Assembly (NCBI GenBank): GCA_021846395.1
Contig: JAJZXB010000002.1
Location: forward strand, 62,001-126,000
Direction: 5' to 3'
DNA from: Thermoplasmata archaeon
GTDB taxonomy: Archaea; Thermoplasmatota; Thermoplasmata; Thermoplasmatales; Thermoplasmataceae
Length of the DNA stretch: 64,000 bases
Notes under the pieces: model-generated
Told to the model about the DNA's origin: nothing
Seen by the model: the letters and a program-made list of their open reading frames with translations, nothing else
The model's database searches: none
Program-made: the position numbers and the translations under genes
Part shown: piece by piece, positions 1 through 64,000 of the stretch
How the letters are laid out: every line of letters begins with the position of its first letter
Position numbering within the stretch: position 1 is the stretch's first letter

Positions 1-248
1 TTGATATTTTCCTTATCTCCCAGAAGGTCATCAAATAATTTTTTCTGTTCATGATTCATTTCCCGATTATATGACCTCCTTATTCTTGCAGGAAATAATG
101 GAAGCAATTGTGAAAGCTCCATATCCTGTAGTTCCTCCAGAGAGTGCCCACGATAAAGGAACTCCCTCGCTCTACCTGTTATGGCTTTCTGAGCTTTTCT
201 TGATCTTCTCTTTATTGACTTGACCGATGCCTGTTTTCTAACTACCAT
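1..248 (-). CDS. rps19: 30S ribosomal protein S19 (partial, runs off left edge)
   Basis: This gene encodes archaeal/eukaryal-type S19 (uS19, S15e in eukaryotes), a head protein of the small subunit near the decoding-side A site. Reading leftwards from ATG at 248, the protein starts [15 protein letters not shown] and includes the [10 protein letters not shown] stretch typical of archaeal S19. The C-terminus lies outside the window, so about 82 residues are visible. It overlaps the end of rpl2 by 7 bases and is the fifth gene of the S10 operon here, translated by coupling. Confidence 0.95.
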
Positions 249-940
249 GATTTCTTCCTCCTTTTAGGAGATAATCTCCCAACTTTTGCTCCTGGTGGAG
301 CTCCTCTGGCAACAGTGCTTGGTCCTCCAACGTGCTGATGGTTTCCTCCACCATGCGGATGATTAACTGCATTCATTGCAACCCCCCTGACACTGTATGC
401 CTTTCTGGCTTTACTTTTTAAGTATTTAATATGTGTACCTGCCTTCAGCATGGGTATATCACGTGCACCTGAACCTGCAACAACCCCAACTGTTGCCCTG
501 CACCCAGGATTGAATTCTTTTGTTGAACCGGAAGGTAATTTAATTGAAACATAGTTTCCATGACTTATAATAAGTCCAGATGAACCAGCTGTTCTGCAGA
601 ATTTTCCTCCATCTCCTGGAATGCTCTCTATATTGTATACCAGTGCACCATCTCCAATTTTTGAAAGAAAATTTGTGGCACCGGTTTTTGCTGGCACTGA
701 ATCGCCAACAGCAATATCCTGCCCAACGTATGCACCATTAAATGCCAGCATGTAACTCTTCTCATTTCTCTCATTTTTTAAAACCAGAAAAGGTGCATTT
801 CTTCCTGGTGCCTGAACTATATCATCCACTTTGTAATTTCCATCTCTCAGGTGTTTTATTTCTGAAATATGCCTAAAACCTGGACTTCTATAGGTTAATG
901 ACCCGTGACCTCTTCTCTGTGCTACTATATGTTTACCCAT
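242..940 (-). CDS. rpl2: 50S ribosomal protein L2
   Basis: L2 (uL2, L8e) is a core large-subunit protein near the peptidyl transferase centre. The 232-residue length is normal for archaea. The C-terminal signature [11 protein letters not shown] near residue 195 contains the conserved His that contacts 23S rRNA, followed by the basic tail [10 protein letters not shown]. It lies 9 bases after rpl23 and overlaps rps19, so the operon is read as one message. Nothing unusual is seen. Confidence 0.97.
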
Positions 941-949
941 CTCTTCACC

Positions 950-1198
950 TCAGAATATTCCTATTCTTCCTCCAATTTCCTCAGCAGAAAAATTATCTGT
1001 AAGTTTTACAATTGCTTTTTTGCCATTTTTTGTGATCAGTATATTAATGTGTGCAACTTTTACATCGAACCTTTCTTCTATTTCCTTTTTTAAATCGGCT
1101 TTTCGACCTCTTCTATCTACCAGAAATGTCAACTTATTTTCCTTTTCCATCATCAATGTCGTTTTTTCTGTGATAACAGGCGTAATTATATAATCCAT
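950..1198 (-). CDS. rpl23: 50S ribosomal protein L23
   Basis: L23 (uL23) sits at the polypeptide exit tunnel and is the docking site for SRP. The 82-residue archaeal form is short. The N-terminal IITPVITEKTTLMME and the FLVDRRGRKADLKKEIEERF helix match the family. The start codon shares a base with the rpl4 stop codon, which implies translational coupling. Confidence 0.96.
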   Translation of the reverse strand: MDYIITPVITEKTTLMMEKENKLTFLVDRRGRKADLKKEIEERFDVKVAHINILITKNGKKAIVKLTDNFSAEEIGGRIGIF

Positions 1199-1977
1199 TA
1201 CTCTACACCTCTCATTTTTTCAATTATTCCCTCTGTATAAATTGTTAATCTCCCGGGATTTCCTCCTGGTGCAAGTTTCCTGATGCTCAAACTATTAAGT
1301 GAGGCAACATCAACACCTGGCAGTGAGGCAAATGCCCTTAAACTTTCCTGTGAAGATCCTACAATAAGTATGCTTTTTGGTTGTTTATATGTCCTGTTCC
1401 TCATTTTACCTCTTCCTGCCCTTATTTTTTTGCCTTCTTTGGCTCTCAATATATCATCATACAAACCAAGATTGTTTAAGATTGTTATTGCATCTTTTGC
1501 ACGTGTTACTGTTTCAATCTCATCTTCCAAAACTATAGGAAATGTAATATTTTTAAGGGTTTCATCTGATATTCTATGCCCTCTTTTTATAATATATTCT
1601 TTGTTTGATGTGAGAGCTATAGCACTTAATCTTGCTAGTTTTATTTCCTTTTTGTTAATTTTTTTGTAAAGAACTTTATCGCTTCTTGGCGATAATGCGC
1701 TTCTTCCGCCAACGGTACTAGCAAGAAGAACACCTCTTGATCCTCCAGATATTCTGGGAATTCTGGATATACCATGATTTGGGCCCAAATTATGTCCTAC
1801 TCTTCTGGATCCTGCCAGAGGACTTGAACCATAGGGCTGCCTTAACGATAATGAAATTGCCTTGAAAGCTTTATGAATTAAGTCTTCCCTTGGATTTATC
1901 GAGAAGACTCCTGGTAGCTCCAATTCTTTTTTTACTTCTCCATCAATTGTATATACATTTGCTTTCAGATTAATCAC
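1198..1977 (-). CDS. rpl4: 50S ribosomal protein L4
   Basis: L4 (uL4, L1e) lines the exit tunnel. The protein has 259 residues. The conserved tunnel-loop region with RRVGHNLGPNHG and GGSRGVLLASTVGGR lies at about residues 58-92, and the Rossmann-like domain contains the NNLGLYDD and RAGRGKMRNR elements (archaeal L4 signature). The start is GTG at 1977, overlapping the rpl3 stop by 8 bases. It is the second gene of the S10 operon here. Confidence 0.96.
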   Translation of the reverse strand: MINLKANVYTIDGEVKKELELPGVFSINPREDLIHKAFKAISLSLRQPYGSSPLAGSRRVGHNLGPNHGISRIPRISGGSRGVLLASTVGGRSALSPRSDKVLYKKINKKEIKLARLSAIALTSNKEYIIKRGHRISDETLKNITFPIVLEDEIETVTRAKDAITILNNLGLYDDILRAKEGKKIRAGRGKMRNRTYKQPKSILIVGSSQESLRAFASLPGVDVASLNSLSIRKLAPGGNPGRLTIYTEGIIEKMRGVE

Positions 1978-2962
1978 CCTGTTTTGATTCCTTTGATATA
2001 TAGGTTATATCTATATTTTCAACTGCTGCAACTCTCTGCCTTGCTGGGTCTCTAAATTTAATGAGTCTCTTTACAGGTCCAGATATGGAGCCATATAAGA
2101 GTACATAATCATTTTTCACAAGCCCGTAATTGAGAAATCCTCCCTTAACGTTAATATCATCAACATGGTCTTTAACGTCATATTTTATTACTCTTATATT
2201 ATGAAGGGTTCTCTGATGAAGGCCTACCTGTCCAGCCTGCGGTACTGTATTTCTGACCCAGTCTGGATGCCATGGGCCAAGAGTACCTATCATTCTTCTA
2301 TGCTTTCTATTATTTTTTGGTAAAAGCTTAACTCCAAATCTTTTTACCACTCCCTGAAAACCCTTTCCCTTTGTAACGGATATTACGTCTATAAATGATC
2401 CGTTGGTTGAAAAATCGTTGAAATGCAACTCCTTACCAAGTTTTTCATCAGCAAGTTTAACTCTTTCCTCTATTGTGCCGCCTCCAATACGTATCTCAAA
2501 GATTTCTGGAATTTTTGATGGTATTCCAGAAACGAGTTTTGGATTTGTGTGAACTATTAATCTAACATCAATTATATCCTTTATTTCTATTTCCTTATTT
2601 GACTTATTCTTTATCTCAGGTATTCTTTTAAAAACGGATTTGTCGATATTGTCTGCTTTTTTCTCTGCGAAAACTCTCAGACCATTGTCTCCCTCCTCAT
2701 AATATCTGATTGCCATAACGTTTAAAGGTGGAACTTCAAGCACAGTTACGGGAGCCATAATGGTTTTTCCAGCAGTCACACTGGTCTTTCTATAATCTGT
2801 CATCTGTATATGAGTCATACCAACCTTATAGCCTGCGAACGCCTGAATCTTTGCCTTGCCTTCAATTTCTGGCCATGAGCGAATATCAGCCCCAATTTTT
2901 TTAGCACGTACTCTGGGATAATACGCCATTGATCCCCTTCGGGAATGATGCGGTGTTGCCAT
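1970..2962 (-). CDS. rpl3: 50S ribosomal protein L3
   Basis: L3 (uL3) nucleates assembly of the large subunit and reaches towards the peptidyl transferase centre. The protein has 330 residues, the archaeal length. The start MATPHHSRRGSMAYYPRVRAK and the GTLGPWHPDWVRNTVPQAG segment with HQRTLHN are family hallmarks. The ATG at 2962 follows a GGTGAT Shine-Dalgarno-like site. It is the first gene of the operon, and the leader between the likely TATA element (near 3075) and the ATG is about 90 bases, long for this mostly leaderless genome. Confidence 0.96.
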   Translation of the reverse strand: MATPHHSRRGSMAYYPRVRAKKIGADIRSWPEIEGKAKIQAFAGYKVGMTHIQMTDYRKTSVTAGKTIMAPVTVLEVPPLNVMAIRYYEEGDNGLRVFAEKKADNIDKSVFKRIPEIKNKSNKEIEIKDIIDVRLIVHTNPKLVSGIPSKIPEIFEIRIGGGTIEERVKLADEKLGKELHFNDFSTNGSFIDVISVTKGKGFQGVVKRFGVKLLPKNNRKHRRMIGTLGPWHPDWVRNTVPQAGQVGLHQRTLHNIRVIKYDVKDHVDDINVKGGFLNYGLVKNDYVLLYGSISGPVKRLIKFRDPARQRVAAVENIDITYISKESKQGD

Positions 2963-3024
2963 TTTATATCACCAACCGTTACACGTTTTATATCAGAGAA
3001 AATATCTGATAATCTGGGATGCAT

Positions 3025-3298
3025 TTAGCATTGCCCTTTGTGTATGGTTTTTTAAGGTAATTGATTTAATATTTATTAACTTTGTTATTCTTATTCTATT
3101 GTTTGTAATAATTATTTGCGGTTATCAATACTCTTATGTGCCACGAAATTAACAGTGAGTGAATATTGTCAATTCACCTCGCGCTGGTTTTTGTTCGCGT
3201 ACGTCCTTCACGCATCCTCGATCGAATTATAAGTACATATCTGATAAAAATAATATACAAGTTAAAATAGTATTTAGTAATTATAGGGTAAATTAGAT
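3025..3298 (-). other. Region upstream of rpl3 with a GC-rich block and two hairpins; possible small RNA
   Basis: No protein gene is seen in this region. AT-rich DNA is interrupted at about 3150-3225 by a block much richer in G and C. On the minus strand a TATA-like TTATAA lies at 3227-3232. It is followed by a hairpin with GCGT/ACGC arms (3197-3200 and 3210-3213) and another with GTGAAT/ATTCAC arms (3159-3164 and 3172-3177, 7-base loop). GC-rich islands in AT-rich thermophile genomes often mark structured RNAs, but no known family (SRP RNA, RNase P, box C/D) was recognised. The rpl3 promoter should also lie here, near 3060-3080. Confidence 0.3.
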
Positions 3299-3372
3299 GG
3301 GTCCGTAGCTCAGCTAGGTAGAGCGATGGACTCTTAATCCATCGGTCGGGGGTCCAAATCCCCCCGGACCCG
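3299..3372 (+). tRNA. tRNA-Lys (CTT)
   Basis: A 74-base cloverleaf. The acceptor arms are GGGTCCG (3299-3305) and CGGACCC (3365-3371) with discriminator G. The D arm is GCTC/GAGC and the anticodon stem ATGGA/TCCAT surrounds loop CTCTTAA (anticodon CTT). The T stem is GGGGG/CCCCC with loop TCCAAAT. No intron and no encoded CCA are present. It lies between the S10 operon and a divergent hypothetical gene. Confidence 0.97.
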
Positions 3373-3398
3373 CTACTTAAACACCAATATAAAAACCA

Positions 3399-3407
3399 TT
3401 ATATACT
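3399..3407 (+). promoter_or_regulatory. TATA box of the 131-aa gene
   Basis: The sequence attatatac is centred about 24 bases before the ATG at 3427. In archaea transcription starts about 25 bases after the TATA centre, so the message would begin at or next to the start codon (leaderless). Confidence 0.5.
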
Positions 3408-3426
3408 TTTTTTAGTATAGGGATTT

Positions 3427-3822
3427 ATGAAAACTAAAACAAGAGAGTATACAGGTAAGAATTTGGATCTTGACAAGGCGTCGGGCGTGGTTGTAGATTT
3501 TTTCCAGAAAGATAATTTTAAAGTGCAGTCGGGTAAACATCCCAATGGTATACTGATTCAGGCGACAAAGGAGGGAATATTGAGAGGAATAGTAGGTATG
3601 GATCGAGCGTATACAATTACCATATCCGGAACTCCTGATGATTTAAAGATATCCGTTGGAATGGGAAAATGGCTTCAGAATCTTGGTGTTGCAGCAATAG
3701 AAAGCTTTCTATTAACTCCAGAACTTGCATTCTTTGAGATTCCAGAATCATTGTGGGGCTTTGAAATAGAGAAAAAATTCTGGGAATATGTAGAAAACCA
3801 ATTTAATCTTGGGCTGGAATAA
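3427..3822 (+). CDS. Hypothetical protein, 131 aa
   Basis: Not recognised. The 131-residue protein has no signal peptide or membrane helix. It alternates short beta-prone stretches (ILIQATKEGI, RAYTITISGT, DLKISVGMGKW) with a C-terminal helix. The motif GMGKWLQNLGVAAIESFLLTPE resembles membrane-proximal segments of small cytosolic bacterial and archaeal proteins of unknown function, so a lipid- or complex-binding role is possible but unproven. A TATA box (ATTATATAC, 3399-3407) about 24 bases before the ATG suggests a leaderless transcript and supports the start. Confidence 0.75.
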   Translation: MKTKTREYTGKNLDLDKASGVVVDFFQKDNFKVQSGKHPNGILIQATKEGILRGIVGMDRAYTITISGTPDDLKISVGMGKWLQNLGVAAIESFLLTPELAFFEIPESLWGFEIEKKFWEYVENQFNLGLE

Positions 3823-3846
3823 TTTTTTATAAGCAATGTTGGAAAT

Positions 3847-3945
3847 TTAATGGAGGGGATAGAAATTAACTCCTTCAGGATGAAAATATATTAGCTTCCA
3901 CCAGTACAGGTTTTTTATATTTTCAACAGACATACAATTGTAATA
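3847..3945 (-). pseudogene. Transposase C-terminal relic
   Basis: This 32-codon open stretch on the minus strand has no start codon and is preceded in frame by a stop. It contains YNCMSVENIKNLYWW. The same sequence pattern (YRCMSVEIIKSAY) occurs at 42186-42305, and the DNA around tttcaacagacat is shared. Two decayed copies of one sequence at unrelated sites suggest an insertion-sequence remnant. The transposase family is not identified. The rest of 3823-4115 shows no intact gene, only frame-broken traces up to the start of the RmuC-like gene. Confidence 0.35.
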
Positions 3946-4115
3946 TTATATTGAATAAATACAATGACAAAGTGTAGTTTAAATTTATGTGCACGGATAT
4001 TGGGGGATCACCTGAAAAGCAAATCATATAGTTGAAGCGGGGATTTTTTAGGCCTGGAAGTGCCAAGTAAGACGTGGTATGACAATATTTAAAAGGCATG
4101 ATTAATTAATCATAC

Positions 4116-5279
4116 ATGTATTATTCGTTTATACTTGGCTTTATGATCGGTATTCCTTCAGGATTCTTTATTGGCATCTTTATTTATTTTAAGCTAAATA
4201 AAAGAGTTATTGCAGGGATTTCTGAAAAAATGCAGATTGAATTCAGGACTAACTGGAATAATATGATGGCGGAGCAGAATAATAATTTAATAAATGCAGG
4301 ATCAATAGCATTTAAAAATGTTCTGGAAAGCGAAAAATCAGAAAATGAAAAAAATATATTAAAAATAAGTGGTGTGATAGATCCCCTTAGAGAATCAATA
4401 AAAAACTACCATAATTATATAGAAAGCATTGAAAAATCCAGAGAAACCGAAACAGGTGCACTGAATGAAAGTATTGATAATCTCTATAAGAAGATTAATT
4501 CCCTTGAAGGAGATACAAACAGGCTTGTTAATGCATTGAAAAATCCTTCAATCAGAGGTAAATGGGGGGAAATAACACTGAAAAGGGTTGTTGAAATGGC
4601 GGGCATGTCAAATTACTGCACTTATAAAGAACAGGTATCATCAAGTGACAATACATACAGGCCCGATATGATTATACAGATGCCAGCAGGCAAGAAAGTA
4701 ATAGTTGATTCCAAAGTTCCTTTGAATGGCTATTTTGAATATTTAAATAGCGACAGTGAAAGCGATAAAAAATACAATTTAAGCAAATATCTTGCTGTGT
4801 TTTCCAATCGCGTAAGGGAATTGTCCTCTAAAAAATATTATGAGAATTTTGACACCTCAACAGATTTTGTAATAATGTTTTTACCACTGGAATCACTTTT
4901 AAGTGTTATCATGGAAAATTCACCAGATATTATCGAGGATGCAATATCCAAAAAGGTAATTGTTTCTACACCCATTACACTGATCTCCCTTTTAATGACA
5001 ATTCATATGGGCTGGAAAGATGCAAACACAATTGATAGTATTAAGGATATTTTGCTTCGAATAAAGGATTTTTCAAAAAATTTAACCTTATTTATAGACA
5101 ATTACAATGAAACGGTAAAAAATCTAAACAGAACAGTGGACTCTTTCAATAAAACATCAAGGAGTTTTGAGAGAGAAATTGAGCCTGTTGTGAATAAGCT
5201 TGGGGAGAATGAAATCATAGACAGAGACAGGATGGAAATAAAACAGATAAATAAAAATACCGATTTAATCAATAAATAA
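4116..5279 (+). CDS. rmuC: RmuC-family protein, membrane-anchored
   Basis: RmuC proteins limit DNA inversions at short inverted repeats in bacteria and have a predicted nuclease-like core. The N-terminus (residues 4-27) is a single membrane helix rich in Gly and Ile. A coiled-coil region follows (about 30-145), then the RmuC core with NPSIRGKWGEITLKRV at about 143-158, RPDMIIQMPAGKKVIVDSKVPL at about 187-208 (the conserved D and K pair of the nuclease fold) and FLPLESLL. A second coiled coil ends the protein. A TATA-like element lies just upstream, and the end is convergent with the DUF357 gene with no gap. Confidence 0.9.
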   Translation: MYYSFILGFMIGIPSGFFIGIFIYFKLNKRVIAGISEKMQIEFRTNWNNMMAEQNNNLINAGSIAFKNVLESEKSENEKNILKISGVIDPLRESIKNYHNYIESIEKSRETETGALNESIDNLYKKINSLEGDTNRLVNALKNPSIRGKWGEITLKRVVEMAGMSNYCTYKEQVSSSDNTYRPDMIIQMPAGKKVIVDSKVPLNGYFEYLNSDSESDKKYNLSKYLAVFSNRVRELSSKKYYENFDTSTDFVIMFLPLESLLSVIMENSPDIIEDAISKKVIVSTPITLISLLMTIHMGWKDANTIDSIKDILLRIKDFSKNLTLFIDNYNETVKNLNRTVDSFNKTSRSFEREIEPVVNKLGENEIIDRDRMEIKQINKNTDLINK

Positions 5280-5564
5280 TCATTTAAACTGTGTGAATAG
5301 CCTGTGGTCATTATCACCATCAAATAAACCAATTCTGATTCCTGAATCTATCCATCCATACAGATAATTTATTGCCGAAAGTGCGTTGATAAAATCATTT
5401 TTTTTATAAAAATACATGGCATCATTGTAATAGTTCAGAATCATGTCCATATGATCCTTTGCTATACCGTAAATATATGAATTTTTTGGGGCTATTATTC
5501 TGATTTTTTTTAAGGCTTCATCGGTAATATTGATATATTTTTCTGCACGTTCTTTTAGTTCCAT
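5280..5564 (-). CDS. DUF357 family protein
   Basis: This 94-residue archaeal protein has the all-helical DUF357 fold. Conserved features are KERAEKYINITDEALKKI at the N-terminus and NALSAINYLYGWIDSGIRIGLF at the C-terminus, where the YGWID(A/S)G motif is the family mark. The function is unknown. The TPR-like helical repeat suggests protein-protein contact. It is convergent with the RmuC-like gene, and the stop codons are adjacent. Confidence 0.85.
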   Translation of the reverse strand: MELKERAEKYINITDEALKKIRIIAPKNSYIYGIAKDHMDMILNYYNDAMYFYKKNDFINALSAINYLYGWIDSGIRIGLFDGDNDHRLFTQFK

Positions 5565-5800
5565 ATTACTTTATATGTGCATTAATTATATTTTTATGTA
5601 TCACACGTTTGTGATATTTTCACAGCCAGTCTTCATTATACAATCAACCATAATAAATTAATAATTAAACATTGGATAAAAATGTTAGGAGTTCTAACGG
5701 GCAATTGCCGGAAAATGCAAAAAAGAAAAATTTATATATATTATACATTTATGCAGAGGAAAAAATATTTAAACAGTAATATATTAAACGGTGAGAGTAC

Positions 5801-6274
5801 ATGAGTATGGCGGAAATATTCTGGCTGGCAATTTTTTATTTTATAATCTTAATAATGTATATGGTTTTTTTTATTAAATTACCTTATATTAAAGGCCCCT
5901 TTAAACTTAAAGCTCCTTTTATGTATTTACCAAAGCACAAAGGAACAAATGGAAAAAGCAAATACACCATAAATATTTTTTTCTGGGGTAGAAAATTAAG
6001 AATTATACTAAATTTATTATTGGCTTCTGATTATATAATATTCCAAATACTTCTTTTAATTTCTTTAAATTTAAAGCATTTAACTTTAAACCCTTCTGCT
6101 TTAATACTTATTTTAATAGTTATTATTCTAGATATTCTTTTCTTGCTTCCAGTTGTATATTTTACACGTTCTGATATTATTTTTGAAAAAAATAGGAATA
6201 TAATTATACAAAGAATAATAACGCCAAAATTGGATTATTTATATGAAAAAAATATGAGGAATCAAAATATTTGA
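5801..6274 (+). CDS. Hypothetical membrane protein, 157 aa
   Basis: Not recognised. Hydrophobic helices lie at about residues 5-27, 73-93 and 98-122. A basic loop between the first two contains a KHKGTNGKSKY stretch, and the C-terminus is basic and probably cytosolic. The DNA is even more AT-rich than its neighbours. A TATA-like run (aaatatttaaa, about 5766-5776) lies 25-35 bases before the ATG. The 236 bases upstream (5565-5800) hold only promoter-like AT-rich sequence. It could be a genus-specific gene or a transferred one. Confidence 0.55.
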   Translation: MSMAEIFWLAIFYFIILIMYMVFFIKLPYIKGPFKLKAPFMYLPKHKGTNGKSKYTINIFFWGRKLRIILNLLLASDYIIFQILLLISLNLKHLTLNPSALILILIVIILDILFLLPVVYFTRSDIIFEKNRNIIIQRIITPKLDYLYEKNMRNQNI

Positions 6275-6602
6275 CATGATCTCTTCTTGTTTAGACATTT
6301 ATTGAATGGAAAAATGTCTATATCTGTTAGAATAAGGCATCCAAAATATCTATAAATGAGGATAATTATAGTATATAATTGCATCTCAATATTTTATTGA
6401 GCGAAGAATGGAAAAAAGTTCATTTACATAGGCATAATAACATTTTTTCATCATAAAATTTGTAAATTAGTAATATTAAGGTTTTCTTCCATTGCATTGA
6501 GTTCTATACCTGTTAAAATGTTATTTAAGCATTTTTCCACTATAAAGCCTCCCAAATGAAAATGGGCACATAACAAATATTCAAGGATCAATAGGAGGGG
6601 GA
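6275..6602 (+). other. Gene-poor debris region
   Basis: No intact gene is seen. A minus-strand open stretch without a clear start, ending in a stop near 6450, reads CLNNILTGIELNAMEENL and may be the tail of a lost gene. The region directly precedes the TnpB relic and is best explained as decayed mobile-element and flanking DNA. Confidence 0.3.
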
Positions 6603-6886
6603 ATGGATGATTTAGAAAGAAAATCACATATACGTAATTACAAACAAAAAATAGCTCTCAATGAAAGAATATTCAATTGTGAATCATGTAATATCTCTAT
6701 TGATCGAGATCTAAATGCATCTATAAATATTTTAGAATATAATGCACCTGTGAAACGCAAGGAATATATACTTATGGACAATAAAACCTCTACCTGCATA
6801 ATTGATATCTAAACACTATTCCAAACATTAAGGTAAGCTTTGTTGTTTACATAGGAGTTTCACAGTTTTAGTGTGAGGTAATTCAC
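6603..6886 (+). mobile_element. IS605/IS1341-type relic: TnpB C-terminus plus right end
   Basis: The 69-codon open frame 6603-6812 carries the end of a TnpB protein: FNCESCNISIDRDLNASINI is the second half of its zinc ribbon and the RuvC III motif (DRDxNA). The earlier CxxC pair and the nuclease core are missing. The sequence after the stop, including aagctttgt and ending in aggtaattcac (about 6876-6886), matches the right end of the relic at 14750-15064. In intact elements this 3' part encodes the guide (omega) RNA. This copy cannot encode an active nuclease. Confidence 0.8.
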
Positions 6887-6896
6887 TGTTTCCATC

Positions 6897-8114
6897 CTAC
6901 AAGCCCATAATGGAACCGTAGCCTATTAATCTCCATCTGTTTGATATTCTTCTTCCAATGGCAATACGGTCATTGACACTGGCAGCAACTGGATACTTCA
7001 GGGAAATTTCAACCTTCCCATCTCTAATAGAGGAGATAACACCAACGGTGTTTGCAGTGCCAACGGTAAGCATTATTATTTCATTTACTTTCAACGGTTC
7101 AACCTTAACCTCTTCATCAAATCCCACAACTCTTTTTAGAAGGTGAGAGTCCATAGAAAGGTTAAAGAGTGTTGGGGGGACATTTCCGGCTCTGCCAATA
7201 ACTCTCCCTGTAAATGAATCGCCTTTTGTGAGAAATGGGTCCAGTTTTGTTCCAACTGCAGCCAATCCTCCTGGAATAATTTTTTCATAGCTTTCCGAAC
7301 CTGCCATCAATGAAACAATATTTGTTGTGACATTTTCCCATGTGGTCTTATTGCCTTTAGTTATTTGTATGCCCGGTGATATCTCTATATCATTGCCCAT
7401 TGATAAGAAACCCCTTACGAGAGAGCCGCCAAGAACTCCTCCCTTTAAATTTTCAGGCAATGTTCCGGGCTTATTTATGTCAAATGATCTTGCAACATAC
7501 ATCATTGGATTGTCCGATTCCTTGAATTCTGGTGGTTTTATAATTTCCTCAATTGCTTCGAAAACAATATCTATATTTGTATTGTGATATGCACTTACTG
7601 GAATTATTGGGGAATTTTCAGCTATGCTTCCTGTTAAGAATTTTTTAATTTCATTATAACTTTCAACTGCCCTTTCTTTTGTAACAAGGTCTATTTTGTT
7701 CTGAACCACAATTATTTCCTTTATTCCCATTATTTCAAGCGCTGTTAAGTGTTCTCTTGTCTGCGGCTGTGGGCATTTTTCATTGGCAGCTATTACAAGT
7801 ATAGCTCCATTCATTATTGATGATCCTGCAAGCATAGTTGCCATCAGGGTTTCATGCCCTGGGGCATCTACTATTGATATAACTCTTGAAAGTTCACAGT
7901 TTTCGTTGAGTTTCTTATTGCTGTAAAATGGATTTCCATCATTATCATAACATCTATAAATTGGCGTGTCTGCATAACCAAGCTTGATTGATATTCCTCT
8001 CTTTACCTCCTCTGAGTGTATATCTGTCTTTTTGCCAGTCAGAGCGTATGTGAGTGTACTTTTGCCATGGTCTACATGGCCTACCATTCCTATATTTACT
8101 GATGGTTGTTCCAT
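6897..8114 (-). CDS. eif2g: Translation initiation factor aIF2 subunit gamma
   Basis: This GTPase subunit of aIF2 carries initiator Met-tRNA to the small subunit. The GTP-binding motifs are VGHVDHGKS (11-19), DAPGHE (83-88), NKID (139-142) and a later SAYH. Domains II and III follow in 405 residues, the usual length. Between the switch regions archaeal homologues normally have a four-cysteine zinc knuckle, but here only C55 and C73 remain. The stop is followed by a TnpB relic. The ATG at 8114 shares a base with the rps6e stop, so the two are co-translated. Confidence 0.97.
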   Translation of the reverse strand: MEQPSVNIGMVGHVDHGKSTLTYALTGKKTDIHSEEVKRGISIKLGYADTPIYRCYDNDGNPFYSNKKLNENCELSRVISIVDAPGHETLMATMLAGSSIMNGAILVIAANEKCPQPQTREHLTALEIMGIKEIIVVQNKIDLVTKERAVESYNEIKKFLTGSIAENSPIIPVSAYHNTNIDIVFEAIEEIIKPPEFKESDNPMMYVARSFDINKPGTLPENLKGGVLGGSLVRGFLSMGNDIEISPGIQITKGNKTTWENVTTNIVSLMAGSESYEKIIPGGLAAVGTKLDPFLTKGDSFTGRVIGRAGNVPPTLFNLSMDSHLLKRVVGFDEEVKVEPLKVNEIIMLTVGTANTVGVISSIRDGKVEISLKYPVAASVNDRIAIGRRISNRWRLIGYGSIMGL

Positions 8115-8500
8115 TACTGTTCTCCCTTGTCCTCAGAAACCGGTTCCTCAAGAGATTTTGTACCATATTGTGTAATTACGAGATTCAACTGGGCAATATC
8201 TGAACCGATGGTATTGCCTCTGAAAGTCACTCTCTTTCTGATGCCTTTCTTTGCTTTTTCACCCTTATCGTAAACTATCAATAATCTTTTTTTGCCCATT
8301 ATGGGAAGATCCTTTCTCATTGGAAAGCCATCTCTTGCACTTCCACCAGCTATTTTCATTTTATATCCTGGCATATCAAAAAATATGCCATCTATTTCCT
8401 CACCAAGTTTTCTGCCTGCCATGGAACCGAGTACTTCATCGGAAAATTCCCTTTTATATGTTTTGCCGGTTTTTCTATCAGCTATAACTGCTACTACCAT
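8114..8500 (-). CDS. rps6e: 30S ribosomal protein S6e
   Basis: S6e is an archaeal/eukaryal small-subunit protein without a bacterial counterpart. The 128 residues contain the family pattern GRKLGEEIDGIFFDMPGYKMKIAGGSARDGFPMR. A short acidic tail (SLEEPVSEDKGEQ) replaces the phosphorylated eukaryotic extension. It is coupled to aIF2 gamma, an arrangement common in archaea. Confidence 0.97.
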   Translation of the reverse strand: MVVAVIADRKTGKTYKREFSDEVLGSMAGRKLGEEIDGIFFDMPGYKMKIAGGSARDGFPMRKDLPIMGKKRLLIVYDKGEKAKKGIRKRVTFRGNTIGSDIAQLNLVITQYGTKSLEEPVSEDKGEQ

Positions 8501-8552
8501 ATTTATTCACCATGATTGTTATTTATTCCTTATTATTAGCTCATTAATAAAA

Positions 8553-9110
8553 TTATAGATTATTTTTAATACGATTTTCCACAATAAATAGGTATAGTTT
8601 TTCAAGTGCTATGAATCTATGTGAAATTTTATTTTTTTCAACTGTTGTCATTTCTCCCATAGTTTTGTTCGAGTTATCCGGTATAAATATGGGATCATAG
8701 CCAAATCCAAGATTTCCTGAAATTGCACTGGATATTTTTCCATTGAGCGTGCCGGAAAACTGGTAAAAATTTTTTTTCCAGCAAAGTGTAATAACTGTTT
8801 TAAAATATGCCTTTGAGCCGGAAGCCATTTTTAAAATATTTTCATTTCCTATTGTACTCTGAACATATGATGAATACGGGCCTGGAAATCCCGCCAGATT
8901 GGTGATATATAACCCGGTATCTTCCAGAAAAAATGGTGCATTTATTTTGTTTGCAAGTTTTTTGGAGCTGTCAAGAGATATTGTGTCATTATCATCGGCC
9001 TGAATCTCCTCATATTTCCTTTGAAGCCAATTTATTTCAAGATTCTTTGAGTTAAGGTATGTAGATATTTCCTTATATTTGTGTTCATTACTGGTAACAA
9101 GTGATAACAT
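8553..9110 (-). CDS. XTP/dITP diphosphatase (HAM1/RdgB family)
   Basis: The enzyme hydrolyses non-canonical purine triphosphates (dITP, XTP) to monophosphate and pyrophosphate, cleaning the nucleotide pool. The 185 residues include the N-terminal TSNEHKYKEI substrate loop, the FFLEDTGLYI metal-binding segment, GFPGPYSSYV, and GFGYDPIFIPD with a late SHR. The neighbouring kae1-bud32, ham1 and rps6e genes run in the same direction at short spacing, a probable operon. Confidence 0.93.
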   Translation of the reverse strand: MLSLVTSNEHKYKEISTYLNSKNLEINWLQRKYEEIQADDNDTISLDSSKKLANKINAPFFLEDTGLYITNLAGFPGPYSSYVQSTIGNENILKMASGSKAYFKTVITLCWKKNFYQFSGTLNGKISSAISGNLGFGYDPIFIPDNSNKTMGEMTTVEKNKISHRFIALEKLYLFIVENRIKNNL

Positions 9111-9148
9111 AAACCATCATTTACAAGGGGATTTTAAAGTTTTTTATT

Positions 9149-10741
9149 TCATACATACCTTCTGCGTGCCTTAATTTCCCGCACTATTTCAAATATGTGT
9201 TTATGATCATCATTATACTCAGAATATTTTGATAAAAACATTCTGCTTAAATTATAATTCCCATATAAATTATTAAGTGAGTCACTCATTAAAAAAACAT
9301 CGTCTGCAATGTCCTCATCTTCACACTTTATTTTCCCCATGCTTGGATCAAGAATGTACAGCCTATCACCTATTATAAAATTATTCGGAGTTAAATCGCC
9401 GTGCGATATTCTATGTTTATGCATTTTTGCTACTGTTTTTGCTATTATGTCAAGATTATGTTCAATATTTCCATTTTTCAATATAAGCTCATTCAGAGTT
9501 ATTCCATCAATATACTCTAGTATCAATGTATTTTTATATCGATCATAGTCATAGACCAGGGGTACAGAGATGCCAAGATTGCGTAACTCATAAAGTATGA
9601 AAAACTCATTTCTTGTTCTTTCTTTTCTCAAAAATATGTCTAGATTTTTATCCCTGTAACTCTTCCTTAATCGATCTTTAATAATTACTTTTCTACCAAA
9701 GAACCTGGAAGTCCTTATACGCGACTCAGCCCCACGATTTTTAGTCAATTCATGTTTATCAGAGTTAATCCATGGAATATTTACCTCATCTATTCTGTAT
9801 TTCTGATTTACCTTTGTATCCATAATGGAGTCATGTTCACCATTTTCATACAATAACATGCCTGCCTGTGCAATCATTGCACCATTATCCATGCAGTATT
9901 TCTTATCTGTTAAATATGCCCTGTAACCTGATTCCTCTGCCATGGATAAAACCATGGATCTGAGCCTATCGTTTTTAGCAACTCCACCTGCCAGCAGAAT
10001 TTCATTTTTGTTTGTATAATACAATGCCCTTTCAAGGACTTCAATAACCATGGAAAATGAATATTCCTGAATACTGTAGGAAATATTTTCTATTTTTTCA
10101 CCCTGATTTAAAAAATTTTTAGCTGCAGTATACATTCCGGAAAATGATGTATCCATACCCTTGACCGAATATGGCAATTTTAATAATTTTTTCCCTGATA
10201 GTGCCATTTTTTCTATCTCTGGGCCTCCAGGAAATGGAATATTTGCATCTCTTGCAAATTTATCAAGCATATTTCCAAGGCCAATGTCCATTGTTTCTCC
10301 AAGAACCCGATATTTGCCATACTCATGTGCTATTATTTGAGTATTGCCACCTGAAATATATAACATTATTGGGTCCACTGCCCCGGATAATTTTCTACCA
10401 ATTTCCACATGGCCAAGTGGATGATTGACACCAATAATTGGAATTTTGTATCTCAGGGAAAAGGCACGGGAAGCGGTTGCGGCAATACGGAGGCAGGGGC
10501 CTAAACCAGGGCCCTTTGAGAATGATACCAGATCAATATCTTCGGGAGTTAAACCAGATTCTTTGAATGCATTATGCATTACCTCCAATACGTGATCAGC
10601 ATGATGTATGGCTGCTTCACGTGGATGTATTCCACCATTTAAAGGAATGTATGTGGAAGATGAGTTTGAAATAATCTTATTTTCATCAACTATGCCTGCA
10701 CTTATCGTGTGTGCTGTACCTTCTATACCCAAAACTATCAT
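9149..10741 (-). CDS. kae1-bud32: Kae1-Bud32 fusion, KEOPS N6-threonylcarbamoyl transferase
   Basis: This fusion joins the two central KEOPS subunits, which make t6A37 in ANN-decoding tRNAs. The N-terminal ASKHA domain (to about 325) has the metal-binding HPLGH (about 107-111), YISGGNTQ and a late DNGAM motif. The C-terminal part is a small RIO-like kinase/ATPase with [16 protein letters not shown] (about 447-454) and DPSMGK in place of DFG. The same fusion occurs in Thermoplasma and Methanocaldococcus. A TTG exists three codons upstream, but the ATG at 10741 gives the standard MIVLGIEGT start. Confidence 0.96.
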
Positions 10742-10807
10742 TAGAACCAAATAACATTAAAATATTTTAATTTGAAATAAATATAAAATAATAAATAAAA
10801 ATTAAAT

Positions 10808-11080
10808 TTAGTCTTTGTATTTTATTTTTGAAGATGCACGGAATACAAATTTATCCTTTGCGGGGACTTTTATTTCAGCCCTGGTTTGTGGATTTCTGGC
10901 TGTTCTTGCACTCTGTTTCTTTCTCTCAAAAATTCCAAATCCTGCAAGGTTAATTTTGGAACCCTTGTTAACTTCAGCGACTGTTTCATCAAGGAATTCT
11001 GTAATGATCTCTGCTGCCTTTTTTTGTGTCGTTCCAGTCTTCTTCGCTATGGTTTTAGACAATTCACTTATTCCTACCAT
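10808..11080 (-). CDS. HU-family DNA-binding protein (HTa-like chromatin protein)
   Basis: A 90-residue HU fold: helix pair SELSKTIAKKTGTTQKKAAEII, the KINLAGFGIFERKKQSARTARNPQ beta arm with the conserved GFG and ARNPQT, and the closing strand KVPAKDKFVFRASSKIK. Thermoplasmatales lack histones and use this protein (HTa), acquired from bacteria, as the main nucleoid protein. It is a single gene divergent from spermidine synthase, with its own promoter in 11081-11242. Its presence supports the taxonomic call. Confidence 0.95.
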   Translation of the reverse strand: MVGISELSKTIAKKTGTTQKKAAEIITEFLDETVAEVNKGSKINLAGFGIFERKKQSARTARNPQTRAEIKVPAKDKFVFRASSKIKYKD

Positions 11081-11242
11081 TTTATCACCAATACCTTATA
11101 CATACGAAAGTATTAAAATCTTTCGATTACAATTTTATTACAATATTGAAAAAACTAAATTATGGAATATTTCATTAATAAAATAAAAAAATTCAAATAA
11201 AATCCAGACAATTATTATATATTTTATAAATATAACCTTGTT

Positions 11243-12061
11243 ATGAAATTAATTGAGAACTGGTTTTCAGAGAGATATTCGGACAATTTGCAGCTTTCCT
11301 TCAGGATAAGGGATCAGCTACTATCAATAAAAACAGACTACCAGAGAATAGATTTGTTTGATACGTATGATTTTGGGAAATTATTATCAATAGATGGTAC
11401 AGTGCAGCTAACAGAAAAGGACGAATATATTTATCATGAAATGATCACCATGGTTCCATATTATTTTAATAAAAAACCCGAATCAGCACTTATAATAGGT
11501 GGTGGAGATGGGGGCGCTGCCAAAAGGCTTATTGATCTTAATTTTAGGAATATTATAAATGTCGAAATAGATGAAAATGTCGTTGAAGTTTCAAAAAAAT
11601 ATTTCCCCGAGTTGTCTGAGTCATTTAAAAATAAAAACGTTAATTTGATAATAGGAGATGGTATAAAATATATAAACCAAACCGATAAAAAATTCGACAG
11701 AATATTGATTGATTCAACAGATCCAGTTGGCTCAGCAGAGGGGTTGTTTTCCCCAGATTTTTACAGAGATATAAAAAATCACCTGACGGACGATGGAATA
11801 GTTGTAACACAATCAGGATCTCCATATTATCAGCCGGAAGCTTTAAAAATGGCTGTTGAGGGGCTATCTTCTGTTTTTAAATATGTAAAAACATATATTG
11901 CATTTATACCAACATATCCCAGTGGATTCTGGTCATTTACAATGGCATCTATAAATGGCTTTAATGCCAGAGAGGATGAGTATATAAAAGGTAGATATTT
12001 TAATGGCAATATCCTTAAAGGATGCTTTGATTTGCCTGAATTTGTTAAAAATGTAGTGTAA
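11243..12061 (+). CDS. speE: Spermidine synthase (polyamine aminopropyltransferase)
   Basis: The enzyme transfers the aminopropyl group of decarboxylated S-adenosylmethionine to a diamine. The 272 residues show the N-terminal beta domain ([21 protein letters not shown]), the nucleotide loop IIGGGDGG (about 84-91), VEIDENVV, and the catalytic DSTDPVG (157-163). A TATA-like run (about 11212-11224) lies 25-30 bases before the ATG, indicating a leaderless message. It is convergent with the next membrane-protein gene without a gap. Confidence 0.94.
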
Positions 12062-12427
12062 TTATTTTTTTATACCACGTTGCAATTTTGCATCCTCCAA
12101 TTTTTTTTCATATTTGTCCCCCATCTTTTTTGCTATTTTTTCCAGAAGTAATAAATTTTTTAAAAAGGTTTTTTTACTTTTAGTCTTGAGTATATTATTG
12201 AATCTAGAAATATCGTTAAGGGTTGATGTTAACATATAGATAGAGTAAATAAATACTATTGATGAGGCAAGAAATATCCAGTATTGCCAGTTTCCTTCCT
12301 TATTCAGGTTAAAGTAAGATATAAGTATGCTATTTTGAGTTATAAGATCATTGAACATGATAACAAAAAAGAAGGCGGAAACAATGCCTACGATAGCATA
12401 TAAAATATAAAGTTTGTCTTTTATCAT
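12062..12427 (-). CDS. Hypothetical membrane protein, 121 aa
   Basis: Not recognised. Two membrane helices lie at about residues 7-27 and 49-67, followed by a lysine-rich cytosolic tail of about 45 residues predicted to form a helix. It may be a small accessory or signalling membrane protein. It lies 38 bases after the 96-aa gene on the same strand and may be transcribed with it. Confidence 0.65.
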   Translation of the reverse strand: MIKDKLYILYAIVGIVSAFFFVIMFNDLITQNSILISYFNLNKEGNWQYWIFLASSIVFIYSIYMLTSTLNDISRFNNILKTKSKKTFLKNLLLLEKIAKKMGDKYEKKLEDAKLQRGIKK

Positions 12428-12465
12428 AAAAAAGTGATATCTAATGCATTTTTAAATGTTGGCAT

Positions 12466-12756
12466 TCATTTTGACATTAACTTTTTTCTTTCCTTGGCAT
12501 TATATCCAGTTAATTTTTCAACAAGATCATTATATTTTTTCAATGTTTCCTGTGGATTTTTGTAATCTGTATCTGTTTCGGTGGAAACAAACAATTTTTT
12601 GCCATCAGTCCAAATTTCAATTCTGTTAAGTCCGGGAAAACTTGAAACTATACGATCGTTTTCTCTGTTTATTTCCTTCGCAAAATCCTTTAATATACTC
12701 TCTATATAATCATTTTCCATTTTTATGCCCTTTTTAACGGGATATGCTCTCACCAT
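12466..12756 (-). CDS. Hypothetical protein, 96 aa
   Basis: Not recognised. It is a soluble alpha/beta protein with an amphipathic N-terminal helix, a beta hairpin (NRIEIWTDGKKLFVST) and a charged C-terminal helix (KYNDLVEKLTGYNAKERKKLM). The ATG at 12756 has a GGTGA Shine-Dalgarno-like site eight bases upstream, which favours it over the internal Met13. It starts 13 bases after the endonuclease IV-like gene, so the two probably share a message. Confidence 0.7.
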   Translation of the reverse strand: MVRAYPVKKGIKMENDYIESILKDFAKEINRENDRIVSSFPGLNRIEIWTDGKKLFVSTETDTDYKNPQETLKKYNDLVEKLTGYNAKERKKLMSK

Positions 12757-12769
12757 ATTTTCACCTTTT

Positions 12770-13783
12770 TTACGCTTTTTTAGCTAGTTTTTTCTGATAT
12801 TTTTTGGCCATTGCACGCCAGTATATTAATTCCATATACTGAGCATCGTGTTCCAGGAGTGGCGACATGGAAATTATTGTAATATCTTTTTCCATATTTA
12901 CTAGAACCTCTGCAAGCGTTTCAAATTTTAAATCACCATGTTTAATTGCCGTAATTTTTGTTTCATTGCCGTTTTCATAATCTACACCGGCAAATTCAGT
13001 ATATAGATCGCCTTTTGCATATTTTGTAAATGCTGAAATTACATTTTCAAAATCCTTTGTTTCAATTAAAGAACCATTGTTTAATGAATGTATATGTGAG
13101 AAATTCAATATTGGTTCTACATCCGGTATATTCTCTGCCAGCGTGAATAAGTCCTTTTGTGTTCCAAATATATCTGTTTTCCCGGAGGTTTCCACACCAA
13201 TATATGGGTATCCCTTTTCATGCGGAAATTCCTTAGCCAGTTCGGAATAAATTTCCATTGCTTTTTTTGCGCTTGTGTTTTTCCTTTTACAGTAAAATCC
13301 GGTATGTGTTATGATTCGTTTTGCGCCCATAGCTTTTCCGATAATTAAAGACCATTTAAGATGGTTATATGATTTTTCAGCCATTTCACCGCCGTTTAGT
13401 AAATCCATATAATATGGGGCATGCATGGATATATCAACATCAAGCTCCCTAGCTATTTGCTTCCCTTCATTTAAATCATCATAATTCTGGGCCATATTCC
13501 AGAATAATTCCTGTATTATATCATCCTCTTCTATTTCTGAATCAGTACCTATGCTTTTATAATTTCCTGAATCATCTGGCCTTAAAACATCAACAATTAT
13601 CGAATCTTCAATGTCTCGAGGATACATGCCAGCATATTCTATGGCAGGGTTTTCGCTTACATTAACCCTCAGTAACTGTACCTCAAGAGAATTTAAACCA
13701 AGATTTGCTGTATCTTCAATTGAATCTGTATAGGTTCTATCCTTACTAGTTAAGGGTATGCCTGCAACACCAAATTTAATCAT
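12770..13783 (-). CDS. Xylose isomerase-like TIM barrel protein, endonuclease IV-related
   Basis: A 337-residue TIM barrel of the AP-endonuclease family 2 superfamily. Visible metal-ligand candidates follow the barrel pattern: HAPYYMDLL (His in strand 3), IITHTGFY, GVETSGKTDIFG (Glu in strand 5), NFSHIHSL (His pair) and a late EFAGVDYENG. Archaeal endonuclease IV homologues of this type could cleave abasic sites, but the long insertion at residues 55-95 and the altered N-terminus leave room for a sugar-isomerase-like role. It heads a short three-gene run with the two hypothetical genes downstream. Confidence 0.75.
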   Translation of the reverse strand: MIKFGVAGIPLTSKDRTYTDSIEDTANLGLNSLEVQLLRVNVSENPAIEYAGMYPRDIEDSIIVDVLRPDDSGNYKSIGTDSEIEEDDIIQELFWNMAQNYDDLNEGKQIARELDVDISMHAPYYMDLLNGGEMAEKSYNHLKWSLIIGKAMGAKRIITHTGFYCKRKNTSAKKAMEIYSELAKEFPHEKGYPYIGVETSGKTDIFGTQKDLFTLAENIPDVEPILNFSHIHSLNNGSLIETKDFENVISAFTKYAKGDLYTEFAGVDYENGNETKITAIKHGDLKFETLAEVLVNMEKDITIISMSPLLEHDAQYMELIYWRAMAKKYQKKLAKKA

Positions 13784-13899
13784 TCTTATAATAATAGATA
13801 AACATTATTTTAATTTTTGTAATTAACCAGATTGCTATTTATCTTTATGGCCATATTCATCAAACCTTGCTAATGACCATTATAGCATAACAGAAATAG
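13784..13899 (+). other. Intergenic stretch before the decayed toxin locus
   Basis: No gene is seen here. It contains the promoter of the TIM-barrel gene on the minus strand and leads into broken coding sequence from 13900 onward. Confidence 0.4.
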
Positions 13900-14491
13900 A
13901 ATGATGAAACTATAACAATACCTGATGACGTTAAACCAAGCCTTAATTTCCTAAAAAAAATAGATGCACTTTTCCTTGAGATGGCTGCAACAATAGATTC
14001 TATTCATTCAGCAAATAAAAATATCGATGATAAAAAACTTATGGGGTTTGTCTCAACTGTGAAGTCAAGAAGACTGGCGTAGGTACCTGACAAGGATAAT
14101 TATTTGAGAAATATTCTTAATATTCTTAGGAAACGCAAGATTTTATAATTCCTGTTGTTAATTATGCCAGACAAAAATTCTATTAAAACAATAGATGCTA
14201 ATATTTTAACAGGCTATATTCTTCAAAATGAGTCAAGTGAAAGAGATCATAGAAATAAAATTTTAAGTATATCTAATCATGCCAATAAAGGAAATGATGA
14301 GATTAGAATTTTTATATACGTTAGGTGAAGTTTTCAAAAGACTCCTTAATGAGCGTGATTGTCCATCTATTGATTTTGGTGGAAATGATATTCAGAAAAA
14401 CCTTATAAAAGTTCAGGACTATATAAAAAGTGGTTTTATTGTAATTATTAATGCCATTGTAATTTCCGAAAAATTTTTAATTGCCCTGTAA
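13900..14491 (+). pseudogene. Decayed PIN-domain (VapC-like) toxin and possible antitoxin fragment
   Basis: A 60-codon open stretch without start (13900-14082, TITIPDDVKPSLNF) could be the rest of an antitoxin. From ATG 14164 the frame reads KTIDANILTGYIL, the N-terminal strand and Asp of a PIN domain, then stops at 14328. The continuation is in the next frame from 14279: YTLGEVFKRLLNE carries the conserved PIN Glu. One single-base frameshift near the T-run at about 14309-14313 would explain the break. PIN toxins cut RNA. This copy looks inactive. Confidence 0.5.
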
Positions 14492-14624
14492 TTTTCATCA
14501 TTTTTTAAGATTTTTTTGTTCGTTTTAATTCAAAATCAATATTTGTTTTATAAATTTCATCTATATTTTTTAATTTAAAAATATTTTATAAATGCTTGTG
14601 GTGGGTTTTGAACGTTTACTAGAG

Positions 14625-14697
14625 AGCCATTGGAGGGTTTCGATCCCCCGACCTGCTGATTACAAATCAGCTGCTCTGCCAACTGAGCTACAATGGC
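14625..14697 (-). tRNA. tRNA-Thr (TGT)
   Basis: A 73-base cloverleaf on the minus strand. The acceptor arms GCCATTG/CAATGGC occupy 14691-14697 and 14626-14632, with the discriminator at 14625. The D arm is GCTC/GAGC and the anticodon stem GCTGA/TCAGC surrounds loop TTTGTAA (anticodon TGT). The T arm has loop ATCGAAA and one G-T pair. No intron. A decayed IS605-type element begins about 50 bases upstream of its 5' end. Confidence 0.97.
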
Positions 14698-14749
14698 TTT
14701 GATACCATATTAAAGAATATTATATAAAATTTATACATTTACAAATAAA

Positions 14750-15064
14750 GTGAACTACCTAATGATAAAGCCGTGAAGCTTCCTATATCAACCACAAAGC
14801 TTGCCTTCACTCCCGGATATTGTTCAGTTATTCCATCATGGAGGTATGGGCTTTAATGTCCATAGGCGTATATTCCCTGTATTCCACAGGTACATTATAT
14901 TCTAAAATATTTATGGAATACCCTGTGGTTGTATTATTTATAGGGCCTATTAGGCTGTATTATTTCCATGTTACAGAAAAAGTGTACAGTATAATGATTA
15001 TAAACTTTCGAACTTCATCTACATCGCAAGTTCAGTGGCTTTCGTGCTTTAAACCATTTGTAAA
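14750..15064 (-). mobile_element. Internally deleted IS605-type element (MITE-like)
   Basis: On the minus strand the order is: left-end hairpin (15064-15011), a gap where tnpB should be, a TnpB C-terminal fragment (SINILEYNVPVEYREYTPMD, about 14935-14825) and a right end with gtgaactacc (14750-14759). The fragment aligns with SINILEYNAPVKRKEYILMD of the relic at 6603, and the hairpin is 50/53 identical to the one at 30178. Both ends kept with the inside deleted is the structure of a non-autonomous derivative of an IS200/IS605 element. No intact gene is present in 14698-15082. Confidence 0.75.
15012..15064 (-). repeat. IS605-type left-end repeat, copy 1
   Basis: This 53-base block differs from copy 2 (30178-30230) at three positions, all C/T. 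It folds into a hairpin in which CTAC pairs with GTGG around a 12-base loop (ATCGCAAGTTCA). One of the changes keeps pairing as G-T, consistent with selection on structure or recent common descent. Confidence 0.8.
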
Positions 15065-15082
15065 AAAAATTAAAATTTATTT

Positions 15083-15745
15083 TTAATCTTTATGATTGTA
15101 TGCTTCTATAACATATTGAGCAAACTGATCATCCGGATATGCGCCAACAAATGTCACATCGTCGTTTATAACAATGTGCGGAACTGCTGAAACTCCGGCA
15201 TCGGAAGCTTCCTTATCAAATTCAAGAGATTCAATCATTTCTCCCTTAATGTTTTTGTTTAACAGTGCAAATTTATGTGCTGTGCCAACTGCCCTTGGGC
15301 AATACTGGCAAGTTGGTGTTACGTATACCTTAATTGTTATTGGTTTGTCAACCTTTGCCAGAAGTTCCACAGCTGTCTTTGAAACATCTGCATCTCCAAT
15401 GGATACATTTTCCAGGTCTTCTATTAATGAGCCAAACTCATATCCAGATGGAATTCCATAGTATACTATCCTACCATCCTGCTCACCTGCAGGTGCCACA
15501 ACTGTTGCTGGATATTTCTCTATCCCGTATTTTTCAACCATGTCTTTATCGTTTTCAAATATATATTTGGTTAAATTTATTTTGTCACTCAAAGCTGAAA
15601 CTTCATCAACAAGCTGCAGGGTTTCTTTGCAGTATTTGCATTCATTGTCATTTGATGTGAAAACAACCAGATCCACAGAGTTCTTTATCTTTTTCGAAAA
15701 TTCGTCAACTAAATACTTTTTATCTTCATCTCTTATCAATACCAT
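15083..15745 (-). CDS. pdo: Protein disulfide oxidoreductase (double thioredoxin fold)
   Basis: A 220-residue glutaredoxin-like protein made of two thioredoxin folds, each with an active-site CxxC: C36-K-Y-C39 and C146-Q-Y-C149. The cis-Pro motifs KYPATVV and SAVPHIVI are present in both halves. Archaeal PDOs form and isomerise disulfides in the cytosol and can be reduced by a thioredoxin reductase. No signal peptide is present. It is a single gene divergent from alaX. Confidence 0.93.
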   Translation of the reverse strand: MVLIRDEDKKYLVDEFSKKIKNSVDLVVFTSNDNECKYCKETLQLVDEVSALSDKINLTKYIFENDKDMVEKYGIEKYPATVVAPAGEQDGRIVYYGIPSGYEFGSLIEDLENVSIGDADVSKTAVELLAKVDKPITIKVYVTPTCQYCPRAVGTAHKFALLNKNIKGEMIESLEFDKEASDAGVSAVPHIVINDDVTFVGAYPDDQFAQYVIEAYNHKD

Positions 15746-15852
15746 AGTTATCTTTTTAGTATTTTAAACATATATTTAAATATTTCTGCACATAAATGTA
15801 TATTGTTTAAGCATTCAATTATATTAATATAATATACAGTTATTATAATTTA

Positions 15853-16572
15853 ATGAGTGAAAGGCTTTATTTTAATGATATGTATGGTAGAAAATTTAAT
15901 GGTAGAATAGAATCTAAGGATGGGAATAAAATATTTCTTGATAAGACTCTGTTTTATCCATCCAGTGGCGGCCAGCCAAATGATACTGGAATTATAAAGA
16001 GCAAAGACCGGCTGTATAATGTTATAGATGTATACAAGGAAGGCGAGGATATCGTACACGTTCTTGACAATGCTGATGGCCTTGAAATAAATGATCTGAT
16101 ACATGGTGAAATAAACTGGGATAGGCGGTACATACATATGAGATATCATACTGCAGTTCATATAATAGATGGTGTCGTAGACAATGATTATAACGGTCAG
16201 GGTCTTTTAACAGGAGGCCAGATCTATAATGATAGGGCCAGAGTTGATTTCAGTTTTGATGCGATAGATAAAGAACTTATAGGCAAAATAATAGAAAGCG
16301 CCAATAAAATCGTGGAACGTGGCCTGAATGTTTTTCAACGTGAGATAACAGGTGATGAGGCTTTAAAAATACCTGGACTTGCAAGAACCGAACCGGGAAG
16401 AGAATTAATTCGAAAACTTGATCAAGTTAGAATTATAGAGATTGACAATTTCGATTTTCAGGCCGATGGGGGCACTCATGTGGCAAATACACGCGAGGTT
16501 GGCAAAATAGTCATGCAAAAAATTGAAAATAAGGGAAAGGGTCACAAAAGATTGACCTTTACCATAGATTGA
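15853..16572 (+). CDS. alaX: Alanyl-tRNA editing protein AlaX (AlaX-M type)
   Basis: A free-standing editing domain that hydrolyses Ser (or Gly) mischarged on tRNA-Ala. The 239 residues contain an N-terminal beta domain (FYPSSGGQPNDTG), the zinc motif HTAVH at about 98-102 and ADGGTHVANTREVG near residue 204. In AlaRS the last motif is C-x-G-T-H; here the Cys position is Asp, while the His is kept. It starts leaderless or nearly so, and its 3' end overlaps the convergent aminotransferase gene by 14 bases. Confidence 0.92.
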   Translation: MSERLYFNDMYGRKFNGRIESKDGNKIFLDKTLFYPSSGGQPNDTGIIKSKDRLYNVIDVYKEGEDIVHVLDNADGLEINDLIHGEINWDRRYIHMRYHTAVHIIDGVVDNDYNGQGLLTGGQIYNDRARVDFSFDAIDKELIGKIIESANKIVERGLNVFQREITGDEALKIPGLARTEPGRELIRKLDQVRIIEIDNFDFQADGGTHVANTREVGKIVMQKIENKGKGHKRLTFTID

Positions 16573-17677
16573 TGTCGTTACGGATAAAATCTGGCAACTC
16601 AGTATCTTTTGGTATCTCATTTTCATCAATAATTGTTTTATTGCCTGTGGCCTTAAAATATGAATTGAGGAATTTTTGTATATATGTTTTATTTATTATT
16701 CCCATGGTACCAATTCTTATTGTATTTCCAGAAATTTTTCCCATTCCTTTCGAAACAATAATATTTTCCTGAACAAGCTTATTTATCAAACTGCTGTTAT
16801 CCTCATTATAAAAACATACCACTGTATCTGAATAGGTTTTTGCGTCACCAAAGATGTCAACATTGTTTTCAATAAGTTTTTTTCTAATAAAGTCTGCAGA
16901 TTTCTGAATCCGGTTAATTCTATTTTCCATTCCCTCTCTTTTCAGAATTTTTAGTGCAACGTTTAATGAGTTGAAAATTCCTGTGGCAGGTGTATATGCT
17001 GTTTCATTTTTATCAAGAAATTTTAATGACGTTTTTAAGTCGAGATAAAATGGGACATCGTTGATTTCAGTTTCCATTAAATAATTATATGCGTCTTTCG
17101 AAAGAAATATTATGGCTATTCCCGGTACTGAGGCAAGGTTTTTCTGACTGCCTGTGGCCATTGCATATATGCCATCCATGGTGAAATTGTAACCTGCAAA
17201 CCCTGAGACGTCATCCACCAGAAGTTTGGCTCCTTTATATTTAACTATCTGTGAGATTTCCTTAATATTGCACAGTACAGTTCCATTTGATGTTTCGTTA
17301 TGCACCAGAAATAGATAGTCAAACTCCCTTTCCTTTATATCATTTAAAATTACATCCGGATCTGGTTTTTCATAGTTAATAAATTCAACATTTTCAGTTT
17401 TTCTTTTTATTGATTTAATTAAGCGTTCTCCAAAATCTCCAAAACTTATTGATAAAACCTTTTTATTGTTATCGATTAATGAAAATACCATTGATTCAAC
17501 GGCCAGAGTTCCGGATCCGGTAACCATTACTGATGCATATGCGCCAGATATATCATTCAACATTTCCTTATTTTCAGCCATTATTTCCTTGAATTTCCCA
17601 GATCTGTGGTTGTCCAGATATATGGAAGCGTTCAATACAGAATTAGGTACTTCAACAGGGCCAGGAATTAGAAGCAT
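16559..17677 (-). CDS. Class V aminotransferase (serine-pyruvate/phosphoserine type)
   Basis: A 372-residue PLP enzyme of the alanine-glyoxylate/serine-pyruvate aminotransferase group. It begins MLLIPGPVEVP, has GSGTLAVES for phosphate binding, DDVSGFAG with the PLP-ring Asp (about 155), and GSQKNLASVPG, where K179 should form the Schiff base. It lies one base after serA on the same strand. Many archaea lack a classical SerC, and this enzyme paired with SerA probably supplies phosphoserine or interconverts serine and hydroxypyruvate. Exact substrate is inference. Confidence 0.88.
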   Translation of the reverse strand: MLLIPGPVEVPNSVLNASIYLDNHRSGKFKEIMAENKEMLNDISGAYASVMVTGSGTLAVESMVFSLIDNNKKVLSISFGDFGERLIKSIKRKTENVEFINYEKPDPDVILNDIKEREFDYLFLVHNETSNGTVLCNIKEISQIVKYKGAKLLVDDVSGFAGYNFTMDGIYAMATGSQKNLASVPGIAIIFLSKDAYNYLMETEINDVPFYLDLKTSLKFLDKNETAYTPATGIFNSLNVALKILKREGMENRINRIQKSADFIRKKLIENNVDIFGDAKTYSDTVVCFYNEDNSSLINKLVQENIIVSKGMGKISGNTIRIGTMGIINKTYIQKFLNSYFKATGNKTIIDENEIPKDTELPDFIRNDINLW

Positions 17678-17678
17678 T

Positions 17679-18596
17679 TTACCACTCCTTCATAATATTA
17701 TCTGCAGTCATGATTGCAATTCTCTTCTGGGCCTCATGGCTCTGAGCTCCCAGGTGTGGAGTTACGATTACATTTTCCATTTTTAATATATCTAATTCAT
17801 AATCTTCTTTTGCTGGCTCATGCCAGAATACATCTGAGATTAAATATCCTATTGTGCCATCTTTAAGATATTTAACCACATCCCTTACATTTATTGCATT
17901 TGCTCTCGAAGTATTTATTATTATTACACCTTTCTTCAACAAGGACAGCTCATTTTCGTTTAATATATATGCCGAATCCTTTCTCAGGGTCACATTAATC
18001 GAAATAAAATCAGATTGTTTCAAAAGTTCTTCAAGAGTGACTTTTTTGACAAAATCCTGATATTGAACTGGCATCGGGTCATACGCTATGAGCTTCATAT
18101 TCAGGACTCTGGCCACGTCTGCTATAGAATGACCTATCCTGCCGTAACCAAGAATGCCAAGGGTTTTTCCTGATAATTCATAACCCTTCAGCTTTTTAAA
18201 ATCATTCTTCTTTGTGTTTTCAATACCCTTTGCAAGTTGTCTTGCCCCAATAATCATCATTGCGATGGAAAGCTCAACAACACTTTCTGTGGATGAGCCT
18301 GGTGCGTAAACAATTTTTATATTTTTTCCCCCTGCATAGTCAGTATCAATGTTATCAACCCCAATACCTGCTCTGGCAATTATTTTCAATTTTTTGCCAT
18401 TGTTTATGATATCCTTGTCTATTTTAGTCCTGCTTCTAACAACAACAACATCATAATCGCCGATAATAGTCAATAATTCATCTCTTGTTATTTCTGGTTT
18501 ATACGCTATTTGAAATCTGTCTTTTAATTTATCAATTATTACTTCATCTACCGGATCACATATAAGAATTTTCCCATCCATGGCACCATATGGCAT
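17679..18596 (-). CDS. serA: D-3-phosphoglycerate dehydrogenase-like
   Basis: A 305-residue D-2-hydroxyacid dehydrogenase. The NAD-binding loop is GYGRIG (150-155). The catalytic Arg lies in NTSRANAI, and the Glu and His in the WHEPA to PHLGAQSHEAQ region. The C-terminal ACT regulatory domain of long SerA proteins is absent, so serine feedback by that route is not expected. The pair with the downstream aminotransferase points to serine synthesis. ATG at 18596 is used; Met6 is an alternative that would give the common MDGKILICDP start. Confidence 0.88.
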   Translation of the reverse strand: MPYGAMDGKILICDPVDEVIIDKLKDRFQIAYKPEITRDELLTIIGDYDVVVVRSRTKIDKDIINNGKKLKIIARAGIGVDNIDTDYAGGKNIKIVYAPGSSTESVVELSIAMMIIGARQLAKGIENTKKNDFKKLKGYELSGKTLGILGYGRIGHSIADVARVLNMKLIAYDPMPVQYQDFVKKVTLEELLKQSDFISINVTLRKDSAYILNENELSLLKKGVIIINTSRANAINVRDVVKYLKDGTIGYLISDVFWHEPAKEDYELDILKMENVIVTPHLGAQSHEAQKRIAIMTADNIMKEW

Positions 18597-18785
18597 TATT
18601 ATTTATAAAAATTTGTTTATTATATATAAGTTTTATATTGAAGACAATTCACATTGTACAAATAATAACATAAAATGTCTGATTTAATAAATTTATTGAT
18701 AATTTTTTATATTGTATGCTTATATTTAATATTCTTGTGCGTTTTTTCACACATATCATTACAGTATACGAAATATTTAAAAATT

Positions 18786-19052
18786 TTATACAATATAATT
18801 GGTTTTATCTTTTTCCTCATCCTTGTTTTTTATAACAAGATTCTGTTCGTCAAATTCAATATATGAAATTGAATTTATGGGTATAAGCCTTATTTTTTTC
18901 TTGCCGTTGTCTTTTACCTTAAAACATAATGCACCTTCTTCGCCAAGTATAGCATAACCAATATATTCGCCATCGGTTGTTAGAGGTTTATCATCTCCGC
19001 TTACAGAAATAACACTATATGTTGCACCCTTTTTTATTTCAATCATGTCCAT
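18786..19052 (-). CDS. Hypothetical protein, 88 aa, beta-rich
   Basis: Not recognised by name. The sequence is mostly beta strands (ATYSVISVSGD, GYAILGEEGALCFKV, KKIRLIPINSISYIEF), an arrangement like a small Sm-like or OB barrel, then a charged C-terminal tail. Two Met codons (19052 and 19046) are possible starts. It is a single gene, divergent from aroD, with 18597-18785 behind it holding only AT-rich DNA. Confidence 0.7.
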   Translation of the reverse strand: MDMIEIKKGATYSVISVSGDDKPLTTDGEYIGYAILGEEGALCFKVKDNGKKKIRLIPINSISYIEFDEQNLVIKNKDEEKDKTNYIV

Positions 19053-19182
19053 GAATGGGTATAATATTCATCGTAAAAAGGTTTTTTATAAGTTTCAAAA
19101 AAATTTAAGCAGACTTTGTACCGTACTCTACAATATCCGTAATAAAAATCAGTATAATTTTATATTATAACAAAATTACATT

Positions 19183-19842
19183 ATGATACTCTTGAAGTTA
19201 AATAAAAGCGATATATATACATCCGTATTTTTTAATGATTATGATGATTTTAAAGTCAATTTTGAAAAAAATCTTCAAAAGAGCGATAACTATGAAATAA
19301 GGTTTGACCTCTTTGGCAAAAAGGATTCCCATACGCTGAATAATGTGCTGGATTATCTGTTAAAAAATGATATTAACTATATATTTACTTACAGATCACA
19401 GAATAATGAAGAACTTTTGGATGTATATGATAAAGCAATAAATATTTCCCCAATAATTGATGTGGATATAAATTCATACAATTTTAAGAGAGAGTTGTTT
19501 AACAGATCAAAACTCATGCTTTCTTTTCATGGCAATAACGACGATAATGTTGGGAAAATTGTCAATACGATGTTGAGTGTCAAACCTGACATATACAAAA
19601 TTGCACTGAACTATAGCGATTTAAATAAATTCCTTGATGATATGCAGTATTTAATGAAATTCAAAAGTGAAACAGGCAACAAAATTGCATTCATACCCAT
19701 GGGGGAGGAAAATAGTTTTTTAAGAGTGGTGTCAGGTTTCTTCCTTTCTGATATCATGTATGCAAGCTACAGGTTCAACACTGCACCGGGACAGTTATCT
19801 CTTGAAGATTATATGGATATTTACAGAATATTCAAATTATGA
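19183..19842 (+). CDS. aroD: 3-dehydroquinate dehydratase, type I
   Basis: Third step of the shikimate pathway: 3-dehydroquinate to 3-dehydroshikimate by a Schiff-base mechanism. The 219 residues show EIRFD (38-42), the TYRS Arg (71), catalytic FHG His (116), YKIAL Lys (139) that forms the imine, MGEENSFLRV, and the closing TAPGQL (200-205). It overlaps the convergent marC gene by 11 bases. DAHP synthase and trp genes 20 kb away serve the same pathway. Confidence 0.92.
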   Translation: MILLKLNKSDIYTSVFFNDYDDFKVNFEKNLQKSDNYEIRFDLFGKKDSHTLNNVLDYLLKNDINYIFTYRSQNNEELLDVYDKAINISPIIDVDINSYNFKRELFNRSKLMLSFHGNNDDNVGKIVNTMLSVKPDIYKIALNYSDLNKFLDDMQYLMKFKSETGNKIAFIPMGEENSFLRVVSGFFLSDIMYASYRFNTAPGQLSLEDYMDIYRIFKL

Positions 19843-20461
19843 ATATATGAAGTATTCCAGTTGTGATTAAATCTACTGCTATTGCCGTTAAAAGAAGCCC
19901 CATGATTCTTGATATAACTATTGAGCCTGTTTTGCCAAGCTTTCCAAAAATTTTTACTGAGTACTTCAAAACAAAGAATGAAAGAATTAAAACAGTTATA
20001 ACTGCCAGTATAACCGCAAACCTTGATGCCAATGTTATGTTGGTTGTATTAAAAAATATAATGGCTGTTGTAATTGATCCTGGACCTGCAAGCAATGGTG
20101 TACCTAAAGGTGCTATGGCTATTGCTTCTCTTTCAGCTGATTCATCTTTTTCTATCTGTGTCATTTTGGTAGTTGATAGTTTTCCCTGCAGCATATCAAA
20201 GCCAACTTTAAACAGCAATATTCCGCCTGCTATTTCAAAATCATAAATATTTATGCCAAGAATATCAAAAATATATATGCCCAGAAACATAAAACCGAAT
20301 ATCATTCCACTAGCGGTGTATATTGATCTTCTTATTATCTCATGCCTTTCCTTTAAACTGTATCCATCCGTCAGTGATATCAATACTGGTACTGCACCAA
20401 TTGGATTCATGATTGCAAATAATGCTGCGAATACAGTAACAAAAATCAAAATTAAAGACAT
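19832..20461 (-). CDS. marC: MarC family integral membrane protein
   Basis: A 209-residue protein with six predicted membrane helices. Conserved MarC features include FAIMNPIGAVPVLISLT near the N-terminus, ISAGGILL-like helix 3 (EIAGGILLFKVGFDML), the SAEREAIAIAPLGTPLLAGPGSITTAI loop and a final ISRIMGLLLTAIAVDLITTGI helix. The transported substrate is unknown; the earlier link to multidrug resistance in E. coli was withdrawn. It is a single gene. Confidence 0.92.
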   Translation of the reverse strand: MSLILIFVTVFAALFAIMNPIGAVPVLISLTDGYSLKERHEIIRRSIYTASGMIFGFMFLGIYIFDILGINIYDFEIAGGILLFKVGFDMLQGKLSTTKMTQIEKDESAEREAIAIAPLGTPLLAGPGSITTAIIFFNTTNITLASRFAVILAVITVLILSFFVLKYSVKIFGKLGKTGSIVISRIMGLLLTAIAVDLITTGILHIFII

Positions 20462-20750
20462 TTTACACCATATTTATTTTATATATTAATCATTTTGCAA
20501 TTGTGATACCCATACATGTTTAAGGAATATTTACTTCCTGCTTCAGCGATCTGACCCATATTTATGTACCATCATGCTACTTAATCTCCAGTAAGTTTTC
20601 TGCATATCCTGGTTTATCTGTTGGAATTATAAAACGGCTGTGCTGATGTGGGGTCCTGCATTTCTCCATCAAGAGAGAGAGTTTATACTGCGTCCACCAA
20701 TATTTATAAAAATATCTCACATTATCTGATGTGTTACTGGAAATACAGAT
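20462..20750 (-). other. Intergenic region with a possible gene fragment
   Basis: No complete gene is seen. A 30-codon minus-strand frame (20577-20669) reads HSRFIIPTDKPGYAENLLEI, which looks like coding sequence cut from a larger gene, but its family was not identified. The remainder contains the marC promoter on the minus strand and the end of the AAA+ gene. Confidence 0.3.
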
Positions 20751-22232
20751 TCACTGATATGTTCGATCATCACTGTAATTGCGAGGGGTACTGTACTCTC
20801 CCTTTTGTGATCCGGTTGTTTCGCCACTGATTGCATTGTACATGCTCCCATAATATTTTTTTATTTTTTCCTCAACTGGTATATACAGTAAAAGGGCCTC
20901 TTTTACATCGCTTTTTTCTATTAATTTATGGTTTTTTTCTGTAGCCATATCGCCTGCAGCTCTGATCAAACCACCAAGTTCTCTCAACCTCAATGTCAAT
21001 GAATGCTCTTTATGATCCTCCCTTGCCCTGCGTTTCCCTTCTTCTATTATAAGATCCACTGCATCCATAGTCATGTGAGGTATTTTTCCATCTATATTTA
21101 TTTCCTGAGCAATAAACTGCAGATATTTTATCCGATTCTGGTTGTTATCTGGCATGGCAATATCCATCAATATCTCGTAACCATTTCCAAGTATTCTTGA
21201 CCTCAATGGACTTAAAATATACTGCAAATCCTGAATATTGCATGCGGCAACCAGAATAAAATCTGCAGGTACATCATCAACCCTGACGCTGGCACCGGCA
21301 CTCTGTGGATTTCTTCCGATTATGGGAAATTTCCTTTCCTGCATTGCAGTTAAAATGAATCTCTGAAGATTTCCAAGGTGAGTTATTTCATCAATGAACA
21401 ATACCCCTTCATGTGCCATGTGCACTGCACCAGAAACAACCCTTTCGTAGGGCAATGTTCCCAGTTGTGGGTGTCCACCATATGGATCGTGTCTTACATC
21501 TCCAAGAAGTTCAGTTTCGCTTGCTCCAGTTGCAAGGACAAATGGATTTCTATCTATAGGAACTATGACCTTGCTTGGGCTTTTCTTTTCTATTTTTCTT
21601 CTTTTCTCAAGGGTTTTCTCATCAAGAACGCGGATCTTATCGCCATATTTTTCATATACAACAATTTCCTCCCTGTCTCCGACCTTTCTTGTCTGTGTTA
21701 CCCTTTCACTGCCATTGTTCATCCCAAAGGCCACACCAATAACATTAAAAACGTCATTGAAGGGACCCTGCGCATTATTTACAATTTTGCTGTTATTGCA
21801 ATTTGGGCATATATTTTCTGATGGTTGCGAATAAAACCCGCAATGTGGACATCTATAACCCAATCTTTCAGTGACATTCTGAGGGGCATCCCTTGGATCA
21901 ATGATTTCACCTTCAATTGAGTTCAGTTCATGTTTTTCCCCTTCTATTTCATTGATAGTTTTTACCTCTATAAAGGGGCGTTCTGGATAGGATGGATTGT
22001 GAACAACTCTGATTTCCTCCCGCGGCCTTTCTATATAAAATGACATTGCCTGAGCTATCATTGATTTTCCAACACCCGGTGGACCGACTAGCAACATATT
22101 CCTTCTCTGTTTTGCTGCTAGAAGTGCCATTCTTACGGCTTCATCCTGACCCACAACACGCTCAAGTGGGCTTGATGGTATTTTTATATATGATGTGTCC
22201 GGATAGTTGCTGAAATTTATATATGTTCCCAC
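20751..22232 (-). CDS. AAA+ ATPase related to archaeal LonB, without protease domain
   Basis: A 493-residue AAA+ protein. Walker A is GPPGVGKS (50-57), Walker B is GVLFIDE (276-282) in the context VSGAVHMAHEGVLFIDEITHL typical of LonB, followed by the sensor RSRILGNGYEI. Archaeal LonB has membrane helices between these motifs and a C-terminal Ser-Lys protease domain. Here a zinc ribbon (C128, C131, C142, C145) replaces the helices and the protein ends after the helical lid. It is therefore a soluble ATPase or a chaperone-like unit. It starts with GTG inside the end of dnaG (16-base overlap). Confidence 0.85.
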   Translation of the reverse strand: MGTYINFSNYPDTSYIKIPSSPLERVVGQDEAVRMALLAAKQRRNMLLVGPPGVGKSMIAQAMSFYIERPREEIRVVHNPSYPERPFIEVKTINEIEGEKHELNSIEGEIIDPRDAPQNVTERLGYRCPHCGFYSQPSENICPNCNNSKIVNNAQGPFNDVFNVIGVAFGMNNGSERVTQTRKVGDREEIVVYEKYGDKIRVLDEKTLEKRRKIEKKSPSKVIVPIDRNPFVLATGASETELLGDVRHDPYGGHPQLGTLPYERVVSGAVHMAHEGVLFIDEITHLGNLQRFILTAMQERKFPIIGRNPQSAGASVRVDDVPADFILVAACNIQDLQYILSPLRSRILGNGYEILMDIAMPDNNQNRIKYLQFIAQEINIDGKIPHMTMDAVDLIIEEGKRRAREDHKEHSLTLRLRELGGLIRAAGDMATEKNHKLIEKSDVKEALLLYIPVEEKIKKYYGSMYNAISGETTGSQKGEYSTPRNYSDDRTYQ

Positions 22233-23500
22233 GTAACCACCCTTATATTATCAGGCTTTTTGGTCACATGTCCGGTTTTTACCCCGTATATATTTTTAAT
22301 GCCGATATTATTGGCTATGTCTATCAACCTCTGGGTTATAATTCCTCCAGTTATCAGCACCGTTGCTCCTTTTATATTTTCCAGGGCATCAACACCTTCC
22401 GAAACAGAATATCTGGCAACAGAATTGGATGATTCATCATATAACTCCATCCCCTTATTTTCATATAATTCGTTTAATTTAGTTCTGATGTATTTTGGAT
22501 CATCTATATCATTGATCTCCTCAACTATCTGTATTTCCTTATCCTTTACTTTTCTATCTCTGTCAATATTTTTTGACGGCGCTTCTTCCTTTATATGATC
22601 AATTTTTTGATTTTGATTTTCTTGATTTGATTTTTCGTTAAATTCTTTCAATTCATCTATCATTCCATGTGATTCAAGATATTGTTCAACTGGAGTCTTG
22701 TATTTTAACGCCTTAACTATCTGTTTGTATGTCAATTCTTCCACTTCTGTTCCAGATGGAGCTCTTGCAATAAAATCAACATCAGCGACCTGCAGCATTT
22801 CCTTTATGATCAATTCTCCACCGTGATCGCCGTCAACAAAGAGTGTTACCGTTCTGGATTTAGAAAGATCCTTTACAGTTTTTGGTACATTTGTTCCCTG
22901 AACTGCAATTGTATTTTTTATGCCGTATCTTAAAAGGTTAAGAACATCATTTCTGCCTTCTACTACGATTATTGAATCAGAATTGTTTATTGCAGGTCCA
23001 GCTGGTAAATGCTCTTCACCGTAGGATATTATTTCTTTCTTTTCTACCTCTTCTCTTACTGATTGAATGATGCTTTCACTCAGGCTTTTACCATTATCGC
23101 CCATTTTTTTGTACAGCTCTTCAGCTCTCTGTATTACTTTATCGCGCTTATTTATTCTGACATCTTCTACATTTTCAATTTCCACCTTGGCTTTGCATGG
23201 ACCTATCCTGTCAATGGTCTCAAGGGCAGCAGCCAGAATTGAACTTTCCACCTGGTCTAGACCAGATGGTATCAGGGCAAACCCTTCAGTTCTGCCCTTT
23301 TTGGTATCAATTTCAACTTCTATTCTTCCTATTTTACCACTTTTTTGCAAATCCCTTAAATCCAGTTCTTCACCAAGAAGCCCTTCTGTTTGTCCAAAAA
23401 TAGCACCAACAACATCGGGTTTTTCAACAACCCCGTCAGTAACAATTTTGGCCTTGATTAAGTATTTCGTTATATTTGGATCGACATTCACTATTATCAC
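22217..23500 (-). CDS. dnaG: Archaeal DnaG-like protein (primase domain, exosome-associated)
   Basis: A 427-residue archaeal DnaG. The N-terminal ITKYLIKAKIVTDGVVEKPD and EGLLGEELDLRDLQKSGKIGR segments are specific to the archaeal family. The Toprim core has VVEGRNDVLNLL (metal-binding Glu) and FVDGDHGGE (DxD). A charged linker (about 275-320) and a C-terminal domain follow. The protein can act as a primase and is also a subunit of the archaeal exosome. GTG start at 23500; the AAA+ gene overlaps its end, so the pair is translated together. Confidence 0.94.
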   Translation of the reverse strand: MIIVNVDPNITKYLIKAKIVTDGVVEKPDVVGAIFGQTEGLLGEELDLRDLQKSGKIGRIEVEIDTKKGRTEGFALIPSGLDQVESSILAAALETIDRIGPCKAKVEIENVEDVRINKRDKVIQRAEELYKKMGDNGKSLSESIIQSVREEVEKKEIISYGEEHLPAGPAINNSDSIIVVEGRNDVLNLLRYGIKNTIAVQGTNVPKTVKDLSKSRTVTLFVDGDHGGELIIKEMLQVADVDFIARAPSGTEVEELTYKQIVKALKYKTPVEQYLESHGMIDELKEFNEKSNQENQNQKIDHIKEEAPSKNIDRDRKVKDKEIQIVEEINDIDDPKYIRTKLNELYENKGMELYDESSNSVARYSVSEGVDALENIKGATVLITGGIITQRLIDIANNIGIKNIYGVKTGHVTKKPDNIRVVTWEHI

Positions 23501-23754
23501 CGTTATTATTGAGTTATATAATATGATAATATAATTACCATTTAAAATGTTATGTTTAAAATGTATATAACCTATTCGTTATTATTTAATCCAAATAAAT
23601 AATAAATCTATTTTGTAACGTATTTTGTTTTAAATAAATGATTACTGATAAATTTTAATTAAATGTTTCACTTTTTTGCTTTATAATATTTGTACGATAT
23701 ACATTTGGGAAATAATATATAAAGTATATATATTATACCTGCTTTATCATACAT

Positions 23755-24348
23755 ATGCTACTGGTACTGGAAGAATATTTTAAGGAATACCCCGTAAAAA
23801 AAAAAGTTGTTGAAACCCTTTACAATAACGGTATTTCTATAAAAAATAGCAAATTTTTTCTAAATGATATTGAAATTTCTTTATCCAGTATTGCCGAATC
23901 AATTAAGGTTAACAGAAGAACATTGTATGAAACCATAAAATTTATCAACAAAAATGAAGTTATTAAAAACGTTATGGAAAATGTTTCTAGCCAAACAGAT
24001 ATTTCCAGAGTATCACTGTTAATGGGAAACCAGATAGTCACCATTTACATAAATATAGGTTCATTCTCCAGAGTACTGTGGAAAGTCATGGCTTTAACCA
24101 GAAAATACACATCTTATATCAAGGAACTGTATTGCAGGAATTCCGATCAAGAAACTACGTTTATAAGAATAATATTTTATAACCAAATAGATAGCAATAT
24201 ATATAAAGAGCTGGATGGAATTTCCGGAATAAAGCATATTGTAATCAATTCGCCTGTTAAAATAAATATAATATGCAATAAGTGTGAAATTAAAGTCTGC
24301 CCACATAAGATATCATCTGAAATTAATAAAGCTGATATGTATCCATAA
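23755..24348 (+). CDS. Predicted regulator with HTH and ACT-like domain
   Basis: A 197-residue protein resembling archaeal regulators of amino-acid metabolism (COG2150). An N-terminal helix-turn-helix (SLSSIAESIKVNRRTLYETIKFI) precedes a beta-alpha-beta ACT-like part (IVTIYINIGSFSRVLWKVMAL), and the C-terminus carries a cysteine cluster CNKCEIKVC. The effector is unknown. A TATA box (about 23714-23728) upstream supports the start. The 254 bases upstream hold the divergent promoters for this gene and dnaG. Confidence 0.75.
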   Translation: MLLVLEEYFKEYPVKKKVVETLYNNGISIKNSKFFLNDIEISLSSIAESIKVNRRTLYETIKFINKNEVIKNVMENVSSQTDISRVSLLMGNQIVTIYINIGSFSRVLWKVMALTRKYTSYIKELYCRNSDQETTFIRIIFYNQIDSNIYKELDGISGIKHIVINSPVKINIICNKCEIKVCPHKISSEINKADMYP

Positions 24349-24399
24349 ATATAATTTTTTAAAAATATTAAAAAAGTTTTTATACAAAAATGTTAATAT

Positions 24400-25338
24400 A
24401 TGACCGTGGATGAAAGAAGAGAATTGTTAAAAAGAATTTACGATTTCTTAAGAATAAATGATTTCAATGTATCTGAGCCAGACTTATATGGGCTAGTTAC
24501 ATTTGATATTGTTTGCAAGAGGGATGATGAAAAATATATATTAAAAATACTTTACAATATTGATACATTCAATAGATTCAGCGTTTCTTCTTTGCTGAAA
24601 ATGGAAAAAATTACAGGGTCAATAGCAATAGTGATAGGTGATAAAACAGGTAATGGCAAACTTGAAAATGGCGTTCTTTATTTCAGGCACGGAATACCAA
24701 TATTTTCATTTGTAACCTTCAGGGATTACATCAATGGCCAGAAACCATGCGTGTATTCCGCTCCAGGCGGATTTTATGTTAAAATAAACGGAGAAAAAAT
24801 GAGGGACATAAGAAATAAAAAGAATTATTCAATTGGTGACATTTCACAGAAGCTGGGTGTCTCGAGAAGATCCGTATCGTTATATGAATCCGGTACTTCA
24901 GCCACCATAGATATATATATTAAGCTTGAAAAATTATTAAATGACAATTTAAGCAGAGAAGTTGATATAGGTCTAATGAAAAACAACATAAATATTGAGG
25001 TTGAAAGCACCAGTGATGCCTTTATAAAATTTGTATTCAATATGATGAACAACATGGGATACGTTTCAGAATACATAAGCAGGAATCCTTTTGATGGGCT
25101 CTCCTATGATATGAAATCATTTTTGATGATAGGTACATTCAATAATATAAATGAAAATATAAATAGGATTGTATCCATAAAAAAAATCAGTGATGTTCTT
25201 GGAGATATTCCCATTATATTCAATAAGGAAATTTCAAATAAAGAAAGCATATACGGCTGCCCTGTATTGAACATGAAGGATGTGATGAATGTGAGTGATA
25301 GGGATAAATTTAAAAAATTAATTGAACAGAGATTATGA
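24400..25338 (+). CDS. Predicted transcriptional regulator with XRE-type HTH
   Basis: A 312-residue archaeal regulator family (COG1395). The N-terminal half (about 1-110) resembles a restriction-endonuclease-like fold without clear catalytic residues. A helix-turn-helix lies at about 134-170 (IRNKKNYSIGDISQKLGVSRR). The C-terminal part is an alpha/beta domain. Target genes are unknown. It overlaps the next gene by 4 bases (ATGA), so they are co-translated. Confidence 0.8.
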   Translation: MTVDERRELLKRIYDFLRINDFNVSEPDLYGLVTFDIVCKRDDEKYILKILYNIDTFNRFSVSSLLKMEKITGSIAIVIGDKTGNGKLENGVLYFRHGIPIFSFVTFRDYINGQKPCVYSAPGGFYVKINGEKMRDIRNKKNYSIGDISQKLGVSRRSVSLYESGTSATIDIYIKLEKLLNDNLSREVDIGLMKNNINIEVESTSDAFIKFVFNMMNNMGYVSEYISRNPFDGLSYDMKSFLMIGTFNNINENINRIVSIKKISDVLGDIPIIFNKEISNKESIYGCPVLNMKDVMNVSDRDKFKKLIEQRL

Positions 25339-25955
25339 TTAGAAAAATTAGTGATGAACTCTTTATTTATGGAGGAATAAAGGGGTTAATAAGGGATGGA
25401 AACGAACTTGAGGACAGTCTAAATTCAATGAAACCGGATATTATTTTAATCACAATATCGCCGGAAGAAGTGGATGGAATTAAATATTTTATTGAAAATC
25501 CATTTGAGATGTCACTCTCTGATTATGAAATAATATATGGTGTGAATTTATCAAAATATGGTGAGGTTATGACTCCTTCCCCAATTTATATAGAAACTGC
25601 AAAGTACTCCAGCAGGAACAATGTCGATATTATTGGTGTTGATATGGATGAGGAGGAATACCAGAAAGCATATTCACAGAACATAAAAATTTTTGACCTC
25701 TTCAGGCATTCAATGAGAAAAAAGAAAATAGGCAGGATTAAATTTAATAACGAGTCACCTGAAGACTATGTTGTTAAGTGGAATAAAACGGTTGATATTG
25801 GTGGATTTTATAAATTAAACCGGATAAGATTGAATTACATGATTGAAAAAGCATACTCAATAATTGAGGAAAACAAAAATAAAAAAATAATGTTTGTTTC
25901 AGATTATGACTATTATCCAGAAATATCTGACTATTTTGATAACAATGGCAGGTAA
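25335..25955 (+). CDS. Hypothetical protein, 206 aa
   Basis: Not recognised with confidence. The pattern PDIILITISPEEVDGI followed by SPIYIETAKYSSRNNVDIIGVDMDEEEY recalls TraB/PrgY-type proteins, where a strand ending in an acidic pair lines a putative catalytic site, but the similarity is weak and partial. No membrane helices are seen. Coupled to the upstream XRE-type regulator, it may act with it. It converges with rlmE and the stop codons are adjacent. Confidence 0.65.
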   Translation: MIRKISDELFIYGGIKGLIRDGNELEDSLNSMKPDIILITISPEEVDGIKYFIENPFEMSLSDYEIIYGVNLSKYGEVMTPSPIYIETAKYSSRNNVDIIGVDMDEEEYQKAYSQNIKIFDLFRHSMRKKKIGRIKFNNESPEDYVVKWNKTVDIGGFYKLNRIRLNYMIEKAYSIIEENKNKKIMFVSDYDYYPEISDYFDNNGR

Positions 25956-26540
25956 CTATATCTTACCCTTGAATATTATATAAATCTCCCTCGATTCCTT
26001 TCTTGAAGCATGCGGTTTGGTTATTTTATAAAATTGAAATTTGTCTCTCCATTTATTCAAAAATTCATTCGTCATCTCTCCCTGGAACTGTTTTAACAGT
26101 ACATTGCCGCCCGTTTTTAGAAATTCTTCAGACAGGGCCATTATTTGTTCGCATATGGTGTATGATTCGTAGCTGTCTTTTTCGGCTATACCACTGGTTT
26201 TAACCATTGCATCAGAAAGAAATACGTCTATTGATTTTATATTATTTTTTGACATTGTTTCATCTATTTGTTCCTCAATATTTGAATTCAGTATATCTCC
26301 CTGTATAAATATGACATTATCAACCGGTGGCATTTTGTTTATATCTATTGATATTATGGGCATATCGGTGAGCTGTTTTATTACCTGCGTCCATCCCCCT
26401 GGAGAGGCTCCAAATTCAAGCACATATGAATTTTTATTAATTATATTGAATTTGTTTTGAATTTCAATGAGTTTAAAGGATGCCCTGCTTCTATAGTTCT
26501 GTTTTTTGGCTTTTTTATAATATTTGTCCTTTCTGTTCAT
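25956..26540 (-). CDS. rlmE: 23S rRNA 2'-O-methyltransferase (RlmE/FtsJ family)
   Basis: A SAM-dependent methyltransferase of 194 residues that methylates the ribose of a uridine in the 23S A-loop. The N-terminal YRSRASFKL carries the first catalytic Lys, VLEFGASPGGWTQV is the SAM loop, FLSDAMVKTSG holds the catalytic Asp, VLLKQFQG the second Lys and SREIYIIF the Glu, completing the K-D-K-E tetrad. It lies 20 bases after gcvH on the same strand. Confidence 0.95.
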   Translation of the reverse strand: MNRKDKYYKKAKKQNYRSRASFKLIEIQNKFNIINKNSYVLEFGASPGGWTQVIKQLTDMPIISIDINKMPPVDNVIFIQGDILNSNIEEQIDETMSKNNIKSIDVFLSDAMVKTSGIAEKDSYESYTICEQIMALSEEFLKTGGNVLLKQFQGEMTNEFLNKWRDKFQFYKITKPHASRKESREIYIIFKGKI

Positions 26541-26560
26541 GTAGTATTTCCTTTTTGGCT

Positions 26561-26935
26561 TTATTCTCCAATATATTTTTTGTATTCGGGGGCGGTCATT
26601 GAATCAAAGTTGCTGTCGTCCAGTTTAATCTTAATTATCCAGTATTTATAAGCATCAGAATTGACAAGCTCAGGGGATTTTTCAAGATCTTTATTTACCT
26701 CAATAACAGTTCCATTCACTGGAGAATAAACATCTTCTGCAGATTTTACAGATTCAATTGTGATAAGTACATCACCCTTTTTTTTACTCTCATTGACCTT
26801 TGGTGCATCTATATAAACTATATCTGTTAATTGATTCTGTGCATAATCAGTTATGCCTATCGTAGCGATATTATCTACTACCTTGAACCACTCATGCGTT
26901 TTGGTATATTTTAAATCATCGGGCACTTTCGACAT
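26561..26935 (-). CDS. gcvH: Glycine cleavage system H protein
   Basis: A 124-residue lipoyl carrier. The lipoylated Lys is K64 in ESVKSAEDVYSP, with THEWF near the N-terminus and NGTVIEVN after it. It shuttles the methylamine and reducing equivalents between the P, T and L proteins of glycine cleavage, none of which is encoded in this window. In archaea GcvH can also be the lipoate store for other enzymes. It has its own upstream AT-rich promoter region. Confidence 0.95.
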   Translation of the reverse strand: MSKVPDDLKYTKTHEWFKVVDNIATIGITDYAQNQLTDIVYIDAPKVNESKKKGDVLITIESVKSAEDVYSPVNGTVIEVNKDLEKSPELVNSDAYKYWIIKIKLDDSNFDSMTAPEYKKYIGE

Positions 26936-26977
26936 AAAATCAGTATAAAAATAATATATAAAACATATTGTATTGTT

Positions 26978-28984
26978 TTAAAAAATTTGTTTAATATTAT
27001 GATCCCTGACCTCTCTATCAAGATTATCTATGAAATCGTTTAGGTTATAGGATTTTGTTCTGTCATTTCTGTTTCTAACACTTATGGTTCCACTATTTTT
27101 TTCATTTTCACCCACAACAATGATATATGATGGCCTCATGCCTCTAATGAGTTTTATTTTCTTTGAAATGGTATTTTGAGATAAATCCAGTTTGGATCTG
27201 ATATGATTTTTGCATAGTTCCCTGTGGACATATTCGGCATAGTCACTGTAATTTTCTGATACCGGTATTATGTATGCCTCCACTGGAGAAAGCCATGTGG
27301 GAAGCTTTCCATTAAAATGCTCAAGCAGTATAGCTATGAATCTTTCATAGCTACCATAAATTGCTCTGTGAAGAATAACGGGCCTAACCTTTTTGCTATC
27401 TGCATCTATGTAGCTAAGGTCAAAATTTATGGGCATAAAAAAATCAAGTTGAATGGTTGATACCTGCCATAACCTGTCCAGTGCATCCTTTATATGGACA
27501 TCGATTTTTGGGCCATAAAAAGCGGCATCTCCAGGTTTTTCCTTATATGGTAATCCAAGGTTATTGAGTGCATTTTTTAAGTTCTCAGTCGCATTGTCCC
27601 ACATTGAAAAATCTTCTTTCAGGCGGATTGATCCGCAGTTTGGACATTTCAGCTCACTTGAGGCACCGCGCATTTCGAATTTTTGATTGCATTCAAAGCA
27701 GATGTATGAAATCAGATAATTTTCTGGATGGTCTTTATCCATTGTACTCAGATCGTAGGATATCTCGGAATTTCCCATTATTGTATTGAATATAAATGGA
27801 ACAGTTTTCAGAAGTGAAGTAACCTCTTCTGATATCTGATCAGGCCTCAAAAAACCATGGCCATCATCTATGGTAAATGCCCTGGGCCTTGTTAGACCTC
27901 CCATCTCGCCCGATTTCTCATATCTATAAACTGTTCCTGCTTCGGAATATTTAACGGGCATTTCCCTATAACTGTGAACGCTTCTCTGGAAAATGGCAAT
28001 ATGGCCGGGACAGTTCATTGGTTTTAAACCGTAATGGTCGCCATTGCTTAGCTGAAATAAGAACATGTCATTTTTATATTTATCGTAATGCCCTGACTCA
28101 CGCCAGATTGTTTCCCTGTATATGTGAGGTGTCCAGACGTCTTCCCATCCGTTCTTTTCATTTAATTCCTTCATATAATTAATAAGTTCGTTTCTTATTA
28201 TGGCACCATTGGGTGTATAAAACGGAAATCCAGGTGCACGTTCATTATCAAAAATAAACAAATCCATTTCATGCCCGATTCTCCTGTGATCCCTTTTCAT
28301 GGCTTCTTCTCTCCTTAATAAAAACTCCCTAAGAGATTTTTTTTCAGGGAATGATGTTCCATAAATTCTTATCATTTTCTGTTTATTTATATCTCCCTCA
28401 TAATTTGTGCTTGATACAGATAGCAATTTAAAGGCTTTGATAAAGCCTGTGGATGGTACATGGGGGCCCCTGCAAAATTCCATGTAATTGCCTTCCCTAT
28501 ATACACTTGATGCTTCACCGTCATTCACATTTTCGTTTATTTTGTCTGTTTTGTAAGGATTATTTTTAAAAATTTCAAGAATGCCCTCCTTGTCCAGAAC
28601 TATTTTTTCTATTGGTTCATTTCTTTTCTCTATTTCTTCCATTTTCTTCTCAATTGGTGAAAAATCATCAATTGATATTGGACTCATATCAAAATCATAA
28701 TAGAAAATGATGTTATCCTCATTGCTTGTGTTTGGTTTTGCATCTGGATAGAGTTCAACTATTGCATTGGCAAGTAAATGTGCAGTGCTGTGCCTTAAAA
28801 TTTTTAGCCCTTCCTCAGAAGAAATATCAATAAATTCCGCATCTCCAGACGTGTCACAAACATCGGATAGATCGTGCATAATACTGTTTTGTTTGCATGC
28901 TATTATGTTCTTTTTCATATTATTGTCGAGAAACTCGGAATATTTCTTTCCCTTTTCAACCTTAAGGATAATATTTGAATTCAT
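26978..28984 (-). CDS. thrS: Threonyl-tRNA synthetase, bacterial type, with a zinc-ribbon insertion
   Basis: A 668-residue class II synthetase. The editing domain N2 has HSTAH (65-69) and CRGPH (171-175), as in bacteria; many archaea instead have an unrelated editing domain. The catalytic core has MNCPGH (zinc Cys 325), GEMGGLTRPRAFTIDDGH and HRAIYGSYERF, with an anticodon-binding domain at the end. Before the conserved MWDNA segment there is an extra four-cysteine ribbon (C429, C432, C447, C450) not present in typical bacterial ThrRS. Origin by transfer from bacteria is likely. Confidence 0.96.
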   Translation of the reverse strand: MNSNIILKVEKGKKYSEFLDNNMKKNIIACKQNSIMHDLSDVCDTSGDAEFIDISSEEGLKILRHSTAHLLANAIVELYPDAKPNTSNEDNIIFYYDFDMSPISIDDFSPIEKKMEEIEKRNEPIEKIVLDKEGILEIFKNNPYKTDKINENVNDGEASSVYREGNYMEFCRGPHVPSTGFIKAFKLLSVSSTNYEGDINKQKMIRIYGTSFPEKKSLREFLLRREEAMKRDHRRIGHEMDLFIFDNERAPGFPFYTPNGAIIRNELINYMKELNEKNGWEDVWTPHIYRETIWRESGHYDKYKNDMFLFQLSNGDHYGLKPMNCPGHIAIFQRSVHSYREMPVKYSEAGTVYRYEKSGEMGGLTRPRAFTIDDGHGFLRPDQISEEVTSLLKTVPFIFNTIMGNSEISYDLSTMDKDHPENYLISYICFECNQKFEMRGASSELKCPNCGSIRLKEDFSMWDNATENLKNALNNLGLPYKEKPGDAAFYGPKIDVHIKDALDRLWQVSTIQLDFFMPINFDLSYIDADSKKVRPVILHRAIYGSYERFIAILLEHFNGKLPTWLSPVEAYIIPVSENYSDYAEYVHRELCKNHIRSKLDLSQNTISKKIKLIRGMRPSYIIVVGENEKNSGTISVRNRNDRTKSYNLNDFIDNLDREVRDHNIKQIF

Positions 28985-29119
28985 CTCATACGCATTTTTA
29001 ACATATATATTAATTTATTTTAGTATTTTCATTTTTTGAACTCCATATAAATTGTAGCGTTCTCACATGCACATTTATTTTTGCAAAATTAATAAATATA
29101 ATTGCATAATTTCATTAAT

Positions 29120-29455
29120 ATGTACAGGGTTATTGTAAACGGCAACGAATTCAAAAATATTGACCTTATTATAAGCCAGATAAAAAATCTGAAGCGTGCC
29201 CTACCCGATGCAATTGTAGAGGTTGTTTTTACAAGGTCTGCTGTTAAGGCATTGCTGAAAAACTATGAAAAGAAGGAAACAATTAAAGAGATCATAGATT
29301 CGGGGGTAAAAATAAATGCCTGCATGAATTCTGTGAAAGGGATGAAATTGACATTGAATGATGTTGCTACATGCATTGGAGTTGGAGTTGTTGAAACCGG
29401 TGTCGAAGAAATAGTTAAAAAGCAGGCCGAGGGATACAGTTACCTCCAATTGTAA
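29120..29455 (+). CDS. DsrE/DsrF-like family protein
   Basis: A 111-residue protein of the sulfur-relay DsrE fold: an N-terminal strand (MYRVIVNG), a helix rich in Leu, VEVVFTRSAVKALL, a central GVKINACMNSVKGMKL with a Cys at the position often active in this family, and a late CIGVGVVETGVEEI helix. The role may be sulfur transfer or redox sensing. The ATG at 29120 is preferred to the TTG at 29102 because a TATA-like run lies about 25-30 bases upstream. Confidence 0.8.
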   Translation: MYRVIVNGNEFKNIDLIISQIKNLKRALPDAIVEVVFTRSAVKALLKNYEKKETIKEIIDSGVKINACMNSVKGMKLTLNDVATCIGVGVVETGVEEIVKKQAEGYSYLQL

Positions 29456-29466
29456 TAATTTTAAAC

Positions 29467-30030
29467 CTAAACACGGACATATTTACGTAATGTGTCATTG
29501 CCCACTTTCAATAATTGATACAGATCCTCAGCATTCTTTGGTATCTGTTCAATACCGGAAACCTTTAACTTACCTATCCTCTGTATCTTGATATATTTGC
29601 CTGAAATATTATATGTATTTTTATATTGCTTCAATGGTATTGAGTATATTCTCTTTTTGAAATGTAACCTTCCAATCTTATTACCATTCTTCTTTGAATT
29701 TGAAAGGCCCTTTATGCTATCCTTAGTTTTATCAATAATCTCCTGTTTCATCTGTGATGATAATAACAATATATCTCTATCTTCATAATGGTCCTTTACC
29801 TTTATCTTAACTTTATTAATACTGTAATCATGGTTATAAATATCATCTTCCGATAAGATATAATTATAAAACCACTTTGCCTCAAGAAAGATACGGTGAA
29901 GATTCTTTACCTTTATTCTGCCCAGATGTGATATATCTATTTTCAGTTCATAGGATATGCATGTCTGTGATTTCCTTCGTTCCCTTGTCTCACGTATAGA
30001 TTTGCTAATTTTATCTGATTTCTCAGACAT
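29467..30030 (-). pseudogene. tnpB: Truncated TnpB (N-terminal half) of an IS605/IS1341-type element
   Basis: About 187 residues remain, from ATG 30030 (the frame is open to a TTG at 30045). The sequence matches the N-terminal helical and OB-like part of TnpB-family RNA-guided nucleases (WFYNYILSEDD, LLLSSQMKQEIIDKTKDSIK, LHFKKRIYSIPLKQYKNTYN). The RuvC nuclease domain and zinc ribbon are missing, so no catalytic residues remain. The element's left-end hairpin lies 146 bases upstream. The 3' end stops 11 bases from the DsrE-like gene. Confidence 0.8.
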
Positions 30031-30177
30031 GGTTCTGTTCCCCAATATGTTTATTTACAGTTTCCAATATTACCACACTCATAGATGAATACCTATCTTT
30101 AAAATAACCGGTAGGCTTTATCGGCTGTGATATATTCATATATCGAAAATATGCAATTCAATAATATAAATATTTGC

Positions 30178-30230
30178 ACTTCATCCACATCGCAAGCTCA
30201 GTGGCTTTCGTGCTTTAAATCATTTGTAAA
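30178..30230 (-). repeat. IS605-type left-end repeat, copy 2
   Basis: This 53-base block is 50/53 identical to 15012-15064. Here the hairpin is better: GCAC/GTGC (30176-30179 and 30210-30213) encloses CCAC/GTGG around a 12-base loop. It lies upstream of the truncated tnpB in the orientation expected for a left end. Confidence 0.8.
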
Positions 30231-30250
30231 TAATTTCCCCTTGCAATAGC

Positions 30251-30748
30251 TCACTCACACTTAAATAAATTGTGTTTTTTCAGTTCTGATACTACTTCTT
30301 CCACATAATTGATATCCTTATTATTTTCATTTAAAACATCGTTCTTAAAGTCATATGTCCTTTCAACTGCTTTTTTCTTGTTATTTCCGCTGGAATACAT
30401 CATTATAAATGTGCTGCCTATTTCCAGCCATAAATTATCCTTTTTATTCAGAAAATCTGCCATGTCAATAACACTTTTATCAGTTAATTCTTCATTCCCT
30501 TTCCATTCTTCACTACTTATGTTGAAGTAATCCTTTGCAAGCGATTTTGAATAAGGCCCTCTCAGGTATAATGTATAATTATATCTTATTTGTTTTGTTG
30601 CCTTTGAAATTATATATACGATTTTCTGGATTCTTAACCTGTTGTCAAAGTTGTAATTATAACTGGTGCCGTCCCAATCCGGCTTTAAATCCTTAAAATC
30701 GATTTTTAAATACTTAAGCAATTTTATCAACTCTCTTTTATCTGCCAT
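30251..30748 (-). CDS. Panacea/DUF4065-like or YwgA-like protein
   Basis: A 165-residue protein. The segment RLRIQKIVYIISKATKQ followed by LYLRGPYSKSLAKDYF matches the pattern of the Panacea (DUF4065) and YwgA families: a KLQKLLYF-like helix, then YGPY. Panacea proteins often act as antitoxins or regulators in toxin-antitoxin and defence loci. It is divergent from the HicB/HicA-like operon with a 188-base spacer, so the two may share control. Family assignment is by eye. Confidence 0.6.
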   Translation of the reverse strand: MADKRELIKLLKYLKIDFKDLKPDWDGTSYNYNFDNRLRIQKIVYIISKATKQIRYNYTLYLRGPYSKSLAKDYFNISSEEWKGNEELTDKSVIDMADFLNKKDNLWLEIGSTFIMMYSSGNNKKKAVERTYDFKNDVLNENNKDINYVEEVVSELKKHNLFKCE

Positions 30749-30936
30749 TATTTATCTCTCTTTCTATACTATTATAATAATCGGTGATATATAAAGTTCA
30801 AGTGCTGTATTTTAACACCTAACCCTTAAATTTGAATGGTGGGTACGTTAATTATTATCCAATCAATTTATCTTATTCTTCTCTCATCTATCTTTAAAGG
30901 AAATTATATATATTGTGAATTCTTATATGTTATTGT

Positions 30937-31218
30937 ATGGGAAATACAGATAAATTATATATAAAAACAAGGGACCCTATAGATAGAAACAAATGGGTAT
31001 CAGGGGAACTTCAGAATATCGTTTCAAAAAAAGAATGTCCAAATGAATATACGCTTGAAGATGGCACTGTTGTTAAAGTCTTTTTTGATATGGATAGCAT
31101 AAGTTTGCCAATTGACCCAGAAACTAAACAATATTTTTTAGATTTAAATGGGGAACGAAAATATAACATTGATTATCATTTAAGAGTTATTGTCGCAAAA
31201 TCGAAAAGAGATGACTAA
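30937..31218 (+). CDS. Hypothetical protein, 93 aa, first gene of the HicB/HicA-like operon
   Basis: Not recognised. A soluble beta-rich protein with no membrane helix or cysteine cluster beyond one Cys. It has a TATA box (about 30901-30912) 25-30 bases before the ATG and ends one base before the HicB-like gene, so the three genes are one operon. Its position suggests a third component or a regulator of the toxin-antitoxin pair. Confidence 0.7.
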   Translation: MGNTDKLYIKTRDPIDRNKWVSGELQNIVSKKECPNEYTLEDGTVVKVFFDMDSISLPIDPETKQYFLDLNGERKYNIDYHLRVIVAKSKRDD

Positions 31219-31626
31219 ATGGAATTCTATAACACAAATTTAATGGTAGGATCTGTTCCTGTATCGTATGGCATGAATGGAAATATAGAAGGGGATGCGG
31301 CTAATGATTTATCATACGATAGCATAATGACCATTTTATTTCCTAATATTGAAATTGTTGATAAGATAGGAAAATTCCACCTCCCCTTTGAAGTTGTATT
31401 AAAATATGATATGGAAGAAGATATCTATTGTGTTGAATGCGAAGCTCTTGATATAGTAAATTGCGGAAACAATTATGAAGAAGCAAAAAATGGTTTAGAA
31501 CAGGAATTGGAAGATGCAATAAAATTATATGTTGATATTTACAGAGAAGATGAATTAAATTCACAAGCAAAAAAATATAGGCAATTATTATCGGAAATTA
31601 AAGGGATAAACAGTGAAAGTTTATAA
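31219..31626 (+). CDS. HicB-like antitoxin
   Basis: A 135-residue protein. The second half reads FEVVLKYDMEEDIYCVECEALDIVNCGNNYEEAK when viewed in pieces: it has the HicB pattern of a strand with an acidic turn, then a CxEL-like strand, then a G-x-x-x-EEA helix start. The N-terminal 50 residues are extra. HicB binds and blocks HicA and often represses the operon. No separate DNA-binding domain is evident. It overlaps the downstream HicA-like gene by 14 bases. Confidence 0.65.
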   Translation: MEFYNTNLMVGSVPVSYGMNGNIEGDAANDLSYDSIMTILFPNIEIVDKIGKFHLPFEVVLKYDMEEDIYCVECEALDIVNCGNNYEEAKNGLEQELEDAIKLYVDIYREDELNSQAKKYRQLLSEIKGINSESL

Positions 31627-31900
31627 AAATGACAAAATACAAAAATCTTTAAAGCGAAAAGGTTTCTGTGAAGATCCAGGCAAAGACCATGTCTTTCTTG
31701 TTTTTTATTATGATGAAAAACCAACGAATATTCGAACAAAATTGTCAAGGGGGAAAAGTGAACCAGGAAAAGATATTATGGTTAAAATAAGAAAGCAATT
31801 GAAACTTAATATACAATATGATTTTGAAAAACTAATAGACTGCTCCATGTCAAAGGAAGATTATATTCAGTTTTTAAGAAAAAATAATATTCTGGAATAA
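31613..31900 (+). CDS. HicA-like toxin (predicted mRNA interferase)
   Basis: A 95-residue protein with the HicA-type pattern: LKRKGF, then GKDHVFLVFYYD with the candidate catalytic His, then TKLSRGKSEPGKDIMVKIRKQL. HicA toxins are small double-stranded-RNA-binding-fold ribonucleases that cut mRNA. GTG start at 31613, inside the HicB-like gene, so they are co-translated. A convergent integrase gene follows 10 bases away. Confidence 0.7.
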   Translation: MKVYKNDKIQKSLKRKGFCEDPGKDHVFLVFYYDEKPTNIRTKLSRGKSEPGKDIMVKIRKQLKLNIQYDFEKLIDCSMSKEDYIQFLRKNNILE

Positions 31901-31909
31901 TTATGGGAT

Positions 31910-33136
31910 TTATTTTTTCTCATTTGTCCTCTCCTTGAGTGCAGCTTCAATAACTGCAGATAAAATACTTTCCTTCTTGTCTTCAGGCATGTTCCTGAGA
32001 ATAACTTCAATTTCAGGGCTTATGTATGATTTCTCATAAAGGCTATTCTCTATGGCTTTTTGTTTATCCTGGAGTTCCACTGAAGATTCTAAGTATAATG
32101 GGAACCAACATTTATGGCAATAGGCAGCAGTTGATTCGTTTAATTCTCCACATCTTTGGCATTTTCTTATATCATGTTTTTCTATAGTCTTTTCCTGTAT
32201 GGGCATCCCATTTGCCTTTAGTATTGCATTCCTTACCTGGTTTCCTGAAAGATGGATATAATTTTCCACCATATTTGATCTTGGAGTCCATCCAAGCTGG
32301 GATTTTAATATTGACTCAGGCAATATCTCTGCATATCTTGAAGCATAAGAATGCCTGAATAAATGGGGATGCACTCTCTTTTTTATTCCTGCTCTCTTTA
32401 CAGCCCTATTAAGCATTTTCCTTGTGGCATCATATTTTAATGGTGTATTATTTTCAAAATCCATAAACAATGGAGAATCAGGATCATTTTTATATTTATA
32501 AACTTCCAAATATTGCCTTAAGAATGCAATTGAATCTCCAATAATGAAAACTATTCTTTCCCCCGTTTTTCCAGCAACATGAAGATTAAGGCCATTATCA
32601 TCCATAGAAACATCCCTGACCCTTAATGGTAATATCTCCCCTATTCTACATCCAGAGTCATAAAGTAATGAAATTAATGCTTTATCTCTGAGCGAATTTA
32701 CATTATCGAGTATAGAATTATATTCATCATAGGTAATCATATCCTCAGCTTTTTTATGCCTGTTAACATTATTCCTTATTTTGATCCACCCGCATACTTT
32801 ATTATATTTTTCATCATTTTTAAAATACCAGTAATAGAATTTTTTCATTGTTTGTTTATGAATTTCTATTGTTGCCGGTGCATTGCCTTTATTCTCAAAA
32901 TATTCGAGTGAATCTTTTAAATCGTCTTCCGATGGATCCAGAAATTTATCCTTTAAGAATTCTGCCAATGGCCGTAATTTTCCAATATATATTAAAACCC
33001 TGAACTCACTTAAGTTATCTAGTAATTTTATATCTCTTGAAAATTTTTTAATTGCCTCATAATTTATATCATTTTTTAATATTTTTTGGGTTCTATTAAG
33101 TTCTATATTGATATCGGTTTTATAAATTCCAGTCAT
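31910..33136 (-). CDS. Tyrosine recombinase/integrase with C-terminal zinc ribbon
   Basis: A 408-residue tyrosine recombinase. The catalytic set is R164 (CRIGE), K190, H258, R261 (HLFRH) and Y293 (ENYIHL), all present. The N-terminal SAM-like core-binding domain precedes it. After the catalytic domain a zinc ribbon (C326, C329, C340, C343) and an acidic helical tail occur, an architecture seen in archaeal mobile-element integrases. It starts 60 bases from the 3' end of tRNA-Gly, the classic integration site. It could also be a resident Xer-type enzyme. Confidence 0.9.
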   Translation of the reverse strand: MTGIYKTDINIELNRTQKILKNDINYEAIKKFSRDIKLLDNLSEFRVLIYIGKLRPLAEFLKDKFLDPSEDDLKDSLEYFENKGNAPATIEIHKQTMKKFYYWYFKNDEKYNKVCGWIKIRNNVNRHKKAEDMITYDEYNSILDNVNSLRDKALISLLYDSGCRIGEILPLRVRDVSMDDNGLNLHVAGKTGERIVFIIGDSIAFLRQYLEVYKYKNDPDSPLFMDFENNTPLKYDATRKMLNRAVKRAGIKKRVHPHLFRHSYASRYAEILPESILKSQLGWTPRSNMVENYIHLSGNQVRNAILKANGMPIQEKTIEKHDIRKCQRCGELNESTAAYCHKCWFPLYLESSVELQDKQKAIENSLYEKSYISPEIEVILRNMPEDKKESILSAVIEAALKERTNEKK

Positions 33137-33195
33137 ATTTTTATATTTTATTATATTTTATAAATGTTTATGTGAGATATGGACAGTTTAAAACG

Positions 33196-33268
33196 TGCAG
33201 GTGCCGGGATTTGGACCCGGGTCGAAAGCTTGGAAGGCTTCCGTGCTACCAGGCTACACCACACCTGC
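33196..33268 (-). tRNA. tRNA-Gly (TCC)
   Basis: A 73-base cloverleaf on the minus strand. The acceptor arms are GCAGGTG/CACCTGC (33262-33268 and 33197-33203) with discriminator A at 33196. The D arm is GTGT/GCAC, the anticodon stem GAAGC/GCTTT surrounds loop CTTCCAA (anticodon TCC), and the T arm is CCGGG/CCCGG. No intron and no encoded CCA. Its 3' end faces the integrase gene. Confidence 0.95.
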
Positions 33269-33304
33269 ATTAGTCAGTAATTACATTTTGTTTTATTTAC
33301 TTTT

Positions 33305-33964
33305 CTATGATGTAACAAGTATATCGTATGACTTAAAGGTATTTTTATGTGTTGAATTCTCATATATGTTCACAGTGTAACTACTGCCTACACTTAAACC
33401 TGTGAGATTGAAGTATACATAATTGCCTACCCTATGATAAGGAGTGGATACACCCTTTTCAGTTATTGATATATTTGTTATGGTGTATTTATAATCGGTA
33501 TAATATCTGAGCTCCCTCATATTAGATGTGGAATTCTGAATTATTGTATACTTTCCATTTACCTCAGTTATATTTGCCCATGCACCGGAATGATAATAGG
33601 ATATGTCTATTATTTCAGGACCTGAAACAACGTGTAATGGAGGGTTCAGGGCAATAAGCCAGAATATAAACCATGTAATTATAAGCTCGGCATACATTAA
33701 AAATTTGTGTGATGTTCTTTTTGGCATTTCTATTTTTAACAATTTTACGATTCTGTTCAACAGATATAAAATAGCTATTAACAGCAAAACACCAAGATAC
33801 CAGTAGCCATATATTTGAAAATAACCTGAAAGAATGCCTACAAACAGGCCTATAGTAAATACAAAGATAATGGCTTTGGCTCTTTCCCTTTCATATAATA
33901 GGAATTCTTTTTTATCGAATTTTGGTTCTTCGAATATGGGTTCCTCATTTTTAGGTTTTGGCAT
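33305..33964 (-). CDS. Hypothetical membrane protein with external beta domain
   Basis: Not recognised. A 219-residue protein with an acidic N-terminal cytosolic segment, three membrane helices (about 30-48, 52-69 and 88-105), and a C-terminal 115-residue extracellular part. That part is rich in Tyr, Asn and Ser with several N-x-S/T sites (NSTSN, NISITEKG, NLTG), beta-prone like an Ig/fibronectin domain. It may be an envelope protein of this wall-less archaeon. It lies 10 bases after tpiA and may share its transcript. Confidence 0.7.
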   Translation of the reverse strand: MPKPKNEEPIFEEPKFDKKEFLLYERERAKAIIFVFTIGLFVGILSGYFQIYGYWYLGVLLLIAILYLLNRIVKLLKIEMPKRTSHKFLMYAELIITWFIFWLIALNPPLHVVSGPEIIDISYYHSGAWANITEVNGKYTIIQNSTSNMRELRYYTDYKYTITNISITEKGVSTPYHRVGNYVYFNLTGLSVGSSYTVNIYENSTHKNTFKSYDILVTS

Positions 33965-33974
33965 GATTAATTCC

Positions 33975-34625
33975 TCATTGCAAATTGGTTAATGAATTTA
34001 ACTTATTTATTGGTTTCGGGTCTCTGATAATTCCCGATGCTATTAAAACGCCAGAGGCACCGAGTTCCATAGACTTTTCCAGATCAAGCCTGGTTTTCAC
34101 CCCTGCTCCAACCAGTAAATTTACATCGTAATGTTCGCATATTTTCGCCGCTTCCTCAATTATATCTGGCTTAGCAGATGAAACAGAAACGTTTCCGCCA
34201 ATTAAATTTGGTGGTTCATACGCTATATATGATGGTGCAAGCTTTGCGTAATCCTTTACCTCCTCTATATTTTCTACACATAAAACAATGGTAAAGCCCT
34301 TCTTTTTTGAATTGTTAACTGTATTTATAATATCTTCTCCTTTTACTCTTTTTTCTGAATGATTCAGCAATGACCCATGGATATGGAAATCAATAAGGGA
34401 ATCCATAGATATTGATCCTGTAAATGCACCGTAACCGTTAGAGTCAAGGGACTGTGAAAATATATTCATATCGTTAAATTTTGATTTCAGATATAAATCC
34501 ATATACGATAGACAGTAATAATAATTTTTTTTATTTACTGTTTGAAACTCATTCAATAACTGTTCCGCACCCTTCCCAACAGCATTTTCATAATGTTTAA
34601 AATTTATAAATATTTCTGGCTCCAT
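33975..34625 (-). CDS. tpiA: Triosephosphate isomerase, archaeal type
   Basis: Interconverts dihydroxyacetone phosphate and glyceraldehyde 3-phosphate. The 216 residues are the shorter archaeal length. N8 and K10 (INFKHY), H89 (NHSEKR) and E137 (YEPPNLIGG) form the active site. The phosphate loops GAGVKTR and ASGIIRD follow. It heads a two-gene unit with the membrane protein downstream and is divergent from the trp operon. Confidence 0.95.
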   Translation of the reverse strand: MEPEIFINFKHYENAVGKGAEQLLNEFQTVNKKNYYYCLSYMDLYLKSKFNDMNIFSQSLDSNGYGAFTGSISMDSLIDFHIHGSLLNHSEKRVKGEDIINTVNNSKKKGFTIVLCVENIEEVKDYAKLAPSYIAYEPPNLIGGNVSVSSAKPDIIEEAAKICEHYDVNLLVGAGVKTRLDLEKSMELGASGVLIASGIIRDPKPINKLNSLTNLQ

Positions 34626-34737
34626 ATATCCTGATGATTTTTTTAAATATAATATTATTAGTTTTGTTAAAAGGTGTCTGAATTTCGTTTCTGTGGCCTT
34701 TATTTAAATATATAATCACAAATTATAATCAATAATG

Positions 34738-34746
34738 CTTATATAT
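34738..34746 (+). promoter_or_regulatory. TATA box of the trp operon
   Basis: The sequence cttatatat is centred about 24 bases before ATG 34766, which would make the trpB message leaderless and favours this start over ATG 34748. A second TATA-like tttaaatata lies at 34703-34712 and is a weaker alternative. No clear operator or leader peptide is seen. Confidence 0.4.
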
Positions 34747-34765
34747 TATGCATATATATACATAC

Positions 34766-36019
34766 ATGATTTCAACAATAAATAGTGAAATAATTCCAGA
34801 AAAGTGGTACAATGTTATACCTGATTTGCCAGAGCCGTTACCACCACCGAGGGATTCGAAAAATGATTTTTCTTCAATTGAACTTTTAAACAAAATTCTT
34901 CCTAAGGAGATACTTAAGCAGGAATTTACATTCCGGAGATATGAAAAAATACCTGATGAAATAAGGGAACAGTATGAACAGATAGGAAGGCCCACTCCTT
35001 TAATAAGGGCAAAAAACCTTGAAAAAGCTCTTGGCTATAAGGGAAAGATATTTTACAAATACGAGGGTGCAACCTCTACAGGGTCACACAAAATAAATAC
35101 CGCAATAGCACAGGCATATTATGCCGCGGAAGAAGGGGTGAATGGTGTTACAACTGAAACAGGTGCGGGACAATGGGGATCTGCCACGGCACTGGCTGCG
35201 TCAATATACAAGTTACCAGCACAGATATTCATGGTCAGAATAAGCTTCAAACAGAAACCGTTGAGAAAAACTGTTATGAATCTGTACAGGGGAAATGTGG
35301 TTCCCAGCCCTTCAAATTTAACCGAATACGGAAGGAAGATACTGGAGGAAAAACCAGATCACCCAGGAACACTTGGAATAGGCATAAGCGAGGCTATTGA
35401 ATATGCCCTTGATCATGACTACAGGTACATGGTTGCCAGTGTGATGAACTCTGCAATGACTCATCAGAGTGTGATAGGCCTTGAAACCAAAAAGCAGCTT
35501 GAACTGCTGGGTGAACATGCAGATGTTTTAATTGGCTGCGTTGGTGGTGGCAGCAATTTTGGCGGGTTCACGTTCCCATTTTTACCAGATCATCCTGATA
35601 CTGAGATATTTGCCACAACTGCTGACGAGGTACCAAAATTCTCAAAGGGCAGTTATAAATATGATTTAATGGACTCTGCAGGAGTTCTTCCTGAAATGAG
35701 AATGTACAGTCTTGGTGCAGATTTTGTTCCTCCAACAATATATGCGGGTGGTTTGAGATATCATGGTGCTTCACCTTCTCTTTCCCTGCTTATTAACAGT
35801 GGAAGAATAAAAAGCGATGAGGTTAACCAAAATGAGGTAAAGGAGGCATTAAAAACTTTTGCAAATACACAGGGAATAATAGCGGCACCGGAATCCGGGC
35901 ATGCAATAGCAACGACCCTGAAATACGCTAAACAGCATAAAGATGAAAATAAAACCCTTGTAGTCAATGTCAGTGGCCATGGTCTCCTTGACCTATCAAT
36001 ATTTGGTGATAATTTATGA
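34766..36019 (+). CDS. trpB: Tryptophan synthase beta subunit, TrpB2 type
   Basis: Condenses indole and serine to tryptophan. About 417 residues, matching the longer TrpB2 group with a characteristic N-terminal extension ([18 protein letters not shown]). The PLP Lys is in [11 protein letters not shown] (about K109), [13 protein letters not shown] follows, and [11 protein letters not shown] binds PLP phosphate. TrpB2 often works alone or binds TrpA weakly, but here it is the only TrpB and is joined to trpA by a 4-base overlap. It is the first gene of the operon. Confidence 0.95.
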
Positions 36020-36750
36020 AAAATTTAATACCATATTTTACACTTGGATATCCTGATAATGAGACTTTGCTGAAGTTTTTAAAAACTATTCCGATTGAAA
36101 AAATAAATTATATCGAATTTGGTTTTCCTTCAAATGATCCGAGATATGATGGGCCAACAATTAGAACAAGCCATAAAATTGGAAATGACAACTTTGATGA
36201 GAATATTTACCGGGATATTTTTGATTATTTTCATGAAAATAATATAAAAATGTATTCCCTATCTTATTATTCAGATATAAGACCAAAATTTAAGGAGTTT
36301 ATAAATTATCTCAGGAAAGTAAATTTTTCGGGAATTATTATTCCTGATTTAATTATAGATTATTTTGCTGAATCTTCAAAAATAATAAGCTATCTGAATG
36401 ATGTAAATTTCGAATATATACCATTTTTTTCACCTGCAACTCCCGATGCTATTATAAAAAACATTTCAAACATGACAAATTCATGGATATATTATGGATT
36501 GCAACCTTCAACTGGAATAGATATACCGTATGAAATTGATTATACAACTGAAAGAATAAATTCTTTAATACCCGGAAGGGAAATCACATATGGTTTTGGC
36601 ATTAAAACCGAAGATGATATCAGAGAACTGATGAAAAATGGAGGTTCAGGAGTTGCAATAGGAAGTCATATAGAAAAAATGCTTGGAAACGGTGATGAGA
36701 AAGGATTTCTCGAATACATTGACAGAATAAGGGGGGTTCTTGATGAATAA
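36016..36750 (+). CDS. trpA: Tryptophan synthase alpha subunit
   Basis: Cleaves indole-3-glycerol phosphate to indole and glyceraldehyde 3-phosphate. A 244-residue TIM barrel. Catalytic E34 ([11 protein letters not shown]) and the Asp in IIIPDL (D111) are present, and the phosphate-binding GFGIKTEDD and SGVAIGSH occur near the C-terminus. The ATG overlaps the trpB stop (ATGA), and its own stop overlaps the trpD start, so the three are co-translated. Confidence 0.95.
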
Positions 36751-37723
36751 TATGGAACATTTCAACAGAAATTTATCAAAAAATGAGGCAAAAAATATCA
36801 TGATAAATATTGTAGATATGCCTGATAGCTACAAGTCGAATTTTTTGATATCCCTCCACAATAAGGGTGAAACAGCAGAAGAAATTGCAGGATTTGCGGA
36901 TGCCATTAGATCACTGTCAAAATTGAAAATCAAATATGGTAATCTAACGGACATTGTTGGCACCGGTGGTGATAAAAAAAATACCATAAACGTGAGCACA
37001 GCAGCTAGCATTGTCCTTGCTTCAATGGGCCTAAAAGTAGCAAAACATGGAAATTTTGGCATTACTGGAAATCATGGAAGTGCAGATTTAATGAAATTTC
37101 TTGGATATAACTTCCACATGCCGGATGATGAAATAATAAAAAATTTAAATGAAAAGGGCTATGTTTACATACTTGCCCCAGAATACAATGAAAATTTTGC
37201 CAAATTTGCGAGCGTTAGAAAATCTCTTGGGTTCAAAACGGTATTCAATATTTTAGGGCCTCTAACAAATCCATTGAATCCAGAATGTGTTGTTCTTGGA
37301 GCATATGATAACAGCATAGCAGAATTATATTCAAATATTCTTATAAAAGATTCAAAAAGAGGATTTGTAATAACGTCGGAAGACGGAATGGATGAAATGT
37401 CTCCGTTTTCAGTAAATAATATATATCATGTGGATAAAAGCATCACCAATTTTAAACTGGATCCCAAAAAATTCATAGAGGATGATATTTCAATTGATGA
37501 CATATCATCACCTGATTCAAAAACAAGCTTTGAAATGACCGTAGGTGGAATGAAAGGAGAAAATAAAAAAGTGTCCGAATTTATAGCTTTAAATGTTGCT
37601 CCTGCACTAGTTGCAAATGGAATTTATAAGACCATTCAGGATGCCTACTTCGGTGTTATTGAACACATAAATGAGGGAAAGGTTATGAATAAAATTAAGG
37701 AGGTGTTCAATTATAAAGATTAA
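36743..37723 (+). CDS. trpD: Anthranilate phosphoribosyltransferase
   Basis: Adds PRPP-derived ribose phosphate to anthranilate. About 326 residues. The PRPP-binding GTGGDKKNTINVST, the KHGN and the SSADLMK-like GNHGSADLM motifs, and the late LGPLTNPLNPE are all present. The ATG at 36743 follows a GGGGGG Shine-Dalgarno-like run by 6 bases and is preferred to the adjacent TTG at 36740. It overlaps trpA by 8 bases. Its 3' end contains the AAGGAGGTG site that serves trpF. Confidence 0.95.
   Translation: MNNMEHFNRNLSKNEAKNIMINIVDMPDSYKSNFLISLHNKGETAEEIAGFADAIRSLSKLKIKYGNLTDIVGTGGDKKNTINVSTAASIVLASMGLKVAKHGNFGITGNHGSADLMKFLGYNFHMPDDEIIKNLNEKGYVYILAPEYNENFAKFASVRKSLGFKTVFNILGPLTNPLNPECVVLGAYDNSIAELYSNILIKDSKRGFVITSEDGMDEMSPFSVNNIYHVDKSITNFKLDPKKFIEDDISIDDISSPDSKTSFEMTVGGMKGENKKVSEFIALNVAPALVANGIYKTIQDAYFGVIEHINEGKVMNKIKEVFNYKD
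37697..37705 (+). promoter_or_regulatory. Ribosome-binding site that decides the trpF start
   Basis: The strong Shine-Dalgarno AAGGAGGTG inside the end of trpD is one of the best such matches in the window. No canonical start codon follows it at a suitable distance in the trpF frame. It points to initiation at ATA 37713 or ATT 37710. Confidence 0.7.
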
Positions 37724-38306
37724 AATTTGTGGCATTACAAATATGGAGGATGCAAACTATTCCATACATAAAGGCGCCGAATTTATTGGAGTAATTCTTG
37801 ATAAAAAAATAAAAAGGCATGGCAATGAAGGGCTTATAGGGGAAATTAAAAAAGCCCATCCGGATATAAAGGTTGTTGGTGTATATACTAGTATGCCTGA
37901 GAATAATAATTTTCAGGAAGATATTTTACAGCTACACTTTCCCCATACACCAAAGGAGATACTTTACATTAAAAATAAACTTAAAAAGGGAGTTATTTCC
38001 GTCATAAATATAAATAATGAAAATTATCAGACCAAATTGGAAGAATATATTGAGGCTGGATCTGATTATATCTTGCTTGAGGATAGAGATGGGATCATAA
38101 ATGACCTTGAAAAGATTTCCCAATTGAATATGAACAGGGTTGCCATAGCAGGCAAGATAGGTAGTGAAAATATATCAGCCATGATCTCCTTAAATCCAGC
38201 TTTTATTGATCTCAGCAGCTCCCTGGAGGAAAGAATTGGAAAAAAATCGTTCAAAAAGATGGATGAATTATTCAGTGTAATAAGTGATGCAAATGTTACT
38301 AGATAA
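37713..38306 (+). CDS. trpF: Phosphoribosylanthranilate isomerase with a non-AUG start
   Basis: An Amadori isomerase of the TIM-barrel TrpF family. The conserved N-terminus IKICGITNMEDA with the catalytic Cys lies upstream of the first ATG (37743), and the frame has no ATG, GTG or TTG between a stop at 37686 and that ATG. A strong AAGGAGGTG ribosome-binding site (37697-37705) is 7 bases from ATA 37713 and 4 from ATT 37710, so translation must begin at ATA or ATT to give a normal 197-residue enzyme. It overlaps trpD by 11 bases. The catalytic Asp region is visible near residue 130 (LLEDRDG). Confidence 0.85.
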   Translation: MKIKICGITNMEDANYSIHKGAEFIGVILDKKIKRHGNEGLIGEIKKAHPDIKVVGVYTSMPENNNFQEDILQLHFPHTPKEILYIKNKLKKGVISVININNENYQTKLEEYIEAGSDYILLEDRDGIINDLEKISQLNMNRVAIAGKIGSENISAMISLNPAFIDLSSSLEERIGKKSFKKMDELFSVISDANVTR

Positions 38307-39444
38307 AATTAATACTTTTTGTGATAAAAATATTGCGTATTTTGTAAAATTTGATGAGGATAGAAAGTCAGGAACCGAAAATCTCTTCGTATCTGGCAAA
38401 GATCCTGTTAAAATATATCAGAATGCCCTTGATTACCTGAACGGTGAAATGAAAGCATACATGAAAAATTATGAGGAAATACCTCTGTTTATCACATATG
38501 ATTTTATAGATGAAATTTTTCCAGATATACATATAATGAGATCAAAATGGCCTGAAATTGCTTTTATTTTGCCTGAACAAACATTTAAGGAAAAAATAGT
38601 CCGTGAAGAAAAGCCATCATACGTCAAAAATTTTGATATAATTGATGGCGAGCTTTCCATCGAAATTGATGATGCAATAAATAGAATAAAAAATGGGGAA
38701 TTGCTGCAGATTGTCATTTCAAAGAGATTCGATTTGAGTGATTTTGATGTTATGAACGCCATTAAAAATTTTATCTTCAACGATAAATCATTGTATGTTT
38801 ATTATTACAAATTTGGGGATTTGCAGATAATTGGAAGTTCACCTGAAAACATTTTTACCGTGTTTGATAAAAAAATTATAATAAATCCAATTGCTGGAAC
38901 AAGAAAAAGAGGAGATACCGGCCAGGAGGATATCAAACTTGAAATGGAATTGAAAAAGGATGAAAAGGAACTCCTGGAACACAGAATGCTTGTTGACCTT
39001 GCAAGAAATGACCTTGGAAAAATATGCGAACCGGGCTCGGTAAACGTTGTAAAATCAATGGAAATTCAGAAATTTGCATCCGTTCAGCATCTTGTAAGTT
39101 CAGTTGAGGGTAGACTTATCAACAACAATCCAGGTGACATTTTAAAGGCTGTTTTCCCTGCAGGCACAGTAAGCGGTGCCCCAAAGAAAAGAGCGATATA
39201 TTTGATAAATCAGTATGAAAAAATTCCAAGGGGCCCATACGCTGGTGCTGTGGGTGTAATGGGAAATGAACATATGGATATGGCACTGGCCATAAGAACA
39301 TTATTTAAAAATAAGGATGAAAATTATACACAGGCAGGTGCAGGCATAGTTAAGGATTCAATTGCAATAAATGAGGTAAATGAGATGCATTCAAAGGCTC
39401 TTACTGTAATAGGGGGTTTATATGAAAAAAATATTGATGATTGA
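38287..39444 (+). CDS. trpE: Anthranilate synthase component I
   Basis: Makes anthranilate from chorismate with the glutamine amidotransferase TrpG. About 385 residues, shorter than most TrpE. The chorismate-binding core includes GSSPENIF, INPIAGTRKRG, KDEKELLEHRMLVDLARNDLG, SVQHLVSSVEG and SGAPKKRA. The N-terminal domain is reduced, and the LLES motif that binds tryptophan for feedback in many TrpE was not seen. GTG 38284, ATG 38287 and ATG 38293 are alternative starts. It overlaps trpF by about 20 bases and trpG by 23. Confidence 0.94.
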   Translation: MQMLLDKINTFCDKNIAYFVKFDEDRKSGTENLFVSGKDPVKIYQNALDYLNGEMKAYMKNYEEIPLFITYDFIDEIFPDIHIMRSKWPEIAFILPEQTFKEKIVREEKPSYVKNFDIIDGELSIEIDDAINRIKNGELLQIVISKRFDLSDFDVMNAIKNFIFNDKSLYVYYYKFGDLQIIGSSPENIFTVFDKKIIINPIAGTRKRGDTGQEDIKLEMELKKDEKELLEHRMLVDLARNDLGKICEPGSVNVVKSMEIQKFASVQHLVSSVEGRLINNNPGDILKAVFPAGTVSGAPKKRAIYLINQYEKIPRGPYAGAVGVMGNEHMDMALAIRTLFKNKDENYTQAGAGIVKDSIAINEVNEMHSKALTVIGGLYEKNIDD

Positions 39445-39985
39445 CAACTATGACTCTTTTGTGTATAACATATACCAGTATGTTGCTTCAATGGGGGTTC
39501 ATGTGGACATAATTGAAAATGATAAAATAGATAAAATCAGCAATAATTATGATGGATTTATAATATCCCCTGGCCCAGGAAACCCAAAAAATATTGAAGA
39601 TAGTGGGAATTTGCTTGAATTTATTGAATATAATAGGCAAAAATATTTTCTTGGCATCTGTTTCGGACATCAGATTCTTGGGTATTACCTTGGTTCTGAC
39701 ATTAAGCTGTCTGGAAGGTTGATGCATGGCCAGCTTGATTATATAAATCATGGTGATAGCCTGTTGTATAAAAATATTCCATCCAGATTCGAAGCCATAA
39801 GATACCATTCACTTGTTATTACAGATAATGAGAATATTATTGTTGATGCTTACTCGGAAAAAGATAAAGAAATAATGGGTTTTCATTCAAAAAGTGGCAA
39901 TATGTTCGGCATACAGTTCCATCCAGAAAGTTATTACTCTAAATATGGTTTTGAAATCATAAAAAATTTTGTTGATGCCTTATGA
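39422..39985 (+). CDS. trpG: Anthranilate synthase component II (glutamine amidotransferase)
   Basis: Class I glutamine amidotransferase of 187 residues that feeds ammonia to TrpE. DNYDSFVYNIYQY and SPGPGNP open the protein. The catalytic triad is C80 (LGICFGHQ), H167 and E169 (FHPES). A good AGGGGGT ribosome site precedes the ATG at 39422. The stop overlaps trpC (ATGA). Confidence 0.95.
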   Translation: MKKILMIDNYDSFVYNIYQYVASMGVHVDIIENDKIDKISNNYDGFIISPGPGNPKNIEDSGNLLEFIEYNRQKYFLGICFGHQILGYYLGSDIKLSGRLMHGQLDYINHGDSLLYKNIPSRFEAIRYHSLVITDNENIIVDAYSEKDKEIMGFHSKSGNMFGIQFHPESYYSKYGFEIIKNFVDAL

Positions 39986-40713
39986 TAGTTGATGAAATTT
40001 ATAAAAATAATAACAGCAGAAAGTTAAATCTTGAAAATTTAAGAAGCAGAACGGTTATAAAATTATCAGATTCACTTAAATCCTCCAAAATTAAACCAGG
40101 AATAATAGCTGAGTATAAAAGAAAATCACCATCAGGTTTTAATAATATGATCAACACTGATAAATTTAAATACTTTGATTCAATAAAGGAAAGCATTGTA
40201 GGAATCAGTATTTTAACGGAGCCACATTATTTTAATGGGGACCAGTTAGATGCTGTATCTGTGCAATGCTATAGCAAACCAATACTGATTAAAGATTTCA
40301 TATCAAGCAGAAAAATGGTAAAATCGTCCTTCATGATAGGTGGCGATATATTTCTGTTGATAGCGGATTTCCTTGATGGCAACAGAATAAAAGATCTGGT
40401 GGCCTATGGAAAATCGTTGGGAATGGAAGCTTTAATAGAGGTCCATAATCCGGAAAATATAAAAAATATAATTCCGGATGAAAATGTAATAATAGGATAT
40501 AACAGGAGGAATCTTGAAACCCTGAAAATGGAAGATGACTCTGAATCTGTTTACGATAAACTGAAGAGCTTTGGTTTGCCCTTAATACTGGAGAGCGGAA
40601 TAAACTCTGAAAATGCAAAAAGTCTGCATCTGAAAAAATATGATGGTCTTTTGATAGGCTCATCTCTACTTTCCAGAGACAGCATAAATAAAATAATAGA
40701 GGTATTAAAATGA
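39982..40713 (+). CDS. trpC: Indole-3-glycerol phosphate synthase
   Basis: Closes the indole ring: carboxyphenylaminodeoxyribulose phosphate to indole-3-glycerol phosphate. A 243-residue TIM barrel. AEYKRKSPSG has the N-terminal Lys pair (K46, K48), SILTEPHYFNG the catalytic Glu, PILIKDFI the catalytic Lys, and IGYNRRNLETL and ILESGI follow. It is joined by 4-base overlaps to trpG and to the DAHP synthase gene. Confidence 0.95.
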   Translation: MIVDEIYKNNNSRKLNLENLRSRTVIKLSDSLKSSKIKPGIIAEYKRKSPSGFNNMINTDKFKYFDSIKESIVGISILTEPHYFNGDQLDAVSVQCYSKPILIKDFISSRKMVKSSFMIGGDIFLLIADFLDGNRIKDLVAYGKSLGMEALIEVHNPENIKNIIPDENVIIGYNRRNLETLKMEDDSESVYDKLKSFGLPLILESGINSENAKSLHLKKYDGLLIGSSLLSRDSINKIIEVLK

Positions 40714-41492
40714 TAAATATAAAAATAAATAAAAATCTGGAAATGAACGAAAAAAGTTTCCTGATGATAGCAGGCCCATGTGCGGTGGAGAGTAAAGAGC
40801 AGGTTATGGAAGTGGCCAAAAAACTTAAGGAAATGGGTGTGAATGTGCTGAGAGGCGGTGCTTTCAAACCAAGAACATGCCCTGACTCATTCCAGGGACT
40901 TGGAGAAGAGGGATTGAAATTGCTTGTTAAGGCAAGAGAAGAAACTGGTATGGCCATTGTTACAGAGGTCATGGATACAGAAAACCTTTCGCTTGTTGAG
41001 GAATATTCCGATATAATACAAATAGGTTCAAGGAACTGCCAGAATTTTTCCCTGCTTAAGGAAGTTGGCAAATATGATAAACCTGTGCTTCTAAAAAGAG
41101 GATTTGGAAACACAATATCAGAATTGATAGGCTCATCAAAATACATTTCACAGAGTGGCAATAATCGGGTGATTCTGGTTGAAAGGGGAATAAGAACATT
41201 TGAAACAGCAACAAGATTCACACTGGATGTTTCCGCTGTGCCGTTGCTTCATGAAAAAACTGAATTTCCAGTGATAATTGACCCAAGCCACCCTGCAGGG
41301 GTGAGCAGATATGTGGAGCCACTAGCGATGGCAGGAACAGCAGCCGGTGCTGATGGCCTTATAATAGAGGTTCATCCAAATCCGAAGGAAGCTCTAAGCG
41401 ATTCTTCACAGCAGCTGACAATACCTGAGTACAACCATTTATATGAAAAAATAAAAAGAATTGCACCAATAATAGATAAATACGTAATTTAA
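40710..41492 (+). CDS. aroF: DAHP synthase (3-deoxy-7-phosphoheptulonate synthase), type I-beta
   Basis: First step of the shikimate pathway: PEP plus erythrose 4-phosphate. The 260-residue core resembles KDO8P-synthase-like, single-domain DAHP synthases: [56 protein letters not shown] and [10 protein letters not shown]. It has no regulatory extension, so feedback control by aromatic amino acids is not expected at this enzyme. It is the last gene of the trp operon, coupling pathway entry to tryptophan synthesis. A tail-to-tail gene follows with a 4-base overlap. Confidence 0.95.
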
Positions 41493-42091
41493 GATTTTTT
41501 GTGCTTTTCCAGTTCATTGCCTCTATTTATTTCTTTTAAAGACTTTTTTGCAGTATTTCTGTGTTTTGTGATTACATAAAATGCTCCAAAAATCAAGACA
41601 ACACTTGCAATCATTGCACCTATAGCCGTATATGTTTTCTCAGGGTCAACTGCTATTGTTATGGCTGCAGTATTTGATTGTATATTTGCTTTTGAGGGTG
41701 GAGTTGTATTGTAATATGGGGTTACAGATACCGTGGGTTTTCCGGATACTGTGGGAGTAAATGTAAAATTGACTGTTTTATTTGAACTTGCATTTATAGG
41801 AGAATTATAACTCTGTGTATATACCTTGCCTCTGATGTCCAGTGACAGATTATAGTGATTGATGCTTGATGTTGAATTTGTGTTTAAAAGTTTAATTTGA
41901 AGGGTGCCGCTGTGGTATTCTACCAATTTATGCGGTTCGGATATATTTTTAACAATTAAATATGAAACATTTGCATCGGATAATTCTGGTGTTGCACCTT
42001 TATGAATATTGCCCGTATCCTGAAAGGCCATAACTGTAAAACCTGTGATCATTATTATAACTATTGTAATTACTGCAATTCCCTTTTTCAT
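41489..42091 (-). CDS. Hypothetical secreted protein with C-terminal membrane anchor
   Basis: Not recognised. About 200 residues. A signal-type helix (residues 3-22: a KKGIAVITIVIIMITGFT-like stretch) starts the protein. The body is Asn/Ser/Thr-rich with beta strands and repeated N-x-S/T sites, including an Ig-like unit (GTLQIKLLNTNSTSSINHYNL, VSVTPYYNTT). A membrane helix (about 160-180) and a basic cytosolic tail end it. It is probably a surface protein. ATG 42091 is preferred to the GTG at 42100. Confidence 0.7.
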   Translation of the reverse strand: MKKGIAVITIVIIMITGFTVMAFQDTGNIHKGATPELSDANVSYLIVKNISEPHKLVEYHSGTLQIKLLNTNSTSSINHYNLSLDIRGKVYTQSYNSPINASSNKTVNFTFTPTVSGKPTVSVTPYYNTTPPSKANIQSNTAAITIAVDPEKTYTAIGAMIASVVLIFGAFYVITKHRNTAKKSLKEINRGNELEKHKKS

Positions 42092-42185
42092 AAATTCCAC
42101 TTTTTTTATCTTAAATATATCAAATAATATAAAGATTGCCCAGTGTTTTATAAATATTGCTGGAAGTTCGAAGGGAACCGTAAAA

Positions 42186-42305
42186 CTACAACCTTTCGGG
42201 GTTATGGTACGCGGATTTTATAATTTCAACAGACATGCAACGGTACACAGAAAATAACAGTATTGCCATTGTGAATAATGGCTGGCTAATTTTGAAGTGA
42301 TACAT
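42186..42305 (-). pseudogene. Transposase C-terminal relic, second copy
   Basis: A 39-codon frame reads MYHFKISQPLFTMAILLF, then SVYRCMSVEIIKSAYHNPERL. The YRCMSVEIIK part and the underlying DNA match 3847-3945. It lies in the gap between a surface-protein gene and rtcB; the rest of 42101-42321 shows no other gene. The family of the parent element was not identified. Confidence 0.4.
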
Positions 42306-42321
42306 GGCATCTGTTTCCGCC

Positions 42322-43746
42322 CTATCCCTTCATTACTGCCAGCGGTTTCATATTGGTAACTGGATGGGCAATATTGGCTCCATTTACAATCTTTATAACT
42401 TCATCAATGTCCTTGTAACTGTCCGGTGCTTCTTCTGCAATTGCCTTTTTCGTGGCAGCCCTTATATATATACCTCTGGAATTGAGCTCAGTGATTATAT
42501 CATCGGCTGTAAAATTTTCATTCGCTTTTTTTCTGCTAAGTAACCTACCTGCGCCGTGACATGAGCTTCCAAATGAATTTTTCATATTTTCCCTTGTACC
42601 AACCATTATGTATGAAGATGTTCCCATATCGCCCGGAATAATTACAGGATATCCTGTTTCACTGAAATTTCCAAGGGCAATATCCTTTGGAAATGCCCTT
42701 GTTGCACCCTTCCTATGAACGATAAGCTTTCTTCTTTTATTATCTATTTCATGTTCTTCAATTTTGGCCATGTTATGTGCCAAACTGTATACAAGTTCCA
42801 TGCCCATGGATTCAAAATCGTTCCTGAATATATCCTCAAACACCTTCCTTATTTTATATACTATTATCTGTCTATTAACAAATCCATAATTTGCTGCTGC
42901 ATTCATGGCATCGATATAATCCTGTCCTTCTCTGCTTTTAGTATATGCTGAGATAAGTTGCTTATCTCCCTCGTTTTTTACAGCTGCATCCGATTCATTT
43001 AATCTTAGCATAAAGTCACTGGCAACTTGATGTCCCAGACCGCGCGAACCGGTATGTATCATAATTAATATTTGATCCTTTTCAATGCCAAATTTTTTGG
43101 CTATTTTTTTGTCAAATATAGAGTCAACTCTCTGAATCTCAAGAAAATGGTTCCCCCCGCCAAGCGTGCCCAGTTCATTTATGCCTCTTTTCAGAGCCTT
43201 TTCGCTGACATTTGAATAGCCGCAATCCATTTTCCCCTGTTCCTCTGTGTTGCCCATATCCATTTTTGTTGCGTAACCATTGCTGTATGCCCATGATAAT
43301 CCTGACGATATTATATCGTTCAATTTGTTTGAATTCAGCTGAAAACTTGATTTATATTCTATTCCCACAGGTATTGATCTATAGAGATTGTCGAGAATGG
43401 GAGTTATTTTATCCCTGACATCAGCATAAGTAAGAGATGTCTTCAGCAATGAAACCCCACAGTTTATATCGTATCCAACGCCCCCAGGTGATATAATACC
43501 CTCGTCATAGTCAAATGCAGCTACGCCTCCTATGGGAAATCCATAGCCAAGATGTATGTCTGGCATTGCTATTGATTTTTCCACTATCCCGGGCATTGAT
43601 GCAACGTTTGATACTTGTTTAAGTGGCTCATCGTCTGTAAATTTACTCAACAGTGCATCATTTATGAAGACTGTTCCCTTTACTTTCATTGGGCCGGTTT
43701 TTGGAATTTCATATTCGTAATCATTGACCTTTTTCAGGTTGAACAT
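42322..43746 (-). CDS. rtcB: tRNA-splicing ligase RtcB
   Basis: RNA ligase that joins 2',3'-cyclic phosphate and 5'-OH ends, needed after tRNA intron removal. The 474 residues include IGGVAAFDYDEGIISPGGVGYDINCGV with the metal-binding Asp and Cys, LGGGNHFLEIQ, IHTGSRGLGH and SCHGAGRLLSR with the His that takes GMP. No intein interrupts it. It is a single gene with a promoter in the 70 bases before the next divergent gene. Confidence 0.96.
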   Translation of the reverse strand: MFNLKKVNDYEYEIPKTGPMKVKGTVFINDALLSKFTDDEPLKQVSNVASMPGIVEKSIAMPDIHLGYGFPIGGVAAFDYDEGIISPGGVGYDINCGVSLLKTSLTYADVRDKITPILDNLYRSIPVGIEYKSSFQLNSNKLNDIISSGLSWAYSNGYATKMDMGNTEEQGKMDCGYSNVSEKALKRGINELGTLGGGNHFLEIQRVDSIFDKKIAKKFGIEKDQILIMIHTGSRGLGHQVASDFMLRLNESDAAVKNEGDKQLISAYTKSREGQDYIDAMNAAANYGFVNRQIIVYKIRKVFEDIFRNDFESMGMELVYSLAHNMAKIEEHEIDNKRRKLIVHRKGATRAFPKDIALGNFSETGYPVIIPGDMGTSSYIMVGTRENMKNSFGSSCHGAGRLLSRKKANENFTADDIITELNSRGIYIRAATKKAIAEEAPDSYKDIDEVIKIVNGANIAHPVTNMKPLAVMKG

Positions 43747-43816
43747 GTATGCATATTACATCATGAGACATAATTATTTAGAAAAAATTAATAAAATAAT
43801 AAAGTAATACAGTTTA

Positions 43817-44065
43817 ATGTCAAAAATTTTTAACGTTAATTCATTTAATGAAAGAAAAAAATTCGAAATCAAACTTCAGGTGGCCCTTCTAAACAATACT
43901 TTAAAAATTAAGGAAAATTCAAATAATCCCGGGAAATACGATGAATATATTGTCGAAAGAATACAGAAATTAAGAGAATTGCTTGGTACTACATCAAAAT
44001 TTACCATTATGGAGGAGGAGGATGTTTTATACACTCTGGAAGAAAATGTAAAGGGTATTAAATAG
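43817..44065 (+). CDS. Hypothetical protein, 82 aa
   Basis: Not recognised. A small helical, highly charged protein (FNERKKFEIKLQVALLNN, EYIVERIQKLRELLG) with no membrane segment or Cys. It lies 41 bases before the HTH gene on the same strand and may form a regulatory unit with it and the acetyltransferase. Confidence 0.65.
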   Translation: MSKIFNVNSFNERKKFEIKLQVALLNNTLKIKENSNNPGKYDEYIVERIQKLRELLGTTSKFTIMEEEDVLYTLEENVKGIK

Positions 44066-44106
44066 AATTTAACAAATAATATATAAATAATTGGCATATA
44101 TAAATT

Positions 44107-44430
44107 ATGGAAGAGTATTCAATATTTAAGGAAGCAAACGAGGACGTTGAAACATTAAAAAGGCATATTTTGATTATTCAAACGCTGTTAAAGGAACAGC
44201 CACTGGGCATTATAAAAATTGCTCAACATACAGGGATACCGGAACACAAGATAAGATATTCTCTTAGAATACTTGAAAGAGAGGGGATCATTGAAGCATC
44301 GCGTGAGGGTGCAATTTTAACCTCAACATTTCTTGATCAGAAAGAAAATATATTGAATTCCGGCAGGGTACTGATAGAAAAGGTTAATTCTATCTATACT
44401 GATATAAAAAATATTCTGGAGAATCAATGA
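44107..44430 (+). CDS. Winged-helix transcriptional regulator
   Basis: A 107-residue protein. The helix-turn-helix GIIKIAQHTGIPEHKIRYSLRILEREGIIEAS lies at about residues 36-70, followed by a short wing and a C-terminal helix likely used for dimerisation. Target genes are unknown. A TATA-like run just upstream suggests a leaderless message. It overlaps the next gene by 4 bases (ATGA), so the regulator and the acetyltransferase are co-translated. Confidence 0.8.
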   Translation: MEEYSIFKEANEDVETLKRHILIIQTLLKEQPLGIIKIAQHTGIPEHKIRYSLRILEREGIIEASREGAILTSTFLDQKENILNSGRVLIEKVNSIYTDIKNILENQ

Positions 44431-44939
44431 TGTTGTGGAAGAAAAAAGAAAATCTAAGTTTGTCTATAAGAAAAGCGTATCCATCTGATGCAAGGGGAAT
44501 AATTAACTGTATGCAAAGTGTTATGGATGAAAAAATTTATCTTGTAAGCGAATACTATTTATTGACTGAAAGGGGAGAGCAGGAAAGACTGAAGAATCCG
44601 GATGAACTTACACTTGTATGCAATGATAGCGATTTGGTGGTTGGTGTCCTGACACTTCAAAGAGGCATGTATAAAAAAAACAGGCATGTTGCTAATCTTG
44701 GAATTGCAATTAGGCGAAGTTACAGGCATATGAATGTTGGAACGGGTATGATAGAGCAAGCCATGGAATGGGCAAAAAACAATGGGATAAAAAAGGTTAA
44801 CCTTGAAGTATTTTCTACGAATGCAAATGCAATAAAAACGTATAGAAAACTTGGATTTGAATATGAGGGATTGAGAAAATCCCAGTTTTTTATAAATGGA
44901 CAGTATGTGGATGATGTGCTGATGACCCGCATGTTGTAG
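44427..44939 (+). CDS. GNAT family N-acetyltransferase
   Basis: A 170-residue GNAT protein. The acetyl-CoA loop is in NLGIAIRRSYRHMNVGTGMI (R-x-x-x-G-x-G type), with NLEVFSTNANAIKTYRKLGFEYEG after it, as in RimI/SpeG-like members. The acceptor (protein N-terminus, polyamine or other) cannot be told from sequence. Coupling to the regulator upstream suggests coordinated expression. Confidence 0.88.
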   Translation: MMLWKKKENLSLSIRKAYPSDARGIINCMQSVMDEKIYLVSEYYLLTERGEQERLKNPDELTLVCNDSDLVVGVLTLQRGMYKKNRHVANLGIAIRRSYRHMNVGTGMIEQAMEWAKNNGIKKVNLEVFSTNANAIKTYRKLGFEYEGLRKSQFFINGQYVDDVLMTRML

Positions 44940-45176
44940 TTATTTATCCGACAAGTATCATTGTGTACCGATGAAATATTTGGGTGTTATTTAAAATTTT
45001 TAAACCTATCACCATATTCTCAAGATTGTTTTGGGCTTTACATCTGGCGTAACAGAGGGTACCGTGAACATTCGGACCGTTTAAAGGGCATTTTAACTAA
45101 TCCTTCAGTTCCTTTAATCAGCGTAGTTATTATTTCATATATAAACATTTAAATTTTAATTTTACATTATGCGATT

Positions 45177-46205
45177 ATGATAAAGAATAAATATAGTATG
45201 CTGATGGTGAAATATATTTCATCTTTCATTGGCATCACTATCATCCTTTTTATTTTATTTAAAAATATACCCGAAAGGATAATTGTTAACAATTATTCAT
45301 CCAGTTCATATTCCATATTGGGACTTAAATACCCTGTATTTATACAATACTTTTATTTCGTTTACGATATGATTACTGTTAATATGGGTAATATCATCAA
45401 TCCAATATATTCTGGTAGCATAAGGAATGCAATGATAATACTTCTCCCGGAAACCCTTTTTATCACAATACTGGGATTTATTGTCTCAATCAGTATATCG
45501 TATAAAATTGGTTTTTTTCTTGGATTTAGAAGCAATAAAAGAGAGAGACTTGATGTAAATGTTTTTCCTCTGGTTATATTTTATTTTTTAATACCACTTA
45601 TTTTAATAGCTATTTTCAACGGTATTACTGCTATTTTGCCATCAAAATATATCCTGCCTGCGTATATCATTCCATACAATTTCAGCTGGATTAAATTGAT
45701 GAACGATAATATATTTATATCTCATCCTACAGATATATTATTTTTTGATAGCATGATACACCATTCACCCATAATATTGATAAATTATCTTAAAAATTTT
45801 GCCATGCCATTCGCATCGTTGATAATACCGTCCACTGTTTATCTTTCAATTTTCACGAAAAGGCTGACCTCAATAGAATATAATAAAAAGTATATACGGA
45901 TAAGAATAGTAAAAAATATTGGAGATGATAAGTTCATCTATCATATAAAGAGAAATATAAGATATACAATGCTTAACGAGTTCAAAACTGTATTTGGACT
46001 ATTCCTTGGCGGCGAAATTATAATAACCTACATATTTTCATATATGAATCTTGGGGAATTCCTGATATATTCAGTAATGAATTATAAAACCGGCATCTTT
46101 GGTGTGGTTGAATCAACTTTTATATTTACAATGATGATATTCATATTCAATATGATTATTGATATTATAACTTTGGCAGGTGCAAAAAATGAGGAATATA
46201 TATAA
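45177..46205 (+). CDS. ABC transporter permease, peptide/nickel DppB type
   Basis: A 342-residue permease of the oligopeptide family. One N-terminal helix (about 12-32), an external segment, then five membrane helices. The cytosolic EAA-like loop that contacts the ATPase is only weakly conserved. The topology matches DppB. It is the first gene of a three-gene unit (permease, permease, degenerate ATPase), and its end overlaps the next permease. Upstream, 44940-45176 holds no gene but has a TATA-like element. Confidence 0.85.
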   Translation: MIKNKYSMLMVKYISSFIGITIILFILFKNIPERIIVNNYSSSSYSILGLKYPVFIQYFYFVYDMITVNMGNIINPIYSGSIRNAMIILLPETLFITILGFIVSISISYKIGFFLGFRSNKRERLDVNVFPLVIFYFLIPLILIAIFNGITAILPSKYILPAYIIPYNFSWIKLMNDNIFISHPTDILFFDSMIHHSPIILINYLKNFAMPFASLIIPSTVYLSIFTKRLTSIEYNKKYIRIRIVKNIGDDKFIYHIKRNIRYTMLNEFKTVFGLFLGGEIIITYIFSYMNLGEFLIYSVMNYKTGIFGVVESTFIFTMMIFIFNMIIDIITLAGAKNEEYI

Positions 46206-47013
46206 AATCATAAAAAACAGGATATTGATGATAAGTTCAGCAATCTTCATTGTTTATTTGTTACTGTATTTGCTGGATATAATAATTCCCGCATACCTGG
46301 GGGTAAATAATATTAACAATCTGATGGTTTTCGCATCGAAAAATAACGTATCCCCAACTGCCCCTGAATTGGGCTATGGCTGGTATAACTATCTGGGAAC
46401 CACATACCTGGGAATTCGAATTTTGCCGGCACTTATTGCCTCTTTAAAACTTGACCTGACCATTGTGTTTGTTTCTTTACTGCTCTCATTGCTGGTAGGC
46501 TTTTTTATTGGTATTTCTGGAGGAATAATAGGCGGGTTGTATGGAAAGTTTATCAGCTTAATAGATCACACTTTTTTCAATATGCCCTATGTGATCTTTG
46601 TATTATTTCTCGTATATGTAATAAAGCCATCAATATCCGGATTTATTATGGCAATTGCAATTTCATGGTTTCCATTCTATATAAGGAGAATAATAAATGT
46701 TAAAAAAATGGATGAGGAAACAGTATCTGCATATGTTAAAAAAATATTTTCCCATTTAACCCCCTATATAATCTCAGATATTGGTTCAATATACGGGATT
46801 TTAACTATTATTACATTTTTTGGGTTGTATGAAAATAACCCATTTATTGTTAATCTTGGAAACATATTAAATTTGAATGGCAATATTCTTAATCTTATCA
46901 CACTAGGTGACTGGTGGGTAGTCATATTCCCCCTAATATTCATGGTCATATTCATTATAGTCACAAATTTAATGGGGTACGAAATAAATAGGAGGATTTC
47001 CAATGGAAAATGA
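46189..47013 (+). CDS. ABC transporter permease, peptide/nickel DppC type
   Basis: A 274-residue second permease. The first helix (about 15-33) is followed by an external segment, then five helices; LLVGFFIGISGGIIGGLYG resembles the DppC family segment. The EAA-loop equivalent (SAYVKKIFSHLTPYI) is degenerate compared with typical DppC. The ATG at 46189 has an AGGTG site 6 bases upstream and is preferred to GTG 46180. It overlaps both neighbours and forms one coupled unit. Confidence 0.85.
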   Translation: MRNIYKIIKNRILMISSAIFIVYLLLYLLDIIIPAYLGVNNINNLMVFASKNNVSPTAPELGYGWYNYLGTTYLGIRILPALIASLKLDLTIVFVSLLLSLLVGFFIGISGGIIGGLYGKFISLIDHTFFNMPYVIFVLFLVYVIKPSISGFIMAIAISWFPFYIRRIINVKKMDEETVSAYVKKIFSHLTPYIISDIGSIYGILTIITFFGLYENNPFIVNLGNILNLNGNILNLITLGDWWVVIFPLIFMVIFIIVTNLMGYEINRRISNGK

Positions 47014-48337
47014 CAATGTTTTAAATTTTGAAAATTTTACTGTTTGGAAATCCGGCGATAAGGTAATGGATAATGTTAATATGAGTGTTGCTGACAGCGA
47101 TAGTTTATTATTGATTTATGGAAAAAATAAAGGGGCTTTACAGTCCATTCTCTCACTTGATATAGATAAAGATATTGACCTATACGGAAAAATAGAATAT
47201 CACGGAAAAGATGTGGTACGGGAAATAAAAAATATAAAGAGATACAGCGATAAGGATAAAAATTTAATGAAAGTCTCAGAGATATTGAAAGATATTTTTG
47301 TAATACAGGAAGAGTCATATAAAACAATGGATAAAACGCTAACCCTTGGTGAGCAGATTATTGATTTCATACCATACAATGCAAGGATCCATATGTTAAA
47401 CGCCGTATTAAGAAGGGAGATGATTTCAAGCAAGGATATTGAATTATTGATTTCCAATTATGAGAAATATACGGATAAGGAAGATTTTGTGAGATTCTGG
47501 TCAACTGAATATGCCGTTATCAATAAAACAAATGACATATACCATATTCTGCAGCAAGATGAAAATAAAGCGGATAGATTAAAAGAGCTTTTAATATTTC
47601 AAAAAACAGGAATTGATCTTGCAAATATTGTGGAACTGCGTGATTTCTATAAATATATGACAGACTTAAATAGAAATGCAGAAAATGAAAAAAACAAGAT
47701 TGATTATGGCAAATCAAAGGATGAGAGGAAAAGATTTGCCTTTTTCAAATTGGCTCTTAAGCTGAACAGGAAAGGAATAGAAGATGTCTTAACTAGAGAA
47801 TTAAAGAGATATATGCTAGAATATTTAAAATTTATGGGCTTTACAGACGATGAAAGTATTTTGAATGTCTATCCATCTGCCGATATCGAGTTGTTAATAA
47901 AGCATCTTTTTCTTGCCATTTTAATATTTTCTGATTCAAAAATGCTTGTATTTGATTATTCGAAAAATATAAAAAGATTTCTTGACAATGTTAATTTGTT
48001 AAGAAAAACGTTTGGATTCGGAGTTATATGCATAGCCAGGGATGCGGCTATACTTAAAACCATGCCGGAATTATTTGACTATGTGAAGATAATATATTAT
48101 GGCAGTACAGTTGAGGATGCCCCGGAAGGTGAGTTTATTTCAGAACAGCTGCACCCATATTCAAAATCTTTAATGGAGGGCAAAAAAAATATAAAGGGTT
48201 ATTACGGAAAGGGCTGCATATATTATAAAAACTGCAAATATTCTATGGACATATGCAAGAACGACAAACCCGATACAATCAATTTTAATGAAAAAAGGAG
48301 TGTGACATGTTTTATATATGGCAATAAAAACCCATAA
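47003..48337 (+). CDS. Degenerate ABC ATPase-like subunit of a peptide transporter
   Basis: A 444-residue protein whose layout matches OppD/OppF ATPases: an N-terminal DNVNMSV strand, a central domain, a Walker-B-like strand, and the C-terminal family tail HPYSKSLMEG plus a CKYSMDIC cluster. All catalytic motifs are altered: GKNKGALQ replaces GxSGSGKS, the LSGGQ segment is not recognisable (YPSADIELL), LVFDYS lacks the Glu after Walker B Asp, and IARD has Arg for the H-loop His. It cannot hydrolyse ATP by the normal route. The start has a GGAGGA site and overlaps the permease gene. Confidence 0.8.
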   Translation: MENDNVLNFENFTVWKSGDKVMDNVNMSVADSDSLLLIYGKNKGALQSILSLDIDKDIDLYGKIEYHGKDVVREIKNIKRYSDKDKNLMKVSEILKDIFVIQEESYKTMDKTLTLGEQIIDFIPYNARIHMLNAVLRREMISSKDIELLISNYEKYTDKEDFVRFWSTEYAVINKTNDIYHILQQDENKADRLKELLIFQKTGIDLANIVELRDFYKYMTDLNRNAENEKNKIDYGKSKDERKRFAFFKLALKLNRKGIEDVLTRELKRYMLEYLKFMGFTDDESILNVYPSADIELLIKHLFLAILIFSDSKMLVFDYSKNIKRFLDNVNLLRKTFGFGVICIARDAAILKTMPELFDYVKIIYYGSTVEDAPEGEFISEQLHPYSKSLMEGKKNIKGYYGKGCIYYKNCKYSMDICKNDKPDTINFNEKRSVTCFIYGNKNP

Positions 48338-48338
48338 T

Positions 48339-50765
48339 TTATTTTTCTAGATAATTAAAAAGTATAACGTTATAGTTATGAACAACGGGATTGGCCTTTA
48401 TTTCAATACCGCGAGTGTAATATGTATTTATAGTTAGATTTTCTGCGGGGATATAAAAATACAGTTCCTTCATAGTTTTCTGAACACGTTTTATATTGGT
48501 GGAATTATTATTCTCTGTTAAATTAACTATTTCACTATTTAATATGTTCATTAGCTTGGTTTGGTTTTTATGTGTCGAATTATATAACTGCATACTGAAT
48601 CCATTTGTGTATAGATGTGAGTAGTTTAATAGATTTCCATAATAGGAGTAATATGAGGCGGTTCCGTAATTATTTGTATCCGTAATATAAATAGGCATTG
48701 GATTTTTCTGGTACACTTCATTTGAGGATATAACTGACGATGACTCTGTTATTATTGGAAATGATGCACCAGTTACAACCCTTCTAAGGTTCTGTACATA
48801 TTTTGTTATATTGACTTCCGAATTGACCTGGTTGACAAATATTGGTATGACCAGTGAATTGTTTTTATACATAAATCCGGTTGGAGTCTTTGTTAAGTTG
48901 TATTCTGCCCCGCTTTTATTAACAAAATTATCCCACTGATTTTTGGCCAGAGTAATATTTCCACCAGGAAATGCATTGTAAAAAGCTTCCCGGACATCCA
49001 TGTTGGAAAACAGCCTTGATGGCAAATTTGAATATGAATAGGACGGCAAAAGTGAGGTATTTATATTTGAATTAAAATTGTAAATTTCTTTCAAATTTGC
49101 TGAAGTATTGTAAGAACGTATGCCTGAAACTGAGTTTGAAAGTGCCGAATATCTTGATGGCAACTGTGCTATCTGGCTTATATTCAGTTTGAGTCCCTGA
49201 TATACACTGGACAAAGATGATACATAGTATATTTTTATTGTATTTATTGATGGTGGGGGATTATAACTGTTACCAGTAAAATAAGGATTCCTAATAAGAA
49301 CTATAGAATCAGGGCTTATAGAGAAAATTTCATATGGACCATTGGCCATTATGCTATTTTTAAGGTGGGTGTTGGCATAATTTTCCGGATTGGATTTATA
49401 CTGATTGAACCCCGTACTGTTCCATGGTATGCCTGCATCATGGCTTTCCAGAAAGGATGCAGAGGTAATAAATGCCCCAGGAGAGGTTATAATACTGTAT
49501 ACCTTTTTTTGGGTCATTGGTTGATTGAAATGCAATGATATATTGTTTGTGCTGTTATCACAAGTAATTGCACTGGTTATGTTCATATATGTGTTGGATG
49601 TATAATAATTACCCGGCAACAAATATTGGCCCAGTATCCATCCGGGTGTCTGTGGTGAGTGTGCTTCCAGCAAAAGATCTCTTACAAATGAGTATTTAAC
49701 ATCCCATGCTGTGACTGGTTGGCCATTTTGGAACTTTACGTTGCCGTTTATGTGGAATGTATATGTCATATTATCATGAGAAATGTTAGGCATATTTGCT
49801 ATTTCGGGCATATATTGCCCTGTTGTTTCATTGTGAAACAGTAAAAATTCTTCAGTGTTCATGAGTATTTGCATATCTGGATTTGTATATCCTGTCTGGG
49901 GGTCAAGTGTATTGAATGTTGAGGCGGATTCATATGATATTGCAGAGTTATTTGTATTGATATAAACATGTGGATTATTGCTATTTACTGGTACATCAAG
50001 ATAAAATGATGCCGTGTGTATATTTGAAGGTATTCCATGATTTTTTACAATGCCAGTATATAATACAAGCCTTAAAGTGTAAAATCCAGATGTTAAATTT
50101 TTCATGCTGTAGATGCTGTTATTATTAACATATTTATGTTCAGAATGATTGTATTGAAACAGGGAGCTATTTTCAATCAATTCTCCGTTTTTATATACCT
50201 CCAGTTTGGAAGAAAAAATACTGTAGCTTGTGTTTCTTGGTGAGTTAAAGGATAGTGAAAAATTAAAAGAGGTATTATTTGCATATATATCAGAATTTGG
50301 AATTATTGGATTTCTGGATGAATTGTGTACGGCTATGTTGCCAGATCCATAATATGAATTTCCATAAACATATACAGGTATATATTCATTGGAAGCTACG
50401 GGTGAATTGTTATAGTTTACAGAATATGTGATATAGTATATGCCTGGAGAATTATAAATATGGCTTAACGTTATGGCCTTTGATGATGCTTTTACAATGC
50501 TGTTTTGGGTATCCCCCCAAAAAATTTCAATGCATTTCGGAACTTCGTTAGATTTCAACGTTATGTTATAGGTTGATCCCGCACTTATATAATTGCTGGA
50601 AACATTTACCGATGTTTCTGGTGTTATAGCTCGGGGATGTAACAGAGAGATTGCAACCATTGATGACAGTACAACAATTAATATTACTATGACAACATAC
50701 CATTTATTCCTTGTGGATTTCGGTCTTATAGGATATGTCTGGGGTTCAGGTATGTCATATTTCAT
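48339..50765 (-). CDS. Extracellular solute-binding protein family 5 with N-terminal PKD domain
   Basis: An 808-residue surface protein. A membrane helix at about 24-45 anchors it. A PKD-type domain follows (about 55-130) with WGDTQ and IYNSPGIYYITYSV. The family 5 binding domain has the usual order: DPQTGYTNPDMQIL, FHINGNVKFQNGQPVTAWDVKYSF at about residues 345-368, and later ITSAI and NGPYEI elements. Many N-x-S/T sites suggest glycosylation. It is convergent with the permease/ATPase operon and probably binds its peptide substrate, though it has its own promoter. Confidence 0.88.
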   Translation of the reverse strand: MKYDIPEPQTYPIRPKSTRNKWYVVIVILIVVLSSMVAISLLHPRAITPETSVNVSSNYISAGSTYNITLKSNEVPKCIEIFWGDTQNSIVKASSKAITLSHIYNSPGIYYITYSVNYNNSPVASNEYIPVYVYGNSYYGSGNIAVHNSSRNPIIPNSDIYANNTSFNFSLSFNSPRNTSYSIFSSKLEVYKNGELIENSSLFQYNHSEHKYVNNNSIYSMKNLTSGFYTLRLVLYTGIVKNHGIPSNIHTASFYLDVPVNSNNPHVYINTNNSAISYESASTFNTLDPQTGYTNPDMQILMNTEEFLLFHNETTGQYMPEIANMPNISHDNMTYTFHINGNVKFQNGQPVTAWDVKYSFVRDLLLEAHSPQTPGWILGQYLLPGNYYTSNTYMNITSAITCDNSTNNISLHFNQPMTQKKVYSIITSPGAFITSASFLESHDAGIPWNSTGFNQYKSNPENYANTHLKNSIMANGPYEIFSISPDSIVLIRNPYFTGNSYNPPPSINTIKIYYVSSLSSVYQGLKLNISQIAQLPSRYSALSNSVSGIRSYNTSANLKEIYNFNSNINTSLLPSYSYSNLPSRLFSNMDVREAFYNAFPGGNITLAKNQWDNFVNKSGAEYNLTKTPTGFMYKNNSLVIPIFVNQVNSEVNITKYVQNLRRVVTGASFPIITESSSVISSNEVYQKNPMPIYITDTNNYGTASYYSYYGNLLNYSHLYTNGFSMQLYNSTHKNQTKLMNILNSEIVNLTENNNSTNIKRVQKTMKELYFYIPAENLTINTYYTRGIEIKANPVVHNYNVILFNYLEK

Positions 50766-51178
50766 TTTATGTTTATGCTAAAATAAATATTTAATCTTTC
50801 TTTAATTATTTTGCTCATCAGAATTTATCATTGTATAGGTGTCAATTGATGGTTTTATTGCTTGTATAAAGGCTCTTGCACCGCAAATCCAAATTTATGT
50901 AATTTTTTATAACCCCTGTTGAAGGGAAATGAATTTTCCGAATTAAATAAAGGATTTAAAATTATCTGATTGGATTTATTAGTGTGGTAATTGCAATATT
51001 ATTGTGTATAGGGATTACGGCGCCGATATTAACATATCAGATAAGGAAATGGATACACAGATAGCTGACCGTTCTAATTTATACATGCGGAGATCGGACC
51101 GTTGATAACTGCTGCTGCACGTTCAAAAAATTAAAAAATGAGGAATAATATTAATAAGGATAAAACATATAATAGAAC
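50766..51178 (+). other. Intergenic region with a hydrophobic gene fragment
   Basis: No complete gene is seen in these 413 bases. A start-less frame at 50960-51064 encodes a single membrane helix ending in basic residues (ISVVIAILLCIGITAP, then QIRKWIHR), which looks like the C-terminus of a lost membrane protein. Short GC-richer blocks at 51025-51040 and 51065-51125 are unexplained. The promoter of the solute-binding protein (minus strand) and of the nucleotidyltransferase (plus strand) should lie at the ends. Confidence 0.3.
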
Positions 51179-52261
51179 ATGGCATACAAAGCGGTTATAA
51201 TGGCGGGAGGGAAGGGAACTCGACTCAGGCCAATTACATATTCAATACCAAAACCAATTTTACCAATTGCTGGAAAAACCTGCATGTCCTATCTTCTGGA
51301 TTCATTTTACAATGCAGGAATAAAAGATGTAATAGTAACAACAGGATACAAATATGAGCTTCTCATAAATAGCATAATTTCAGAAAAAAATAATGACCAG
51401 AGTATTATTTTTTCAGTGGAAAAAGAAGCTGCCGGTACCGCAGGTAGCATAAAAATGATTTCCAATTTTCTCGATGATACATTTATTGTGGGAAGTGGAG
51501 ATATTCTTTCGGATTTTGACATATCCAATATTTTGAAATTTCATAAAAAAAATAGAGCCATGATTACGATAGTTCTGACAGAAGTTGAAAACCCAGACCA
51601 GTTTGGAATAGTTGAGCTTGAAGGCGATAAAATAACAAGATTTCTTGAGAAACCTGAAAAAAACGAAACGTCTTCGCATACAGCAAACACTGGCATGTAT
51701 ATTATGGAGCCGGAAGTGATATCTTATATTAAATCAATTCCCTATGATTTCGGAAAGGATTTATTTCCACTATTGTTGAATAAGGGCATAGACCTGTATG
51801 GGTATAAAGGTAAGGGCGTATGGCTAGATACTGGAAGACCCAATGATCTGATAAAGGCAAATCAAATAATGGTTAACAGGTATGGAAAGGAATATAATGG
51901 GCAGGATATAAGGGGGAAAAATATCATCGAAACAGGCGCAAAATTAAATGGAAACTATATTGAAAACAGCTACATTGGAAATGCAATAAATATGGAAAAT
52001 AATATAAGAATAACAAACTCAGCTATATATGATAATGTGAATATTGGCGAGAACGTTACAATAGAAAATTCAATACTTATGTCAAATGTTGCAGTGAAAA
52101 ACAATTCAAAAATAAAGGATTCAGTTATAATGCGCAATTGCGTCATAGGTGAGGATTCAGAAATTGTGGAAAGCATCATATCTCCCGATCTTGACCTGAA
52201 GGGAAAATCAAGAATCTACAGCGTTTCACTGGCCTCAAAAATTATAGAAAGCGATATATAA
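51179..52261 (+). CDS. Sugar-1-phosphate nucleotidyltransferase with C-terminal beta helix
   Basis: A 360-residue NDP-sugar synthase. The N-terminal Rossmann-like domain has the signature [13 protein letters not shown] (about 8-20), the [10 protein letters not shown] metal site and FLEKPEK. From about residue 245 imperfect hexapeptide repeats ([42 protein letters not shown]) form a left-handed beta helix. It could be a glucose-1-phosphate thymidylyl/uridylyl or mannose-1-phosphate guanylyltransferase, feeding glycolipid and S-layer-like glycan synthesis. Substrate cannot be fixed from sequence alone. Confidence 0.9.
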
Positions 52262-52679
52262 ACAGTATATATAATAAAATTATTACAATGGCTGCAATAA
52301 TGGAAATATATGCCATTTTTTTATCATTGCCAAAAATAATTGGTACAGGGCCAATCATGATAATTCCACCAAAATGTTTTTCCTTTTTATGCGAATTGTT
52401 TTCGGGAAAATCAGTGGTGCAATTATTATCGCCACGATCATAATACTCTTTGCCCTGACTGATGGTGCTAAAAGGAGAGAGAAACATCAATAGAAATCCG
52501 ATAAAAATCAGAATAAAGGGAACTATTGATACTGCAGAATTGCTTATTATAAAAGGAAATACAATAAGTATACCAACTTTTGCCAATCCAAGCATTCCAA
52601 GAATAATAAACAGAATAAACCCTGAGAAAACCAAAACCAAACCGCTTTTATGCATTATACTGCCTGATCTGTTTGCCAT
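52242..52679 (-). CDS. DUF131 family membrane protein
   Basis: An archaeal integral membrane protein of 145 residues. Membrane helices at about 10-28, 35-70 (a pair) and 122-142 surround a conserved loop with [18 protein letters not shown], which is the DUF131 mark. The function is unknown. Its 3' end overlaps the nucleotidyltransferase gene by 20 bases, convergently. Upstream, 52680-52883 holds no gene. Confidence 0.85.
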
Positions 52680-52883
52680 TATTATACCTCAGTTAAACTA
52701 TATTTTTATAAATAACTATTCCTCTGAAATGATGATTATGATATAGCCATAAACTTACAAATGATTAAATTAATAAAGCAGGAATGGGCATTTCATATAT
52801 GCACATGCGGTGATTAAACTGATACCTGCAAAGGCTGGCTTGATCATTGAATTTGGAAGGCACAGAATTTATTTATGGGAATG

Positions 52884-53768
52884 TTACAGAAAACCTGCTT
52901 TTTGTAAAATAAGTAAATCTTCTGTTGTTAGCTGCTCACCGGCTTTGAATTTTTCATAAAGGGCAACAGCTTTTTCCTGTAATTCAGATTCCTTTTCCTT
53001 CTTCTTGGTAACCTTTGTTTTATTTTTAATTGCATATATTGCTTTTTCCAGATCCCTTAAATCGGTTTTTGCCTTGATAAAAGCAGCATGTTCTTTTTCT
53101 GACTCCTGACTGTGCTTTATAAAAATTTCATGATTTTCATCTGCATTTCGTCTAACTTCATCAAGTTCCTGAAGATCACTATTTATTTCATCACTGAGCT
53201 TTGATATTCTGTCAGATAATTCTTCTATATGTTTCTTATATTCCTCGCCCTTGGTTCTTTCTTCGTTTATCTGGTCTGTTATTTCCTTTATATCCTTATT
53301 TTTTAAAAGTTCTTGCTCTCTATTAACCTTGGCCTTTTTAATCTCGTTGTTCAATCGGCGGATGTCAGTAATGATCTTATTTTCTTCTTCCTTTTTCAAT
53401 TCAGTTGTCTGTTGCCTTTTTTCAAGGTATTGAAGTTCCTTCTCTCTTGCTTTAAGATCCCTTGCTTCCGTTCCAACACCGATACCTGCTTTGAGTTCCC
53501 TTAATTTCTTTTTTAACTCGGAAAGGTTTTTATAATGTGCTTCTTTTTCCTCTCTCAATACCTTTATTTTATCAATAAGCTCATTCTTTTCAGCGATCTT
53601 TCCCTTTGCTTTTTCTCTCATTTCATGAGTTTGCTGGTTTAAGTCGTCCCGTATCTTAGCGTATTTCTGTGCTTCGGTATTGGCTTCATCTCGCTTCTTA
53701 ATATGGCGCTCCACCTCATCCTGGATGGTGTCCTTCTTTGTTTCAAAATCCTCTAAAAGATCAGTCAT
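52884..53768 (-). CDS. Long coiled-coil protein (COG1340 type)
   Basis: About 294 residues, nearly all alpha-helical coiled coil rich in Glu and Lys, from DFETKKDTIQDEVERH to LEKAIYAIKNKTKV. The C-terminal FKAGEQLTTEDLLILQKAGFL is the conserved end piece of this archaeal family. The function is unknown; structural or chromosome-associated roles have been proposed for relatives. The ATG at 53768 (MTDLLEDFE) is preferred, but the frame is open to another ATG at 53795 adding nine residues, so the start is uncertain. Confidence 0.8.
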   Translation of the reverse strand: MTDLLEDFETKKDTIQDEVERHIKKRDEANTEAQKYAKIRDDLNQQTHEMREKAKGKIAEKNELIDKIKVLREEKEAHYKNLSELKKKLRELKAGIGVGTEARDLKAREKELQYLEKRQQTTELKKEEENKIITDIRRLNNEIKKAKVNREQELLKNKDIKEITDQINEERTKGEEYKKHIEELSDRISKLSDEINSDLQELDEVRRNADENHEIFIKHSQESEKEHAAFIKAKTDLRDLEKAIYAIKNKTKVTKKKEKESELQEKAVALYEKFKAGEQLTTEDLLILQKAGFL

Positions 53769-53795
53769 GATAACACTTCGACAGTCTCCCTGCAT

Positions 53796-54233
53796 AAATC
53801 CACATATTGTATATATTACATATATCTAAATTTGTGCAGTTGCATGGTTTGTATTTAAAAAGACTATATAAGTATTACTATAATATATGTGCCGGACATT
53901 GAATATTGAAATTGTGAGGGGAATTTAGGTTACCGATATTGTGAAATTCTTTATGGATGGACTGTTGTCATTTTATCCTATAATTAGTATATACCTGGCA
54001 ATAGATTTGCCACTTAAAATTCCATGATATACGTAGTGGAAGTTTTTAACTGGCGTTTACACTTTACACATTTGGTATTTTTTGTTGTTTCTGCAAGTAA
54101 TTTAATCATTCTATTTATATAATACAATGTTTATACAAATATTTTGGCTTAGAATTAAAGTTATGCAAAATGGTCATGCACATTAAACTGACTGGTTACG
54201 CTTATATACATTGAAATTATATATTATTGAATT
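53796..54233 (-). other. Intergenic region with a possible 31-aa zinc-finger-like ORF
   Basis: A minus-strand frame 54014-54109 encodes 31 residues with a single CVKC motif (AETTKNTKCVKCKRQL). It is very short but compositionally protein-like, and could be a real small protein or the tail of a lost gene. The rest of these 438 bases is AT-rich and carries TATA-like elements for the coiled-coil gene and for the small zinc-finger gene (TATA about 54199-54208). Confidence 0.3.
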
Positions 54234-54470
54234 ATGGTGAGTTTAAAATTTGGCGTTTGCAAAAATTGCAGTCATGAGGTGGTTTTCTTTAATGGTCAAT
54301 GGAAACACCATATTACCAGAGCGAAGTTATACCACATACCACATTGGCCCACGGGTCATGTAATAACGCAAGATTGCAAATGGGACTGCCAATGCCCAAT
54401 CCCAGAGCTTGATGAATCAAAGGGGCAACGGTCAAGAATGGTCCTCTTGGATAATCACTTAGATAGATGA
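54234..54470 (+). CDS. Small zinc-finger-like protein, 78 aa
   Basis: Not recognised by family. It has an N-terminal CKNC and a second cluster HVITQDCKWDCQC at about residues 40-53, with conserved-looking HIPHWPTGH between, giving enough Cys and His ligands for one or two zinc ions. The TATA box at about 54199-54208 lies about 30 bases before the ATG (leaderless). It could be a nucleic-acid-binding regulator. Confidence is limited by the short length. Confidence 0.6.
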   Translation: MVSLKFGVCKNCSHEVVFFNGQWKHHITRAKLYHIPHWPTGHVITQDCKWDCQCPIPELDESKGQRSRMVLLDNHLDR

Positions 54471-54779
54471 CAACCTATAATTTTATACACCATAAACAGG
54501 AGCACAACCATTGAAGTGTACTTTGGAACGGCAACACTGTATCTGAGGATGTTGCTCTCAGTTCCTTATGGGAATTAAACTGCCTTTTTGTACGCTCTAT
54601 GCCCATGACAAGATGAAGTTTCCTTTCCCGTGGGTGTGCATTAAGGCTGCCCTTGATGAAGAAAGCGGAAATACGGTATAAATATAACAAATGATTAATA
54701 AGCTTAGACACTGGATTCATAAAATATAGATTAATTCTCCTATAACACTCAATAATAACAATTAAACTAAATTTTTGTA
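54471..54779 (-). other. Gap with possible decayed gene
   Basis: No recognised gene. A minus-strand frame of 81 codons (54475-54720) has a somewhat higher GC content than its surroundings and reads LYRISAFFIKGSLNAHPRE and FNSHKELRATSSDT, which resembles no family I know. It could be a transposase remnant or a chance frame. Confidence 0.3.
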
Positions 54780-55733
54780 TCAGAGTTTTATATATTCCAA
54801 TAAAGTAAAGATAATTAAAATTATCGATACCGTTGTTAAAAAGACAAAAAACGAAGAGATATAATAAATTTTCATTGCCTTTTTAATATCTTTTATATCG
54901 GGATTTCTACCGGTTTCATTTATTATATATTCGCCGGGTTTCTCAAGCCTCACATTAAGTATCTGTGCAATTGCACCCATGCTGTAACCACCGTTAAAGC
55001 TATCTGTTGTGTTTATTAATTTTTTAATTTTATAATTGTATCCAAGAAAAAAAGCACTTATTGAGAAAATATATGGCGTCAATCTTGATGGAATATAATT
55101 TATTATTGTGTCAGCCAGTGCCGTGAAGTATCCGAAATCGATATTTTCCCTATCCTTATAGGCAACCATTGAATCCATTGTATTTATTGCCTTTACGGCA
55201 AGGGATCCGGGTATTCCAAAAAATGAATAATAAAATAATGGTGTGAAGTAACCATCAACAAAACCTTCTGCTATGGTTTCAACTGAGGCAGAAGATAATA
55301 GATTTGAATCCATTTCTGATGTGTTTCTTCTAACAACCATTGATGTGCTTTCTCTGGCAGATAATATATCATTATTTTCCAGATTTTTTATTATTTTTTT
55401 TATGTGCTTATTCATAGAATTGATGGAAAATGTTGATTTTAAAAGAAATACGGATAATATTATGAATATTATTAGTGAAATGTAACTATGAAGTGAATAT
55501 AAGATAAATAAAACAATTGAAACAGGGAATGAATATAAAAGCATAATGGAAATAAGGAAAAGAAAGCCACCTATTTTTTTATTCCCTATCTTCCTGTATA
55601 ATGGGCTAAGATGGTCTATTATTTTACCAAGAAGAATTACAGGATGCATAAATAGGGGTGGTTCACCATAAATTATATCAAATAGTAGAGAGATTGCAAG
55701 AAGTATTATGCCAAAAATTAAAAAGTTAATCAT
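54780..55733 (-). CDS. cbiB: Adenosylcobinamide-phosphate synthase CbiB
   Basis: An integral membrane enzyme of about 317 residues that attaches the aminopropanol phosphate arm to adenosylcobyric acid. The N-terminal LLFDIIYGEPPLFMHPVILLGKII is typical of CbiB/CobD, with SVETIAEGFVDGYFTPLFYY and AIAQILNVRLEKPGEY further on; several membrane helices are present. The ATG at 55733 is preferred to the TTG at 55739; it overlaps cbiP by 8 bases. Confidence 0.93.
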   Translation of the reverse strand: MINFLIFGIILLAISLLFDIIYGEPPLFMHPVILLGKIIDHLSPLYRKIGNKKIGGFLFLISIMLLYSFPVSIVLFILYSLHSYISLIIFIILSVFLLKSTFSINSMNKHIKKIIKNLENNDILSARESTSMVVRRNTSEMDSNLLSSASVETIAEGFVDGYFTPLFYYSFFGIPGSLAVKAINTMDSMVAYKDRENIDFGYFTALADTIINYIPSRLTPYIFSISAFFLGYNYKIKKLINTTDSFNGGYSMGAIAQILNVRLEKPGEYIINETGRNPDIKDIKKAMKIYYISSFFVFLTTVSIILIIFTLLEYIKL

Positions 55734-57156
55734 TTTCAATCAGTTTATTCAATAAATTAGCATCAATATGGGCCATTATACTATTTGTAACATCATCAAT
55801 ACCGCCATCCATAATTTCCTGATAGTTGGGAAATTTTACATTGAAAATATATTTTAAAAAATTCATATTTTCGAAAATGCCGTGGATATTTGTCCCCATT
55901 ATATTCTTTTTGCACGCTCCTTCTTCACCATTGTTTACAACATTCATATTTTTTTCATTGTTATTTATTATTGTTCCATAATGTATCTCATATCCCAAAC
56001 TTTCCTCATTTTCACCGAAAATATTTTCATTCATTGTATATCTAACTTCATCCACCTTTTTTTCATTATTATAAATTGTTTCTAAATCCAGCAATCCAAG
56101 GCATTCTGTCTCTTCCCCATTCGATTCTATTCCATTTTTATCATATATTTTTTTTCCAAGCATTTGGTAACCTCCACAGATTCCAATGATTTTGGCTGTT
56201 TCGGATTTTTCAATTATTTTCCTATCCATTCCATATTTTTTAACATATTCAAGATCCCTAAAAACCATCTTTGAGCCGGGAAGAACAATTACTTCAGCGG
56301 TATCGATATCATCAACATTATCCTTTGTTATATATTTATAACCCATATTGTATAAATAAAATGGGTCCAGATCACTGTAATTTTCCATATACGGATATTT
56401 TATCACAGCAATTTTATTATTGCTTATTTTTTCATTTGTATAATTCAATGAATCTTCCCCGGGAACTTTGATATCGGATAAATATGGCAAAATTCCAATG
56501 ACCTTTTTTCCTGTAAGCCCTTCAAGTTTCTTAATTCCAGAATCTAGTATTTCTACATTTCCACGCATTTTATTTATAACCATGTACCTCACAAGATCGC
56601 CTCTATTCATTAATTTTATTGTCCCATATAGTGAGGCAAATACCCCTCCTTTATCAATATCAGAAACCAATATTGCAGGTGTATTATATATGGAAGAAAC
56701 AAAGATGTTTGAAAAATCCCTCCCATTCATGTTTATTTCAGCAGCAGAACCAGCTCCCTCAGCGATTACCATATCATATTTATTTAACAAAAAATCAAGA
56801 GATTCCCTTATTATACTGTAACCGTTTTTATTTAAATATTCGTAATATTTCTCAATGGACAATGAGCCAACTGATTTTCCCAGAACAATTAACTGCGATT
56901 TCCCCTCACCTTCTGGCTTTAATAAAAATGGATTCATGTGTTTATCAGGTTTTGCCCTTGCTGCTATTGCCTGAAGCCATTGTGCCCTTGAAATTTCCGA
57001 TGAATCCCCAATTGATATTGAATTGAGTGACATGTTCACACCCTTAAATGGTGATACTTTATATCCCCTGTTTGAAAAATAACGGCATAGTGCCATAACA
57101 AGAGTGGTTTTTCCTGAATCAGATGAAGTGCCAAGCACCTGTATTATTCTATTCAT
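55726..57156 (-). CDS. cbiP: Cobyric acid synthase CbiP
   Basis: Amidates adenosylcobyrinic acid a,c-diamide at four side chains using glutamine and ATP. About 476 residues. A P-loop GTSSDSGKTT opens the ATP-binding domain; EGAGSAAEIN and SDIDKGGVFASLYG follow. The C-terminal glutaminase half has the nucleophile Cys in IGICGGYQML (about residue 327) and a His in TNIHGIFEN. It is coupled to cbiB and to the upstream aminotransferase-like gene by overlaps. Confidence 0.94.
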   Translation of the reverse strand: MNRIIQVLGTSSDSGKTTLVMALCRYFSNRGYKVSPFKGVNMSLNSISIGDSSEISRAQWLQAIAARAKPDKHMNPFLLKPEGEGKSQLIVLGKSVGSLSIEKYYEYLNKNGYSIIRESLDFLLNKYDMVIAEGAGSAAEINMNGRDFSNIFVSSIYNTPAILVSDIDKGGVFASLYGTIKLMNRGDLVRYMVINKMRGNVEILDSGIKKLEGLTGKKVIGILPYLSDIKVPGEDSLNYTNEKISNNKIAVIKYPYMENYSDLDPFYLYNMGYKYITKDNVDDIDTAEVIVLPGSKMVFRDLEYVKKYGMDRKIIEKSETAKIIGICGGYQMLGKKIYDKNGIESNGEETECLGLLDLETIYNNEKKVDEVRYTMNENIFGENEESLGYEIHYGTIINNNEKNMNVVNNGEEGACKKNIMGTNIHGIFENMNFLKYIFNVKFPNYQEIMDGGIDDVTNSIMAHIDANLLNKLIEND

Positions 57157-58174
57157 GTTTAACACCCATAAAGTTTTTAATATTTTTTATTAAAATAATG
57201 TTCTTATTATGCTGTTTAATCGAAATTCTTATGCAATTTTCACCAAAGGTACCATAATCCTCAAGGGTTCGTATCATAATACCATTTTTTTCAAGGAAAT
57301 GTTTAAGAATTCTTCCATCAAAGGGTATCCTAAATGTTATAAAATTTGCTTTTGGTTTTCCCATGAGTTTAAAATTTAATTTTTCCAATTCCCCTACCAT
57401 GTACTCTCTTTCCTTTGAAACAGCCTCAGGAATATTTAGCATAGAGCCATAATCCAGATCCTTAATATATTCCAGAGAAAATTGAGGCATTCTCCATGGT
57501 TCAGCATTTTTATTCAGATAAATAATGTTTTCCATATTCGATGCAATATATCCTATTCTCAATCCGGGAATGGAAAAAAATTTTGTCAATGACCTTCCAA
57601 TTATAATGTTATTATATTTTTTTATTATTTCACTTTCATGTAATTCTCGCTTGTTAACAAAATATATAAAGGACTCATCAAGAAAAACATATGCATTTTT
57701 TTCATCTGATATCCTTAATATATTAATTAAAGATTTTAATGGCAACATATTCCCCGTGGGATTATCAGGATAAACAATAAATATGGCACTGTAGTTATAA
57801 TAAAGCAAAATTTCCGGATTGCTTTCCAGGACGTTGTAAGGCATTATTATTCTATTGCCAGTAAATGGCGCATTCAGGTATTCTGTAAATGATGGTGAAA
57901 CAATAACTATATTTCCTGACAGGGAAAGGATAAATTTATGGATTATATATGTAAGCCCCGGGACTATCATGATATTTTCACCGTTAAATTCACCGTTTGA
58001 GATAATTTTATTATAGGCGTCAAGTTTACTTTCAGGATAATTTTTAATATCTTTTGATTTAATAAAATATGATTTAATATTTATAAAATCATTCATATTT
58101 GATGAAAAGTCAAGTATTTTTTTAACTGGAATAGAAGTTTCTCGTGATACTTCATATATATTGCCACCATGCAT
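57149..58174 (-). CDS. cobD: Threonine-phosphate decarboxylase-like aminotransferase (CobD/CobC family)
   Basis: A 341-residue class I/II aminotransferase-fold enzyme. It starts MHGGNIYEVSRET, as in L-threonine-O-3-phosphate decarboxylases, and has N138 (YPDNPTGN), D166 (FLDES) and K198 (SLTKFFSIPGLRIGY) for PLP binding. Its place at the head of the cbiB/cbiP unit supports the role of making aminopropanol phosphate. A histidinol-phosphate aminotransferase is the main alternative. The name cobD is shared with the CbiB family in other schemes. Confidence 0.85.
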   Translation of the reverse strand: MHGGNIYEVSRETSIPVKKILDFSSNMNDFINIKSYFIKSKDIKNYPESKLDAYNKIISNGEFNGENIMIVPGLTYIIHKFILSLSGNIVIVSPSFTEYLNAPFTGNRIIMPYNVLESNPEILLYYNYSAIFIVYPDNPTGNMLPLKSLINILRISDEKNAYVFLDESFIYFVNKRELHESEIIKKYNNIIIGRSLTKFFSIPGLRIGYIASNMENIIYLNKNAEPWRMPQFSLEYIKDLDYGSMLNIPEAVSKEREYMVGELEKLNFKLMGKPKANFITFRIPFDGRILKHFLEKNGIMIRTLEDYGTFGENCIRISIKQHNKNIILIKNIKNFMGVKHE

Positions 58175-58294
58175 TTTTGCTAATATTCAATTTATTATTT
58201 AATTTTTTTATAACAATACAGTATTAATTTTATTCCATATCAAATCCCTTTAACAGAAAATAAAACTTTTTTCAGGAAAACTTTAAGGATTAAT

Positions 58295-59320
58295 ATGGAT
58301 AGTGATAATATGAATATTGTAACTGGAAATAAAGTATATGAGGAAATTAAGGGAAAGAGAACAATCTATGTTCTCCTTTCGGGAACCACTGAAATTTCAC
58401 TTTTAGATGGGGTATCGGCAGCTGGTGAAAAACCGGAACTCACACCATTGACGCCGCCTCTTGATTCCGAAATAATTTTTACTGGCAAATGTAAAAGTTA
58501 TGATGTTATGCCAATGACTGATAACGGAATTCCCACACCCGCAATAATAACGAGGGCTTCAAATGAAATCTCAAAAATAGATACGCTTATAGTTGATGCA
58601 GGCCTAAAAGAATATCCAAAAATACCATTTATTTATACCGGGCTTGGGAGTGCAAATAATTTTACGGAGCGTAAGGCTCTTGATAGATATAATGAGGCCG
58701 TATCATTTGGGGAATATATTGGTAAAATTCTTGATGGTAAATACGATTATATACTACTTGCGGAAAGCGTTCCGGGGGGAACCACGACAGCGTATGCAGT
58801 TTTGTCTGCACTCAATATTAATTACATGACAAGCAGTTCAATGAGGGATTCGCCTGATAATATAAAAAGGGAACTTATTAAAAAAGCCTTTAAAAGGATC
58901 GAGCCGGATCACAATCCAGAACATGCAATAGAGCAATATGGAGATTACATGATGGCTTTATCCATTGGAATTTCCAGAAAGGTTAGAAAATCAACACTGT
59001 TGTTTTCGGGGGGAACACAGATGTTGAATGTTTATCTTCTTGACCAGATGATAAATAAAACAAAGGATAAAAGATATATATTCACGACAAAATATATTAT
59101 GAATGACAAAAAAGAACTAATGGAAAAAATCGGAGGAGACAATATAATTTATTCAAATATGGATTTTTCAAATATAGATGGACTGAATTATTATGAACAG
59201 GGATATGTGAAGGAGGGGACGGGATTTGGCGCAACATTTGGCATTGCATACTTAAATTGTGGCAATGTTGATTATATATATGATGAAATAAAAAAAGTGT
59301 ATGCCTCTTTTTTACGTTAA
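58295..59320 (+). CDS. cobT: CobT-like nicotinate-nucleotide phosphoribosyltransferase, archaeal
   Basis: A 341-residue member of the archaeal CobT-like group (TIGR00303/UPF0284). It activates the lower-ligand base for attachment to cobinamide. Conserved stretches include LSGTTEISLLDGVSAAGEKPE, ESVPGGTTTAYAVL, LFSGGTQMLNVYLLD and EGTGFGATFG near the end. The gene is divergent from the three cobamide genes with a shared promoter region (58175-58294). Base specificity is unknown. Confidence 0.88.
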   Translation: MDSDNMNIVTGNKVYEEIKGKRTIYVLLSGTTEISLLDGVSAAGEKPELTPLTPPLDSEIIFTGKCKSYDVMPMTDNGIPTPAIITRASNEISKIDTLIVDAGLKEYPKIPFIYTGLGSANNFTERKALDRYNEAVSFGEYIGKILDGKYDYILLAESVPGGTTTAYAVLSALNINYMTSSSMRDSPDNIKRELIKKAFKRIEPDHNPEHAIEQYGDYMMALSIGISRKVRKSTLLFSGGTQMLNVYLLDQMINKTKDKRYIFTTKYIMNDKKELMEKIGGDNIIYSNMDFSNIDGLNYYEQGYVKEGTGFGATFGIAYLNCGNVDYIYDEIKKVYASFLR

Positions 59321-59322
59321 TT

Positions 59323-60051
59323 TCAATATTTTTCAATTACATTCATGAAAGATTCAGTTGATATGCCAATAAATCGGGATACAAAACCCTTTTTTGGAGT
59401 CAGGTTTTTTACATTCATATTCAGGTTATGCATTCTTTTCATATCATCAAGTGCATTATCAGTATCACCTATTTCATCAACCAATTTTTTTTGCTTTCCA
59501 GAAAGGGATGAGAATAAAAGCCCCGTGGCAATATCATCAATTTCATTATTGCTTAATTTTCTTCTTTTCTGTACTTCCTCCCTGAATTTTAAAAAAATAT
59601 CATTCATTAAATTGTTATAAATTGAATTCTCTTCATCGGTCATTTTTCTGAATGGTGAATTTATATCCTTATATTTTCCTATCTTGTTTATTCTGGTTTT
59701 TATTCCAATATTTTCAAGTAATTCTGATATATCCAGGGATATGCTGATAACACCTATAGACCCAATAATTGAGGTTTCCATTGCAAATATTTTTTCAGAT
59801 GCACAGGAAAGCCAGTATGCCCCTGAGGCACCAACACCAAGTATTGATGTGTAAACAGGTTTTTCCCTTGCGATTTTTAAAAGTTTATTGTATAATATCT
59901 GGGTGGCGTTGGCATCCCCTCCACCTGAATTCACAACAAGCAATAAGCCCCTTACCCTGTTTTTTTTCTGGATATAATCGAGTACAGGCATAAACCTTGA
60001 AACCATTGAGTTGTTAATGGTTCCTACAATATTAAGCAATGCAATATACAT
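59323..60051 (-). CDS. sppA: Signal peptide peptidase SppA-like (S49 family), soluble
   Basis: A 242-residue S49 serine protease. The crotonase-like fold has NSGGGDANATQILYNKL, the nucleophile S76 in VGASGAYW, ETSIIGSIGVI, and the general-base Lys in GKYKDINSPFRKMT (K128). Known SppA proteins have an N-terminal membrane helix; here the protein starts directly at the catalytic domain, so it appears cytosolic. Members clear remnant signal peptides or act in stress proteolysis. It is convergent with cobT. Confidence 0.9.
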   Translation of the reverse strand: MYIALLNIVGTINNSMVSRFMPVLDYIQKKNRVRGLLLVVNSGGGDANATQILYNKLLKIAREKPVYTSILGVGASGAYWLSCASEKIFAMETSIIGSIGVISISLDISELLENIGIKTRINKIGKYKDINSPFRKMTDEENSIYNNLMNDIFLKFREEVQKRRKLSNNEIDDIATGLLFSSLSGKQKKLVDEIGDTDNALDDMKRMHNLNMNVKNLTPKKGFVSRFIGISTESFMNVIEKY

Positions 60052-60093
60052 AATATACGAAATTGAATTTCCTTATAAAATTTATGTCTACCA

Positions 60094-60717
60094 TTATTTT
60101 GATATGCTTTTATATATGGTGTTTAATGTTTCCTCGGGATTCGCGGATTGGTATATTGACCTTCCAATAATCACATAATCTGCGCCAAGCATCAGGGCAT
60201 CCAGCATACTGCCGCCCTGAGTTCCAATGCCCGGGGAAATTATTTTTAAATCACCTGATAGTTCCTTTACCATCTTCAGATTTTCGGGGCGATTGCCGGG
60301 GGCCACCAGACCATATACCCCAGCTTTTTTTGAGATATCTATCAACTTATCCGTTACATCATCAATGTAAGATTCCTGCGACATGGAAACAACTGAAAAA
60401 ACCTTCATGCCTGAGGCGGCATCAACCACTGCTTTCAATGATTTAAATCCGGTAAATGCATGTGATATTATGCCCCATGCTCCATAATCCCTTGCCTTTT
60501 CAGTGATCATCCTGTTGGTATTGTCAATGTCCGCAAGTTTAAAATCACATATTACTCTGGAATATTTTGACAGTTCTCTAACTATCCCTATACCATTCTC
60601 AAGTATGATAGGCCAGTTTATTTTTATTGCAAAAACCTTATCACCAAGATTTTTTGCAAGGTCCATAGCCGTTTCATGGTCGTAAACATCTAGGGCAAAT
60701 ATTATTTTATTTTCCAT
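60094..60717 (-). CDS. pyrF: Orotidine 5'-phosphate decarboxylase
   Basis: Last step of UMP synthesis. A 207-residue TIM barrel. D10 (FALDVYD), K32 (IKINWP), and the D58-x-K60-x-x-D63 motif (CDFKLADIDNT) form the active site. The phosphate-binding GIGTQGGS and GRSIY lie at the C-terminus. Its promoter region contains one copy of a 41-bp repeat that also precedes pyrE (61504), pointing to joint control or to a later insertion between them. Confidence 0.95.
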   Translation of the reverse strand: MENKIIFALDVYDHETAMDLAKNLGDKVFAIKINWPIILENGIGIVRELSKYSRVICDFKLADIDNTNRMITEKARDYGAWGIISHAFTGFKSLKAVVDAASGMKVFSVVSMSQESYIDDVTDKLIDISKKAGVYGLVAPGNRPENLKMVKELSGDLKIISPGIGTQGGSMLDALMLGADYVIIGRSIYQSANPEETLNTIYKSISK

Positions 60718-60753
60718 GACTTAAAAGTCATTTTATTTATTTAAATGTATATG

Positions 60754-60794
60754 TGAACTACATAACAAAAATTAATTAATTCTTTTTTAATTAT
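60754..60794 (+). repeat. 41-bp direct repeat, copy 1 (pyrF side)
   Basis: Identical over 41 bases to 61456-61496, then one mismatch and more matching bases. The repeat contains the palindrome AATTAATTAATT. It lies in the pyrF promoter region. The 298 bases of 60718-61015 hold this repeat, promoter-like DNA and a tiny frame of 12 codons, but no other gene. Confidence 0.85.
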
Positions 60795-61015
60795 ATAAAG
60801 AATGACAATACTAAATATGGTCATCGTGGCATTTCTATAATTTTCCCTGTTAACTCTTACTATTTTTTCTTCTGATCGTCATATCCCGTATTAACAGATC
60901 ATCTTTATATATCCATCATTAGTATACTAATCTTTATTGAATTGTCGCAACTTTTTGTGAATAGTTAAATTAAGAAGAATTAATATATAGAAAACCTATT
61001 TTATATTGATAAAGT

Positions 61016-61246
61016 ATGAAGATTAAAAGGGTTGCAATAATTTTATTTATAGTTCCGGGGGTTATTATATCTCTCCCCATTTCGTTCTATCTTGCAGAAA
61101 TTGAAATTAAATACCATCCCTTTTGGCAAGCATTTTTTATGTCATTTTTTATTTTTTGGGTCTTAATAGATGCTATTATTATTACCTATTTCTATGTTAT
61201 AGTTCTTAAAAATAGTTTAAAAATTTTAAAAAATAAAAAACAGTAA
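61016..61246 (+). CDS. Small hypothetical membrane protein, 76 aa
   Basis: Not recognised. Two predicted membrane helices (about residues 5-26 and 37-63) joined by a short acidic-to-basic loop, ending in a Lys/Asn-rich tail. It lies inside the segment flanked by the 41-bp repeats between pyrF and pyrE, so it may have arrived with that insertion. Its own TATA-like run (ttaatatatag) lies about 35 bases upstream. Confidence 0.55.
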   Translation: MKIKRVAIILFIVPGVIISLPISFYLAEIEIKYHPFWQAFFMSFFIFWVLIDAIIITYFYVIVLKNSLKILKNKKQ

Positions 61247-61455
61247 AGATGAAGTCCAAATGATCGAAAACGTAATTAAAAAAATATTAAAAAGCACCTC
61301 ATTTACATGATATATTTATCGTAGGATCATTGCAAAAGTATTGTATTTAGTTGATGGTATTAATACCATATTTGCTGGCAATTGCAACTATTCTTCCGAT
61401 TTATATGATATAAGGGAATCTCTGAACCGTTTAACCGACATATGGGCAGCACCAC
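61247..61455 (+). pseudogene. Start-less gene fragment inside the pyrF-pyrE insert
   Basis: A frame without start runs from about 61306 into the second repeat and stops near 61480. It includes YRRIIAKVLYLVDGINTIF and SSDLYDIRESLNRLTDIW and looks protein-like, but no family was recognised. It may be the end of a gene brought in with the insert. Confidence 0.3.
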
Positions 61456-61496
61456 ATGAACTACATAACAAAAATTAATTAATTCTTTTTTAATTA
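61456..61496 (+). repeat. 41-bp direct repeat, copy 2 (pyrE side)
   Basis: Second copy of the repeat, ending 7 bases before the pyrE ATG, so it forms the core of the pyrE promoter. The repeats are 702 bp apart (start to start) in the same orientation. Confidence 0.85.
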
Positions 61497-61503
61497 TGTA
61501 AAC

Positions 61504-62004
61504 ATGCTAAGGGATTATCTTATTAATAACAGTATAATAAAATTTGGAGATTTCACACTGACCTCCGGAAAAAAATCGGATTATTATATCGATATAAAAG
61601 AGGCAGGTACCAATCCTGAAATACTTGAAGTACTGGGAAAGGAACTCTCTGGCCATATATCAAGTAAGAAGATAGCGGGAATGGAACTTGGAGCTGTACC
61701 GTTACTGATTTCCACATCGCTCCAGTTAAAAATACCATATATTATAATCAGAAAAACTGAAAGAACCCACGGAACCGGTAAGAGATATATTGGGCAAATT
61801 GTGAGCGGGGAAATGGTAGATGTAATAGATGATGTCGCAACCACCGGCGGATCTATCTTAAAATCAGTAAATATATTGAGAGGGTATGGCGCCATTGTTA
61901 AAAATGCAATTTGTATTGTTGATAGAGAAGAGGGTGCAGAATTATTAATGAAAAATAATAATGTGAATCTGATAAGCCTTGTAAAGATTTCAGAATTAAG
62001 ATAG
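61504..62004 (+). CDS. pyrE: Orotate phosphoribosyltransferase
   Basis: Makes orotidine 5'-phosphate from orotate and PRPP. 166 residues, normal for archaea. TSGKKSDYYIDI and the PRPP loop VIDDVATTGGS (107-117) are present, with RKTERTHGTGKRY as the flexible catalytic loop. It is divergent from pyrF, with which it forms the end of the UMP pathway. The start is leaderless or nearly so. It overlaps the convergent aIF6 gene by 9 bases. Confidence 0.95.
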   Translation: MLRDYLINNSIIKFGDFTLTSGKKSDYYIDIKEAGTNPEILEVLGKELSGHISSKKIAGMELGAVPLLISTSLQLKIPYIIIRKTERTHGTGKRYIGQIVSGEMVDVIDDVATTGGSILKSVNILRGYGAIVKNAICIVDREEGAELLMKNNNVNLISLVKISELR

Positions 62005-62652
62005 AGTATCGTCTATTCTGCCGAGCTCAATTGAGGTCGTTGCATTCCCGACAAGAATGCCCTTTGAATTGGTTATGATTGATGCCCCGAGATAATAGCT
62101 CCCATAATTTGCAGTTCCAGTATTTACTGGTATGCCGAAAAGGTCGCTGAGGTTCTTTATTTCTTCATCGCTTGATTCAGGTGAAACCAGCATTCCATTG
62201 TCATTCAGCACCGCAACACTGCCCACTGTTTTTACACCCGCAATTGTGGACTTGACCACCTCAACACCCAGTGTGTCGCTTATTGCCTTTTCTGAAGATT
62301 CGGTAAATGATGGATGTATTACAGCAGCCTTGTCATTTGTAATAATATTGTTACCTACAGCATTCAACCTGTCTTTTAAAAAAAGTATGTTACGGCCGTC
62401 AACGTTCATATCTGAAAAGTCATCTGGACTTGACATGCCGGATACAACAATTCCCTTGGAATTAAAAGCGACCATTGTGCCAATTAGGCTGAAATTGTTA
62501 ATAATAACACGAAATGTCCTTACTCCAAGAATATCCTTTATTATATTCTCTGACTCTTCATCAAGGTTCTTTGGAATTAAAGCGGTATTCCCATAAGCTT
62601 TTATATATACACCTATGAAATCGCTGCTGAATATGGATAATTTTCTTATCAT
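61996..62652 (-). CDS. eif6: Ribosome anti-association factor aIF6
   Basis: Binds the large subunit and prevents premature joining of subunits. A 218-residue protein made of five similar pseudo-repeats around a pentein core; recurrent elements such as NSKGIVVSG, NDNGMLVS and NSKGILVGN mark three of them. It lies 6 bases after L31e, in the conserved archaeal order aIF6-L31e-L39e. Confidence 0.95.
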   Translation of the reverse strand: MIRKLSIFSSDFIGVYIKAYGNTALIPKNLDEESENIIKDILGVRTFRVIINNFSLIGTMVAFNSKGIVVSGMSSPDDFSDMNVDGRNILFLKDRLNAVGNNIITNDKAAVIHPSFTESSEKAISDTLGVEVVKSTIAGVKTVGSVAVLNDNGMLVSPESSDEEIKNLSDLFGIPVNTGTANYGSYYLGASIITNSKGILVGNATTSIELGRIDDTLS

Positions 62653-62658
62653 AATGTT

Positions 62659-62931
62659 TTACGGCAAAATAATTTCTGTAGTTCCATCTTCCAGTTTTAT
62701 TATTTTTAAGCTTATTTTGGTGGGTATATGCTTTCTACCCTTTTTCCAGATATCTTCATTGACTTTATTATCAACCCATATTTTATCCCTATCTGATTTG
62801 GTATATCTTGCCACCCGGTCCTTAATTATTTCAATGGCGGTATCTGCTCTTCTCGCCTTTGATGAAAGCCTTGCTGTTCTCAATGAAACAGTTATTAATT
62901 CCTCATTTGTAAGATTTTGATCTTCTACCAT
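62659..62931 (-). CDS. rpl31e: 50S ribosomal protein L31e
   Basis: A 90-residue archaeal/eukaryal large-subunit protein near the exit tunnel. The typical core VSLRTARLSSKARRADTAIEIIKDRVARY and the end DKIWVDNKVNEDIWKKGRKHIP are clear. It sits between L39e and aIF6 with short spacers in one transcription unit. Confidence 0.95.
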   Translation of the reverse strand: MVEDQNLTNEELITVSLRTARLSSKARRADTAIEIIKDRVARYTKSDRDKIWVDNKVNEDIWKKGRKHIPTKISLKIIKLEDGTTEIILP

Positions 62932-62940
62932 ATAATCACC

Positions 62941-63096
62941 TTATAATTTTAAATTTGACCTTCTCCAGTTTTTCCTTTTTGGATTCTGCGTCATTTTCCT
63001 GTCTGTTCTGAGCATTACCCATCCTGGTACCCTTCTATTGGATTTTACGTGTTTCATCAATCTTAGTTTTTTGCCTAATGGCTTATTTTTACTCAT
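62941..63096 (-). CDS. rpl39e: 50S ribosomal protein L39e
   Basis: A very small (51-residue) and basic protein that lies inside the exit tunnel. The sequence [16 protein letters not shown] with [13 protein letters not shown] matches the family. The open frame extends upstream to 63135, but the ATG at 63096 is chosen because it gives the normal length and follows a GAGGAGAT ribosome-binding site. It starts one base after the PDCD5 gene ends. Confidence 0.95.
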
Positions 63097-63097
63097 T

Positions 63098-63442
63098 TTA
63101 TCTCCTCTCAATTTTTGTTTCGTGTGGGTTTCCAATCAGCCTTGAAAGTATCCCTTTTAACTCAGCATCACTGATAATATGGTTTATTCTACCCATATTC
63201 GCCAGCTGTATGAGCTGATTCTCAACATTATCTACAAGCTCAGGCTTTACAAGTTTTAATGTGTTCAGCCTTTCTCTTGCATCATCCGCAAGTATTTGCC
63301 TTAATATTTGTTGCTTCCTTGCTTCTTCCTCCAGAGAACGTCTCCTGCTTTCATTTTCCATATCACGTTCCTGAGATGACCTTTCAAGCTCTTCGAATTT
63401 TTGTCTTCTTATACGTTCTATCTCGTCATCATCATTGGCCAT
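63098..63442 (-). CDS. DNA-binding protein of the PDCD5 family
   Basis: A 114-residue archaeal homologue of PDCD5. A charged N-terminal helix ([16 protein letters not shown]) leads to the three-helix core [22 protein letters not shown] and [14 protein letters not shown]. Archaeal members bind double-stranded DNA non-specifically; the physiological role is not known. It is fixed between S19e and L39e in many archaea. Confidence 0.94.
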
Positions 63443-63488
63443 TCATAACACCCGACATAACATATTGTATTTATATTCATAAATCTTA

Positions 63489-63938
63489 TTATAAATATTT
63501 CTCAAATGATTTATCCTTTTCGGAAAGTGATTTCATTGCTTCTCTTGATACCTTATCAAGAAGAGCCTGACCTGCTGGAGTTATTTCTCTGCCTATCTTA
63601 TTTTTTTTAAGATAACCAAGGGATTCAAGTGCATGAAACATTGACCTAATAATATATCTGCTGCTCTGAACAGGATGGTATCTCTTTGACCCTCTGTCCT
63701 GCCTGCTTCCATATTCCTGACTCATTCTTGCTATTCCAAGATTCCCATTTATATATATTTTTCTCAATATGGATGCCATTCGGGTATAATACCATCCTTC
63801 CTGTGTCCAGGATTTTTCTTTTCCTATACCGTCCTTCAAATATTTTGTCCATTCTGGTTCTTCAACCTTCATGGATTTTAATTCTAAAGCCAGATTGTGA
63901 ATTAATACATCAGCCGGAACTTCTTTTACATTTACCAT
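63489..63938 (-). CDS. rps19e: 30S ribosomal protein S19e
   Basis: A 149-residue archaeal/eukaryal small-subunit head protein needed for late pre-rRNA processing in eukaryotes. Key parts: VKEVPADVLIHNLALELK, the WYYTRMASILRKIY segment and GREITPAGQALLDKVSREA. It is the first gene of the S19e-PDCD5-L39e-L31e-aIF6 unit, and a promoter should lie just to the right (63939-64000). Confidence 0.95.
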   Translation of the reverse strand: MVNVKEVPADVLIHNLALELKSMKVEEPEWTKYLKDGIGKEKSWTQEGWYYTRMASILRKIYINGNLGIARMSQEYGSRQDRGSKRYHPVQSSRYIIRSMFHALESLGYLKKNKIGREITPAGQALLDKVSREAMKSLSEKDKSFEKYL

Positions 63939-64000
63939 TTTATCACGATATGGGTTTATTTATAAAGCATTAATAATATTTTCGTATTTTGGGAATTTTT

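Follow-up and report, generated by a model that had tools for sequence, protein, structure and literature searches.

Coupling driven by ATP is what defines an ABC importer. In DppBCDF, the EAA coupling helix carries the contact between the transmembrane domains and the nucleotide-binding domains (NBDs), and four cysteines of E. coli DppD (C284, C290, C297, and C315) ligate a [4Fe-4S] cluster; Cys-to-Ser substitution at this site disassembles the complex (PMC12136057). The membrane domain of the ABC protein LmrA can work without ATP, powered by the proton-motive force (PMC2704374). In the archaeon Ferroplasma acidiphilum, the count of oligopeptide/peptide ABC transporters stands at seven or more (PMC5473848). 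In open-licence papers, our searches met with no account of a degenerate OppD from Thermoplasmatales. Here we analyze such a gene and its neighbors in a 64,000-nucleotide stretch of a Thermoplasmata archaeon contig (JAJZXB010000002.1, positions 62,001 to 126,000; hereafter, the window). The window is part of a 1.66-Mb genome in 25 contigs, whose nearest relative with a named record is a "Thermoplasmata archaeon" metagenome-assembled genome.

Results

The gene (47003 to 48337, plus strand) starts with ATG and runs for 444 codons without an internal stop. A ribosome-binding site, AGGAGG (46990 to 46995, plus strand), lies seven bases upstream of the start within the 3' end of permC; the start overlaps the end of permC, which in turn overlaps permB. 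The initial annotation, made from the sequence alone, had described an intact frame with a good ribosome site, coupled to two permease genes. Open reading frame, profile matches, and alignments together identify the 444-aa product as a non-catalytic orthologue of Thermoplasmatales OppD, which we call pseudo-OppD. Its best NCBIfam and PDB sequence matches are OppD/DppD/OppF proteins (E values of 5e-10 and 1.9e-9), with OppD/DppD models best in NCBIfam. A profile of 14 degenerate proteins aligns with one of 14 intact OppDs over 441 columns (HHalign probability 100, E = 6.5e-51), and on this full-length profile homology pseudo-OppD is an OppD/DppD by ancestry. The Pfam ABC_tran model gave no match, even at an E value of 10, and oligo_HPY matched at 3.7e-4 and 21.3 bits, under its cut-off of 27.1.

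The claim that the catalytic motifs are changed was borne out by alignment with intact orthologues. The former Walker A (47117 to 47137, plus strand) reads YGKNKGA, aligned as Y-GKNKGA, where intact orthologues have GESGCGKS, and the former ABC signature (47882 to 47905, plus strand) reads DIELLIKH in place of LSGGM.QR. In the former Walker B (47942 to 47962, plus strand; MLVFDYS), LIADEP of the intact proteins has become LVFDYS, the Asp being retained and the catalytic Glu replaced by Tyr, while in the former H-loop (48029 to 48043, plus strand), FITHD has become CIARD, with Arg for the His of ITHD. Walker A is lost and the LSGGQ signature is absent in all 13 aligned degenerate sequences; a few relatives retain the Walker B Glu or the H-loop His at the aligned position, and a Gln aligns at the Q-loop of the window protein, though most relatives offer none there. 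Since orthologues of other species share these losses, as the initial annotation had suggested checking, they reflect neither sequencing errors nor chance. With Walker A, the signature, the Walker B Glu, and the H-loop His gone, pseudo-OppD would not be expected to function as an OppD/DppD ATPase. The OppD/OppF layout noted earlier is kept along the full length of the protein, including HPYS and four cysteines (residues 405, 411, 418, and 436) shared with intact orthologues.

Positional orthologues of the degenerate gene are found in 14 other species, all within one clade of three genera that includes F. acidiphilum; counting the window, the degenerate form occurs in 3 species of the window's own genus (g1), 10 of g4, and 2 of g13. 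Some of the genomes compared are metagenome-assembled. We infer that g13 is Picrophilus and, from genus identities that are partly of this kind, that the clade is the Ferroplasma/Picrophilus clade of acid-loving archaea. An RtcB-like gene (42322 to 43746, minus strand) and, on the plus strand between 44107 and 44939, an HTH-like gene (44107 to 44430) and an N-acetyltransferase-like gene (44427 to 44939), all putatively named from sequence, flank both the degenerate locus and the intact operon of other genera, and these shared flanks make the degenerate and intact genes positional orthologues. The permB and permC trees each have a 100/100 branch with the degenerate sequences all on one side. 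This split agrees with the Picrophilus-Ferroplasma-Acidiplasma clade of the literature (PMC10354927) and with a single origin, but the long branches call for caution.

The degenerate protein varies in length. It has 439 to 465 aa and an Fe-S domain in g1 and three g4 species and 360 to 385 aa without the Fe-S/HPY domain in seven other g4 species; the Ferroplasma forms are among those that lack the Fe-S domain. In G094, a Picrophilus-like genome, it has 308 aa, lacks the Fe-S/HPY domain, and stops before the H-loop, and in G095 it ends at a contig edge. In G068 (L049:9549-9602), the pseudo-OppD start codon of its close relative G066 is missing; the frame stays open upstream of the next ATG, making an unusual start or a shortened protein likely.

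Intact operons have the order permB-permC-OppD-OppF with an adjoining gene for the solute-binding protein (SBP) (L052, L053, L055, and L056), and the predicted ancestral operon is SBP-OppB-OppC-OppD-OppF, intact still in other genera. Wherever the whole degenerate locus is readable, its order is permB-permC-pseudoOppD-SBP, with genes mostly overlapping or closely spaced. Most of the genera that retain the intact operon within this family have an OppF orthologue scoring ~578 to 1072 bits; in all 13 g1/g4 genomes searched, there was none above the E value threshold of 1e-90, and the best Opp matches, at most 187 bits, belong to paralogues. Nor does OppF adjoin the locus in G094. The locus thus holds the two multi-span OppB/OppC-type permeases of an importer and lacks the pair of NBD subunits, OppD plus OppF, of a complete one.

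Both permeases are divergent. PermB (45177 to 46205, plus strand; OppB type, six hydrophobic segments) and PermC (46180 to 47013, plus strand; OppC type) match the NCBIfam Opp2B and Opp2C models at about 1e-12, below the curated cut-offs, and fail to match Pfam BPD_transp_1, which their intact orthologues match at 4e-35 and 7e-26. Degenerate loci have 6 or 7 hydrophobic segments in PermB and 5 or 6 in PermC, against 6 and 6 in intact ones. The PermB coupling helix (45885 to 45923, plus strand) is eroded, KKYIRIRIVKNIG standing where intact proteins have QEYVKTARAKGVP, and the coupling-helix loop of PermC (46684 to 46749, plus strand) is both eroded and shortened, with the EAA-x3-G motif lost. 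Across the clade, the EAA loop is lost from 15 of 15 degenerate PermB and 14 of 14 PermC sequences, but it is retained in all intact relatives (16/16 and 20/20, respectively). A scan of the permeases for gained charged residues, which might indicate proton coupling, turned up no clear candidate.

The fourth gene (48339 to 50765, minus strand) encodes an 808-aa extracellular SBP of family 5 with an N-terminal transmembrane segment. It is convergent with the pseudo-OppD gene, ends beside it, and is a conserved neighbor in the clade. The window SBP matches PF00496 at 1.9e-23 over profile positions 2 to 226 of 368 only. In all degenerate loci tested, the SBP_bac_5 match covers the first half to two thirds, whereas it is nearly full in intact ones, and the C-terminal part of the SBP may be changing too.

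For pseudo-OppD, dN/dS was 0.127 to 0.201 in seven species pairs (Nei-Gojobori), with bootstrap intervals below 0.35 save for one very close pair. Values were similar for the permeases (0.08 to 0.20) and close to these for the SBP, for which two pairs gave 0.164 and 0.136. By region, pseudo-OppD gave 0.04 to 0.37, with no neutral region among those estimable, some dS values being saturated. All four reading frames are conserved in the clade, and by these substitution patterns the four linked genes are under purifying selection, with a coding function maintained. The initial annotation held that the gene is not a simple pseudogene and proposed dN/dS below 1 as a check; the low values, together with retention in 15 species of three genera, uphold this view.

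A conserved promoter-like element, AAACATTTAAAT, lies upstream of permB (45143 to 45154, plus strand). The ATTTAAAT element recurs at this place in degenerate loci, the Picrophilus-like one included. Matches to the pattern are not rare across the window (3, versus 1.3 expected); what counts as evidence is its recurrence upstream of permB.

Pseudo-OppD and intact Thermoplasmatales OppD share a long, OppD-specific helical insertion between the Q-loop and the signature (approximately residues 127 to 258; 47381 to 47776, plus strand), a feature absent from the initial description. In intact Thermoplasmatales OppD, of ~525 aa, the 318-position NCBIfam OppD model resumes only at residue 314 (profile position 121). 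A search of 300 genomes of the class recovered the insertion from Thermoplasmatales and one other family only; searched alone, it had no significant match in Pfam or PDB. The pseudo-OppD insertion carries N-x3-RRE and KxG...LRDxY. In intact OppDs, identity is 0.71 to 0.79 in the NBD core versus 0.39 in the insertion, whereas between genera pseudo-OppDs are 0.42 identical in the insertion versus 0.28 to 0.35 in the core and 0.28 to 0.37 over all other large parts, making it their best conserved large part. In degenerate proteins, the insertion has more than its share of columns conserved at 90% or more (17 of 132 versus 11 of 213 elsewhere; Fisher P = 0.014), whereas in intact OppDs it has far less than its share (10 of 156 versus 132 of 264 elsewhere). 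Constraint has been inverted, from the core in intact OppD to the insertion in pseudo-OppD. Structure prediction from an alignment of the window protein and one relative gave a mean pLDDT of 38 for the whole protein and 54 for the insertion alone, too low for a usable model.

The cysteines C405, C411, C418, and C436 (48215 to 48310, plus strand) form a [4Fe-4S]-type site with the 6/7/18 spacing of E. coli DppD. Given that Cys-to-Ser changes disassemble DppBCDF, the presence of this site in g1 and three g4 species suggests a role in assembly; by the same analogy, its absence suggests that in the remaining species this role has been replaced or dropped.

The window's genome has a second Opp cluster, G000:C25 (L057:5072-10658), with an SBP, two permeases, and two ATPases, a 327-aa OppD and a 263-aa OppF-like protein in which the Fe-S domain is largely missing. 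In several relatives, a stop codon falls within the oligo_HPY match of the short ATPase. Several Thermoplasmatales encode proteins of ~700 to 740 aa with two Opp-type ATPase/HPY matches, apparently fused OppD-OppF (L055:170-2377, G060:C1:643875-645566, and G094:C1:272635-273888).

Discussion

Read from sequence, ATP coupling has been lost at three points: OppF, the OppD motifs, and the coupling helices. Since the ATP-burning parts are gone and yet selection keeps four genes, the locus probably has a job that does without ATP. We favor, with a probability of roughly two in three, a model in which the SBP, the permeases, and pseudo-OppD form an ATP-independent membrane complex derived from a de-energized peptide importer. 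The starting point would be oppD of a Thermoplasmatales oligopeptide importer (SBP-OppB-OppC-OppD-OppF). De-energizing, most likely a single event before the Picrophilus/Ferroplasma split, comprised the loss of oppF, the decay of the OppD catalytic motifs, and the loss of the ATPase-docking helices of both permeases, after which the four remaining proteins, kept by purifying selection, most likely make up an ATP-independent membrane complex. In such a complex, the SBP would bind ligand outside and OppB/OppC would span the membrane, while pseudo-OppD would sit in the cytosol as a subunit for structure or read-out, anchored by the helical insertion and, in some species, by the Fe-S domain also. 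Even so, assembly may not need pseudo-OppD, since there is no Fe-S domain in the Ferroplasma forms and the Picrophilus-like form stops short of the H-loop.

Ligand binding would drive conformational changes with one of two outcomes. One is facilitated or proton-coupled uptake that would exploit the proton gradient, inward and very large in these acidophiles; the other is signaling as a peptide receptor. Sequence leaves the two about equally open, and we lean slightly toward uptake. The LmrA membrane domain makes proton-coupled uptake at pH about 1 thinkable. For the more specific proposal that the SBP, OppB, OppC, and the pseudo-ATPase act in these extreme acidophiles as an ATP-free proton-driven or facilitated peptide carrier, or else as a transmembrane peptide receptor, we would give even odds.

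Counting against the favored model, genes for other Opp ATPases persist in most of the clade's genomes, and these enzymes could in principle supply energy in trans. Pseudo-OppD might then be the regulatory or structural half of a heterodimeric ABC engine whose active half is encoded elsewhere, for example, by the OppD/OppF-type pair at G000:C25:20966-22609. Sharing of an ATPase among importers is documented for FhuC of S. aureus, and all g1, g4, and g13 genomes but one have at least one other Opp-type ATPase gene. We nevertheless consider this arrangement unlikely. The coupling helices are lost in both permeases, whereas in the FhuC system ATPase binding needs Ala/Gly residues of the coupling helix (PMC10147376); a borrowed ATPase could, strictly speaking, dock in a new way. 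Permeases and an SBP of its own accompany the C25 pair. The exceptional genome, G067, only 91% complete, retains both permeases and pseudo-OppD but has no oligo_HPY ATPase and no OppF-type match above about 46 bits. The initial suggestion of a structural or regulatory subunit paired with an ATPase encoded elsewhere therefore holds in its first part, a conserved non-catalytic protein, while the lost OppF, the lost EAA loops, and G067 speak against the pairing.

Less likely still, pseudo-OppD may have left the membrane complex to moonlight in the cytosol by means of its insertion, the SBP and permeases doing something else. Such a change would suit the conservation of the insertion above other parts between genera and the variable C-terminal trimming (439 to 465, 360 to 385, and 308 aa), but it sits poorly with the preserved order of mostly overlapping or closely spaced genes and with similar selection on all four. 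It is very improbable that the operon is a remnant eroding slowly toward pseudogenes after losing its ATPases: motif loss, domain trimming, and the changed start codon in G068 would be expected of one, but frames are open in three genera, the promoter-like element recurs, and dN/dS, which stays far below 1 at deep divergences too, already contradicts decay; a simple pseudogene is rejected on the same grounds (0.13 to 0.20, with conserved open frames). An assembly error or a frameshifted copy of a normal ATPase gene has a negligible chance, since the degenerate form is seen alike in separately assembled genomes of many species, F. acidiphilum among them, and sequencing error is rejected with it.

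The clade appears to have dropped the coupling machinery everywhere (second ATPase, catalytic motifs, and both docking helices) while selection keeps the rest. The locus is thus a natural experiment in what an SBP and permeases can do without ATP, and in how a pseudo-ATPase may persist in a non-catalytic role. A tally of peptide transporters would easily include such loci as ordinary members.

Among known systems, the exporters TAP, BmrCD, and TM287/288, with one degenerate nucleotide-binding site, also have a unit without catalytic residues, but they keep an active partner site, whereas here all motifs are gone and the locus encodes no partner. IsdF, HtsBC, and SirBC, served by FhuC, are likewise permeases whose loci have no working ATPase of their own; they keep the functional coupling helices that the degenerate locus has lost, and the passages of that work consulted here mention no co-encoded pseudo-ATPase (PMC10147376). 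The LmrA membrane domain, a precedent for work on the proton-motive force without ATP (PMC2704374), belongs to a drug exporter and not to a naturally ATPase-less importer, and we claim no sequence relation to it. Closer are the OppD/DppD proteins themselves (E. coli DppD and T. tengcongensis DppD, PDB 4fwi), with which pseudo-OppD shares full-length homology, the HPY motif, and, with E. coli DppD, the four cysteines of the [4Fe-4S] site in 6/7/18 spacing; it differs from them in lacking Walker A, the signature, the Walker B Glu, and the H-loop, in adding the helical insertion, and in belonging to a locus without OppF. The intact Thermoplasmatales Opp operon shares the chromosomal neighborhood, the insertion, and orthologous SBP and permeases with the degenerate locus, whose SBP gene lies on the opposite strand; the intact operon has OppF, full OppD motifs, and EAA loops in both permeases, and the degenerate locus has none of these.
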